A program made the translations under genes and the position numbers. A stretch of DNA of 64,000 bases from Patiria pectinifera (Eukaryota; Echinodermata; Asteroidea; Valvatida; Asterinidae): assembly GCA_029964075.1 (NCBI GenBank), contig CM057142.1, forward strand, positions 35,962,392-36,026,391. The letters are read 5' to 3'. A model generated the notes under the pieces. The model made no database searches. It was given only the letters and a program-made list of their open reading frames with translations, and was not told the origin of the DNA. Positions within the stretch are counted from its first letter, which is position 1. Every line of letters begins with the position of its first letter. This document shows positions 1 through 64,000 of the stretch, piece by piece.

Positions 1-399
1 GAAACAGCCAACAACCACCGCGAACATTTCTCCAATTTCACCGCAGAGCATTACGGGGTGAGGTTGAGCGTTTTACGAGTTTTCTGCCGGACATGTCACG
101 GAAATTTGGACAATAAAATGCTGAAAATCGGATGTTTCGTTTGCCTGAAATGTCAAATTTCTCAGTGTCGAACGCAGTGATTGCTTTTTACACCTGCTGG
201 CCGTGCTTGGTGACGTTTTTTACATGCACGTGGAATAAATTGTAAATGTTTTCAGAAACAAAAACATTACTGTTTGTTTGATTTGATTAAAACTTTGCGG
301 ATGTTTTAGCTATGAATGCGTATATATGGATGCACACCGTATTTCAAAACGATCCGGTGTTATATGAAATTCGGACTCTCATATGAAATCTGGTCTCTT

Positions 400-905
400 T
401 TACCTAATATGTTAAAATACGTGACCTTATTACCTCGGACCTAATTGCGCAATTCATCCAAAACAGTGCGTAAATCATAGAGCCCAAATTCTCACGCTAC
501 ACCGGCACTGAACAATTGAGATTCGAGGTGTGGAATATCCCTCACCTTCGGCTCTCAGGTGAATTTAAATTGGCGCTTTTACGGTCGGATGAGACACCGG
601 TTAGATCCCAATTGTACTCTGAAACAGAATTTTTTTTAAAATATTATATAGATGATTGACCTCATACGTAACCTCATATACAAGTAGTATTTCTGACCTT
701 ATTATCTTAGCTAGTGCATGTGCGCAATGCATCCAAATGGTGCTTGTATATAGCCCAAATCTCACACTACACCGGCACTGAACAATCGAGATTCGAGGTG
801 CGCATTATCCCTCACCTTCGGCTCTCAGGTTAATTTAAATTGGCACTTTTAGGGTTAAAATGAGGTACATTTTATATCCAAATTGTACTCTGAAACAGAT
901 TATGA
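400..905. repeat. Two-copy direct repeat, 270-bp period
   Basis: The blocks 400-640 and 670-905 are diverged direct copies. The shared core CTACACCGGCACTGAAC begins at about 497 and again at 767. Both copies continue through GATTCGAGGTG, CCTCACCTTCGGCTCTCAGG and AATTGTACTCTGAAACAG. It may be a fragment of a dispersed satellite. No coding frame is preserved. Confidence 0.8.
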
Positions 906-1448
906 TATAGTTGATTATGTTAATTACCAGCTTTCACAATGAAGCCACTTTACTTTGACTACGATATTTGAAGAATTAAACCAAGAATTACATTTTTAAT
1001 CATCATTTTTAATTAAGGTAAAGCTATCTCTACCAGTGCCTCTAGTTTGGCCGTTTTACTCAATATTCCACTCAATCTTTTCAACTTCATTCTATTTTAT
1101 ATTACTTAAAACATTCAATTATCTTCGAATCTTTGTACATTGTAAAGTCCCATTTTGTCTTTTCAATTATTTTAAAATTAACAGAGTTAACAAACTTGTG
1201 TATAATCTACTTGTATCAATGAGATTTGAACACATTTTGAAAATATTTCAGAATGATTTCATATTTGTTAACAGTATTCATCTTTTTTTTAAACGAATAT
1301 ATATGAAAGCATGCCAACAAAAGAATGAGCATAAAAGGCATATTACTTTATAGCAGTTTGACATCAGACTACATTCCCGCTCGTTTCTGACTGTTTCAAA
1401 AACGTCGACACTGAATTCCATCTGAATGATACGTATTCTTGGTCAAAA

Positions 1449-1503
1449 TGACACTTTTGCCAAAGATTCTGGGCGAAACCTTGGCAAAGCCGCAAAAGTG
1501 TCA
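1449..1503. repeat. Hairpin, 12-bp perfect stem
   Basis: TGACACTTTTGC (1449-1460) pairs with GCAAAAGTGTCA (1492-1503) across a 31-base loop. It may be a remnant of a foldback element. No function is assigned. Confidence 0.6.
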
Positions 1504-3800
1504 CATAAAACCAGAAAATTATCGAGAGAAATTGATATTAGGTCGTTTTACACTCCATTGATACATTTAAACATACATTAATATGTAAATGAATTAACTC
1601 ATGCCTTTAATACAACGCGGGTTAGTTCAAAACTAAAAACGCTAGCAATTACATTCATATTCATATTAATAACGTGCATATTCTTAACATGTGCTTTGCA
1701 TTTTCACAGGTATCGACGTAAAAAGTACTAATAGCTACTTCAAGAGCTGCAATATAATTTATTTTATTTTTTTGTAGGTTTTTAGTATTTTTTGTTAACA
1801 GCATGTTTAACTATCATTCTAATTACACTTCTTTAATGCAGTTTGTCAAAACTATTTTTGTGCTTGTCGTTGACTATACTTCGATATTGATTTCTGTTTG
1901 TTCCATGTCGACGAGCAGTAATTCTCAACGTCATTTTCTAATAAACTCATTCTACGTGCTTTATACTTTTACGTTTAATTCCTTGTAAAAAGATTATTGT
2001 TTTGACTTTAATGTAGCCCGTATATTTACACATCCAAAAATTAAAACGCACAATATTACATCTACAGGTATAATTTATGTAATAACTCATTATACATTGA
2101 TATATCGAATTATCGCTATAGTGTAATGACTGAAATCGCTGATGATAGCCATATCACACTAAATGATTTAACACCAGGCTTTTATCTTGAAAGCCATCGC
2201 CAAATAGAAAACCTATCGGCCCAGCTCATGTACTGTAACCAAGTGGCTGTTGACTCGATAGTTTAAACTACTTCAACAGCCCATGCATGTACACATATTT
2301 AATCCTTTCTTTATTAACTTGAATTTTTTTTATACCATATGTATTTTGTATCATAATGCACCCCACTCCTTTTGTAATGATGTTATAGTATTTTGTGTGT
2401 GAATCAATTGAATTGAATTGAATTGAACTGAATTATATTTCCAGCAAATATCTTAGGAAAATTGAAAATTTCTGAGGTATACAAAGTATCTAAAAATAGC
2501 GTTTCTCGGAATTGTTACTAGCCAGTAATCACGTCTCACTCATGTTCTAGGAACTCGGGGAAATCCCTTTTTACGAAGATAAAGGTTTCCATTTCAGTAA
2601 GTCATGTTGAACGGTGTTCGGCCAATTCAGTAGCACCAGGCAAGGAAATTGGCCCTTTGAGCGCTTTTAGAAATAATTCTTAATCATCCGATTTTCAATT
2701 GCATTTGGGATGGTGAATCAGCAGCTCACACTATATTCAAAGTAAGGAGCAGTGATAACAAATGCAACCAAGGTATAGCTAATTTGTCTCATAGTTTGCA
2801 AAATATTCATTACTTTGCCAATGCTTTCCAGAGGAAATTAACATACCCCTAACCAAGCTATTTATTCAATTACTATTAAATTTGTTTTCTTGTGATTCTT
2901 GGTATGACGCAATTTAAGCTGTTCGGATGAGTTTAGGTTGTTTATTGACCAGCGACTACTTCTCTCTTCTGAGTTTATAAGAGAGTGAAATGACGGGACT
3001 TTAAATATTCAGGCTAGTTCGGTTAGCTTTCGCCGTTGTTATTGCTAATATGTTTGACTCTGGAAACACTTTAAAAGTATCTTTTCCGTTTCGAAGATAA
3101 AGTATGTAAATGTCAAAGTTTTTTATGAATAAGGCCAAGGGATGGTATCGAAGGGAATAATTACTGTGCTTTGTATTATTTGTCTTCCACCGAATACTAA
3201 AACTTGAATAATTATACGGCAAAGTCGAGCATGAATTTCTACTCATTGCCCCGTGAATATAATATTAAGTAAGCACTTTAGGGATAAAGTAAAACATATA
3301 TAAACGATCTATTTATACTAGATAGAGCGTTCTAAAAAATTCTCATGCCAAGCGTATTTCGTAAAAATACAAGCTTTGGGTTTTCCCTGTGGAAAGTTAA
3401 TATTTTTGCGCAACTCCGCATTGCAGATATGCACGGGCTCAATGCTAACAAGTTTAGAGTTTTTTTTCGTGCAGCCTGGTTACACAAAAAAATAGATATA
3501 TTTCAATATATTCCATACTTCAAGAAAAGTTGAATTGGGAAATCAGACATGGTTGAACTGGGGGCCAATAGAAATTGTGAATGTAATTTTTTGGCGAACT
3601 TATGCAAAGAAAAATCACACCTGTTTATTAGCATTCATCACTATATACATTTGTAATATTTTTGAGGTAAGCATCGCCTTCCACAATCCCTACCAGTTTC
3701 ATATGGCCATTTCAGATTTCCTATTGTCAACGTTAATTAGAATAGGCATTCACCTAGGAATGTTCTTCTCTATATCTTCAGCTACGATATAAAATTTTAA

Positions 3801-3984
3801 GAGGGTCCTAAATTTGTCCGTCGGAGACTCGCTTTCTGGGGGCTGAGAAATGGGAATTTATGCACTGGGACTGGGTTTCATGATAATAAAAAATAGAAAA
3901 ACGGGAATGAGATTTTTAAGCTGTACTGAGATTTGGGTAAAATTGGGGCTGAGAAATGGGATTAGAATTCCCCTTAAGGACTGT
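3801..3984 (+). mobile_element. Diverged copy of GAGGGTCC MITE
   Basis: This block is related to 21156-21349 and 62887-63073. It shares the middle (GCACTGGGACTGGG, GAGATTTGGGTAAAATT) and the decayed ends GAGGGTCCT and CCCCTTAAGGACTG. It is a short non-autonomous element without coding capacity, older than the arm copies. Confidence 0.6.
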
Positions 3985-4260
3985 ATTTTAGTTAAAGATG
4001 ATTCAGCTAATCCTAGGCTTAACTTGCTTTGCGTAATTTAACAGTTTTAAATGTTATGATTTTCTGTCTTTATATTACGTTTACTCGCCGAAAACTGTAT
4101 TGCGGGACACGCTGAAGTGGACGTGGTCCAATATCAAAACATGCTGCATTTGTTAAAGCTCCTTATCACCGTACAAAATCGCGCCTAGTTAGATCAGTTT
4201 TTTTAAATGACTATATTGGTTAATTTCTTCCAGATTAAATCTGAGCACAAAAAAGCCAAA

Positions 4261-4456
4261 CTAAGCCAAACTTTCTATTTTAAGTGATGAACTAGATAAA
4301 AGACAATCCAAATAGGACACTTGCATAATTGCGTCATGAACCTTCACTACCAGAATCCCTTGCGCACTTTCCTTTGTTTGGTTTATTAAAATATTGTCTT
4401 TCTTGTTCTCATGAAACAATACAAATTTGAACGTGAAAGAAAATTCTTGAAGTGTT
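4261..4456 (-). CDS. Possible last exon of the FHA-like gene
   Basis: This open block ends in TAG at 4261-4263 and is preceded on the minus strand by a branch-point-like TTCTAATAC and an AG acceptor. A donor-like CAG/GTTTTA lies at 4740/4739, just after the last repeat unit, and its phase 2 matches the start of this block. The encoded segment (QEFSF..., HEN, QGILVVKVHD, IMQVSY) is conserved at protein level in 24876-25009 and 59239-59372, which supports a real exon. The array frame meets a TGA at 4880-4882, before this donor, so it is open whether the exon is translated in this allele. I do not recognise the domain. Confidence 0.45.
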
Positions 4457-4739
4457 CTGGTATTAGAAGTCAAATGATGCAATCATGCAAACGTCCTATT
4501 TTGATAGACCTCTTGCATTCATTCTTAATTTTAAAAGGAAAGGATTCCTTCTTCTTGATGATTGCAGGAAATTTTACATATTTTGGGGGTTTTTTTTGCC
4601 ACAGCTACAAAACTAAAAATTTAAACACGTGACTATGAACATCATATTCAAATTAAAATGAAGTCAAGATAATGCAGATATCCAATTAATACTACTGGAA
4701 GATGTCGCGCATTTTATCTCAGACTGATTCGAATAAAAC

Positions 4740-7700
4740 CTGAATCCAGTTTGGAAATCACCAGCTTTGATGTTTATTGCTTTGGACTGTTTGGATGATG
4801 AGCCCTCAACTTCAAAATCTCCTGCTTTTACACTTGCAATAGTTGTCTTCTCTCCAGTATGTACGTCCTTGTCTTGTCTGAATCAAGTCTGGAAATCGCC
4901 AGCTTTAACGTCTATAGCTTTGGAATTTTTTGAAGTTGAGCCACAAACTTCAAACTCTCCTGCTTTAACCCGCCCTGATGTTGTCTTCTCTCCAGTACTG
5001 GCGTCCTCGTCTTGTTTCAATCCTGTATGGAAATCGCCAGCTTTCACGTCTATAGCTTTGGAATGTTTTGAAGTTGAGCCACAAACTTCAAACTCTCCTG
5101 CTTTAACCCGCCCTGATGTTGTCTTCTCTCCAGTACTGGCGTCCTTGTCTTGTTTCAATCCTGTATGGAAATCGCCAGCTTTCACGTCTATAGCTTTGGA
5201 ATGTTTTGAAGTTGAGCCACAAACTTCAAACTCTCCTGCTTTAATCCGCCCTGATGTTGTCTTCTCTCCAGTACTGGCGTCCATGTCTTGTTTCAATCCT
5301 GTATGGAAATCGCCAGCTTTCACGTCTATAGCTTTGGAATGTTTTGAAGTTGAGCCACAAACTTCAAACTCTCCCGCTTTAACCCGCCCGGATGTTGTCT
5401 TCTCTCCAGTACTGGCGTCCTCGTCTTGTTTCAATCCTGTATGGAAATCGCCAGCTTTCACGTCTATAGCTTTGGAATGTTTTGAAGTTGAGCCACAAAC
5501 TTCAAACTCTCCCGCTTTAACCCGCCCGGATGTTGTCTTCTCTCCAGTACTGGCGTACTCGTCTTGTTTCAATCCTGTATGGAAATCGCCAGCTTTCACG
5601 TCTATAGCTTTGGAATGTTTTGAAGTAGAGCCACAAACTTCAAACTCTCCTGCTTTAACCCGCCCTGATGTTGTCTTCTCTCCAGTACTGGCGTCCATGT
5701 CTTGTTTCAATCCTGTATGGAAATCGCCAGCTTTCACGTCTATAGCTTTGGAATGTTTTGAAGTTGAGCCACAAACTTCAAACTCTCCTGCTTTAACCCG
5801 CCCTGATGTTGTCTTCTCTCCAGTACTGGCGTCCTTGTCTTGTTTCAATCCTGTATGGAAATCGCCAGCTTTCACGTCTATAGCTTTGGAATGTTTTGAA
5901 GTTGAGCCACAAACTTCAAACTCTCCTGCTTTAACCCGCCCTGATGTTGTCTTCTCTCCAGTACTGGCGTCCTCGTCTTGTTTCAATCCTGTATGGAAAT
6001 CGCCAGCTTTCACGTCTATAGCTTTGGAATGTTTTGAAGTTGAGCCACAAACTTCAAACTCTCCTGCTTTAACCCGCCCTGATGTTGTCTTCTCTCCAGT
6101 ACTGGCGTCCTTGTCTTGTTTCAATCCTGTATGGAAATCGCCAGCTTTCACGTCTATAGCTTTGGAATGTTTTGAAGTTGAGCCACAAACTTCAAACTCT
6201 CCTGCTTTAACCCGCCCTGATGTTGTCTTCTCTCCAGTACTGGCGTCCTTGTCTTGTTTCAATCCTGTATGGAAATCGCCAGCTTTCACGTCTATAGCTT
6301 TGGAATGTTTTGAAGTTGAGCCACAAACTTCAAACTCTCCTGCTTTAACCCGCCCTGATGTTGTCTTCTCTCCAGTACTGGCGTCCTCGTCTTGTTTCAA
6401 TCCTGTATGGAAATCGCCAGCTTTCACGTCTATAGCTTTGGAATGTTTTGAAGTTGAGCCACAAACTTCAAACTCTCCTGCTTTAACCCGCCCTGATGTT
6501 GTCTTCTCTCCAGTACTGGCGTCCTTGTCTTGTTTCAATCCTGTATAAAAATCGCCAGCTTTCACGTCTATAGCTTTGGAATGTTTTGAAGTTGAGCCAC
6601 AAACTTCAAACTCTCCTGCTTTAACCCGCCCTGATGTTGTCTTCTCTCCAGTACTGGCGTCCTCGTCTTGTTTCAATCCTGTATGGAAATCGCCAGCTTT
6701 CACGTCTATAGCTTTGGAATGTTTTGAAGTTGAGCCACAAACTTCAAACTCTCCTGCTTTAACCCGCCCTGATGTTGTCTTCTCTCCAGTACTGGCGTCC
6801 TTGTCTTGTTTCAATCCTGTATGGAAATCGCCAGCTTTCACGTCTATAGCTTTGGAATGTTTTGAAGTTGAGCCACAAACTTCAAACTCTCCTGCTTTAA
6901 CCCGCCCTGATGTTGTCTTCTCTCCAGTACTGGCGTCCATGTCTTGTTTCAATCCTGTATGGAAATCGCCAGCTTTCACGTCTATAGCTTTGGAATGTTT
7001 TGAAGTTGAGCCACAAACTTCAAACTCTCCTGCTTTAACCCGCCCTGATGTTGTCTTCTCTCCAGTACTGGCGTCCTTGTCTTGTTTCAATCCTGTATGG
7101 AAATCGCCAGCTTTCACGTCTATAGCTTTGGAATGTTTTGAAGTTGAGCCACAAACTTCAAACTCTCCTGCTTTAACCCGCCCTGATGTTGTCTTCTCTC
7201 CAGTACTGGCGTCCTTGTCTTGTCTGATTCTAGTCTGGAAATCGCCAGCTTTCACGTCTATAGCTTTGGAATGTTTTGAAGTTGAGCCACAAACTTCAAA
7301 CTCTCCTGCTTTAACCCGCGCTGATGTTGTCTTCTCTCCAGTACTGGCGTCCTTGTCTTGTTTCAATCCTGTATGGAAATCGCCAGCTTTCACGTCTATA
7401 GCTTTGGAATGTTTTGAAGTTGAGCCACAAACTTCAAACTCTCCTGCTTTAACCCGCCCTGATGTTGTCTTCTCTCCAGTACTGGCGTCCATGTCTTGTT
7501 TCAATCCTGTATGGAAATCGCCAGCTTTCACGTCTATAGCTTTGGAATGTTTTGAAGTTGAGCCACAAACTTCAAACTCTCCTGCTTTAACCCGCCCTGA
7601 TGTTGTCTTCTCTCCAGTACTGGCGTCCTTGTCTTGTTTCAATCCTGTATGGAAATCGCCAGCTTTCACGTCTATAGCTTTGGAATGTTTTGATGTTGAG

Positions 7701-10430
7701 CCACAAACTTCAAACTCTCCTGCTTTAACCCGCCCTGATGTTGTCTTCTCTCCAGTACTGGCGTCCTTGTCTTGTCTGATTCTAGTCTGGAAATCGCCGG
7801 CTTTTACGTCTATAGCTTTGGAATGTTTTGAAGTTGAGCCACAAACTTCAAACTCTCCTGCTTTAACCCGCCCTGATGTTGTCTTCTCTCCAGTACTGGC
7901 GTCCTTGTCTTGTTTCAATCCTGTATGGAAATCGCCAGCTTTCACGTCTATAGCTTTGGAATGTTTTGAAGTTGAGCCACAAACTTCAAACTCTCCTGCT
8001 TTAACCCGCCCGGATGTTGTCTTCTCTCCAGTACTGGCGTCCTTGTCTTGTTTCAATCCTGTATGGAAATCGCCAGCTTTCACGTCTATAGCTTTGGAAT
8101 GTTTTGAAGTTGAGCCACAAACTTCAAACTCTCCTGCTTTAACCCGCCCTGATGTTGTCTTCTCTCCAGTACTGGCGTCCTCGTCGTGTTTCAATCCTGT
8201 ATGGAAATCGCCAGCTTTCACGTCTATAGCTTTGGAATGTTTTGAAGTTGAGCCACAAACTTCAAACTCTCCTGCTTTAACCCGCCCTGATGTTGTCTTC
8301 TCTCCAGTACTGGCGTCCTCGTCGTGTTTCAATCCTGTATGGAAATCGCCAGCTTTCACGTCTATAGCTTTGGAATGTTTTGATGTTGAGCCACAAACTT
8401 CAAACTCTCCTGCTTTAACCCGCCCTGATGTTGTCTTCTCTCCAGTACTGGCGTCCTTGTCTTGTCTGATTCTAGTCTGGAAATCGCCAGCTTTCACGTC
8501 TATAGCTTTGGAATGTTTTGAAGTTGAGCCACAAACTTCAAACTCTCCTGCTTTAACCCGCCCTGATGTTGTCTTCTCTCCAGTACTGGCGTCCTCGTCT
8601 TGTTTCAATCCTGTATGGAAATCGCCAGCTTTCACGTCTATAGCTTTGGAATGTTTTGAAGTTGAGCCACAAACTTCAAACTCTCCTGCTTTAACCCGCC
8701 CTGATGTTGTCTTCTCTCCAGTACTGGCGTCCATGTCTTGTTTCAATCCTGTATGGAAATCGCCAGCTTTCACGTCTATAGCTTTGGAATGTTTTGAAGT
8801 TGAGCCACAAACTTCAAACTCTCCTGCTTTAACCCGCCCTGATGTTGTCTTCTCTCCAGTACTGGCGTCCTCGTCTTGTTTCAATCCTGTATGGAAATCG
8901 CCAGCTTTCACGTCTATAGCTTTGGAATGTTTTGAAGTTGAGCCACAAACTTCAAACTCTCCTGCTTTAACCCGCCCTGATGTTGTCTTCTCTCCAGTAC
9001 TGGCGTCCATGTCTTGTTTCAATCCTGTATGGAAATCGCCAGCTTTCACGTCTATAGCTTTGGAATGTTTTGAAGTTGAGCCACAAACTTCAAACTCTCC
9101 TGCTTTAACCCGCCCTGATGTTGTCTTCTCTCCGGTACTGGCGTCCTTGTCTTGTTTCAATCCTGTATGGAAATCGCCAGCTTTCACGTCTATAGCTTTG
9201 GAATGTTTTGAAGTTGAGCCACAAACTTCAAACTCTCCTGCTTTAACCCGCCCTGATGTTGTCTTCTCTCCAGTACTGGCGTCCTCGTCGTGTTTCAATC
9301 CTGTATGGAAATCGCCAGCTTTCACGTCTATAGCTTTGGAATGTTTTGATGTTGAGCCACAAACTTCAAACTCTCCTGCTTTAACCCGCCCTGATGTTGT
9401 CTTCTCTCCAGTACTGGCGTCCTTGTCTTGTCTGATTCTAGTCTGGAAATCGCCAGCTTTCACGTCTATAGCTTTGGAATGTTTTGAAGTTGAGCCACAA
9501 ACTTCAAACTCTCCTGCTTTAACCCGCCCTGATGTTGTCTTCTCTCCAGTACTGGCGTCCTTGTCTTGTTTCAATCCTGTATGGAAATCGCCAGCTTTCA
9601 CGTCTATAGCTTTGGAATGTTTTGAAGTTGAGCCACAAACTTCAAACTCTCCTGCTTTAACCCGCCCTGATGTTGTCTTCTCTCCAGTACTGGCGTCCTC
9701 GTCGTGTTTCAATCCTGTATGGAAATCGCCGGCTTTCACGTCTATAGCTTTGGAATGTTTTGAAGTTGAGCCACGAACTTCAAACTCTCCTGCTTTAACC
9801 CGCCCTGATGTTGTCTTCTCTCCGGTACTGGCGTCCTCGTCGTGTTTCAATCCTGTATGGAAATCGCCAGCTTTCACGTCTATAGCTTTGGAATGTTTTG
9901 ATTTTGAGCCACAAACTTCAAACTCTCCTGCTTTAACCCGCGCTGATTTTGTCTTCTCTCCTGTATTGGCGTCTTTGTCTTGTCTGAATCTAGTCTGGAA
10001 ATCGCCAGCTTTCACGTCTATAGTTTTGGAAAGTTTTGAAGTTGAGCCACCAACTTCAAACTCTCCTGCTTTTACCTGCGCTGATGTTGTCTTTTTTCCA
10101 GTTTTTGATTCTTTTTGTCTGCTTACACTGGTTAGAAAATCGCCTTTTTGAAATCGTACCGATTTGGAATGCTTTGATCTAGAGCCTTCAAGTTCTAAAT
10201 CTTTTACTCTCACGTTGCCTGAAAATGTCTTTTTGCCAGTCTTAGAGTCTCTTTCTGATCTGATTCCGGTTTTAAAATCCTTTGCATGAAAATCAATTGC
10301 CTTCGTACCTTTGGATGTTGATCCAGAAATACCCACGTCTGCCACCTTAAGGGAACCTGATGTTGATTTTTTTCCAGTGTCTCGGTTTTTGTCTCTTGAT
10401 AGGCCAGCTTCAAGCTCTCCAGCCTTTGCT
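4740..10430 (-). repeat. Coding tandem array, 138-bp unit, about 41 copies
   Basis: The unit is 138 bp (46 codons), for example with start-of-unit sequence at 5027 and again at 5165. Thirty-seven units between about 4891 and 9990 are almost identical. Degenerate units flank them on both sides. The core reads KAGEFEVCGSTSK, then SKAIDVKAGDF, then TGLKQDKDASTGEKTTSGRV. Most variation falls on a few codons: K/E/M (AAG/GAG/ATG, 18/13/6 copies by my count), HTGLK versus QTRIR, and QD versus HD. The QTRIR form occurs at units 5, 12, 17 and 21. The N-terminal units are the most diverged, which suggests growth from the C-terminal side by unequal exchange or conversion. The antisense frame is also open because the unit is a multiple of three. 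Confidence 0.97.
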
Positions 10431-13400
10431 TGAAATGACTTACTTCCTTTTGAAGACGAGACACCTACCGACAAGTCTTTATGTTCCACTGATGCAGAAA
10501 CTCCTCCCTTTCCTAGTGATGTCCCAATTGCAGTGTCTTTTGTTCTGACAGATAGGTTAACGTTTTTGTTTGAAAAGCCAATGCCTACGCTGTTTTCACC
10601 ATCTTGCAATGATCCTGAAAATCCAGACTTGCCACCTGACAGTGAAATCCCTTCGTCCCCATGCTGAGCATTAACACCGACGTTGTCTTTTGATGCGGAA
10701 AATCCAACTCCTGTATCATTTACTTGTACTCCTGCCCCGACACCATCTTTGGCTGCTTTGAGGTTCATGCCAAAGGCAGAGCTGTGCTGAGCAGTTATTC
10801 GAGAGTGTTTCGAGAAGTCAGTGTTGACAGATTTCTTTATGTTCTCAGATACTACTCCTGAAGACGATGCAATGGTTGCTTGATGTTCCATTGACATATA
10901 TTTGTTGCTGGCCTGCTTTCCTAGTTCAAACCCTTTTCTGTCCACACAAATAGAGAATCCTAACGAGGACTGAGATCGATAACTGTGGACTTTCTCTGTG
11001 ATTATATTCTTTGCAAAATCTCCAATATCGCCATCAGCTGTTACTGAAGATCCTTTTAGCTTCAGAGAGCCTACTTGAAACTTGTCTTGGTTTATTGGTC
11101 CCCTGCAATGGATTCCACTTGACTTTTCAACAAATTTGCCAATGTCAGAACTTTGACTACTTCCGAACTTGTTAGGCACAGGAAATCCCTCCATCATGGT
11201 AAATCCAATGCTTGTCGAGCTGTTGGAGGCTTCGATCTCGCTTTGCTTGGAAATAACGTTTAGTTTGTCAATATTTCCAGAAATTCCACCAGTGTCCAAA
11301 TTACATGCATTCAAATTGACGTTCTCTGAATTGGTGAAATGAGTCCTTCCTCGGACTTTTAAGTTCTGATTAACGACCTTCTTTTCTCTTGAACGGGATT
11401 CCTCCACGGATATCCCCAGTTGGTTTATCCCAATATCTACAGACCATTTTTCCATGGAACTTGTGTTATGTAACTCTGCCCCTTCAAAGTTCACATTTTT
11501 GGCATCAATGATCATGGTTCCGACATCCATGGCCATTGCATTTTTCACTTCAAAATTTTGGGCTGATACGACAAAGTTCCCACCAACATCAGTTCTGCAC
11601 CCGGCTAAACGCTGCTGATTGTTTTGCCTGTTCTCTTCTTCAATAGAAAGGCCCTTGTCCAAGGAAAACGAAATTCCACTAGAATGGCTTTGTTCTGAGC
11701 TCGACAATATCCGATCCTTGAATAGAACAGTACCAGCGGCATGAACCATCAGGTCACCACCAACTTGACAATCAGTTCCAATATTGGACACATCTGAGTT
11801 TTGAGAAGAGACACTTAACGATCCACCGGCCTTAAGTGTCGAGGAGTGGTGCTCCTCGGTTCTCTTAACTATCCTCTTCTTGCGAAACCAATTTCTTTTC
11901 ACATGCTCTTCTGTGCGAATGGTGACTTTATCTTGAATCACCACGTCCTTTTTCGCTGAAATGGCAATGTTTTCAGCTGCACTGATTTCTGTTGCGGTCG
12001 CTTTAACGCTTCCTTCTTCTGAAACAATGCCAACACTACCACATTTAGAGGAGATACTTGCTTTCGAAACAGTGGAATAGGAAGATAAATCTTTTGACGA
12101 ACTGAAAAACCCGCCAACTGAAGAAGAACTGGTGTGCTGCGTTTCAATTGGATCGATGGTGACATTCTTCTTAGCCTTCAAGAACGCTCCTTGGTCGCCA
12201 GTAACTGAGCCAGCAGTCATCGAAATGGACCCCTTGTCAGATTGTACACCTGCAAAATTGGTAGCCTCAACATTAGACGAATCCATTGAGACGTTTCCTT
12301 CAGTTGACTGCAAAAAAGTAGAACCTCGTGAACTTATCGAGGAACCACTAACATTCATAGATTGGTTTGAAGTTAGGGACACTCCCTTCTCACAGTGCAC
12401 TCGAGCATTGTCAATTTTCACAGACTTTGCATCTAACTTAAGCTTGTAAGGCTTATCAATGTTGCATCTTGACAAAACAATGTCCTGGTCTTTCACTGCT
12501 AAATCAAGTTGATCAGCAACCTGCAAATCTTGATACACTCCTTCGCCTTTTAGCAAGTTGTTAACTTGATATATTTTGTCGCTTCTTAATGTCAGTTCCT
12601 TGAACCTGTGATCGGCTGTCATTCTTCCTTTTGACTTGTCATGATAAGCGAGGTCAACGCCAGCTTTGCCTTCGATTGTGGTTTTATCTGAGTCGATTTT
12701 TCCGACGAGTTTAGTTTTTCCCTCAGATTGTACTACCAAGGTATCACTGGTAATGTCACCAGCTTGACACACTTCATCTGCAAACATCATCATTACAATG
12801 GCTCTCTTCTCTCTTTTGGTCATGGCAATTTCTTTGGAGGCAACGGCAACACCTACAGCAGATAGAACACCTTCGTCACAGAATACCTCATCAAACAACG
12901 CTTCGTACTCTGAATCGGTAAAGGTAACGCCCTCACTAAAACAGAATGATCCAGATTCCAGGATACCTTCGGTCTTGTTGCTTTTTCTTTTCGATTCAGG
13001 GAAGCCAAACCTTTTCATTATCGATTGAACTCCCTTGATGCCTTTCTTCTTCATCAATTGACGTAGCTGCCTTGCCTTGTGTGGTGTTGCCAGCAGCTTT
13101 TCCTTCAATATGTTGATTTGGATGTATCTCTGACTTTCACTCGTGATGATGAAGACCAGTCTTGGGACGTCAAATGATTCGATGCCGTTCTTCAAAATAT
13201 CTGCCACAAACACGTTGACCATGCTGTACATCTGATCTATTCGTAGCCCAATTTCAGCACTTGCCATACATCCTTTCTTCAAGTCTTCCAATGAGTTTGA
13301 CATATCTCTTGCTTTGTTGTTGGTGTATTCTGATTGAATTTGCTTCAGTGATTCTGCAGCTTTGGACCAGGCTTCAAGGCTCTTGGCGTCAGGAGTACAG

Positions 13401-14661
13401 GAAACATATGCTAGAAACTTGAAGAGCAGGACTGTATTGTTCTCAACCAGCTTGTTTGATTCGAGGGTAGACCCTCCAATGAAACACGTGATGCTTTCTA
13501 ATCTGATCCTTTCTCTTCCAGCCAGTGCACAGCTTGTAACATCATTGACATCAGTTATCTCTTTGCCAGGAAGACTCAATAAAAATGGTGCTTCCAACGA
13601 AGTTACTTGGCCTTTGCAACTGCCACTGTTGACCAGAGCGAGATGGGAAGATAAGCAAACACTGGACCCTTGCAGGGCTGATTCTATTTTTCCAGAGTTG
13701 AGTAGTGCCCATGGTTCTATTTGGAGAGTTAGAAATTCTTCAATCGATCCCGCCATCGTTATCCATTCTCCTTTGATTTCTACTGCCTCGCATGATAAGA
13801 TTCTGCCTTCTTCAGTGAGATGCAAATCCTTTTCTGCGGTTAATTTCAAATCTGAGACATTCTCGATGCTTCCTGACACTTTTATGTTCTTGGCTTCAGC
13901 TTCTAATGATGACTTCTTCCTCCCTGTAGTCAAACCTTCCAGTGAAACCATTCCGTTCTCGCCAGCGGTTATTTTCACATTTTGTAAAACATCTATGCCT
14001 CCTGCTTCTGTCTTCTTTTGCACAAACGCTCTTTCTACATCGACTTCCACACAGCCTACACATTCTAAACCACCACTCAAGGTAAATGTGTCTTCAACAA
14101 TGATGGTAGATAGTTTTTCTTCTCCAGGAGATTGGACACACCTCATTCGTCCTGGAACATGTATTGAAGTTGCCTCGAGACTCACACACTCAATTTCAGA
14201 TACAACGGTGGCCATTTTGCATGACAGAAATACTTCAGAGCATTTGAAGAGACCACCAGTGTTGAATGTAACTTCTCCAATTGACTGATCAATGTGCAGA
14301 ACTTGAATGGCAATTAACCTGCTTGGACCTTCAAAAACAAGGTTTTCTTTACTCGGTACATTTTCACTGACGTTCCGAATCGCAACAAGGTTTGCATGAA
14401 TGGAATCTTTGACCTCAAACGCTGACGCTTTTCCTGCATTGTTGGTGTCTTCACTCTTGTGGAACTGAACAAAGACTTTTCCAAAATGGGATGCTTTTTT
14501 CAACTTCAGGCGTTTGCTGACATTAAAAATGCCTTGAGGCTCGATGCCGACTTCAGAACTGACAATGATGGAGTCAATCGACAAGTGACCATTTTTGCAA
14601 GTTACTTCAAACTTGTCTGGTGAAACAAATGTTTCGCTGATTTCACCTTTTCCACCGAGAG
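4880..14661 (-). CDS. FHA/CdiA-like giant repeat protein, main exon
   Basis: Numbering follows the 3233-residue open frame that begins at 14584. The frame stays open upstream to an AG acceptor after a pyrimidine-rich tract at about 14662-14680. Residues 1-380 form a haemagglutinin-type beta-helix (repeated VSGSIENVSDLKLTAEKDL-like rungs). Residues 385-620 are a helical, Lys-rich insert without beta rungs. Residues 630-1250 return to beta-helix and contain haemagglutinin-repeat signatures: HTSSSSVGGFFSSSKD, GSVGIVSEEGSVKA, NIAISAKKDVVIQDKV, LKAGGSLSVSSQN, HSSGISFSL. Residues 1270-1385 are Gly-rich short repeats, then the 46-residue array runs to the end. In bacteria this fold makes long secreted adhesins and contact-dependent inhibition stalks. 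No toxin domain is visible at the C-terminus. The function in the host is unknown. The frame differs from that of the preceding block, and I found no convincing donor for the acceptor at 14662. Confidence 0.85.
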
Positions 14662-16826
14662 CTGAAAATGAAAATGTGACTGGGAATGAATATACAGATA
14701 TTTGTCAACGTAGACTCGCCCAGACAATATGGTTGCGTCAGTCGCAGATACATCTATGAGAAGATTTGGCGAAGATTTTATGACTCCTTTCCCGTTTGAC
14801 AGGATTTCTGATTTGATTTTCAGGTCCCCTTCACATCGGATGGTTCCACTGTTCATGGCCGTTTTTTTGCAGTTGATGCAAAGCTCTCTGTTGCTTACGA
14901 TTCTCCCTTCTTCCTCTTGCTTCAGCTCAGCAAGGTCCAAAGTAAGACCGTTTGACGATTCTATCACTCCCTTCTCGTTTGACAGGATTTCCGATTTGAC
15001 AAACAGGCCTCCTTCACATCTGATGGTTCCACTGTTCAAAGCCCCTTTTCTGCAGGTGATGTAAAGCTCTCTGTTGCTTACAATTCTCCCTTCTTCCTCT
15101 TGCTTCAGCTCAGCAAGGTCCAAAGTAAGACCGTTTGACGATTCTATCACTGTTGATGTTTTGTCCATGGCAGCAGGCAATAGTTCTATCCTGCCGCTAT
15201 TGTTCAACGACTTGGCTTGGATAGCTAAATCTGTTGCGAACACTTGCAACTTTCCATGGACTGACATCTGCTCTTCAGACGAAACACTTGCCGATACAGG
15301 CGAATCGATGATGTTGTTATTTTCTTTGTCTCGAGGACCACTGCACGTCATAACCGAGTCAGCACTGATTTCCAAAGTTCTCGAAATGACATTCACTGTG
15401 TGTGCTTGTAGTTCTCCATTCCAAGCACACGTAAGATCAGCGATTGAACCAGGCATTGTGCAAACAGACGCTGTTATTCCATTGATACCTTTGGCATGCA
15501 ACTCCCCAAACAAAACAAAATTGGAAATCTCGCTCGTTTCTGTGGCTTCTAGATTCAAGTCCCCTTCTTCCAAGATCAGTGTTTGATTGACAACCAGTTG
15601 AGCACTGCTTCCAAAGAACTCGACATCACATGCTGATGCAATACACATGGCGTCACAAGAAACTTTCTTTTTTAGCTGAATGAAGAGATGTTCGTCCACG
15701 TGAACATAACCAAACCAACTATTTTCTTGTCCATCGCGCAAGGCCAACAACAGATCACCGTTACTGATGATCCCTCCTTCTCTTTCTTGCTTCAGCTCAC
15801 CAACGTCCAGGACAAGATTGCCTTCGCTGACAATAAAGTTCTGGTTTTCACAGACTTCACCACAGTGCAGTTGTCCACCTTCCTTGATCCCAAGAGTGGA
15901 TGTTTTGGAGATTAGGACGTTTCCAAGAACTTGAAGTTCTTTAAAGCCTCTTAACATTGCGTTATCGTAGAACAGCAAATCTCCTCTGATGAGGCCACTA
16001 ACAGTTCCGGAGATCCACGTCCAAGGCTTAACAACACTAACTGAGCCTTTAACGTCAAAGCGCAAGAAGTTTCCTTGTAACTGCGAGCAGTCATATATAT
16101 CATGATGCACGATGCATTCGATAGAAGCTGCTCGAATCACGCCATGCTTCCACTCAAACGTGGCCAGGCAACCTCGTATGATTTCTTTCTTGTGTTGCTC
16201 TTTGTCCGCATAGGCATGCTTGTGCTTCCCTCTGCCACAGACTGCACGGAATTCCTCTTGAATGCTTTTTCCATGAATTCTAACGGCTGGATCTATTTCT
16301 TCGTTTACAATCGATACGAAATCATCGCATTCCAGATTTTGAACCGCTCGAAACATTCGTGAATCATTAAAAGAAGAGATTTTCTTTGGTCGTGCTTCAA
16401 TATGGTTTAGATTGCCCGTCTCTTTCTGTAAAGAGATGAAACTGTCGAAACCCCTCTGCGCTGTATCATGTTTGGAATCTGAGCATAGCATTAGATTTTG
16501 GGACTTTAACTTGAGATAATCTTGTGCACACATTGAACCAAAGTTTGTTAAATTGCCATTCTCAATGTCCACATTTAGTCTTTTTGTCAGGTTTGCATTC
16601 TTTGTAGGTGTACTTGCAGCATCGATCTCCTGGCCTAATACCCCGTCTACATTGACGTGAAGATCCCCAGTACCTATCCTGACAGTCAGGCATTTTTCTT
16701 CATCAAATGGTCCACATGTGACTGTACCGTTAATGAATACATCACCTTGATCTTCTGTATTGGTTCGGAAGGATGTACATCTTAAAACAGCTCCGGTGTC
16801 AACATAGATGTCACTACGATCTGTGC
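14602..16826 (-). CDS. FHA-like gene, exon 3 (beta-helix rungs)
   Basis: An acceptor (TTGTATTTTGTACTAG) ends at 16827 and the exon opens with GTDRSDIYVDTG. The preceding exon ends in phase 1, giving a clean GGC codon at the join. About 740 residues follow with the FHA-type rung pattern N-SG-I-x-x-GxLxxx-x-xLxNxGxI, seen for example as LNSGTIRCEGGLFVKSEIL. Two 61-residue copies near the end (VIESSNGLTLDLAELKQEEE...) are almost identical, and a third is diverged. The open frame stops at 14602, and the protein pattern appears to continue in another frame from 14661. There is no signal peptide in or before this exon. Bacterial FHA N-termini carry a secretion domain that I do not see here. Confidence 0.8.
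14782..15150 (-). repeat. In-exon duplication, 183-bp unit, two copies
   Basis: The blocks at about 14782-14966 and 14965-15150 are near copies (for example TTTGACAGGATTT, GATGGTTCCACTGTTC, GCTCTCTGTTGCTTAC and CAGCTCAGCAAGGTCC recur). The length of 61 codons keeps frame and adds beta-helix rungs to the FHA-like protein. It is a smaller, separate expansion from the 138-bp array. Confidence 0.9.
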
Positions 16827-17104
16827 CTAGTACAAAATACAAAAGGTGTATGGGTATAAAAAATGGTGTACTAAGCAGGTAACATGTTTCAACAAAAATG
16901 TATAAAACATGCACTCCAAAACGTACCATAGAATACCATCCCTCTTTCCCTCCCTGCCTGCCTCCCTCTCTCTCTCCGAGTCTCCCCCCTTCCTACCCTC
17001 CCTGCCTGCCTCCCTCTCCCCCTTCCTCCCTCCTTCCTTCCGTCTCTCCCTCCCTCCCTCCGTCCCTCCCTCCATCCATCTATCCATCTTTGATTACTTC
17101 TTAC
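16827..17104 (-). other. Intron 2 with TCCC-rich microsatellite
   Basis: The donor AAGAAG/GTAAGAAG lies at 17105/17104 and the acceptor at 16827. Phases on both sides agree. The intron carries a low-complexity (TCCC/TCTC)n tract at about 16935-17085 on the plus strand, which is GGGA-rich in the transcript. Long open frames over this tract are artefacts of composition. Confidence 0.8.
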
Positions 17105-17348
17105 CTTCTTTACGGACGACCCTCACTGAAACATCCCTGATCTCAAGAGGATGTGATGACATCCTTGATGTTCCATGGGATACCAACTCCAGCTTCATCC
17201 CATCTGTAGTTTTGTCGTACTGTGATTTGTTAGTTGTGATGTTTGGTCCAGTGAGTGTAAAGTGTTTTAGACTCTTGAAAGTAGACTCCATCAGACTGGT
17301 CTTGATGAAGTCCCGTTGAGGTTCAATCGATATCTTTATCTTGTCGTC
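17105..17348 (-). CDS. FHA-like gene, exon 2
   Basis: This 244-bp exon follows acceptor CTTCAG/GACGAC and ends at donor GAAG/GTAAGAAG. It enters in phase 0 and leaves in phase 1, matching both neighbours. It encodes about 81 residues (DDKIKISIEPQRD..., FTLTGPNITTN, EIRDVSVRVVRKEG). I do not recognise a family. It may be an N-terminal module added to the bacterial-type beta-helix. Confidence 0.75.
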
Positions 17349-18095
17349 CTGAAGGAAAAAAAATCTTACCATTATTTATAATTAATACTGAGCGCGCCGA
17401 GCAGGGCTTACCTAAACACCTGGAGTTCTTGGCATTTATAAGGAAATCCGTTAAAAAGGGAAGGCAAAACGAAAAAAGGTAAAAATGGTGCGCACTTTCC
17501 CCTCTCTCCATCAGTGCTCTGTTTTAAGAGAATTCAAAGCAGAAGCTACGCGAATAAGAGAGAAGTTGAAAAAGACGAAACCGACGGTGCGCACTTTTCC
17601 CCCTCACTCCATCAGTGCTCTATTTTAACAGTATTTAAACCTGAAAATACACGAGTAAGACAAAGGTCGAAAAGGATGGAGCTGACGGTGCGCACTTTTT
17701 TCCCCTCTCTCCATCAGTACCTCTGTTTTAACAGTATTTAAAGTTGTTAAGCTACACGGATAAGATAAAGGTCGAAAGGGACGAAACCAACGGTGCGCAC
17801 TTTACCCCCTCTCTCCATCAGTGCTCTATTGAAGAGTATTCAAAGCTAAAGCTACACGAATAAGAGAGAAGTCGAAAAAGACGATTGTGCGCACCTTAAC
17901 CCTCTCTTCATCAGTGCTCTGTTTTAAGAGTATTTAAAGCTGAAGCTAAATGCATTACAGGAAAGTCAAAACAAAAGTGGAGATCTGAGGATCAAACCAT
18001 GGACTGCTTGCTCGGGAGGCTGCGCACTACTACGCTTGCTGTTATCAAGGTAAGTGTTATTGCGTTGTAACTCCCAGCTTTTTCATATTTTGTAC
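17349..18095 (-). other. Intron 1 with ~100-bp minisatellite
   Basis: Five diverged copies of a 93-105-bp unit fill 17475-17960. GTGCGCAC occurs at about 17488, 17587, 17688, 17793 and 17886, each followed by a pyrimidine run, CTCCATCAGTGCTCT-like sequence and a purine-rich part. The intron lies between phase-0 exons with good splice sites. Confidence 0.75.
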
Positions 18096-18446
18096 CTGGA
18101 CATTCGCTCTTCCGACTGGGATGTAACATTTGCAGAAGGTACCCTGTCTGTTTAGAAAATCGCTAACAATAAATGAATGATTTTCCAACCTGATCAAATG
18201 ATCAAATGGAAAGAACTGCTGAAATACCTTTTCATGATTGGTCAAGCTAAGTAAGTAAGGCTTGCCAAATCCTGGCCGTGGGTATGACAGTTCAATCTTC
18301 CATCCTCTTCTCAACTCCTTCTGTATCCGTATCGAGTTCTCGTGATTTTCCTCGGGTATCCAAACTGTCATATGATGCCCATTTTCTATGGTTAGGTTGC
18401 CAGTACTGTACGGACCACTTTTTACGGTGACTCCCAGCTCCTCCAT
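18096..18446 (-). CDS. FHA-like gene, first coding exon
   Basis: The ATG at 18446 has A at -3 and G at +4. The 27 bases before it in the exon contain in-frame stops, so translation should begin here. A strong acceptor (TTTCTTTTTCTTTCAG) at 18474 shows that a 5' untranslated exon lies further upstream, and a donor-like CA/GTAAGG at 18525/18524 would give a 51-base intron. The donor at the 3' end is CCAG/GTACAA, phase 0, matching exon 2. The 117 residues begin MEELGVTVKSGPY and are hydrophilic, without a signal peptide or membrane segment. Unless another start is used, the product would be cytosolic or leave by an unusual route. The domain is not recognised. Confidence 0.7.
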
Positions 18447-18527
18447 ATTTTGTTATGTAGGCTATGGGCGAATCTGAAAGAAAAAGAAATTGTGTTCAGT
18501 TTTGCCTATTCGCCAGAACCTTACTGA

Positions 18528-19029
18528 CTCGAATCATACGCTTTCGATGGCAAATGATATTTGTTGGTTATTGCAGAAGCAAGCCTATTTTGCCGGGAAG
18601 TCAGAAAGCAGGCTGGTGCTAGCAGTCAAAGTAATCTTGCATTTGCTTTGGCCTTCGTTTGGTTTTGCCAGATAGACTTGTGCCTATCATAAAGAACTGG
18701 AATTATATTTTGAGGAAAATTTTAGACTAGATTACATTTTTTGTCAGTTGTCTTTTGTAACAAAAGAGATGCCACAGGGTCTGCTTGAAAAAAAATGGAA
18801 CTGGGTCTGCTTGAAAAAACCCGGAACTGCTGCTTGAAAAAAACGGAACTTTTTTGTGTGTGAAAAAGCCACTCCGTGTCCGACACAAAGTCCCCGTTGT
18901 CATCTTTATCTTGTAGCCAAGCCAAGTTCTGTTTATTTTTTAATTTTGCTTCTATGGCCTTTAAAGCTGTCGGTTCGTTCAATCACTTTGACTTTTTTCC
19001 CATATTCGTAATATTTATTCTGCCTACTC
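18528..19029. other. Upstream region, small tandem repeats
   Basis: A short tandem tract at about 18780-18850 repeats CTGCTTGAAAAAA-GGAACT three times. A weak minus-strand frame (18722-18982) contains an acidic stretch (LQDKDDNGDF), but I see no splice or family support for it. It may be 5' untranslated or intronic sequence of the FHA-like gene. Confidence 0.4.
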
Positions 19030-19430
19030 GAATTTCCAACGTAATATTCGACGCGAAACATGCACAATTCCACAACACTGCTGTCGGTGTACATGATCCT
19101 TGCACTGTACTACGCGCGCGATGCGCTCATCAACGAAAACATGGTTGGTACCCGCATTTTTTGTATATAATATCACTGCGATCGGAAACCACCGATAGCT
19201 GAAATGATAGACTTGATTTCCAGGCTAAATGCTACGTGTGCTTGCGCTTAGCACACAACACGCCCGCACGCGGTGAAGCACGCGCGAGGCGCCGTTGTAT
19301 ACTGCGTGCAAGTACGTTGGCCGCTTGTATCGCATGCAAGCTCGGCAACAACATACACAAAGACTGTTTTTAAGACTACTTCAAAGAACAACGTTGTGCC
19401 GTGCGTGCGCCTAAATCGAGGTAAAAATCA
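19030..19430 (-). promoter_or_regulatory. CpG-dense block, candidate promoter
   Basis: CpG is frequent here (ACGCGCGCGATGCGC, CGCCCGCACGCGG, CACGCGCGAGGCGCCG) against an AT-rich background. It lies about 0.6-1 kb upstream of the first coding exon of the minus-strand gene. No TATA box or start site is evident. The promoter role is inferred from position and composition only. Confidence 0.4.
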
Positions 19431-19499
19431 ACGCATTTCCACAGTTTTTCTTCTCTTTTTCTGGTTAATTTGACGGCCGGAAAAACCGGAATTGTTTGA

Positions 19500-19925
19500 G
19501 ATTTTTTTTTAATCTGGTTTAAAGCTAGGAAAGTAAAAGGTATCCACAAAAAAAAAGAAAGACGAAGAAAAAAATGAGAAAGAAAAGGAAAGAAAAGGAA
19601 AGAAAAAAAAAGTAAAAAAAAGGTAATAAAGAAGATAAAAAGTTAACAAAGAAAAAGATACAAAAGATAAAAAAAGAAAAAAGAAATGGGAAAAAGAAAA
19701 AAGAAGAACGAAAAAAAGAAAAAAAAAAGAAAGAAGAAAAAAAGAAAAAAGAAAAAAGAAAATAGGATGAAGAAAAAAAGAAGAAAGAAAGAAGGAAGAA
19801 GGAAGAAGAAAGAAACACGAAACAAGAAAAAGAAGAAAGAAAGAGAAAGAAGAAAAATGAAAAAAGAAAAGGGGAAAAAGAAAATAGAGAATAGAAAAAA
19901 GAAAAAAAAATTAAAGAAAGAAGAC
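19500..19925. repeat. Purine-only tract, GAAA/AAGA-rich
   Basis: About 400 bases are almost entirely A and G on the plus strand, with few interruptions. Open frames in all phases across it are compositional. Such tracts can form triplex DNA and are prone to length change. It lies just outside the left arm of the inverted repeat. Confidence 0.9.
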
Positions 19926-20211
19926 GACCACGATGACCACAATGTTAACTACTGGATTTCCAGTAATTGCGTTTATCCAATAAAGTTGTTATAATAATTA
20001 AGAAGAAGAAAACAACGATTCCACCACTATACCCCGAGACATCCGCAGAGCTATGGCGCCGCACGGACTTCGGACATGACGGCAATTAAATCCTTCTGCC
20101 CTTATGGGCCGGTTTACGCGGGAGAAGTGTTCTAGCAAAAAGCATCAGGGGAGACACTAGCCTGCCCCCAGGCCATACCTTCAGCTACCCTTGCACCATC
20201 CTACCACGCCA
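19926..20211. other. Junction before the left arm
   Basis: This short unique stretch has no recognised gene. The right contig ends at 64000 with sequence matching 20212, so the true outer edge of the left arm may lie further left and cannot be fixed from this window. Confidence 0.5.
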
Positions 20212-21155
20212 GGAATCGTTGACAATTTTGTGTTAAAAGGTCTAGTCTTTTCGGCGCATTGTTTTCACAGCTATTGTGACGCAATCATTGTGAAACAGGC
20301 GCCAACTGGCAAAATCTTGGGCACAAAATACAAAGGAGTTAAGTCCGGTTGGGCAAGGTTAGTAACTGGATGGATGACCGAAACTTTCTTTCTTTCTTTT
20401 TCTTTTTCTTTTCTTACTTTCAGGGGATTATTTCGTTCTGAAGACACTTTAATAATTTTGTCTACTATTCGCCATCGTGTATTCGATTTTGTCTCAACTG
20501 AATGTTTTATCCACGATCTCTGAACCGAGATTTGAAACTGGTAAATCGTCTCAAAATTGAGGTTGCTACCTTTATGCGGCCTGGCTTATTTCACTTTGCT
20601 TTTGTTTCACGATATTTTGAGAATTAATTAAAACTATTTTAAAACGATATGAAATTATCCACGGTGTGAGGTTTTTGTTCACTATGAATTGGAGCTTACA
20701 ATGAGCTAGAGCTTAAAGGGTCTACCCCTTTATCCAAGTGATGTCACAGAAAGATTTGGTCCCTCGATCGCTCTCATACAAAAAACCTCCCCAACCCCCA
20801 TTCAATGTTGTGTAATCGAGATACCAATCCACGTCATTTTTGTCATTTTTGTTTCCACATTTGTTTTCGGTTCAATGTTTTTGATAGTAAAAACACCTAA
20901 TAAAATGTTAAGGTTTTTTTTCAACAGCAACTGAAATAGTAAACCGTAACCTTAAGAAGGGATTTTCTCGGAGTATGGGTGAGGCTTGAATATGCTAATT
21001 TCGAGTAAACACTTTTCGAGAATATCATAACAAATTTGAAAAAATATCTTCAGAAACTTCAAATGCACAATTTTATTTATCTTACGTCGTAATTACAGAA
21101 GCTTGCCTGATAGCGAAGAAATGTTTGGGTAGTTGATATTTTATTCATTAAGAAA

Positions 21156-21349
21156 GAGTGTCCTAAAGGGGTAAAATGGGAGCTGGGATTTCATGCACTG
21201 GGACTGGGATTTGTGAACCAGAAATCAATAGAAAAGTGGGAATGGGATTGAGATTTGAGCAAAACAGGCGGGGATTGTAGGATTTCGACTGGGATTTGGG
21301 TAAAATTTAGGCTTTGAAATGGGATTAGGAAACCCCCTTCAGGACCCTC
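21156..21349 (+). mobile_element. MITE with GAGTGTCCTAAAGGGG ends (left arm)
   Basis: The ends GAGTGTCCTAAAGGGG and CCCCCTTCAGGACCCTC are inverted copies. The interior repeats GGGATT/TGGGATTTG motifs. There is no coding capacity. The same insertion is present in the right arm, and a diverged relative lies at 3801-3984. Confidence 0.65.
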
Positions 21350-24300
21350 TAGAAAGTATTTGCATACGTATACATGCAGATACATTATGAAGAGTGACAA
21401 AATTCTTTGTTCGGTATATAATGAACCCGTTCAAGAGCTGCACGATTCAAATACGCAAAGTATATTAGCTTATTAACCGTTTTAGTCAGAACATTTTTAG
21501 CTAGAATACAAATCCAGCAGTCGCTCTCAGTTCCATTCTATCAATTAAAAATAGCTGTCTGATTAGACCCTGAATGAGATGGTGAAAACGTAGCATACGA
21601 GTCCCATAGAGTTTCTGATTCGATTTTTTAAAATATTCACCGAGATGAACTACATTAGGATTGGAAAAACACGCTGGTAGAATGATCTGTTGATCTCCTT
21701 GGAAATTGTTGCCAAAGAAATGAAAACAACTGAGCTATCTTTACCTTATGAATAATCGATGACTTGCTTCGGTCGATTACTCGTTCCGATGCGTAGCAGA
21801 ATGTATGAATGCTGCTTTTGTCACCATCACAAATACTGAATACCTGATAGATGCGAAATTATATACATGTATAAAGGCCAGCAAAGGAAAAAATCCCTCG
21901 CCTCAAGCGAAAGCCTGAGAAATCAACAGGAAATAAAATGCAAAACCTTTATATCCTTCACATTAATTAGGGACTTTCCCGATTTCTTGGAACATGGTTA
22001 ATCCCTGGTTAATCTCGAGTAAACACTTTCCGATAATTTTCACCAGTTTAGAATAATCTATACCAAAATATTCAAAGTTGAAATTTATTCCATAGAAAGT
22101 AAGTAAAATCATTTACGTTAGTGTAGTTATTATTATTAATTATTATTATTGTTATATTAGTATCTTTCTAAAATTAAACGATGATTTTGTAGTTAATTTT
22201 TTGGATCATTTTTTCAAGCTTTCAGTCACGAGCCAAAAGACGTCTAATATTCCCGATCCTGACCTTGCATTTTACTGCGGTTCTCAAAATTCTGCGAACT
22301 CAGAAGTTTCGAGTTGCACGTTGGAAGTTTTTACTGCCGCCAGACAAAAATATACTGAAAAGGTACCTACTGATTAGTTTTGATTGACAGCAGTCAAAAA
22401 CCAATTTCACAACAAGCCGTTGCAATGTTCGATTTCGCAGACTTTTGAGAATTGCAGTAATATACTTATTCAGACGCTCATATTTTATGTAGATGTGATA
22501 TTAAAAGGAAATACCACCTTTGTTCTCGAATAATTAATTGCGTAGCACGAGTGGTAGTAATTCACTTTCATCAACTACAAGCGGTATTTTTCATTAATTC
22601 TTCTCGAACGGTGGTATTTCACCGGCTTTACAAATAGCACTTAATAGCGTTAAACCCTTTGAAGCCGAGATCTCAGTAGAGGTGTTGTCAAGCTGCTTCT
22701 CTATATATTTTGATTTGTCATTACATGGCATTTATTTAGTGTGTGTTGATTGAATACCAAAGTGTGATCAGTTTGATTTGTTTTATTTTGTTTGGTTTAA
22801 TGTGATTTGGTTTGGTCTCAGGGATTGGTTTGGGTTTGGTCGGCTCTATTTTAGTACATTTGTCTCTCTGCTTACAACTCAAACATTTTAGTTTGAAGAT
22901 GAGAACCCACGTGCAGACCCCTCCCACCTCTCTAAAGCCCGGTCCATACTTATGCATTTCCTCGAAAAGGCCTAATACTTTCAGGCTTTTGCATGGCTTT
23001 GCCTTCACATTAACAAGCTGAACCGGTTTTCATTGAAAACTGCTATCGAGAATGGAGCCATGTATGCACGTTTTGCTGAAATCGCTCATCATTAACTTCA
23101 GCCTACGGCTGCGAAGGAGACTAACTTTAGCCGTGAGCAGGCAAGATCACGCAAAACGCATCCGCGTTAGTAATGTCTTGAGGAGAACGCTCAGTACTAT
23201 GTACGAGATGCCAACCCCTAAATACGTTTACTTCAGGATTGTGAACGGGGTCTCAGAATATTACTCGAATGGCTAAAATCTAAGCTTTTAGTCTTAGCAT
23301 CCGTAAGTAAATGACACCAAGAACAATTAAATTTTGTGCAATGGAGCTTGATTAAATCAAATTAGGTTTTGCCCTTCACCATCTTATAATATAAGTTTAA
23401 TTGTATGCAATTGAAAATCAAATTGGAAGTTAAGTTTGAGCTTTTAACCCGCAACTGAATTTTAAATCCAAGTACCAAAGGAGAAATTTTAATGGAATAC
23501 AATTAGTTATTTCATCAAATTCGCTCTCTAAACTGGGACTGCTGGACATATCTCAGTCTGTAAGATATATTCTGGATTTTGATCTGTTGATCTCCTTGGA
23601 GGATATTTCCCAAAATGAATAAAAGCTATCTTTACTTTATGAATAATCGATGATTTGCTTCGGTCGTTACGTAGCAGAATAGATGAATGCTGCTTTTGTC
23701 ACCATCACAAATACTGAATACCTGATTGATACAAAATTATAATATTCAACGGCCATCAAAGTGGAAAATTCCCTTACATAAAACGAAAGCCGAACACATG
23801 AACAGGACTGATCACGAAATGGACATCTTATCTGACACACGGGACTTTCCCGGTTTCTTGGAATGGTTGAGGCATGCATTGCATATACATTTGTATATTT
23901 TAAAGGGAAAATACAACATTTGCAAACATCAAAAAATAAAACTACCAAATCATTTTGAAATACCTTGCTGGACTGTTAGTGAATGACAGTGTAAAGCATC
24001 CTGTAAAATCATGGCACCTGGTATACTGTCATTTTCAAGAAAAGTGGTATTTTGTATCAATTTCCAACGCTGGTCGGCCGACCAGCTTGGCCTTTTTTCA
24101 AATACTGGCCCCAATTGACCATCGCATTTGTTAGCAATCGATTACACACCTATGAACGGGTACAAGCCAGCTAGACTGGTTCCCTGACCTTACAATTCCC
24201 CAATGTATGTAAACTGCTCTGTTTCTTCTTATATGGAGTCAGGGAACCAGACTACAGGAAAATGATTGTTTTCTTGGTTTTTATAGCATTTTCGAACCCA

Positions 24301-24695
24301 AAACCTCAAAAAAGTCAGTGTAACTATATTTGCTATATATTTCCAACCCCCAATTCCATCCATTTCTGAAAATTACAGCAAAAGCAAATGATGTATATTC
24401 CCTTTAATCCCGAGTCAGCACTTTCTGAAATTTCGACAAATTATAATAATAAATTCCGAAGAATTCGATATTATTACCTAGAAATAAGTAAAGTCGTTCA
24501 AGTTGGGATATTCCTAAAATCTATATCAAATGCTTTTTTTATTCGGTTTGCCTTTCTGGATCCTTTTTTCTTTCAGTTTTTAAGCACGAGCCTAAACACA
24601 TATAGCATTTTCATTCCAACCGTGACCTTTGGATCTGAATATTGTATTTCGACTTCTAACTATAAAGGACGTTTCAAGGGCGGCGGAGCACGGTA
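21350..24695. other. Left arm, gene-free stretch
   Basis: I see no supported gene. It holds a GGTTT-rich degenerate simple repeat at about 22755-22850, an ATT-rich run near 22130-22150, and conserved but unrecognised sequence. The frame at 23052-23276 is nearly kept in both arms, but so is the surrounding DNA, so this is not evidence of coding. Confidence 0.5.
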
Positions 24696-24812
24696 AAAAG
24701 TGTGTGTGTGGGGGGGTCAAGTGGAAGAGGGGGGGGGGGATAGCGGGCTGGATCAGAAAATTTTAAAGACCAGTATGGGAAAGGGCAAAACAGTGGGGGG
24801 GGGGGGGTGGCT
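24695..24812. repeat. TG/G-rich microsatellites (left arm)
   Basis: GTGTGTGTGG followed by G runs, at about 24700-24740 and 24794-24808, sit beside the exon-like block at 24876. Their lengths differ slightly from those in the right arm. Confidence 0.8.
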
Positions 24813-24875
24813 CTAGCCCCTCAGCCCACCCCCTCCGCCGCCTATGCGTTTGCGTCATTTGACATCTACTACCAG

Positions 24876-25009
24876 TATGCTTGGCGAAATTTCTTTCGTA
24901 TTCTCTCATGAGAATAGCAAGACAATGGGTGTTAATGGACTGAACAAAGAGAATGTGCAAGGGATTCCGGTATTAGAGGTTCATGACATAATAATGCAAG
25001 TGTCCTATT
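24876..25009 (+). pseudogene. Exon-like copy of the FHA-gene last exon (left arm)
   Basis: An AG acceptor (ACTACCAG) precedes 134 bases that end at a strong donor, CCTATT/GTAAGT. The phase-2 reading gives LGEISFVFSHEN, NKENVQGIPVLEVHD and IMQVSY, aligning with the product of 4261-4456 at protein level with a four-residue length difference. No array or beta-helix sequence is found around it, so it seems a solitary duplicated exon or part of a gene whose other exons I cannot see. The matching block in the right arm is identical in layout. Confidence 0.45.
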
Positions 25010-25062
25010 GTAAGTAGTACAGTTGCTCAGGCTGTTGGTTCCTTTGGGCGGTGGTGGGATGT

Positions 25063-25100
25063 ATGTGTGTGTGTGTGTGTGTGTTTGGGGGGGGGGGGGT
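25063..25100. repeat. (TG)n then poly-G (left arm)
   Basis: About ten TG dinucleotides are followed by a run of about 13 G. The mirror tract lies at about 59149-59184 in the right arm. Confidence 0.9.
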
Positions 25101-25343
25101 TCTTTCCTTGGCGCTGTTGAAATAACTGCTAGCTCTTTTTAAAGTATACATTTTCGAAAAGCCAAAGGTGCAGGGTGGTCGTGAAGTTATTTCTGATCTG
25201 AAATCCAGCATTTACAAAGGAGGGGGTAACATAAGTACCCGCGAGGTAGGGTCAAAAGAAAACTAGGCTTTACAAAGGAAAAGCTGTAGCACCGGGCTAA
25301 GTATACAAATAGGAAAATAGATCGAGACGATAAAAATCGTCAC

Positions 25344-25986
25344 CGACGACACGAAGTAACACTCATGTACATACCGGTAAAAACAATCGGAGAAAACGGC
25401 ATCTAAAGTTAAACGCCTTCTAGAACAACACTTTGTGTCAAAACTGCAGAGTATTTTCAGTTGGGTTTCTCGTTGTGGACACTTGATGGATTGATGTTAT
25501 TAAATTTGCTGTTTTGACCCGTTTGTGTATTAAAACAACAAGAAATAAGAGAAAAAGATGAGTGCTAGTTCGTGAAACCAAAAAGCTGCAGAAACTGTAA
25601 AGTTTCGTTTTCAGAAGTAGCACGCTTTAATGTATTACAACACTAGAAGAGTATTAATACTTCTTGGAAACGGAGGTCAGCGCGCGCGCGCTCAAACACG
25701 AAGAGTGTTACTTCGTGAAAACGTTTTTGCTCGCATTTGAGCAGAGTGCGCGCGCAATACGATACAATGGTAAATGGAACTTGAGTGTAACTTCGTGAAA
25801 ACGAAAATTGTCACTTTCGCGCAAAAGTTGCCATGGATAATTAGTGTAATTATTAAAGTAAAGCTCTTGAAGCTTTGAAACTTCGTGCAATGGTAGGCCT
25901 TGATGAATAATGTTTCAATATGTAAAAGCCTGAAAATCGAGAAAAAAAATATGGTTTAACAAGTGGAGTGTTACTTCGTGGTGTCG
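25344..25986. mobile_element. Foldback element with repeated ACTTCGTG motif (left arm)
   Basis: The ends GACACGAAGTAACACTC and GAGTGTTACTTCGTGGTGTC are inverted copies about 640 bp apart. Inside, the motif recurs in both orientations near 25566 (AGTTCGTGAAA), 25710 (GTGTTACTTCGTGAAAACG), 25785 (GTAACTTCGTGAAAACG) and 25878 (AACTTCGTGC), beside a GCGCGCGCGC run at 25681. There is no coding frame. Terminal and internal copies of one motif are typical of transposase-binding sites in non-autonomous DNA transposons. A cluster of host-factor binding sites is an alternative. Confidence 0.55.
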
Positions 25987-27844
25987 AAATGGTAACCTGC
26001 ATGTCGAAACAGATGTAAATTAGCCAATTGCTGGGTTTCAATCAGCTGATTAAGTCTTTCAATCTCATTATCTGCTACAAATGGTGGTCAAACACTGTCA
26101 TGTGCTGTCAGCCAGAAAGAATTCTATTGAAAACTTGTGAGCAGCTGATGAACATTCCGCACGAGACAGAAAATGACGTTAAGTGAAACCCAGCAAATGA
26201 CGATAAGCTCATACATCCCATCCAAACTGGTAAACAAACATCAGTGACGCTTTTTTAAAGCCACTTACTTGATTTACATGTAAAAAAAAAGTATCTTTAA
26301 AAGAGTGGCTTTACTACATAATTTAAGAGTAAAAGAGTAAAATTCCACATTTTGGCCAACTGGGTGTGGGTTAAATCGTTTGCCATTAGCTAAAATGTAC
26401 CATGTGCCGTTATGTTGTCATGGTATAATTGACGTAAATGCAAGTCTAGGTGTCTTGTTTACCCCGCAGGGCCCTATACGCCCTGCTATTATCGTGTTAT
26501 CGTGCTGATTTCATAGTGTTAAGAGAATGCTCACTTAAAACTCAATAAAAACATTTAATATTGCAGATGGCAACGGTTTAGAACCTTTTAAAACAGATAT
26601 TGATCACATTTACTGTCATCCTCCACAGCCAATCTAATAATAATATATGAATCAGGCAAGAATAACTTATCGTTGGAAATTCGCTGGGAACTTTGGTTAA
26701 AAGCGTCTCTAATTTATCCGTTTGGCAAATGTGACATGGGTCTGGTCTGAAGATTGCACTTTAAAAATATCAAAAGTAATAACAATGAAACCACAAACAA
26801 ACAAACAAAATCCAACAAAAATATGAGTATAATTATCACCTAAACTTGTTGGGTTCACGCTGAAGGAAAAACACCCCGCACACACACACTTCCCACGCCC
26901 ACCACAGACGAACACCCAAATGGACCGACTGGGTTCAGGAGGCAGTGGACAGTTTGAATCAGAAACAGAAGCGGGCATGTCTTTACTCCATGACTTCACT
27001 TTTTCATCACAACGGTTCAAAGATTACACCATGCATTTCAGGCCAAACAAGTCTCCGGTTTCTTGTATGCGGGCGCGTCGCCGTGGCCACGCGCGTCGGC
27101 AAAATGAAAACGTTTTTTTTTTCAATAAAAGATGATGCGTCAAAACCGCCACTTTCACTGGTTTGACTGAATCTTGCTGCTGCACAATTTTAATGAGTTT
27201 TTAAAATGGGGTTATGATCGAGAATAAGCTTTATGTAGCCTCTCTGGACTCCCATATATTTGCACTAAGTTTAGTGGGGCACCATTTGCAGTCATCAGCT
27301 GACATTTGAAGCATTTTTATAGCTTGTTCCTATGCTTACTTAATCGGTTTTGTTTATAGTATTCATAATTCATTAGTACGATTAAAATGATATAATCTAG
27401 CTACTTTGTTCTAATCTTTATGTAACTTTAGGGTTTTTGTGTTACTTTACTTAATTTTCTTTTGTAATTAAGACTTCATTTGAAGTTTATTTCTGTTTGT
27501 GTTCACGTATGCCATTCAGCTTAGAGAACCCCTCGACAGGAACAATCTTTCTGTTGGGAATCCTTCCAGGAGCTGAATGGTATTTTGACTTTGTATACAT
27601 CAAAACTTTCTTTTCATGTATTTTTGTGTAAGATTTGGCCTAACTGTGTACATGTATTTGTTGATGTTTCAGAGAAATAAAAAAGTATGATAGTATAGTA
27701 AAGCTAATTTGTAGTAAAATTTAAAACAATTACATAAAGGAACAACTGATATTACGAGAACTATTCCAAGAATGCTAATATTTAGCTTTGTCATGTCAAT
27801 GACAATGACTCAAGCAATAACATCTTGGTTTTACAATTACTTAC
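25987..27844. other. Left arm, gene-free stretch
   Basis: Nothing is supported as a gene. A small frame at 26920-27135 is not kept in the right arm. An imperfect hairpin, CCATTCAGCT with AGCTGAATGG, lies at about 27513-27573. The sequence 26340-26600 has diverged relatives in the spacer near 43.65-43.76 and 44.44-44.53 kb. Confidence 0.5.
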
Positions 27845-27900
27845 CAGTCAAGATGAAAGCTTGAGCTGGCCTGGAAGACGATTTGAGGTTCCTGGAAAGC
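27845..27900 (-). ncRNA. Conserved short exon downstream of TATA module (left arm)
   Basis: On the minus strand, CTTCAG precedes GCTTTCCAGGAACC... and ACTG/GTAAGT follows, so both splice sites are good. The same short exon is at 56356-56408 and, diverged, at 42241-42293. No frame is clearly conserved, so it may belong to a non-coding transcript or a leader exon. Confidence 0.35.
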
Positions 27901-28369
27901 CTGAAGTAGTCAAAAACATAAATAATGCAATCACATCACTATAAGACTAAACAAAACATATATCATAAAAATTCGCTTTGCGAGGAAATGTCAAAATCCC
28001 CACCGGACGATAGCGTTGTTGCGGGAGACGTCAACGCACGATCTTCTGAGTTTGCTTAAAACAATTTATCTCAGATGAAATTTCCTATTTCAAAACACAT
28101 TCTAAAATACGATACTAGCGGTTTCCAAATTATCCTCCAAATTATTTTCCATTGGATAAGAATAATAACTTTCAAATTAATTTAACAAAAGACAGAAACC
28201 TACATAAAGCAGATGATAAAATTGTTTTCTTTCCATTATGATCACTCACTCGTCAGAAGAAGGCTCCCTTAGCCAAGTGCTACAGTTCACGCTGCGATCC
28301 CTCTGACACAACTGCGTAGTTTGTAAGCCACCACGCATAGCTGTATGGTCTAAATGAAACTGATAGAGA

Positions 28370-28440
28370 ACCTACCTGGCGCGCTCTTTTTTATAATCAA
28401 AGGGAGATGAGATCTACAGGCGGAATAATCCGGGAAATTA
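28370..28440 (-). promoter_or_regulatory. TATA module (left arm copy)
   Basis: The minus strand reads TTATTCCGCC ... TATAAAA AGAGCGCGCC, directed towards the short exon at 27845-27900. The layout is shared with 55820-55900 and 41715-41770. Confidence 0.45.
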
Positions 28441-28800
28441 CAGGATTACTCAAAACGGGTGCAGTTATCAAAACTGCAAAGTCAATAATGACCTCAGCAC
28501 TTTTGTGTTGCCAATCGTCAACGTATAGAAAAGTCAGGAATTCAGATAGGAGACACCAGAATCCGCCGTCACACAAGGTTTACCGCTGTGCATTGTGGGA
28601 GAAAAGTGGGGATCAAATAAAGATGGCGGAACACTGTCGTAGGAAACACACTGTGGATTCGGTGGAGGTGCAAAGGTTACCCTGCACCGTTGTAAACTGT
28701 TTCAACGGCGTAGAAGACTTAAAACGGTGGGTAAAATGTCAGCGGGGTTCACGTCGACGGCCTCGAAGAAAGCTAAAAAGTCTCAGTGAAAGGTAGGCTG
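28407..28800 (+). promoter_or_regulatory. Promoter-like sequence with YY1-type AAGATGGCGGA (left arm)
   Basis: The sequence contains GCATTGTGGGA, AAAGATGGCGGA and a CpG-rich part (GTCGACGGCCTCG). These resemble ZNF143-like and YY1-like sites of animal promoters. The 129-codon frame is broken up by indels in the right arm, so I do not call it a gene. Together with the TATA module facing the other way, it could be a bidirectional promoter. Confidence 0.35.
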
Positions 28801-30049
28801 GGGCTGCAGACAATTTGATTTGATATTGAAAAATTGTCCTCGGATATGTACTTGCCTACTGTGCTACCTGTACGTGTAGGCCTAGCATGGACGCGTGTAA
28901 CCTGTTTGCAACGGCGACTTCAGCACTAAGTGAAAGCTCATGGCACGATCACCGGACGATTATTTATTATAACTTACAAGCTGTGGATGGAAGGAAAGGA
29001 AGGATTGGTGCCTCATTGTTCATATCTTTGCTGCAAATTAATAGGATTTTTAAAATCTAATCTTGACCATGTTGACTTAGTCTGAGTCTTAGCTCTACTG
29101 AGTGGAGCGTTGAACTACGGTACCCTCCGTTCTAACGCTTAACTACCGATGGCGCTTATACTTTGGTGACGGCTACACGGTAGCATTTTGTACATACTGC
29201 AGGCGAGGACAAAGGCCCCCAAAAAAAAACCGGTTAAGAATGATTTTGGGTCAGACAAATTAACTTAAGAAAAGAGTGGAGGGGCGTAGCCGCCACCCCT
29301 CAAGTGCTTTTCCGTCCATATCGTCACATTGTGTTTGTTTTTAATCGTACCAAGTTTCTCTGACATGTTTACTGATGTATTTCAGTTGCTTTGAAACCAA
29401 TTTTATGAAAATGGAGCACACCTTCATCGCCAAATGTCCATTTTCCAAACAGGGAGGCCTAATGTTAACTTTTCAATGATCCTGTTTAATGTAAATGACA
29501 GTGCGCTGGAAAGTGCCGACTTTAAGATGACCATGGCAACTAAACATTTTGAGAGGGTTGAATTAGGGTTCACATAAATTATGTACTAAAGATTTCCGGT
29601 GGTCTATTTTATTGAAGTACAGGTAATTACATTTGCAACACACAGGACTAGCAGGAGATGACTGGTCCATAGAAAAGTAACAGCTTTGGGATTGGGCTGA
29701 AGATGGAATTGAATCTTAATGGGCAGCAGTGCTGGGCGGTTAAGGTCAAATATTCTACGGAGGGTACATGGGTACAGGTATACATGTACATGTTTAAAAG
29801 TAATACTTGTATGTACTGTACATGCAAGTGCATGTACTACGTACATGTTTTTGGATTTTAATACTGCATGATATAAATAAGTTTTTATAAATCGAAATTG
29901 GGGGTGGGTGGGTGGGTCAAAATAATCTGGAAAACAAATCAAACTTTAAAACATTGAACATTTTGAATGGCCCCTTAACATGAATTAGGTGTTAGGAAGC
30001 CTAGGGCCTATATGAACACTGGAGCTGAGGTCTAGGGGCCGAATAATCC
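28801..30049. other. Left arm, gene-free stretch
   Basis: No gene is seen. It includes a cluster of TACATGTA-type palindromes at about 29760-29850 and a GGGTGGGTGGGTGGG run near 29900. Confidence 0.5.
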
Positions 30050-30310
30050 GGGAAATAACAGGATTTCTAAATATAGTTGCGTCAGTTTCAATCCGAGCCG
30101 TTGTCATCATTTGTTATAATGCTCTGGCTCTACGTACGTGAAAGACATGCTATATGCAAAGTCAGTAATGACCCCTGTATTTCTCAGTGCAAGTTTATGT
30201 TTCCGCCTCTTATGGCTGGGTATTTCCAGATTCGAGGACACCTGAACCTATGTAGGGATGTTTTTGCATGCAGCCACCGAAGGATGGGAATTATCCAGAT
30301 GGACACAGTG
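30050..30310 (+). repeat. Module with TTCCAGATTCGAG (left arm)
   Basis: This approximately 260-bp module begins near AATAATCCGGGAAAT, continues through GTACGTGAAAGACATGC and GCAAAGTCAGTAATGACC, and ends near TTCCAGATTCGAGG. Related copies lie at 41484-41720, 45280-45560, 53968-54245 and, in part, 28430-28560 and 55700-55850. Some copies join the TATA module. Its nature (transposon or duplicated promoter region) is unresolved. Confidence 0.7.
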
Positions 30311-30449
30311 TGATTATGTCAAGTACACCTTTGGTTTTAGGCTTTGAATACAGAAGTAAATGAACTTCATAAAAGCAAGAGTATATAAGCCTATTTGAAA
30401 CAAATGCAACAAAATATCCCTCATAATTTTAAAAACTTCTGCTAAAAAA

Positions 30450-31005
30450 TCAAGGGAAGAGTGGCCAGGAAACGCCTCAGATTGCACCACAGAGCATCTA
30501 CGATCCAAAATTTCCCGGGCCCGCCCACGCCGTTAAAGGGCTTCGCTCCGCGCTCGCATTAGTCCTCCAGCCAGAATTTCCTCTAAGCTATAATCTCACC
30601 TAGCGGTGCCCCCACCTTTTTGTACCTTCAGCAGCGAATGGCTGAGGCTCGGACTACAAGTGGCCTAAATCCTTTCAAAATAAAAAGTTGTGAACAAATA
30701 CGGAGATGGAACATGGTTTTCAACTTTGAATACATAAAAAACTTTATACAAGAACAAAAAAATCACAAATGTAAATGGAATGTTCGACGTTTTAAAACTT
30801 TTTCTAAACTGGATAGTGGCCAGGAATCGCCTCAGGTGCACCACAGAGCATCTAAAATCCAATTTGTCCGGGGCCCATAAAGCGGGCTGGACTATTTTTC
30901 GCTTATACGTAAGGGCTTAGCGCTCCGCGCTCGCAGGTCCTGGACCCTCCATTCCAATTCCTAGCCCCCGGCAAATGGCAGTCTGGATCCGCCCTTGGTC
31001 GTCTC
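30450..31005 (-). mobile_element. GAGCGCGGAGCGC repeat element (left arm)
   Basis: Two cores of about 120 bp (30470-30560 and 30815-30935) share CACCACAGAGCATCTA, GGGCCC and CGCTCCGCGCTCGCA. The outer edge reads GGGCGGATCCAGACTGCC on the minus strand. More diverged cores occur in the spacer at 37965-38060, 38180-38285 and 46870-46930. It is a dispersed non-autonomous family of unknown class. Confidence 0.6.
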
Positions 31006-31249
31006 CACAAAACTTCAAGGTATCACGAAAATGATATGGATTTTACTAAAAAACTAGGAATTTCAAGGTGTGTTGATTGGTCGCAAATTGATGTATTTAT
31101 GTACAGGATTTTAAGTCCGAATTTCAACCCAGGAAATTAATTCTTTATATGAGCATTTCCTTTCACATTCTAAAATGTTAATACACAAAACCAACAAATG
31201 ACTCCACAGAGATACAAATTACAGTATATGTGTTCTTACATAGTCAGCG

Positions 31250-32350
31250 CACTTTTCTGCTATCTAAGCAGTCACGGACAGTGAAAATGCACTTCCGCTT
31301 CCCTGCTATACTCAACGTAGGGGTTTCAGTTTACGTGTTCTACTCGGCCGTTCTGCAAAGTGTTCACCAAACGTTAGTATGGGGTGACTTTGAGTAAATA
31401 TTTTTGTCCATGGTGCGTGGCCACCAAAGTGTCCTATTCTTTCATATGCTTCGCTTGCCGCCCCTGCGCCAAGAGTGCAACGAATACTCCAAGAAGGACT
31501 ACATTAGTATGCCTAGCGCGGTCTGACCAATCGAAAGCCTACACTGCGTGGTACTTCCCGGCTATGCGTAAAACCGTCACTGGCAACGCGTACTGCAGCC
31601 TGCTCCACACCCTGGAAACGAGGTTGAGTCTACGGTGCTCGCTATTTGAAGCGCAAGCATGTGACGTCGCGTGATAGAAGTGCTGTTGTGTGTCCCTATT
31701 CTTTCATATGCTTCGCTTGCCGCCCCTGCGCCGAGTGCAACGAATACTCAGAAGGACTACACATTAGTATGCCTAGCGCGGTCTGACCAATCAGTCTACA
31801 CTGCGTGGTACTTCCCAGCTATGCGTAAAACCGTCACTGGCAACGCGTACTGCAGCCTGCTCCACACCCTGGAAACGAGGTTGAGTCTACGGTGCTCGCT
31901 ATTTGAAGCACAAGCATGTGACGTCGCGTGATAGAGTGCTGTTGCTTCCATAATGTGTTTACAGCTCCATGCTTCCACGAGCTCTATGCTTCACCAAGGC
32001 TGAGCGTTGTGAAGTTCGCCTTTGCACGTCTAGTCAGTGTCGCGTTATAATTTCGGGGGCCTGTTTGGGATCAACGAAGGGTCGATGCATTGCCTCAAAT
32101 ATTGCGATCTTGAACGCAGTCACAAAAAAAATCGACAAAACGGATCGCCGGTCCGTACGGAAAAATTAGGACGACCTGAAAAGTGCTTGATTTGGCGGAA
32201 AAAAATTCTCCGTATTTTCTATGGACGTGGAGCCATTTTGGCGTCGAGGGAGACCGCGGTCTCGGAACCTTTCAGGAGCGAACATTTCTCGAGGCCGAGT
32301 AAAACTTGCTCTTATAGGCCGTCAGCTGAAACTCAAAAACCGGCTGTAAA
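31250..32350. promoter_or_regulatory. CpG-dense block (left arm)
   Basis: CpG density rises sharply over about 1.1 kb. It includes the duplicated block at 31428-31945, a GCCATTTTGGCG site and the perfect palindrome GAGACCGCGGTCTC at about 32248. It resembles an animal CpG-rich promoter, but no coding exon can be tied to it. Confidence 0.35.
31428..31945. repeat. Tandem duplication, 265-bp unit (left arm)
   Basis: Two near-identical copies start at about 31431 and 31696 (CCTATTCTTTCATATGC). Each carries a CRE-like TGACGTCGCGTGA, a CCAAT box (TGACCAATC) and a GC-box-like GCCGCCCCTGCGCC in the same order. The two frames covering it (96 and 86 codons) follow from the duplication and show no family. 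Confidence 0.85.
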
Positions 32351-32584
32351 TGAGTTTCGTTCCAGCAACACTGGGTCCACTTTTTAATGCACATATGTGG
32401 TGTTCAGTACATCACAAACACTATGTCAAAGTTCTCCAGCAAATCTGCTGTAGTTTTTTTTACACTTCATCAAAGTTGCCAATGTTATGTACATGTATGT
32501 ATACTAAAAACCCACATTTTCCAGGTTTGAGGCCTTGCGTTGGCACTTCCAATTTCAAAACTACAGCACTATAGCTTGTCACAT

Positions 32585-32792
32585 CCTACACTCTAGAAAC
32601 TCCTGGGTCAGACTCAGTCTGCTCAGTCCTTTTTCAGGTCAAAAATTGACCCCTTTTGGATCATAAATGACCCTTTGGAGTAAAGGACATGTTTCTCGGT
32701 CATTTTGACTGAAATGTGTATTTTTACCCAGAAAAGGACTGAGCAAATTTGGATTCAGACTCTGGGTCAATTTGGACCAGGAGATTTTAGAA
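32585..32792. mobile_element. Foldback MITE, CTCCTGGGTCA ends (left arm)
   Basis: The ends CTAGAAACTCCTGGGTCAG and CTGGGTCAATTTGGACCAGG, with GCTCAGTCCTTTT and AAAAGGACTGAGC inside, make an imperfect fold of about 200 bp. It has no coding capacity. Confidence 0.65.
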
Positions 32793-33052
32793 GTTAAAAA
32801 ATATCGTTTATATACATTGGCAATTGGGTCACACAGAACATGACCCTTTGTTTTCTCATCTTGTAGACATCACCACAGTCCCTCTTCCAAAAATATTTCA
32901 CTGTAATCTATAACTTATTCGTCAGCATACGACAATGCAATTATTTTGAAGGTTTATAATGCAGTGGTGGAACCAGCTCATCATTAATGAAAGTGAGGGG
33001 TGCCCAAAAATGGAGGTGTCTTTAGAGTAAATAAATACCGGTACATGTAACC

Positions 33053-33867
33053 TAGAGCAAAAAGGACCCAAGGAGTTCGTACCCCAAGACTTCAAAAGTA
33101 AAATGATCATCGCCGCGCTCGAAAGCTACAATAGAAAGCACCTGGCGCCAGCTTGCTCAGGTGCTCACTACGCTTATCTCGACACAATAGAGATCCGCGC
33201 TCACTAATGCCAAAAAGGAGTTTGCATGGCTTCGTAGACAGTACCATGGTAAATACGCATGTGCAGTTATCATACATCGCTAAAAATGAATGATTTTGAA
33301 GTGTTTGTTCGGAGTTGGCTAATACTGGCTAACAATGTGGTCAACATCCCTGAAACAATCATTTCATGAAGAACAAAATGCTCTGTACCTTTAGTGTGAA
33401 AACTTGTGAAATTTTCCAAAAAAACACATTTCATCAATGATATATTGCCAATTAAAATGTCAGAAAAATACATGAAAACTTATCTGAAAGAAATCAATTT
33501 ATCTCCAAATTACAGGGACAGATAACGCTTTTAAGTACCAACAACTGCACATTTATAACTTGAGTTCATAACTCATCATCTAACAACTGCGCAGTTGTAA
33601 AAACCTATCTTGTCGTAAAATATATTTTCAAAAAGAGCAGCGACGTGACATGACTTATAATGCAGCATATAGGGAGTTGTTGGTTACCAACTAAAAAGGC
33701 GGCGATGATCATCGTGTTCAAAGGCCGCTGGCATTCGCGCTTTGAATGGTCGAGGCTTGCGGTCACAGTGCCATGCCGTAGCTATAGACATTCCCGAGGG
33801 ATTGGTATGTTAATGGTCAAAATGTAAATCGCCCAAGAGTTCTGACTCCTTGGGTCCTTGCTCTATG
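33053..33867. mobile_element. hAT-like non-autonomous element (left arm)
   Basis: The ends TAGAGCAAAAAGGACCCAAG and its inverse CTTGGGTCCTTGCTCTA are flanked by the 8-bp duplication ATGTAACC (33045-33052 and 33868-33875). An 8-bp duplication fits hAT. A subterminal GATGATCATCGCC-like motif occurs near both ends. No transposase is present. Confidence 0.75.
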
Positions 33868-34511
33868 ATGTAACCAGCAGAAGAAACAGGAAAGCAGACA
33901 AGACATGCCCCTTTAAACAAAGCAAACTAACGCATGTAAAAAAGCAAAAACATAATGGGTGCCACCCAAACCCTCTGGATCTGCTGTGGTGAACCAGGTA
34001 CGTCCTTAAGAACTTCTACTTGTAACAAAGACCACCTTTTTTGAGATGGAAACAGGCTTTAAATACAATTATAAATCAAAGGACCATCAGAAGTCAGAGT
34101 CTGGTTTAATAATTTCAGAAATCAACCATTTGTACATTTATTTGCTATTTAATCAAAACATCCATCTTGGTTTGAAGAAAATCCTTAAGATCAGTCTTCT
34201 GTCAAAAGATAATTTCAGCTGTTTATATCTCGATACATTGATTAGCACCGAATTTTTTTGCACATGGCCACAATGTATATTAATAAAAAGAAAGCAATGC
34301 TCACACATTAAAGAGAGTGATTTGGCTCGTCATATGTGGTTAGTCTCACTGTTAAAAATTCTCACAGAATTTGCTTTTCTACTGGAACTAATTTTTAATA
34401 AATGAAAAGAATTAAAATGAATAAAACCAACACTAATGAACAGAAGGATACAATTATGTAGTTTTGAAATCTAGAGTTACTCATTATTTTTCATTATAAT
34501 GTCAAATGTAC
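33868..34511. other. Left arm, gene-free stretch
   Basis: A 119-codon plus-strand frame (34046-34405) is AT-rich and not kept in the right arm. No other feature is seen. Confidence 0.5.
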
Positions 34512-34759
34512 TAGTCGTGCTGATATAACTACATCAAAGTTCTCATCAAATCTTGTGCAGTAACGGCATAACAACAGGATGGAGCGTATGTCTTGCTTTC
34601 GTAAACCAAAGTTTCAGTTTTGAATCCTCCTCATGGAAGTCGCCAGAGATTCAACCACACCTCCAGCAGATAAAGTAGCGGTGTAGATGATGTCGCATAT
34701 ATTCAAGGAAAGAGACCTGTGGATATTCTCTTCTAAGCCGATATGTCAACTTATCAGTT
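34512..34759 (-). pseudogene. Exon-like remnant of unknown gene (left arm)
   Basis: This is the counterpart of 49509-49753. Here the 3' splice site is preserved (TTTTACAG-like), but the donor reads CTA/GTACAT, weaker than the right arm's GTAAGC. A two-base length difference in the middle of the exon also separates the arms. No family is recognised. Confidence 0.4.
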
Positions 34760-35052
34760 CTGTAAAAAAACAAATAGTAAAATATAGACAGGTTTAGTAT
34801 CTGATGATCAAAAACAATTATTACTGTGGACGTGCTTTAGAAGAAAGAAAACAACTTGTTCAATCTAGAGTTAAATTACTAGAAAGATCATGTGCTTGAT
34901 CGTTTTGCCTTCCACTGTAAATATGTAAACATTGGTAGCTATTGAGAACCAACCTTTTCAGCTTCCAAAGCAATATCAAGAAGTTTTCCTTTTGAATATT
35001 CTATTAAAGTTCATTTTTGTTCGCACTCTGAATAACAATCAAAACATCTTAC

Positions 35053-35190
35053 CGATATAAAGATCCAAGGCCAGTTCCTTCGGCTTCTAAATCATTTCAT
35101 GATTCCAACAGTTCAGCAAGCTGGGACATTCTCATGAAACTTAGTTGTTGATCGGGGTTGAACAGTCAGTCGCAGAACATCTCCCTTTTC
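35053..35190 (-). pseudogene. Preceding exon-like remnant (left arm)
   Basis: It ends in donor ATCG/GTAAGATG and is the counterpart of about 49085-49214. No single open frame crosses it in either arm, so it is a decayed or non-coding exon. Confidence 0.35.
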
Positions 35191-35921
35191 CCGACGTTCA
35201 TCCTTTATATATATAGAATCAAATAGTAAATTCTATAAAAAGCTATTTTGCTATTTTATACAAACGGAAAGACTACCCTCACACCTCCATAAAGTATCCT
35301 TCAACAATGGAGAAAGGAGGCTGCACAAAATTTTATTAACATGAGGATTTTGTGCAGTACCCGATACTTTGGCATCTTAATGTTGGAGCATTTATTTTCA
35401 GTGCCAGAGGTACTCGGTTTGAATCATGGAATAAAAAAACCAACCTTTTTTACTGTTTTTTTTTAAATAAGATCTATTTGTCGTGAAGACATTTTCTTCA
35501 TTGACTTTGACGAATTTTTCTACAAAAGGAAAGTAAAGTCAAGAACCATTCGGTGAAACGAGTGACGTACCCAACAGTCGAATGCCGTAGAGAAAGAAAA
35601 GGTGTTTTTTGTAAGCCAGGAATCTGGTATCATTTTGAATGAGTATCTTTTGCAAGAGAGAAAAATAAAATGTTCCTATGCATTTCAGTTGACGCCATCA
35701 AATCGATCGCGGTTCTATTGCATTCCACGGTGCATCGTGGTGACCACCAGCTTTGTTTTCGCATTGCGTTTTATCGTTGTGTCACCCCAGTTTCCCTCAA
35801 AGAAATTAAAACCTTACCCTTAATTCAAGACAATTTAACCCAAACATGGATTTTTTGGTTCTCTTTTGGGGCACATAAATACCTAATTGCCTTCATGCTA
35901 TATAATGACATGTAGGCCTAC

Positions 35922-36140
35922 CTCCAACGGAAGTTCTGCTTGTTGTCCTGTTGCAGCTTGTCCTTGAATTGAGGTTTTCATCGAAATCAAAAATCCTGGT
36001 TGAGTTTGTGTGCAGCATGACACAGTTATGTTAAGATAGGCAATTAAAAAGAAACTTGAACTTTGCCCGGAGCTTTTTTCGGTGAAAAGAAATCTGGAGT
36101 CCCAGCTAAAGTGTCTGGTTTGCGTTTCTTGCAGCACCGA
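35922..36140 (-). pseudogene. Possible exon with basic segment (left arm)
   Basis: The minus strand can be read as KKRKPDTLAGTPDFFSPKK, a nuclear-localisation-like basic stretch. Further on there is a good donor at TTGGAG/GTAGGC (35922/35921). The right arm differs by several one- or two-base indels, so the frame is not conserved and the coding status is doubtful. Confidence 0.25.
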
Positions 36141-36389
36141 GACGTTTCCTATCTATAAAAACCGCCACGGGTGAGGTCGGCCCCGGCTTGGACTGCCTTG
36201 TTTTCAATCACATGCGCCGGTAGTGCATGTCCTGATGTAAGTACTGTCGCTGACTGTACAGTACATACAGACACCAGATCCACTGCCCATCGTGGGTATA
36301 TTCAGCGATGCCATTGTGAAATTCAGCCACTCTGGCACAGGAAATGAACTTACTATCACCGGACATCAGATCCTTCGCATTCCCCCACC

Positions 36390-36620
36390 CTCAAACGTGA
36401 CAGATTATGTGTGCAAACACTTTTTCCACTTTCCGGTCGATGTTTACGTCCCGACGCACTTTGGCAATGGACGCCGCCATGTTTGTTAAATGTCATGACC
36501 TGCGACCTCATCTGATGTCCCTAATTGGACAGTTCACGTCACGTGGTACGATGCGTCATACGCGGCGGATTTTTAACGTAGGCGCGGTACGTTTGGAACG
36601 TCACAATGGACAAAACAGAT
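36390..36620 (-). promoter_or_regulatory. CpG-rich block with CAAACATGGCGGC (left arm)
   Basis: This CpG-rich stretch has the YY1-like CAAACATGGCGGCGTC on the minus strand and TACGCGGCGGATT nearby. It sits upstream of the exon-like blocks at 36.1-34.5 kb and may be their promoter. Confidence 0.35.
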
Positions 36621-36915
36621 CGCTTTTTCAGGTCAAATTATCAAACTGCTGGACGAAATGCTGGAGAACTTGGCTGCTATCATTCTTTGGTAGTGTATTT
36701 CAGTACAACTATTAATTTTTAGACCGCGATTGCTGGAGCGAAACGAACGAATTTTCCAGTCCAGCTGACGGCCTAGATGGTTGACCAACGAATAAAGAAG
36801 TTGAATCGATTTTTCCTCGCAGACGGTCTCGCAAATTGTAAAGTTCAGAGTTTACGTTTGTTAGAGAGTCCAATACTTCAAACTTAATTATGACCTTCCT
36901 CCATCATTCCACCGT

Positions 36916-37415
36916 NNNNNNNNNNNNNNNNNNNNNNNNNNNNNNNNNNNNNNNNNNNNNNNNNNNNNNNNNNNNNNNNNNNNNNNNNNNNNNNNNNNNN
37001 NNNNNNNNNNNNNNNNNNNNNNNNNNNNNNNNNNNNNNNNNNNNNNNNNNNNNNNNNNNNNNNNNNNNNNNNNNNNNNNNNNNNNNNNNNNNNNNNNNNN
37101 NNNNNNNNNNNNNNNNNNNNNNNNNNNNNNNNNNNNNNNNNNNNNNNNNNNNNNNNNNNNNNNNNNNNNNNNNNNNNNNNNNNNNNNNNNNNNNNNNNNN
37201 NNNNNNNNNNNNNNNNNNNNNNNNNNNNNNNNNNNNNNNNNNNNNNNNNNNNNNNNNNNNNNNNNNNNNNNNNNNNNNNNNNNNNNNNNNNNNNNNNNNN
37301 NNNNNNNNNNNNNNNNNNNNNNNNNNNNNNNNNNNNNNNNNNNNNNNNNNNNNNNNNNNNNNNNNNNNNNNNNNNNNNNNNNNNNNNNNNNNNNNNNNNN
37401 NNNNNNNNNNNNNNN
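36916..37415. other. Assembly gap, 500 N
   Basis: Exactly 500 undetermined bases join two contigs. The round length suggests a placeholder of unknown true size. The left contig ends inside the inverted-repeat arm. Confidence 0.99.
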
Positions 37416-37682
37416 TCTAAATCTAAATAGTCGCGAACGATCCACATGACCGCGGACCCAGTAAGGTTACAACCGGCGTGACATAGCGCATAATGATAAT
37501 CTTAAATGCGTATTACCGACCCACTGCACTGTTTCGCTCCACAATTCACGGAACACGTATTATAGAGCCAGGTGGTCCGTGGGTCACAGTCAGCGATATC
37601 ACGCGAATCGGCTACGCACAAACTTTTTCCACCATTCATTATTAAGCTTAAATAATAATAGACCAATTAAAATTTTTGAAAT
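37416..37682. other. Start of spacer, unannotated
   Basis: There is no gene, and the sequence does not match the inner edge of either arm, so the junction between left arm and spacer is hidden in the gap. Confidence 0.6.
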
Positions 37683-38410
37683 CAGTGGCGTAGGCTCAAT
37701 GGGGCGCCCCCTCCATGAAACCTCAGTGTTCCCCCAGTCGTGCCCCCCACTGAGATTTTGAGTTTCTAAAAAATTATCATTGATCTACATGACGCCATGG
37801 GCGTCAACTTGGAGGACAGTGGGGACTGGTCCCCCCTCACATTTTTTTTGAAGGGTGGGGACACAATATCAGATGTCCCCCCAGATTTTGAAATCGTGTT
37901 CTCATTTACAGGGCCCGATTATGTACTACAATGTATCTTTGCTTAGAAAATATTGGTTAAAGTGGTCAGAAATTGCCTCAGATCACACCACAGAGCATCG
38001 AGAATCCAATTTTTTTTCTGGGCCCTTAAGCGGGCTCCCGAACCCTGAACTCCTGAACCTCACGCCTATAGCTCAGAATACCGATAGCTGATTCAATGAC
38101 TCCAACCTCGAAAACGATATTCAAATAATTATCTTTTGCTAAGAAAATTTTGTTAAAGCATGGAGGAAAAAAGGTAAGAAATTGCTTCATATCACACCAC
38201 AGAACATCTAGAATCATATTTTTCGGGGCCCTTAAGCAGGCCCCGAACCCCACGTGCTGTGGGCTTGCGCTTCGCGCCGCATCAGTTCTGATCATGGTAT
38301 GTCCCCCTACCACTTTGAGAAGCGATTGACGCCCCTACATGACGCCCCCCCATGAAATGTTCCAGCCCCCCCAGCGCCCCGCCACTGAAGAATTTCTGGC
38401 TACGCCACTG
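37683..38410. mobile_element. CAGTGGCGTAG element interrupted by a second element
   Basis: CAGTGGCGTAG (37683) and CTACGCCACTG (ending 38410) are perfect 11-bp inverted ends. The interior is rich in CCCCCC runs and is split by the insertion at 37797-38334. The flanks show no clear target duplication. No transposase is present. Confidence 0.65.
37797..38334 (+). mobile_element. Nested GGGCGTCAA element
   Basis: The ends GGGCGTCAACTT and GATTGACGCCCC are inverted. The host element sequence CTACATGACGCC occurs on both sides (37785-37796 and 38335-38346), as expected for a target duplication. Inside are two cores of the CACCACAGAGCATC family and a run, TTGAATATCGTTTTCGAGG-like on the minus strand, shared in inverse with 46870-47010. 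Confidence 0.65.
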
Positions 38411-39960
38411 CCTATAGCAACCTACAAGAGGTTCGTTTGGGGCATTTTCCTTTCAAACTTTATCTGTTGATGAATCCCCACAAAGCGTGAGGTCTTATCT
38501 TTATCGTAAATAATTTTATTTTAATACTTGTCATTAAAAGGTTCTTTTTTTGGGTGCATGCGTTTATTTACTGCAAACAGCGTGCTACAGCTACTTTGGA
38601 ATTGTAAGCTTGATTTTGTCCTCGTTTCATTGTCCGTTACAACCATTCAATCAAGCAACAATTCAACGAACAGTCATCACCTGGAAACATCAGTTGTCTG
38701 CACATTTACTCGGTACGTTTTAAAATGTAAAACACATTTTCGACAAATAACGATTAAAATGACAAAGGAGGATTCGACAAGGAATCCAGGCACTGATCAC
38801 TCATTGTTTTTATTTGTTCTCACTACATCCGAGCTACGCAGAGAAGTCAAGCTTTAAGCAGAGCATTTTTCAACCATTAAAGTCTGGCGGATTATGTCAT
38901 AACAAATCAGTCGTGCACTCTTTTCCTAAAGCATGAAACTTCACCCTGCCGACATTTATATTCATGAGACAAATCATTTCAGATGTGGACACATCTCAAA
39001 CTCACTCTTTTACGGTCACATGACAGTCTTTTTGAAATGGGGGTTCCGTTATAATGTTCAAATCTGTGGTCTTTGTTTCTACAATGTTGGTTGGACGAGA
39101 ACCCTTTTTTCATTTGGTAGCGCTACATTGGGCACTTCACCAATGTTTTGCGAATTGGTTGTTGTTTGTAATGATATTTATAGGATTTGCTTCCATTTCA
39201 ACCATTATGACATTTTTACCCCAAACCTATACCCGCCTAGGCTAATATATATGTGAGTGTTAGTATGATTCTGGATTAAACAAGCTGTGTCATATAACCG
39301 GCATGTTACACAAACGCTCGTTTTCGTCAAACGTTTATTTGAATAACACCCGTCATGTGACCTACCGGTTGTGTATTAGACGTGTTATAGTCTGCGTTGA
39401 ACTCAAACTATCGTCTGAAAATTCAGGGGTTTTTAAGATGTCTGTTTTACCAAAAAAAAATTGTCTTGGAACATTTAGTATTTGCATCCTCGCACATGAA
39501 ATTAAGACACATTTGCCATTCAAGGTAGCCACAAGGGGAACTGTACATGCATCTATTTTTTTTTTTTGAGATTTTTTTTTTTTTTGGTGTAATTTGGTCC
39601 TCATAATGAAATTGTTTATTGGAAAGCGGTTCAACTAAATGATGCATGATGGTGTTGATTTTCCAATGCAAGAACTTCAAAAAACATCCAAAATTGAAAT
39701 AAGAAATTATGCAGATATGCTCAATAATAATTATATACACTTGTTTTGTTTAGTTGTTTCAAGTAAATATCAAATATATTTTAACCAGAAAATACACATT
39801 TGAAACAAAAAAACGTACAGTTCCATATATTTTTTAATGAGAAAAATTACACGTGGCAATAAAGTGTGCATTTATAAAGTACACGTATCCACCGGTACTG
39901 GTGCTCAAGGCACTGCATCATTATTACGCTGCTCATTGTCCCAATGAAACATTCTAAAAG
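38411..39960. other. Spacer, no gene recognised
   Basis: Frames of 109 (38528-38857) and 107 codons (38933-39256) show no family. An overlapping frame at 39054-39245 is hydrophobic enough to suggest one or two membrane segments, but without flanking support. AT-rich sequence with T runs continues to 39960. Confidence 0.45.
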
Positions 39961-40200
39961 ACAATCTCAGCTCCTTCGGGGGTTTAAAGCTCGACGCTGC
40001 CATTTCGGTGCAAAACAGCTAAAATCAACCACGATAACCAACCCTGCCCTCACAGGTACCCATGGGTGGAGGGAGGCAATGAGTGACAAAGTACCATGCC
40101 CAAGTGCACACGCACGTAGCCCGAGGCTGGGCTCGAATCCACAACCTGCAGAATTACCTATTACGAGTGCAATGCTCCAGACCACGAGGCCACGGCCAGT
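39961..40200 (-). mobile_element. tRNA-derived SINE-like element
   Basis: On the minus strand, TGGCCTCGTGG (about 40185-40195) fits the pol III A box and GGATTCGAGCCC (40129-40140) the B box, spaced as in tRNA. The body continues through ACCCATGGGTACCTG, a motif common in marine-animal tRNA SINEs. It is not a functional tRNA, as no clean cloverleaf was found. The ends and target duplication are not resolved. Confidence 0.55.
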
Positions 40201-41483
40201 CTTATCACCACGCACTACGTACCACATAACCATTAGAAGTGTAGACTAGAGCTTGCTGATTAACTTTGTCAAAAATATCGAATCCAAGACGGCATTTCTA
40301 GTGCACGCAGAAGACTCTGGACTTGTATGAAAACATCGTAGCGTGTTTCTGCAGTAGTGTAAGATTTTCGACCACGTGGGATGGGCCGTACATAACAACA
40401 GTGTGCACACTGATACTGCACCGTGAGCACGGCACGATACACGGCCGGCCAGGGAATGTTGGCGGCGCCAGGGTAAGTGGCCGTGTATATAGTGGAATCA
40501 CCCACCTCAAATATATTTTTAATCAGGTGAGGCAAGTTTTAATCACTTTTGATAGCCAGTCTTGATAATTTTCGTGGCACAAATGAAAATAACCCAGGCA
40601 CAAAATAATAATGAGTCCTTGCTCTAGTACGATGTTACATTAATCAGCACCCCCCCCCCCAAAAAAAATAGGCGAAAACATTTTCCGGACTAATGACACT
40701 ATTTTGAAAGGCATGTAATCGCAAGCAAAAGCGATTATTTTTCCTGCACCTTAATATCTTAATTTGAAACTTACTTGTAAATGTATTCCATACTTATGTA
40801 GTTCAGGAAGCAGTTAAACACAGGTTGTGAATTGTTGAATTTTTTTTAAGTTCACAATTTTTTTTTTTTCTTTAATTACAAAAATATTAGGGACCTACAA
40901 GATCTTCTCTGCATTTTAAGGTCAAATCTTAAGTTAAAGACCCCCAGATTTGCTCTAAAATGCACCTGAGAGCTTCTAAAGTTCACAGCAAATCACAGCA
41001 AATCTTCCCCCACAGGTTTGAAAAAAATCATGGGGAGCTGGAGAACCCTGGGACGATACGAATTAATTTGGAATGAAATATATCGATTAAATATCTTTAA
41101 TGCTTGAATGTTTTTATACAATTTTTTTTTGCAAAAGAACACGCATGGGCATGCAGAACTGAAATGAAAAAAAAATTACAAAATAAAATTATTTCCCTAC
41201 CTACCTGGCTGAATTTTTTTCAGGCCGTTACCGTAAAAACACCATTTTTTGGCTTGGCCTGAGTAAAATGATTTTTTTTTCACCCGGTTTTTTTTTTAAC
41301 TGCACAAAAAACAAAGGAATATCCACACTAGGTATGTAACGTAAACATAGGTTGGTATTCAGATTTAGGAGTTGGGACAATGGTGTGTGTGTGAAATTCA
41401 ATGGGCCCGGAGGGCCTGGGCACTAGTCCTCGGGAACATTCGTGTACAAACCTTATGGGAGGCATTGGGAGCTGTCAAGAAAG
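40201..41483. other. Spacer, gene-free
   Basis: No gene is recognised. There is a C run followed by A run at about 40649-40668 and many T runs between 40.84 and 41.30 kb. Confidence 0.5.
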
Positions 41484-41714
41484 TTAAAATTCAAACAACT
41501 GAAAAAGGCGCTTATCTAACGACTTGTCATCAAGTCTAGGGTTCTGGTGTCTCGAATCTGGAAATACCCAGCTTACATGAGGGGTGGGAATACAAAACTT
41601 GCACTCAAAAATACAGACTTTCCATTTAGCATCTCTTTCACGTACGTATAGAGTCAGAGTATTGATGGCACGGATTGAAAGGCGCACCTATTTTGGGAAA
41701 TTCTGTTATTTCCC

Positions 41715-41770
41715 GGTTTATTCCGCCACGGGACCGCAGCTCGACCTATAAATATAGCGCGCTGGGTAGG
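41715..41770 (+). promoter_or_regulatory. TATA module (spacer copy)
   Basis: CCGGTTTATTCCGCC is followed by CTATAAATATAGCGCGC at 41746-41760. The spacing to the conserved short exon at 42241 is close to that in the arms. The core promoter survived despite surrounding divergence. Confidence 0.4.
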
Positions 41771-42240
41771 ATCAGTAGAAGTTTCCATCTAGACGTCCTG
41801 TGTGGTGGTTTACAGATGTCCTGTGTGGTGGTTTAATACAAACTACGCAGTTGCACTCATCAGGTCACGGATACGAGAGCCTTCTGTTGGACGAGTTTTC
41901 ATACGAGTTTTCATACTCGAACAGTACAATCTCATCTGCAAAATGTACGTTTCGGTTTCGGCTTTTGTCAAATTATTTTGAAACTTCAAAAATCCAAACG
42001 AAAAAATAATTTGGACAAATTTTGAAATTGCTATAATCGTACTTCAGAATGTGTTTTGAAGTAGGAATCTTCATCTAAGATTAATTGTTTTGAGCCATAA
42101 CTCTGAATATCGTGCTGGACACATTCCCGCCGCCACAACGCTGAACGCTCATACCAGCTGCTGGTGGGGATAATATTATGTTTTGTTTAGTCTTAATAAG
42201 TAATTTAAGTGCATTGTTTATGTTTTTTGGGCTACCTTAG

Positions 42241-42293
42241 GCTTTCCAAGAACCAATCGTCTTCCAGGTTCTCCACGCTTTCATCTTAAAAAG
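42241..42293 (+). ncRNA. Conserved short exon (spacer copy)
   Basis: ACCTTAG/GCTTTCCAAG at the start and AAAAG/GTAAGTG at the end keep both splice sites in a copy that has otherwise drifted. The exon may belong to a spliced non-coding transcript driven from 41746. Confidence 0.35.
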
Positions 42294-42544
42294 GTAAGTG
42301 AAAGTAAGACTAAGAGATTACGCATAAGTCCTTGACATGACAAAGTTGAACATAACATTCTAAACAGCTCTCATCAAAACATCAGTAATTGTTTCCTTTT
42401 GTAATTATTTTATAAATTTGCAAAGCTAAGATTCTCTTGTAAATGTCTCAACAATTCGGCGTTTAACGCACAAACAAAAATGGCCAACTAGAAAACACGA
42501 ATAGTAAGATTTTATGTGGTCTTAAACTGAACACTGTTTTTAAA

Positions 42545-43160
42545 TACAGTCGAAATTAAAATATGTTAGAAAGTAAAATAAGTTGTTTTTGCAGTCAAAA
42601 CCAATGAAGTGACTGTTTTTAACCCGTAAGAATTCTTAGCATTCATAATGCAGGACTGACTGCCTTGACTGTTTGATAACAGTGGCGTCGTCAAGGGCCA
42701 GGGGGCACGCCCTGGAAAACCTAGTGCCCCCGAGTGACTCCATCTGAGATTTGGGTTGGTAAAAAAATTCTGCGCGTTGTTAAAATCATTACCTCAAAAT
42801 AGCAATTTCTGGAGATATCTTCAGATCGAATTTAGCATCAAATGTGGCACCGGATTTTGCATCTAGCCCGTCCTCCGTATGCGAACATTTTCCAAAGGAA
42901 CTCCCTCCCCTTAGACCCTCCCCAGGACGGCGATCCGTATCCACCTAAGTGCCCCCCATCAAATGCTGGTGTTTCCAGACTGAAAAGTCTGGTGACGCCA
43001 CTGCTTGATAAGTAACTTGATACAGCTATGCTTTGACTCCAGGAGAGTGATAAAACTGCTGCGAACAGGCAACTTGCCTGCTTTGTCTGTTGACTAAGTT
43101 TGACTAGACAAATTACTTGCTATATGATCTGTCTGCTGGTGACTAGCCTTTGTTAAAAGT
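42545..43160 (+). repeat. Segment duplicated at 46500-46780
   Basis: Both copies share GACTGCCTTG, GATAAAAC, CTTGCCTGCTTTGTCTGTTG and CTGTCTGCTGGTGACTAGCC. The copy here carries the transposon at 42680-43003, which the other copy lacks. Confidence 0.8.
42680..43003. mobile_element. hAT-type MITE with empty-site evidence
   Basis: CAGTGGCGTC and GACGCCACTG are perfect inverted ends. TTTGATAA (42672-42679) and CTTGATAA (43004-43011) form an 8-bp duplication with one mismatch. The paralogous segment near 46.62 kb lacks the element. At 324 bp it has no coding capacity. Confidence 0.85.
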
Positions 43161-43164
43161 ATAA

Positions 43165-43470
43165 TAGCAGGGGAAGTGACTGCTTAACTAGCAGATAAGT
43201 GCGCTGACTACATTAAAACACACACATACTGTAATTTGTATCCCTGTGGGGTTATTTGTTGTTCTCGTGTACTAAAATTTTAGAATGTGAAAATCTTCTT
43301 TCAAAATGCTCATATAATTTAACCAGAATTGATTTCCTGAGCTGAAATTCGGACGTAATATCCTGTACATAAATACATCAATTTGCGACAGATCAACACT
43401 CCTTGGAAATTCCTAGTTTTGAGCAAATCCATATAATCTATTTCGTGATACATTGTGAAGACGTCATTCA
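43165..43470 (+). repeat. Older copy of right-arm 52960-53270
   Basis: TATAGCAGGGGAAG, GTGCGCTGACTA, ACTGTAATTTGTATC and TACATAAATACATCAATTTGCGA occur in order in both places and orientations agree, with many differences. Confidence 0.8.
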
Positions 43471-43965
43471 CCTACATAGAAACTGCACTGTGGAGACGTA
43501 TACAATCTTTTGTTCCCTATTATATACACGTCTCCATATAGTGAACTACGAAACACTGACGCAGATTTTGTTTAAATTCCGGTAATTCTTCACTTATGTG
43601 TGGTGTAATGTTGTACCATTGTTATGAACATCTTATTAAGTCATTGATTGCAGCATATAAACAAGTTCTAAACCGTTGTCATCTGCAATATCAAACTGAA
43701 ATCCCATGTTTTGAGTTAAAGTGAGCATTCTCGTAATACTATAAAAGCAGCATGATAGCTTCAATGTTGAAATATTTCTAAAAACAACTTTGGATAAATC
43801 TATGGCGAATAGGCCTTTTAAGCAAACATGCATTTCTCATGGAACAGCAAAAACACTGAACATTAAAGAATAACATTTGAATTAACTTTAATGAAATGTC
43901 ATATCATGTACCATCACGCATTCATCACCATTGTACAAAGCTTAAACGATGGAACACAAGACCCC
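43471..43965. other. Spacer mosaic, no gene
   Basis: 43650-43770 is a diverged copy of 57650-57745 (GTTCTAAACCGTTG, CATCTGCAATAT, AGTGAGCATTCTC). The rest is unassigned. Confidence 0.5.
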
Positions 43966-44011
43966 GGATGTCATGACCTGAATTGTAAACAGGGCAGAGG
44001 TCATGACATCC
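43966..44011. repeat. Perfect 14-bp hairpin
   Basis: GGATGTCATGACCT (43966-43979) and AGGTCATGACATCC (43998-44011) are exact inverse copies around an 18-base loop. Weaker pairing (ATGGAACA with TGTTCCAT) extends the fold to about 43950-44042. Confidence 0.8.
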
Positions 44012-44100
44012 AAGCCAACAGTGTGGGGGCGCTGTTCCATTGTAATATCTGCTGCGGGGTCAACAAGGAAACCCCGAATTGCGCATCTACCTCACTAATT

Positions 44101-44434
44101 ATGAACATCTTCATCCTTAAAATTCGTTAAAGAGCCTTGAAATTACAGTTAACTTAATTGTCACGGATTTTTCAACATATTAAGCCAGATTAGGAGTCCG
44201 TGAAAACACCCTAGAAGGTCCTTTGTTTACCCATGGAGATAGAACCAGTGTACTGTTATGTATAACCAATGATAATACTCAATGGCCAGAGTAATTTTTA
44301 AAAAAATCCGTGAAAAATACCCTTACAGGATTAGTCATATATAAGCCCTAGGTAAATGTCCGTGAAACATCTCTTAAAGATCTTTTCACGGATAAATGGA
44401 CTTTAATAAATTTTTAAGGGATGAAGATGTTCAT
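44101..44434. mobile_element. MITE with ATGAACATCTTCATCC ends
   Basis: ATGAACATCTTCATCC and GATGAAGATGTTCAT are inverted ends about 335 bp apart, followed inwards by TTAAAA and TTTTTAA. CCGTGAAA or its inverse recurs five times inside (near 44163, 44200, 44309, 44362 and 44386). There is no coding frame. Confidence 0.65.
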
Positions 44435-45235
44435 CCCATGACAACGGAAAGTCACATGCTATGTTTTAAATTATGGTAAACGATTTAATCCACACCCACT
44501 TGGACAAATCGGTGGAATTCACGGAGGTTATCTGGGAAACCCCAAATGAGTCATTGACGTTAGTCATATCATGATCGATGCAAAGTCACATGACATGTTT
44601 TAACCAATGGAAAATGGTTTCCGCCGCACCCTGTTTGATGCATCTGCGAAGTACCTGACACGGGGCTAACTCGAAGAGCACGAATTATGTACAGGCGCAA
44701 TCATTGTCATAGCAATATAAAGTCACGTGTCATGCATTTTTTGTTGAATGTTGCGTCAGCAAGGCAGGCATTAGCAAGCACAACTATTGCGGAACAGCGA
44801 TGACTTCCTTTCTAATGCGTTTTACTTTTCATACACAGAGCTTTGTACATTAGTTTTCTTTGGAATAAAAACCTGATTTTTAAGTCAAATGTTTGTTATG
44901 AGTGCCAGTACTGTATGTGAAAGTCAAAATTGTTAAAATATCACTGTGGCAGCGATTTCTGAAGATGATCTAATTACTTTGGCCAAAACTTTTAAAAGGT
45001 TACCCTCAAATCTGTCTCACCATTTCATCATCAAAATGCAAACTTTTGGGGGTTGGGGATTTTTCCTCCCATTTATATATTTTTTTGCAAAGGCTGATTC
45101 TCCTATTCTCTGCCAGGGAAAATGTTTTAAAAAGTGTGCCAAGGCAATTATCAGTATTTTATCTCCAACGTACACGCATCATGGACTACAAAGTTATAAC
45201 TTTAAGTGACAATGCAGAGGACAAAACCCATCAAT
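44435..45235. other. Spacer, gene-free
   Basis: 44440-44530 is a diverged copy of 57830-57900. An 87-codon frame at 44946-45209 lacks an ATG, family or splice support. Confidence 0.5.
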
Positions 45236-45812
45236 GATCCACACACAAAAAACCCAAAGGTGTACTTGACATATCACACTGTGTCCATCTGGATAATTCC
45301 CGTCCTTCGGTGGCTGCATGCAAAAACAACCCGACACAATTACATAGGTTCAGGTGTCTCGAATCTGGAAATACCCAGCTTACATGAGAGGCGGAAACAT
45401 AAAACTTGCACTGAAAAATACAGGGGTCATTATTGACTTTGCATATAGCATGTCTTTCACGCACGTAGAGTCAGAGCATTATAACAAATGATGACAACGG
45501 CACGGATTGAAAGTGACGCACCTATATTTAGAAATCCTGTTATTTCCCGGATTATTCCGCCCCTAGACCTCAGCTTCAGTGTTCCATGGGCCCTAGGCTT
45601 CCTGCACCTAATTCATGTTTAGGGGCCATTCAAAATGTTCAATGTTTTTAAATTTCGATTTGTTTTCCAGATTATTTTGACCCACCCACCCACCCCCAAT
45701 TTCGATTTATAAAAAAATGATTTATATCATGCAGTACAGTATTAAAAATACAAGTATACTTGAACATGTACATGTACATGTATACCCGTACCCATGTACA
45801 TGTGTGTCCAGT
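45236..45812 (+). repeat. Older copy of right-arm 53955-54525
   Basis: The run from CCAAAGGTGTACTTGACATA through CCGTCCTTCGGTGGCTGCAT, CATGTCTTTCACG, GGATTATTCCGCCCCTAGAC and the CCCACCCACCCACCCCC run to ACATGTACATGTATACCCG matches the right arm in order and orientation. Confidence 0.85.
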
Positions 45813-46499
45813 TCAGTGACGGCGTGAAGTTGTACGTCAGTCTTCAAGTTCCTCTTTTGCACTGGTGACCTGCAGATTTTTTTGTGTGTTTCGCCAGCTG
45901 ATATGCTGTTGGGAAAGACAGATTGCAGTCTTGAAGCCACTGTTGTTTTGTCGTTTTTTGGATGAGTAGGATGACTTGTGACATATGAGATGGTGCCTGT
46001 CACGTGAGCTAGCTTAGAAACACATCAGGTTTAGGCACACATCATACAGAAGAGGATCACTGGGGAGAGATGGGCAATTGGTGCTAGGTGACTCACAATG
46101 AGAGTTTGTTTGAGATTTCGAAATTATTTCTAAAGTGGGCCCCTTTAAAAGTTACAGTCAATGACAGTAAACAATGAACATAAGCAAGGCGGTACATTTC
46201 ACCCCAGATACAATGAAGAAAATGCCAGACGGGTATTCTATAAAATTCCAAAAACGTCTTCTAAAATTAATTTTGGAATGATTACAAAATTATAGTTCAT
46301 TTAAACAAAAACATGACCCAAACTATGTGGGGTTTTTTTTCGGAAAGAATTCCAATACAGTCGTTGTCCTATAGTTCCGGATAGCAAACATCATTCAGGC
46401 TGCTTTCAGCTCAACTACTCCACAAATTCAAGTGACACTGTTTAAAAAGTTTGCCTTGAGTGATGGAGATGTTACACAACAATTTTCCATCGGTTTTCC
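45813..46499. other. Spacer, gene-free
   Basis: I see nothing beyond short frames without support. Confidence 0.5.
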
Positions 46500-46785
46500 A
46501 TCAGTAGGTAAAACATGTTAGAAAGTATAAGTTGTCCTTGCAGTCAAAATTAATTAAGTGACCGTTTTCAACCCGTAACAATTCTCAGCCTACATAGAGC
46601 AGAGATGACTGCCTTGTACTGCTTAAGTAACTTAATCCAGCTATGTTTTGACACCAGGAGAGAGATAAAACAGCTGTGATACAACTTGCCTGCTTTGTCT
46701 GTTGACTAAATTTGTCTAGACAAAGTACTTGCTATATGATCTGTCTGCTGGTGACTAGCCTTTTATAAAAGTACAAGCTGATTTA
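46500..46785 (+). repeat. Paralogue of 42545-43160 without the MITE
   Basis: This copy provides the empty target site for the hAT-type MITE at 42680 (the sequence around 46620 reads straight across). Confidence 0.8.
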
Positions 46786-46789
46786 CCCG

Positions 46790-47140
46790 ATCATAGATCG
46801 GGTATATAGGGCGTAGTGTTGGGGATGAAAATGTGGGCAGTTCAATGTAAATGGGGGATCATGAGGAGACATGCAGTTATAGAAAAACAATTTTTGTGGT
46901 GTGATCTGAGGCAATTTCTGACCACTGAAACCAATTTCAGCAAAAGATCATCTTTTAAACATCATTTTCGAGCTTGGGGTAATTGAATCAGCTACACGGT
47001 ATTCTGAGCAATAGAATCATTATAGTAGGCTACAATTTTTATTCGGGGAAGACAAAGTGGGGTAGGGACCAAACAATGTCCCCGCTTTAGAATGTGGGGG
47101 GGGGGGGGGTCCCCTGTTCCCCACCGATTTACGCACATGA
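46790..47140 (-). mobile_element. Second copy of the GGGCGTCAA family
   Basis: On the minus strand, GGTGGGGAACAGGGGACCCC, GCTCAGAATACCG, GCTGATTCAAT and TCAGAAATTGCCTCAGATCA follow the order of 37797-38334. It includes a run of 17 G at about 47094-47110. Its ends are decayed. Confidence 0.55.
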
Positions 47141-47649
47141 TAATTATGTACCCTGATAACTGTCTGTAAATGTTCCCGTTGGTCTGTTAAATGGGCATTT
47201 TGTGAGGCAGTCGCATTGCCGGGAGAACGTAGTGAAAAGGTTACCGTAGTACACAGGCGAAGGCTGATTGTACAGTTTTGACACTAAATCATAATGTAAT
47301 CAAACGTGAAGTTGTCATTTGCAATGGAAATGTTGAGTGTTACCATAAAATTACAAACGGTGTGAATGATGGAGGAAGGTCATAATTAAGTTTCAGTATT
47401 GGACTCTTCAACAAACGTAAACTTGAACTTCTTACAATTTGCGAGACCGTCTGCGAGGAAAAATCGATTCAACTTTTATTCAAGTTGGTCAACCATCTAT
47501 ATAGGCCGTCAGCTGGACTGGAAAATTCGTTCGTTTCGCTCCAGCAATCGCGGGTCTAAAAAAAATTAACAGTTGTACCGAAATACACTACCAAAGAATG
47601 ATAGTACTAAGTTCTCCACATTTCGTCCAGCAGTTTTTTGATAATTTGA

Positions 47650-47900
47650 CTCGAAAAAGCGACCTGTTTGTCCATTGTAGACGTTCCAAAACGTACCGCG
47701 CCTACGTTAAAAAAAATCCGCCGCGTATGACGCATCGTACCACGTGACGTGAACTGTCCAATTAGACACCAGATATGAGGTCGCAGGTCATGACATTTAA
47801 CAAACATGGCGGCGTCCATTGCCAAAAGTGCGTCGACGTAAACATCGACCGGTGCAAAAAAAAGTGTTTGCACACATAATCTGTCACGTTTGAGGGGAGG
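47650..47900 (+). promoter_or_regulatory. CpG-rich block with CAAACATGGCGGC (right arm)
   Basis: This is the counterpart of 36390-36620. It lies just upstream of the exon-like blocks at 48.1-49.75 kb on the plus strand, which fits a promoter-to-exon layout. Confidence 0.35.
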
Positions 47901-48119
47901 AAATGCGAAGGATCTGATGTCCGGTGATAGTAAGTTCATTTCCTGTGCCAAAGAGTGGCTGAATTTCACAATGGCATCGCCGAATATACCCACGATGTGT
48001 GGGCAGTGGATCTGCTATGTCTGTATGTACTGTACAGTCATGACAGTACTACATCAGGACATGCACTACCGGCGCATGTATTGAAAACAAGGCAGTCCGG
48101 CCGGCCGACCTCACCCGTG

Positions 48120-48356
48120 GCGGTTTTTATAGATAGGAAACGTCTCGGTGCTGCAAGAAAACGCAAACCAGACACTTTAGCTGGGACCCAGATTTCTTCA
48201 CCGAAAAAGCTCCGGGCAAAGTTCAAGTTTCTTTTAATTGCCTATCCACATAACTGTGTCATGCTGCACACAAACTCAACCAGGATTTTGATTTCGATGA
48301 AAACCTCAATTCAAGGACAAGCTGCAACAGGACAACAAGCAGAACTTCCGTTGGAG
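48120..48356 (+). pseudogene. Possible exon (right arm)
   Basis: It ends at donor TTGGAG/GTAGGC (48356/48357). The plus-strand 170-codon frame over it (47955-48467) runs through the donor and is not kept in the left arm, because of small indels, so I do not call it a gene. Confidence 0.25.
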
Positions 48357-49084
48357 GTAGGCCTACATGTCATTATAATGAAGGCAATTGTGTATTTATG
48401 TGCCCCAAAAGAGAACCAAAAATCCATGTTTGGGTTAAATTGTCTTGAATTAAGGGTAAGGTTTTAATTTCTTTGAGGGAAACTGGGGGTGACACAACGA
48501 TAAAAACGCAATGCGAAAACAAAGCTGGTGGTCACCACGATGCACCGTGAATGCACAGAACCGCATCGATTTGGATGGCGTCAACTGAAAATGCATAGGA
48601 ACATTTTATTTTCTTGCAAAAGATACCATTCAAAATGATAACAGATTCCTGGTTACAAAAAAACACCTTTTCTTTCTCTACGGCATTCGACTGTTGGGTA
48701 CGTCACTCGTTTACCGAATGGTTCTTGGACTTTACTTTCCTTTTAGAAAAATTCTCCAAAGTCAATGAAGAAAAATGTCTTCAATGACAAATAGATCTTA
48801 TTTAAAAAAAAACAGTAAAAAAGGTTGGTTTTTTTTATTCCATGATTCAAACCGAGTACCTCTGGCACTGAAAATAAATGTCTAACATTAAGATGCCAAA
48901 GTACAACGGGTACTGCACAAAATCCCATAATAAAATTTTGTGCAGTCTCTTTCTCCATTGTTGAAGGATACTTTTATGGAGGTGTGAGGGTAGTCTTTCC
49001 CTTTGTATAAAATAGCAAAATAGCTTTTTATAGAATTTACTATTTGATTCTATATATTATAAAGGATGAACGTCAGGAAAAGGG

Positions 49085-49214
49085 AGATGTTCTGCGACTG
49101 ACTGTTCAACCCCGATCAACAACTAAATTTCATGAGAATGTCCCAGCTTGCTGAACTGTTGGAATCATGAAATGATTTAGAAGCCGAAGGAACTGGCCTT
49201 GGATCTTTATATCG
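49085..49214 (+). pseudogene. Exon-like remnant of unknown gene (right arm)
   Basis: The donor ATCG/GTAAGA is strong and would join the next block in phase 2. Protein-like segments (LRLTVQPRSTTKFHENVP and AEGTGLGSLYR) lie in different frames, so it looks decayed. Confidence 0.35.
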
Positions 49215-49508
49215 GTAAGATGTTTTGATTGTTATTCAGAGTGCAAACAGAAATAAACTTTAATAGAATATTCAAAATGAAAACTTCTTGATATTTCTTT
49301 GGAAGCTGAAAAGGTTGGTTCTCAATAGCTACCAATGTTTACATATTTACAGTGGAAGGGAAAACGATCGGGCACATGATCTTTCTAGTAATTTAACTCT
49401 AGATTGAACAAGTTGTTTTCTTTCTTCTAAAGCACGTCCACAGTAATCATTGTTTTTGATCATCAGATACTAAACCTGACTATATTTTACTGGTTTTTTT
49501 TTTTACAG

Positions 49509-49753
49509 AACTGATAAGTTGACATATCGGCTTAGAAGAGAATATCCACAAGTCTCTTTCCTTGAATATATGCGACATCATCTACACCGCTACTTTATCT
49601 GCTGGAGGTGTGGTTGAATCTCTGGCGACTTCAGAGGAGGATTCAAAACTGAAACTTTGGCTTAGAAAGCAAGACATACGCTCCATCCTGTTGTTATGCC
49701 GTTACTGCACAAGATTTGATGAGAACTTTGATGTAGTTATATCAGCACGACTA
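49509..49753 (+). pseudogene. Exon-like remnant with good splice sites (right arm)
   Basis: TTTTTTACAG precedes and CTA/GTAAGC follows a 245-bp block. One frame begins TDKLTYRLRREYPQVSFLEY, and another gives LKLWLRKQDIRSILLLCRYC. Neither spans the block. It may be a decayed gene or an exon of a non-coding RNA. Confidence 0.4.
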
Positions 49754-50396
49754 GTAAGCATTTGACATTATAATGAAAATAATGAGTAACTCTAGATTTC
49801 AAAACTACATAATTGTATCCTTCTGTTCATTAGTGTTGGTTTTATTCATTTTAATTCTTTTCATTTATTAAAAATTAGTTCCAGTAGAAAAGCAAATTCT
49901 GTGAATTTTAACAGTGAGACTAACCACATATGACGAGCCAAATCACTCTCTTTAATGTGTGAGCATTGCTTTCTTTTTATTAATATACATTGTACATGCA
50001 AAAAAAATTCGGTGCTAATCAATGTATCAATATATAAAAAGCTGAAATTTTCTTTGACAAAAGACTGATCTTAAGGCTTTTCTCCAAACCAAGATGGCTG
50101 TTTTGATTAGATAGCAAATAAATGTACAATGGTTGATTTCTGAAATTATTAAACCAGACTCTGACTTCTGATGGTCCTTTGATTTATAATTGTATTTAAA
50201 GCCTGTTTCATTCCAAAAAAAAGGTGGTCTTTGTTACAAGTAGAAGTTCTTTAAGTGACGTACCTGGTTCACCACAGCAGATCCAGAGGGTTTGGGTGGC
50301 ACCCATTATGTTTTTGTTTTTTTTACATGCGTTAGTTTGCTTTGTTTAAAGGGGCATGTCTTGTCTGCTTTCCTGTTTCTTCTGCTGGTTACATCA

Positions 50397-51205
50397 TAGA
50401 GCAAGGACCCAAGGAGTCAGAACTCTTGGGCGATTTACATTTTGACCATTAACATACCAATCCCTCGGGAATGTCTATAGCTACGGCACTGTGACCGCAA
50501 GCCTCGACCATTCAAAGCGCGAATGCCAGCGGCCTTTGAACACGATGATCATCGCCGCCTTTTTAGTTGGTAACCAACAACCTCCCTATATGCTGCATTA
50601 TAAGTCATGTCACGTCGCTGCTCTTTTTTGAAAAATATATTTTACGACAAGATAGGTTTTTACAACTGCGCAGTTGTTAGATGTGAGTTATGAACTCAAG
50701 TTAGCAATGTGCAGTTGTTGGTGCTTAAAAGCGTTATCTGTCCCTGTAATTTGGAGATAAATTGGATTTCTTTCAGATAAGTTTTCATGTATTTTCTGAC
50801 ATTTTAATTGGCAATATATCATTGATGAAATGTGTTTTTTTGGAAAATTTCACAAGTTTTCACACTAAAGGTACATAGCATTTTGTTCTTCATGAAATGA
50901 TTGTTTCAGTGATGTTGACCACATTGTTAGCCAGTATTAGCCAACTCCGAACAAACACTTCAAAATCATTCATTTTTAGCGATGTATGACAACTGCGCAT
51001 GCGTATTTACCATGGCACTGTCTACGAAGCCATGCAAGCTCCTTTTTTGGCATTAGTGAGCGCGGATCTCTATTGTGTCGAGATTAGCGTAGTGAGCAAC
51101 TGAGCAAGCTGGCGCCAGGTGCTTTCTATTGTAGCTTTCGAGCGCGGCGATGATCATTTTACTTTTGAAGTCTTGGGGTACGAACTCCTTGGGTCCTTGC
51201 TCTAG
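50397..51205. mobile_element. hAT-like non-autonomous element (right arm)
   Basis: Same element as 33053-33867, with the duplication GGTTACAT at 50387-50394 and 51206-51213. Its presence at the matching place shows insertion before the arms separated. Confidence 0.75.
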
Positions 51206-51470
51206 GGTTACATGTACCGGTATTTATTTACTCTAAAGACACCTCCATTTTGGGCACCCCCTCACTTTCATTAATGATGAGCTGGTTCCACCACTGCATT
51301 ATAAACCTTCAAAATAATTGCATTGTTGTATGCTGACGAATAAGTTATAGATTACAGTGAAATATTTTTGGAAGAGGGACTGTGGTGATGTCTACAAGAT
51401 GAGAAAACAAAGGGTCATGTTCTGTGTGACCCAATTGCCAATGTACATAAACGATATTTTTTAACTCTAA

Positions 51471-51680
51471 AATCTCCTGGGTCAAATTGACCCAGAGTCT
51501 GAATCCAAATTTGCTCAGTCCTTTTCTGGGTAAAAAAAATACACATTTCAGTCAAAATGACCGAGAAACATGTCCTTTTTTTACTCCAAAGGGGTCATTT
51601 ATGAATCCAAAAGGGGTCAATTTTTGACCCGAAAAAGGACTGAGCAGACTGAGTCTGACCCAGGAGTTTCTAGAGTGTAG
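51471..51680. mobile_element. Foldback MITE, CTCCTGGGTCA ends (right arm)
   Basis: Counterpart of 32585-32792. The two inverted halves remain recognisable. Confidence 0.6.
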
Positions 51681-52319
51681 GATGTGACAAGCTATAGTGC
51701 TGTAGTTTTGAAATTGGAAGTGCCAACGCAAGGCCTCAAACCGGAAAATGTGGGTTTTTAGTATACATACATGTACATAACATTGGCAACTTTGATGAAG
51801 TGTAAAAAAAAAACTACAGCAGATTTGCTGGAGAACTTTTGACATAGTGTTTGTGATGTACTGAACACCACATATGTGCATTAAAAAAGTGGACCCAGTG
51901 TTGCTGGAACGAAACTCATTTTACAGCCGGTTTTTGAGTTTCAGCTGACGGCCTATAAGAGCAAGTTTTACTCGGCCTCCGAGAAATGTTCGCTCCTGAA
52001 AGGTTCCGAGACCGCGGTCTCCCTCGACGCCAAAATGGCTCCACGTCCATAGAAAAATACGGAGAATTTTTTTTCCGCCAAATCAAGCACTTTTCAGGTC
52101 GTCCTAATTTTTCCGTACGGACCGGCGATCCGTTTTGTCGATTTTTTTGTGACTGCGTTCAAGATCGCAATATTTGAGGCAATGCATCGACCCTTCGTTG
52201 ATCCCAAACAGGCCCCCGAAATTATAACGCGACACTGACTAGGACGTGCAGCGAACTCACAACGCTCAGCCTTGGTGGAAGCATAGAGCTAGTGGAAGCA
52301 TGGAGCTGTAAACACATTA

Positions 52320-52850
52320 TGGAAGCAACAGCACTCTATCACGCGACGTCACATGCTTGTGCTTCAAATAGCGAGCACCGTAGACTCAACCTCGTTTCCA
52401 GGGTGTGGAGCAGGCTGCAGTACGCGTTGCCAGTGACGGTTTTACGCATAGCTGGGAAGTACCACGCAGTGTAGACTTTCGATTGGTCAGACCGCGCTAG
52501 GCATACTAATGTGTAGTCCTTCTGAGTATTCGTTGCACTCGGCGCAGGGGCGGCAAGCGAAGCATATGAAAGAATAGGGACACACAACAGCACTCTATCA
52601 CGCGACGTCACATGCTTGCGCTTCAAATAGCGAGCACCGTGGACTCAACCTCGTTTCCAGGGTGTGGAGCAGGCTGCAGTACGCGTTGCCAGTGACGGTT
52701 TTACGCATAGCCGGGAAGTACCACGCAGTGTAGACTTTCGATTGGTCAGACCGCGCTAGGCATACTAATGTGTAGTCCTTCTGAGTATTCGTTGCACTCG
52801 GCGCAGGGGCGGCAAGCGAAGCATATGAAAGAATAGGGACACTTGGTGGC
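52320..52850. repeat. Tandem duplication with CRE/CCAAT/GC box (right arm)
   Basis: Counterpart of 31428-31945, with a period near 259 bp. In plus orientation each copy reads CGACGTCAC, then GATTGGTCAG, then GGGGCGGCAAG. Confidence 0.85.
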
Positions 52851-53277
52851 CACGCACCATGGACAAAAAAATATTTACCAAAGTCACCCCATACTAACGT
52901 TTGGTGAACACTTTTGCAGAACGGCCGAGTAGAACACGTAAACGAAACCCCTACGTTGAGTATAGCAGGGGAAGCGGAAGTGCATTTTCACTGTCCGTGA
53001 CTGCTTAGATAGCAGAAAAGTGCGCTGACTATGTAAGAACACATATACTGTAATTTGTATCTCTGTGGAGTCATTTGTTGGTTTTGTGTATTAACATTTT
53101 AGAATGTGAAAGGAAATGCTCATATAAAGAATTAATTTCCTGGGCTGAAATTCGGACTTAAAATCCCGTACATAAATACATCAATTTGCGACCAATCAAC
53201 ACACCTTGGAAATTCCTAGTTTTTTAGTAAAATCCATATATCATTTTCGTGATACCTTGAAGTTTTGTGGAGACGAC

Positions 53278-53830
53278 CAAGGGCGGATCCAGACTGCCAT
53301 TTGCCGGGGGCCTAGAATTGGAATGGAGGGTCCAGGACCTGCGAGCGCGGAGCGCTAAGCCCTTACGTATACGGCGTTGGGTCCGGGGCCCGCTTAAGGG
53401 CCCCGGACAAATTGGATTTTAGATGCTCTGTGGTGCAATCTGAGGCGATTCCTGGCCACTATCCAGTTTAGAAAAAGTTTTAAACGTCGAACATTCCATT
53501 TACATTTGTGATTTTTTTGTTCTGTATAAAGTTTTTTATGTATTCAAAGTTGAAAACCATGTTCCATCTCCGTATTTGTTCACAACTTTTTATTTTGGAA
53601 AGGGATTTAGGCCACTTGTAGTCCGAGCCTCAGCCATTCGCTGCTGAAGGTACAAAAAAAGGTGGGGGCACCGCTAGGGTGAGATTATAGCTTAGAGGAA
53701 ATTTGGCTGGAGGACTAATGCGAGCGCGGAGCGCGAAGCCCTTAACGGCGTGGGCGGGCCCGGGAAATTTTGGATCGTAGATGCTCTGTGGTGCAATCTG
53801 AGGCGTTTCCTGGCCACTTTCCCTTGATTT
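53278..53830 (+). mobile_element. GAGCGCGGAGCGC repeat element (right arm)
   Basis: Begins near AGGGCGGATCCAGACTGCC and carries two cores (about 53340-53460 and 53695-53815). Counterpart of 30450-31005. Confidence 0.6.
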
Positions 53831-53967
53831 TTTTTTAGCAGAAGTTTTTAAAATTATGAGGGGATATTTTGTTGCATTTGTTTCAAATAGGCTTATATAC
53901 TCTTGCTTTTATGAAGTTCATTTACTTCTGTATTCAAAGCCTAAAACCAAAGGTGTACTTGACATAA

Positions 53968-54245
53968 TCACACTGTGTCCATCTGGATAATTCCCATCCT
54001 TCGGTGGCTGCATGCAAAAACATCCCTACATAGGTTCAGGTGTCTCGAATCTGGAAATACCCAGCTTACATAAGAGGCGGAAACATAAAACTTGCACTGA
54101 GAAATACAGGGGTCATTACTGACTTTGCATATAGCATGTCTTTCACGTACGTAGAGCCAGAGCATTATAACAAATGATGACAACGGCTCGGATTGAAACT
54201 GACGCAACTATATTTAGAAATCCTGTTATTTCCCGGATTATTCGG
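53968..54245 (-). repeat. Module with TTCCAGATTCGAG (right arm)
   Basis: Counterpart of 30050-30310 and the closest relative of the spacer copy at 45280-45560. Confidence 0.7.
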
Positions 54246-54439
54246 CCCCTAGACCTCAGCTCCAGTGTTCCATAGGCCCTAGGCTTCCTGCACCTAATTC
54301 ATGTTAAGGGGCCATTCAAAATGTTCAATGTTTTTAAAGTTTGATTTGTTTTCCAGATTATTTTGACCCACCCACCCACCCCCAATTTCGATTTATAAAA
54401 AAAACTTATTTATATCATGCAGTATTAAAAATCCAAAAA

Positions 54440-54525
54440 ACATGTACGTGTACATGCACTTGCATGTACAGTACATACAAGTATACTTAAACATGTACAT
54501 GTATACCCGTACCCATGTACCCTCC
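54440..54525. repeat. TACATGTA palindrome cluster (right arm)
   Basis: Overlapping ACATGTACATGTA-type palindromes. The counterparts are 29760-29850 and, in the spacer, 45760-45805. Confidence 0.8.
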
Positions 54526-55489
54526 GTAGAATATTTGACCTTAACCGCCCAGCACTGCTGCCCATTAAGATTCAATTCCATCTTCAGCCCAATCCCAAAG
54601 CTGTTACTTTTCTATGACCAGTCATCTCCTGCTAGTCCTGTGTGTTGCAATGTAATTACCTGTACTTCAATAAAATAGACCACCGGAAATCTTTAGTACA
54701 TAATTTATGTGAACTCCTAATTCAACCTCTCAAAATGTTTAGTTGCCATGGTCATCTAAAGTCGGCACTTTCAAGCGCACTGTCATGGACATTAAACAGG
54801 ATCATGGAAAAGTTAACATTAGGCCTCCCTGTTTGGAAAATGGACATTTGGCGATGAAGGTGTGCTCCATTTTCATAAAATTGGTTTCAAAGCAACTGAA
54901 ATACATCAGTAAACATGTCAGAGAAACTTGGTACGATTAAAAACAAACACAATGTGACGATATGGACGGAAAAGCACTTGGAGGGGGTGGCGGCTACGCC
55001 CCTCCACTCTTTTCTTAAGTTAATTTGTCTGACCCAAAATCATTCTTAACCGGTTTTTTTTTTTGGGGGTCTTTGTCCTCGCCTGGGTATGTACAAATGC
55101 TACCGTGTAGCCGTCACCAAAGTATGCCATCGGTGAAGCGTTAGAACGGAGGGTACCGTAGTTCAACGCTCCACTCAGTAGAGCTAAGACTAGACAAGTC
55201 AACATGGTCAAGATTAGATTTTAAAAAATCCTATTAATTTGCAGCAAAGATATGAACAATGAGGCACCAATCCTTCCTTTCCTTCCATCCACAGCTTGTA
55301 AGTTATAATAAATAATCGTCCGGTGATCGTGCCATGAGCTTTCACTTAGTGCTGAAGTCGCCGTAAACAGGTTACACGCGTCCATGCTAGGCCTACACGT
55401 ACAGGTAGCACAGTAGGCAGTACATATCCGAGGACAATTTTTCAATATCAAAATCAAATTGTCTGCAGCCCCAGGCCTACCTTTCACTG

Positions 55490-55862
55490 AGACTTCTTTT
55501 AGCTTTCGAGGCCGTCGACGTGAACCCCCGACATTTTACCCACCGTTTTAAGTCTTCTACGCCGTTGTCGTTTACAACGGTGCAGGGTAAATTTGCCACC
55601 TCCACCGAATCCACAGTGTGTTTCACGACAGTGTCTGCCATCTTTTATTTGATCCCCACTTTTCTCCCACAATGCACAGCGGTAAACCTTGTGTGACGGC
55701 GTGGATTCTGGTGTCTCCTATCTGGAATTCCCGACTTTCTATACGTGACGATTGGCAACACAAAAGTGCTGAGGTCATTATTGACTTTGCAGTTTTGATA
55801 ACCGCACCCGTTTTGAGCAATCCTGTAATTTCCCGGATTATTCCGCCCGTAGATCTCATCTC
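55490..55862 (-). promoter_or_regulatory. Promoter-like sequence, counterpart of 28407-28800
   Basis: The ZNF143-like GCATTGTGGGA is kept, but the YY1-like core has changed (AAAGATGGCAGA). The frame over it is only 78 codons here, against 129 in the left arm, so coding is unlikely. Confidence 0.3.
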
Positions 55863-55900
55863 CCTTTGATTATAAAAGAGCGCGCCAGGTAGGTTCTCTA
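55820..55900 (+). promoter_or_regulatory. TATA module (right arm)
   Basis: GGATTATTCCGCCC is followed by TATAAAAG (55871-55878) and AGCGCGCC. Transcription would run towards the short exon at 56356. Confidence 0.45.
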
Positions 55901-56355
55901 TCAGTTTCCATTTAGACCATACAGCTATGCGTGGTGGTTTACAAACTACGCAGTTGTGTCAGAGGGATCAGCGTGAACTGTAGCACTCGGCTAAGGGAGC
56001 CTTCTTTCTGACGAGTGATCATACGGAAAGAAAACAATTTTATCATCTGCTTTATGTAGGTTTCGTCTTTTGTTAAATTAATTTGAAAGTTATTATTCTT
56101 ATCCAATGGAAAATAATTTGGAGGATAATTTGGAAACTGCTAGTATCGTATTTTAGAATGTGTTTTGAAATAGGAAATTTCATCTGAGATAAATTGTTTT
56201 AAGCAAAACTCAGAAGATCGTGTTGACGTCTCCCCGCAACAACGCTATCGTCCGGTGGGGATTTTGACATTTCTCGCAAAGCGAATTTTGTGATATATGT
56301 TTTGTTTAGTCTTATAGTGATGTGATTGCATTATTTATGTTTTTGACTACTTCAG

Positions 56356-56408
56356 GCTTTCCAGGAACCAATCGTCTTCCAGGCCAGCTCAAGCTTTCAT
56401 CTTGACTG
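56356..56408 (+). ncRNA. Conserved short exon (right arm)
   Basis: TTCAG/GCTTTCC and ACTG/GTAAGT are consensus splice sites around 53 bases. The left-arm copy differs by three bases in length. Its place about 480 bases from the TATA box is shared by three loci. Confidence 0.35.
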
Positions 56409-58253
56409 GTAAGTAATTGTAAAACCAAGATGTTACGCTTGAGTCATTGTCATTGACATGACAAAGCTAAATATTAGCATTCTGAATAGTTCTCGTAATA
56501 TCAGTTGTTCCCTTATGTAATTGTTTTAAATTTTACTACAAATTAGCTTTACTATACTATCATACTTTTTTATTTCTCTGGAAACATCAACAAATACATG
56601 TACACAGTTAGCCAAACTTACACAAAAATACATGAAAAGAAAGTTTTCGATGTATACAAAGTCAAAATACCATTCAGCTCCCGAAGGATTCCCAACAGAA
56701 AGATTGTTCCTGTCGAGGGGTTCTCTAAGCTGAATGGCATACGTGAACACAAACAGAAATAAACTTCAAATGAAGTCTTAATTACAAAAAGAAAAATTTA
56801 AGTAAAGTAACACAAAAAAACCCTAAAGTTACATAAAGATTAGAACAAAGTAGCTAGATTATATCATTTTTAATCGTACTAATGAATTATGAATACTATA
56901 AACAAAACCGATTAAGTAAGCATAGGAACAAGCTATAAAAATGCTTCAAATGTCAGCTGATGACTGCAAATGGTGCCCGACTAAACTTAGTGCAAATATA
57001 TGGGAGTCCAGAGAGGCCACATAAAGCTTATTCTCGATCATAACCCCATCTAAAAACACGTTAAAATTGTGCAGCAGCAGGATTCCAGTCAAACCAGTGA
57101 GTTTGGCGGTTTTGAGACAGTATCTTTTATTGAAAAAAAAAACTTTCATTTTGCCGACGCGCATGGCTACGGCGACGCGTGCGCATACCAGAAACCGGAG
57201 ACTTTTTTTTGGCCTGAAATGCATGGTGTAATTTTGAACCGTTGTGATGAAAAAGTGAAGTCATGGAGTAAAGACAGCGCCCGCTTCTGTTTCTGATTCA
57301 AACCGTCCACTGCCTCCTGAACCCAGTCGGTCCATTTGGGTGTTCGTCTGTGGGTGTGGGCGTGTGTGTGCGGGTGTTTTTCCTTCAGCGTGAACCCAAC
57401 AAGTTTAGGTGATAATTATACTCATATTTTTGTTGGATTTTGTTTGTTTGTTTGTGGTTTCATTGTTATTACTTTTTGATATTTTTAAAGTGCACCAGAC
57501 CAGACCCATGTCACATTTGCCAAACGGATAAATTAGAGACGCTTTTAACCAAAGTTCCCAGCGAATTTCCAACGATAAGTTATTCTTGCCTGATTCATAT
57601 TATTAGATTGGCTGTGGAGGATGACAGTAAATGTGATCAATATCTGTTTTAAAAAGGTTCTAAACCGTTGCCATCTGCAATATTAAATGTTTTTATTGAG
57701 TTTAAGTGAGCATTCTCTTAACACTATGAAATCAGCACGATAACACGATAATAGCAGGGCGTATAGGCCCTGCGGGGTAAACAAGGACACCCAGACTTGC
57801 ATTTACGTCAATTATACCATGACAACATAACGGCACATGGTACATTTTAGCTAATGGCAAACGATTTAACCCACACCCAGTTGGCCAAAATGTGGAATTT
57901 TACTCTTTTACTCTTAAATTATGTAGTAAAGCCACTCTTTTAAAGATACTTTTTTTTTACATGTAAATCAAGTAAGTGGCTTTAAAAAAGCGTCACTGAT
58001 GTTTGTTTACCAGTTTGGATGGGATGTATGAGCTTATCGTCATTTGCTGGGTTTCACTTAACGTCATTTTCTGTCTCGTGCGGAATGTTCATCAGCTGCT
58101 CACAAGTTTTCAATAGAATTCTTTCTGGCTGACAGCACATGACAGTGTTTGACCACCATTTGTAGCAGATAATGAGATTGAAAGACTTAATCAGCTGATT
58201 GAAACCCAGCAATTGGCTAATTTACATCTGTTTCGACATGCAGGTTACCATTT

Positions 58254-58898
58254 CGACACCACGAAGTAACACTCCACTTGTTAAACCATATTTTTTTTCT
58301 CGATTTTCAGGCTTTTACATATTGAAACATTATTCATCAAGGCCTACCATTGCACGAAGTTTCAAAGCTTCAAGAGCTTTACTTTAATAATTACACTAAT
58401 TATCCATGGCAACTTTTGCGCGAAAGTGACAATTTTCGTTTTCACGAAGTTACACTCAAGTTCCATTTACCATTGTATCGTATTGCGCGCGCACTCTGCT
58501 CAAATGCGAGCAAAAACGTTTTCACGAAGTAACACTCTTCGTGTTTGAGCGCGCGCGCGCTGACCTCCGTTTCCAAGAAGTATTAATACTCTTCTAGTGT
58601 TGTAATACATTAAAGCGTGCTACTTCGTGAAAACGAAACTTTACAGTTTCGCAGCTTTTTTGGTTTCACGAACTAGCACTCATCTTTTTCTCTTATTTCT
58701 TGTTGTTTTAATACACAAACGGGTCAAAAACAGCAAATTTAATAACATCAATCCATCAAGTGTCCACAACGAGAAACCCAACTGAAAATACTCTGCAGTT
58801 TTGACACAAAGTGTTGTTCTAGAAGGCGTTTAACTTTAGATGCCGTTTTCTCCGATTGTTTTTACCGGTATGTACATGAGTGTTACTTCGTGTCGTCG
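58254..58898. mobile_element. Foldback element with repeated ACTTCGTG motif (right arm)
   Basis: Counterpart of 25344-25986, with ends CGACACCACGAAGTAACACT and GAGTGTTACTTCGTGTCGTC. The motif copies are preserved almost exactly, including TTTTCACGAAGTTACACTC near 58440 and TTTTCACGAAGTAACACTC near 58520. Confidence 0.55.
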
Positions 58899-59136
58899 GT
58901 GACGATTTTTATCGTCTCGATCTATTTTCCTATTTGTATACTTAGCCCGGTGCTACAGCTTTTCCTTTGTAAAGCCTAGTTTTCTTTTGACCCTACCTCG
59001 CGGGTACTTATGTTACCCCCCCCCCCCTCCTTGTAAATGCTGGATTTCAGATCAGAAATAACTTCACGACAACCCTGCACCTTTGGCTTTTCGAAAATGT
59101 ATACTTTAAAAAGAGCTAGCAGTTATTTCAACAGCG

Positions 59137-59185
59137 CCAAGGAAAGAACCCCCCCCCCCCCAAACACACACACACACACACACAT
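59137..59185. repeat. Poly-C then (CA)n (right arm)
   Basis: Counterpart of 25063-25100, reversed, with a slightly different run length. Confidence 0.9.
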
Positions 59186-59238
59186 ACATCCCACCACCGC
59201 CCAAAGGAACCAACAGCCTGAGCAACTGTACTACTTAC

Positions 59239-59372
59239 AATAGGACACTTGCATTATTATGTCATGAACCTCTAATACCGGAATCCCTTGCACATTCTCT
59301 TTGTTCAGTCCATTAACACCCATTGTCTTGCTATTCTCATGAGAGAATACGAAAGAAATTTCGCCAAGCATA
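59239..59372 (-). pseudogene. Exon-like copy of the FHA-gene last exon (right arm)
   Basis: Counterpart of 24876-25009, of the same length, with acceptor and donor preserved. The longer open frame around it runs into C-rich low-complexity sequence and is not credible beyond the exon. Confidence 0.45.
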
Positions 59373-61384
59373 CTGGTAGTAGATGTCAAATGACGCAAAC
59401 GCATAGGCGGCGGAGGGGGTGGGCTGAGGGCTAGAGCCCCCCCACTGTTTTGCCCTTTCCCATACTGGTCTTTAAAATTTTCTGATCCAGCCGCTATCCC
59501 CCTCTTCCACTTGACCCCCCCACACACACACTTTTTACCGTGCTCCGCCGCCCTTGAAACGTCCTTTATAGTTAGAAGTCGAAATACAATATTCAGATCC
59601 AAAGGTCACGGTTGGAATGAAAATGCTATATGTGTTTAGGCTCGTGCTTAAAAACTGAAAGAAAAAAGGATCCAGAAAGGCAAACCGAATAAAAAAAGCA
59701 TTTGATATAGATTTTAGGAATATCCCAACTTGAACGACTTTACTTATTTCTAGGTAATAATATCGAATTCTTCGGAATTTATTATTATAATTTGTCGAAA
59801 TTTCTCAGAAAGTGCTGACTCGGGATTAAAGGGAATATACATCATTTGCTTTTGCTGTAATTTTCAGAAATGGATGGAATTGGGGGGTTGGAAATATATA
59901 GCAAATATAGTTACACTGACTTTTTTGAGGTTTTGGGTTCGAAAATGCTATAAAAACCAAGAAAAACAATCATTTTCCTGTAGTCTGGTTCCCTGACTCC
60001 ATATAAGAAGAAACAGAGCAGTTTACATACATTGGGGAATTGTAAGGTCAGGGAACCAGTCTAGCTGGCTTGTACCCGTTCATAGGTGTGTAATCGATTG
60101 CTAACAAATGCGATGGTCAATTGGGGCCAGTATTTGAAAAAAGGCCAAGCTGGTCGGCCGACCAGCGTTGGAAATTGATACAAAAATACCACTTTTCTTG
60201 AAAATGACAGTATACCAGGTGCCATGATTTTACAGGATGCTTTACACTGTCATTCACTAACAGTCCAGCAAGGTATTTCAAAATGATTTGGTAGTTTTAT
60301 TTTTGATGTTTGCAAATGTTGTATTTTCCCTTTAAAATATACAAATGTATATGCAATGCATGCCTCAACCATTCCAAGAAACCGGGAAAGTCCCGTGTGT
60401 CAGATAAGATGTCCATTTCGTGATCAGTCCTGTTCATGTGTTCGGCTTTCGTTTTATGTAAGGGAATTTTCCACTTTGATGGCCGTTGAATATTATAATT
60501 TTGTATCAATCAGGTATTCAGTATTTGTGATGGTGACAAAAGCAGCATTCATCTATTCTGCTACGTAACGACCGAAGCAAATCATCGATTATTCATAAAG
60601 TAAAGATAGCTTTTATTCATTTTTTGGGAAATATCCTCCAAGGAGATCAACAGATCAAAATCCAGAATATATCTTACAGACTGAGATATGTCCAGCAGTC
60701 CCAGTTTAGAGAGCGAATTTGATGAAATAACTAATTGTATTCCATTAAAATTTCTCCTTTGGTACTTGGATTTAAAATTCAGTTGCGGGTTAAAAGCTCA
60801 AACTTAACTTCCAATTTGATTTTCAATTGCATACAATTAAACTTATATTATAAGATGGTGAAGGGCAAAACCTAATTTGATTTAATCAAGCTCCATTGCA
60901 CAAAATTTAATTGTTCTTGGTGTCATTTACTTACGGATGCTAAGACTAAAAGCTTAGATTTTAGCCATTCGAGTAATATTCTGAGACCCCGTTCACAATC
61001 CTGAAGTAAACGTATTTAGGGGTTGGCATCTCGTACATAGTACTGAGCGTTCTCCTCAAGACATTACTAACGCGGATGCGTTTTGCGTGATCTTGCCTGC
61101 TCACGGCTAAAGTTAGTCTCCTTCGCAGCCGTAGGCTGAAGTTAATGATGAGCGATTTCAGCAAAAACGTGCATACATGGCTCCATTCTCGATAGCAGTT
61201 TGCAATGAAAACCGGTTCAGCTTGTTAATGTGAAGGCAAAGCCATGCAAAAGCCTGAAAGTATTAGGCCTTTTCGAGGAAATGCATAAGTATGGACCGGG
61301 CTTTAGAGAGGTGGGAGGGGTCTGCACGTGGGTTCTCATCTTCAAACTAAAATGTTTGAGTTGTAAGCAGAGAGACAAATGTAC

Positions 61385-61480
61385 TAAAATAGAGCCGACC
61401 AAACCCAAACCAATCCCTGGAACCAAACCAGATCACATTAAACCAAACAAAATAAAACAAATCAAACTGATCACACTTTG
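61385..61480. repeat. AAACC-rich degenerate simple repeat (right arm)
   Basis: Counterpart of 22755-22850. The 90-codon frame across it is compositional. Confidence 0.7.
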
Positions 61481-62886
61481 GCATTCCATCAACACACACT
61501 AAATGAATGCCATGTAATGACAAATCAAAATATAAAGAGACAGAGCCTGACAACACCTCTACTGAGATCTCGGCTTCAAAGGGTTTAACGCTATTAAGTG
61601 CTATTTGTAAAGCCGGTGAAATACCACCGTTCGAGAAGAATTAATGAAAAATACCGCTTGTAGTTGATGAAAGTGAATTAATACCACTCGTGCTACGCAA
61701 TTAATTATTCGAGAACAAAGGTGGTATTTCCTTTTAATATCACATCTACATAAAATATGAGCGTCTGAATAAGCATATTACTGCGATTCTCAAAAGTCTG
61801 CGAAATCGAACATTGCAACGGCTTGTTGTGAAATTGGTTTTTGACTGCTGTCAATCAAAACTAATCAGTAGGTACCTTTTCAGTATATTTTTGTCTGGCG
61901 GCAGTAAAAACTTCCAACGTGCAACTCGAAACTTCTGAGTTCGCAGAATTTTGAGAACCGCAGTAAAATGCAAGGTCATGATCGGGAATATTAGACTTCT
62001 TTTGGCTCGTGACTGAAAGCTTGAAAAAATGATCCAAAAAAATAACTACAAAAACATCGTTTAATTTTAGAAAGATACTAATATAACAATAATAATAATT
62101 AATAATAATAACTACACTAACGTAAATGATTTTACTTACTTTCTATGGAATAAATTTCAACTTTGAATATTTTGGTATAGATTATTCTAAACTGGTGAAA
62201 ATTATCAGAAAGTGTTTACTCGAGATTAACCAGGGATTAACCATGTTCCAAGAAATCGGGAAAGTCCCTAATTAATGTGAAGGATATAAACGTTTTGCAT
62301 TTCATTTCCTGTTGATTTCTCAGGCTTTCGCTTGAGGCGAGGGATTTTTTCCTTTGCTGGCCTTTATACATGTATATAATTTCGCATCTATCAGGTATTC
62401 AGTATTTGTGATGGTGACAAAAGCAGCATTCATACATTCTGCTACGCATCGGAACAAGTAATCGACCGAAGCAAGTCATCGATTATTCATAAGGTAAAGA
62501 TAGCTCAGTTGTTTTCATTTCTTTGGCAACAATTTCCAAGGAGATCAACAGATCATTCTGCCAGCGTGTTTTTCAATCCTAATGTAGTTCATCTCAGTGA
62601 ATATTTAAAAAAATCGAATCAGAAACTCTATGGGACTCGTATGCTACGTTTTCACCATCTCATTCAGGGTCTAATCAGACAGCTATTTTTAATTGATAGA
62701 ATGGAACTGAGAGCGACTGCTGGATTTGTATTCTAGCTAAAATGTTCTGACTAAAACGGTTAATAAGGTAATATACTTTGCGTATTTGAATCGTGCAGCT
62801 CTTGAACGGGTTCATTATATACCGAACAAAGAATTTTGTCACTCTTCATAATGTATCTGCATGTATACGTATGCAAATACTTTCTG

Positions 62887-63073
62887 GAGGGTCCTGAAGG
62901 GGGTTTCCTAATCCCATTTCCAAGCCTACCCAAATCCCAGTCGAAATCCTACAATCCCAGCCTGTTTTGCTCAAATCTCAATCCCATTCCCATTTTTCTA
63001 TGGATTTCTGGTTCACAAATCCCAGTCCCAGTGCATGAAATCCCAGCTCCCATTTTACCCCTTCAGGACACTC
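62887..63073 (-). mobile_element. MITE with GAGGGTCCTGAAGGGG ends (right arm)
   Basis: The ends GAGGGTCCTGAAGGGG and CCCCTTCAGGACACTC are inverse copies. Counterpart of 21156-21349. Confidence 0.65.
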
Positions 63074-64000
63074 TTTCTTAATGAATAAAATATCAACTAC
63101 ACAAAAATTTCTTCGCTATCAGGCAAGCTTCTGTGATTATGACGTAAGATAAATAAAATTGTGCATTTGAAGTTTCTGAAGATATTTTTTCAAATTTGTT
63201 ATGATATTCTCGAAAAGTGTTTACTCGAAATTAGCATATTCAAGCCTCACCCATACTCCGAGAAAATCCCTTCTTAAGGTTACGGTTTACTATTTCAGTT
63301 GCTGTTGAAAAAAAACCTTAACATTTTATTAGGTGTTTTTACTATCAAAAACATTGAACCGAAAACAAATGTGGAAACAAAAATGACAAAAATGACATGG
63401 ATTGGTATCTCGATTAAACAACATTGAATGGGGGTTGGGGAGGTTTTTTGTATGAGAGCGATCGAGGGACCAAATCTTTCTGTGACATCACTTGGATAAA
63501 GGGGTAGACCCTTTAAGCTCTAGCTCATTGTAAGCTCCAATTCATAGTGAACAAAAACCTCACACCGTGGATAATTTCATATCGTTTTAAAATAGTTTGA
63601 ATTAATTCTCAAAATATCGTGAAACAAAAGCAAAGTGAAATAAGCCAGACCTCAATTTTGAGACGATTTACCAGTTTCAAATCTCGGTTCAGAGATCGTG
63701 GATAAAACATTCAGTTGAGACAAAATCGAATACACGATGGCGAATAGTAGACAAAATTATTAAAGTGTCTTCAGAACGAAATAATCCCCTGAAAGTAAGA
63801 AAAGAAAAAGAAAAAGAAAGAAAGAAAGTTTCGGTCATCCATCCAGTTACTAACCTTGCCCAACCGGACTTAACTCCTTTGTATTTTGTGCCCAAGATTT
63901 TGCCAGTTGGCGCCTGTTTCACAATGATTGCGTCACAATAGCTGTGAAAACAATGCGCCGAAAAGACTAGACCTTTTAACACAAAATTGTCAACGATTCC

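Follow-up and report, generated by a model that had tools for sequence, protein, structure and literature searches.

The bacterial genes that are well known in animals are mostly enzymes or toxin domains; to our knowledge, few are old, large and structurally remodelled. In bacteria, the FHA/CdiA exoproteins of two-partner secretion bear a signal peptide and a TPS domain as their marks. In animals, the teneurins, which are built of RHS repeats, are kin to the polymorphic toxins of bacteria; they have kept an inactive toxin-derived C-terminal domain and have an extracellular signalling role (PMC3482391). The present locus is a large intron-split gene with haemagglutinin-type repeats on the minus strand of the window, the whole 64,000-nucleotide stretch of DNA that was analysed. 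The gene is real by homology to its relatives. A search of the open-licence PMC literature found no report of this gene family.

Exons, introns and the repeat tail

Exon boundaries were placed by tblastn, using P0004 and P0008 for exon A, and P0004, P0008 and P0026 for exon B and the start of exon C. The alignment with P0016 ends a few residues short of the exon B and exon C boundaries. The features are as follows.

18473, minus strand: start of exon A, with an acceptor AG just before it and an in-frame TAA at 18455-18453 (from the sequence)
18228..18446, minus strand: coding part of exon A, 73 aa, ATG at 18446; tblastn with P0004 (70%) and P0008 (55%) stops at 18228, before GT
17349..18227, minus strand: intron 1, 879 bp, boundaries from homology
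17487-17948: minisatellite in intron 1, 101 bp × 4.6 (TRF)
17105..17348, minus strand: exon B, 81 aa plus one base, phase 0 to phase 1; tblastn 76% to P0004, 65% to P0008
16827..17104, minus strand: intron 2, 278 bp, containing a low-complexity repeat
16939-17077: purine-rich repeat in intron 2 (TRF)
14677..16826, minus strand: first part of exon C, starting in phase 1, predicted beta-helix; tblastn 73% to P0004 over 632 aa
16162..16464, minus strand: alpha-helical insert within the beta-helix, ankyrin-like in the predicted fold
14774..15151, minus strand: in-frame tandem duplication in exon C, 183 bp, 2.1 copies (TRF)
14659..14677, minus strand: frame break; relative to P0004, the distance between two blocks of conserved residues is altered by a number that is not a multiple of three
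10319..14659, minus strand: second part of exon C, 1447 aa that take in the region of haemagglutinin repeats; identity 77% with P0004 and 52% with Clytia
11213..11632, minus strand: best Fil_haemagg_2 stretch (PF13332, hmmscan)
4743..10102, minus strand: 138-bp (46-aa) tandem array, 38.8 copies, 96% matches (TRF)

All three exons proposed in the first-pass annotation were confirmed by homology, with phases 0 and then 1, but exon A ends at 18228 (AAG/GTATTT) and not at 18096. The longer exon was ruled out by tblastn, its 44 extra residues being absent from P0004, P0008 and P0016. The annotation had also seen satellite repeats in the introns, and according to TRF both the 101-bp minisatellite and the purine-rich repeat are real. 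Its two quoted haemagglutinin signatures, HTSSSSVGGFFSSSKD at 12136-12089 and NIAISAKKDVVIQDKV at 11971-11924, were both located in the minus-strand frame that is open for 3273 codons from 14704 to 4883. Within exon C, the 183-bp duplication was also apparent from tblastn, in which two stretches of the window align to overlapping residues of P0004.

The open frame ends at an in-frame TGA (4885-4883), ∼140 bp short of the end of the 138-bp array. Neither this TGA nor the frame break at 14677-14659 had been noticed in the first-pass annotation. Spacings within the array were exactly 46 aa in 37 of 37 cases, and its variant types comprised 19 replacement and 12 silent changes (opportunities 297 and 95, respectively; p 0.078), which does not demonstrate selection. 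A period of 46, or its double, leads in all 14 cnidarian-type tails, that of the window included; it does not lead in P0029, P0030 and P0031.

Elsewhere in the window, seven other ORFs were scanned against Pfam, with a TpsB transporter neighbour among the questions, and none gave a match above the cut-off. A codon-bias scan of the window gave no clear signal for neighbouring genes, and a tRNA scan of the window found none.

Domains, predicted fold and N-terminus

According to hmmscan with the tandem array left out, PF13332 (Fil_haemagg_2) matched at 25.3 bits over five stretches (cut-off 22); it was not listed at E≤1 when the whole 3273-aa ORF, array included, was scanned. TIGR01731, a haemagglutinin-type beta-helical repeat, scored 23.8 bits on the exon C ORF (cut-off 18), with no stretch passing alone. 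Both of these matches exceed the curated cut-offs, which bears out the haemagglutinin-type reading of the repeats. PF13332 was above its cut-off in six of the seven animal-type sequences scanned, P0029 lying just under it at 21.7, and it is precomputed for 17 of 26 relatives. A match of the 3273-aa ORF to PF05638 (T6SS_HCP, 117 bits) was rejected as an artefact in which sub-threshold matches were summed over the array, no stretch passing alone. PF21628, precomputed on P0008, was likewise set aside, as it was not listed in our own scan at E≤0.1. Other precomputed Pfam labels on the relatives are PF25296, PF19954, PF27386 and PF16538.

A beta-helix fold of the long passenger region was found in the predicted models. 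AlphaFold modelled 14929-16824, in the first part of exon C, with a mean pLDDT of 84.4, and 10760-12862, in the second part, with a mean pLDDT of 93.2. Neither model had a Foldseek match at E≤0.001. The top structural rows for the N-terminal model were tied (HMW1 15.5, EtpA 15.2, Hbp 15.1 and an antifreeze protein 14.7), and this model is therefore a generic beta-helix as predicted. Searched by sequence against solved structures, the window region had no match at E≤1; with profile A1 the sole row was an AI-designed barrel at E 0.18. The ankyrin match of the helical insert was below the Pfam cut-off in P0031 and absent from the window and P0029 segments; compared with ankyrin-repeat proteins, the insert is short and degenerate.

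By hydropathy, no hydrophobic stretch resembling a Sec signal was present in exon A or in the N-termini of four relatives, and an in-frame stop lies directly upstream of the exon A ATG. The TPS domain PF05860 had no match in the window pieces or in P0008, P0016, P0026, P0029, P0030 and P0031. No pre-toxin or toxin domain was found for the 3273-aa ORF at E≤1, and this ORF ends in the 46-aa array. Since no signal-peptide-like stretch and no TPS domain were found, the protein is not FHA in the strict sense.

Relatives, the bacterial link and the origin of the gene

The gene is conserved over its whole coding part in Hydrozoa and Anthozoa (Hexacorallia and Octocorallia), the carriers being stony corals, octocorals and a hydrozoan jellyfish; the related animal loci sought as a check on the first reading thus exist. 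Identity to the window protein is 77% for P0004, 59% for Montipora foliosa, 52% for Clytia hemisphaerica and 38-50% for octocorals. P0004 and P0032 may be transcript-derived. More distantly, P0029-P0031 share 25-30% identity in the repeat region, and P0029 shares the N-terminal part as well. The gene tree is compatible with vertical descent.

Single-sequence searches returned no bacterial proteins among 26 matches and, with the Clytia region, none named as bacterial among 22 proteins. A profile of the animal-type sequences, by contrast, matched at least 38 haemagglutinin-repeat proteins, at least 22 of them from named bacteria, with a best listed E of 1.3e-18. Among 7987 scored candidates, at least 65 reached E≤1, and all of these among the matches listed were cnidarian-type or PF13332 proteins. 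Nine of 28 known relatives, including P0029-P0031 from the profile itself, were not among the matches listed. In controls, none of the 38 reversed copies matched, nor did any of the 38 shuffled ones. The full-length profile recovered 24 of the 38 at all, 17 of them at E<1e-3, over ∼500 of 3225 positions. As judged by sequence comparison, the link that the profile makes to haemagglutinin-repeat proteins of bacteria is strong; the rest of the protein, beyond these ∼500 positions, may be animal-made. The FHA/CdiA assignment of the first-pass annotation accordingly holds for the profile link, which covers that part of the protein, and fails for the signal peptide and TPS domain.

Searches for a donor gave one weak row by plasmid tblastn (E 0.3), and 227 genome-contig and 75 viral-contig pattern matches, none of them confirmed. 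A tree that included bacteria was built from 38 of 52 rows; in the remaining 14, namely P0026 from an animal and 13 rows of bacterial type, the best domain fell short of the model core. Its long branches meet and it gives no direction. The old horizontal transfer first proposed is thus in keeping with the strong profile link and with a gene tree not opposed to vertical descent, but draws no direction from the tree with bacteria.

The frame break bears on the window copy. It is not an intron, because P0004 reads straight through the conserved residues on either side and is continuous across 14677-14659. As assembled, this copy has a single frame break, near 14670, which would reflect either recent pseudogenization or a fault in the assembly. 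It is possible, if on balance doubtful, that the copy was disabled recently, as a pseudogene or a damaged paralogue, while the family is alive elsewhere; this would be compatible with acquisition. The product as assembled would end shortly past the break, where P0004 is unbroken, and there is a TGA within the array. However, tblastn revealed only this one break over the matched coding length, 3273 codons are still open past it, 1447 of which align to P0004 at 77% identity, and an assembly error also yields a single indel. The claim that the gene has been maintained therefore stands for the family and is less certain for this copy.

In our view the gene was most probably acquired from bacteria long ago and domesticated as a giant, leaderless protein of beta-solenoid type, for which we infer donor, direction and cellular role. 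The window itself probably lies in a cnidarian genome, or in that of a near relative of cnidarians, and holds one copy of this old family. The sharing of the gene by stony corals, octocorals and a hydrozoan jellyfish argues for an ancient acquisition that was kept and remodelled. An ancestor would have taken the haemagglutinin-repeat beta-helix from a bacterial two-partner-secretion exoprotein of the FHA/CdiA type, the transfer running from bacteria to animal. The two N-terminal exons, the ankyrin-like insert and the 46-residue repeat tail would be the gene's own parts, and the gene would then have been inherited down through Cnidaria. Being leaderless, the product would probably be intracellular. 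It could work as a long beta-solenoid rod in which the insert docks a partner and the tail serves as a spacer of variable length.

Other readings fare less well. An unlikely one has the protein exported non-classically to act as an FHA-like adhesive filament on the cell surface or within mucus or mesoglea; its homology to adhesin-type haemagglutinin repeats and EtpA as the top row of a structural comparison fit such a filament, whereas the N-termini lacking a hydrophobic stretch and the missing TPS domain do not. We regard it as improbable that this is a native animal beta-helix gene resembling bacterial haemagglutinin repeats by convergence. Beta-helix rungs are repetitive by nature, bacterial matches are lacking for most of the protein, and neither single-sequence searches nor plasmid tblastn found a worthwhile bacterial relative; the make-up of the candidates at E≤1, the reversed and shuffled controls and the PF13332 scores nevertheless argue against convergence. 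Contamination, or a transfer from a coral-associated bacterium in very recent times, is highly improbable: the presence of two introns, the existence of relatives at 52-59% in animals from Clytia to Montipora and the absence of a close bacterial match from the collections searched all oppose it, despite the bacterial-type repeat domain and the presence of Vibrio coralliilyticus among the matches listed.

Comparison with exoproteins and teneurins

If acquisition is correct, the acquired part is the beta-helical stalk itself, minus the export parts, and it has been retained since the hydrozoan-coral split. Clytia and several corals can be cultivated and manipulated, so that the role of an adhesin-type filament inside animal cells would be directly testable. 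We put forward more tentatively, as something nearer an even question, that the stalk was captured before the cnidarian radiation and that ankyrin-like repeats were added to yield a giant leaderless intracellular scaffold. The ancestor is possibly older, because of the regions shared with P0029-P0031. Such a scaffold would be a second case, beside the teneurins, of an animal structural protein from a polymorphic-toxin carrier.

The gene resembles the bacterial exoproteins FHA, HecA and CdiA in its Fil_haemagg_2 match above the curated cut-off, its profile match, its predicted beta-helix and its great length. Unlike them, it showed no Sec-signal-like N-terminus, PF05860, pre-toxin or toxin domain; it is split by introns, its N-terminal segment is its own, and it bears an ankyrin-like insert as well as a 46-aa repeat tail. 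With the teneurins it would share a bacterial toxin-carrier stalk recruited early in the history of animals and employed in a non-toxic role. Theirs is an RHS stalk and the present one a haemagglutinin beta-helix, with no toxin-derived end found here.

Structure and state of the gene

To define the coding exons, related animal-type proteins were aligned to the window using tblastn. The gene comprises the following features:

18446, − strand: start codon ATG
18446-18228, − strand: coding exon A (tblastn of relatives)
17348-17105, − strand: coding exon B (tblastn of relatives)
from 16826 onwards, ~12 kb, − strand: exon C (tblastn of relatives)
last 5.36 kb of exon C, − strand: 138-bp array, 38.8 copies

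In these alignments, P0004 matched 18446-18228, 17351-17103 and 16824 onwards, and P0008 of Montipora foliosa matched 18446-18228, 17345-17103 and 16821 onwards. Exons B and C were also backed by P0026, and P0016 of Clytia hemisphaerica covered slightly shorter stretches of both. The donor site backed by homology for exon A is the GT at 18227. The first-pass annotation had ended this exon at 18096, which adds 44 residues that are absent from P0004, P0008 and P0016; its intron phases, 0 then 1, were borne out, and both signature peptides that it quoted occur in the − strand frame. Four coral-type gene models (P0009, P0012, P0013 and P0038) start with a stretch that closes with FPGCND and resembles intron-end sequence lying directly before a Gly codon shared with the window gene. 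Based on these starts, we infer that intron 2 probably occupies the same place in the four models as in the window gene.

Within exon C, one frame is open to ~14670 and is followed by another of 3273 codons (14704-4883). The frame changes in the gap between two conserved blocks (one ends at 14677, the next starts at 14659), where P0004 is continuous, and a TGA at 4885-4883 closes the second frame shortly before the end of the array. No other frame break was seen along the matched sequence, and the frame stays open for a long distance after this one, which leaves two readings: a very recent loss of this copy, or an assembly error at a single point.

A long A/G-rich microsatellite (19548-19924) lies upstream of the gene. 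The peptide IIREITG... was seen by eye three times in − strand frames (45460-45612, 54146-54298 and 55626-55958), suggesting an interspersed repeat. Two two-copy tandem duplications ~21 kb apart (31429-31944 and 52326-52842; units of 257 and 259 bp) look related by eye.

Relatives in Cnidaria and the repeat tail

A search with residues 15-1450 of the 3273-residue ORF (E ≤ 0.01; scoring covered the 7982 candidates with the most words in common) matched at least 26 proteins, among them those of M. foliosa, C. hemisphaerica, Paramuricea clavata (two) and Dendronephthya gigantea. A profile search added Acropora digitifera and P0032, which is 96% identical to the Clytia protein. The window's 1447-residue stretch was 77% identical to P0004, 59% to the Montipora protein, 52% to that of Clytia and, in pieces, 38-50% to those of octocorals. 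Hydrozoa is represented by Clytia, Hexacorallia by Montipora and Octocorallia by Dendronephthya; Paramuricea and Acropora are likewise cnidarians. A maximum-likelihood tree of 28 rows, rooted at the midpoint, contained two groups with support of 100/100 each: an octocoral group of 10 rows and a Montipora group of 12. Clytia, then the distant relatives P0029-P0031, fell outside these groups. The window row paired with P0004 (94/96), a placement that, for this one gene, would put the window among cnidarians.

The 46-residue period or its double led in all 14 cnidarian-type tails tested, including the window's, in which every one of the 37 spacings is exactly 46 residues long. The distant relatives had periods of 20 (P0030), 52 (P0031) and, faintly, 34 residues (P0029). 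The C-terminal third of P0029 (residues about 2920-4282) is without the 46-residue array; the identity at its 34-residue periodicity is 0.11 vs 0.07 by chance. Variation among the window's 37 full units (19 replacement and 12 silent types vs 297 and 95 opportunities; p 0.078) at most suggests constraint within the array. Open frames on the + strand opposite the array (6549-10151, 1200 codons; 4737-6548, 603 codons) arise because the repeat unit lacks stop codons in that frame; they give no evidence of a gene.

Kinship with bacterial haemagglutinin repeats

The haemagglutinin repeat PF13332 scored above its cut-off in the window (25.3 vs 22) and in P0008, P0016, P0026, P0030 and P0031, and below it in P0029 (21.7); precomputed annotation assigned it to 17 of the 26 proteins matched by the window query. 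Among the matches listed, single-sequence searches returned no bacterial proteins (0/26 with the window query, 0/22 in a second search). A profile built from five animal-type sequences (E ≤ 1; 7987 candidates scored) matched at least 65 proteins, 27 cnidarian-type and 38 bearing PF13332. The latter had a best E of 1.3e-18, with 19 of the 38 listed at E ≤ 1e-3. Twenty-two of the 38 were bacterium-named (Xanthomonas, Vibrio, Raoultella, Rhizobium, Fusobacterium, Azoarcus, Salmonella, Dickeya), and 14 of the remaining 16 carried the TPS secretion domain PF05860. Nine of the 28 relatives P0004-P0031, including P0029-P0031, were absent from the profile's listed matches.

All 38 rematched the profile locally at E < 1e-3 (scaled to a million-entry database); as they had been selected with this profile, the new information lies in the controls, in which 0/38 reversed and 0/38 shuffled copies matched. 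Against the full-length profile A1, 24 of the 38 matched at all and 17 at E < 1e-3, within about positions 1650-2150 of 3225. In the first part of exon C, the haemagglutinin-type repeat TIGR01731 also exceeded its cut-off, so kinship with the bacterial proteins may reach beyond this part. A tree built from 13 animal-type and 25 bacterial-type rows contained a branch (100/97) with all the animal rows to one side of it. On first pass the gene had been said to fit an old horizontal transfer; neither donor nor direction is readable from this tree, in which long branches meet at the animal/bacterial split.

Protein architecture and precedent

The window protein and four relatives had no hydrophobic N-terminal stretch, and an in-frame TAA lies a few bases upstream of the ATG of exon A. 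PF05860 was found in none of the window pieces or relatives scanned, and Pfam scans of the window ORF pieces found no toxin or pre-toxin domain. Because these parts are absent, the product is not classed here with the FHA/CdiA exoproteins, although it shares one homologous domain with them. Overall, the gene is giant, intron-bearing and conserved in Cnidaria, and encodes a predicted β-helix protein without an export signal-like N-terminus. Such a protein would most likely remain intracellular, with the β-helix as a long rod. An ankyrin-like insert would offer a docking site, and the 46-residue array would serve as a spacer that varies in length between species. The nearest precedent for the window protein is offered by teneurins: these animal proteins have as their base the RHS stalk of polymorphic toxins from bacteria (PMC3482391).
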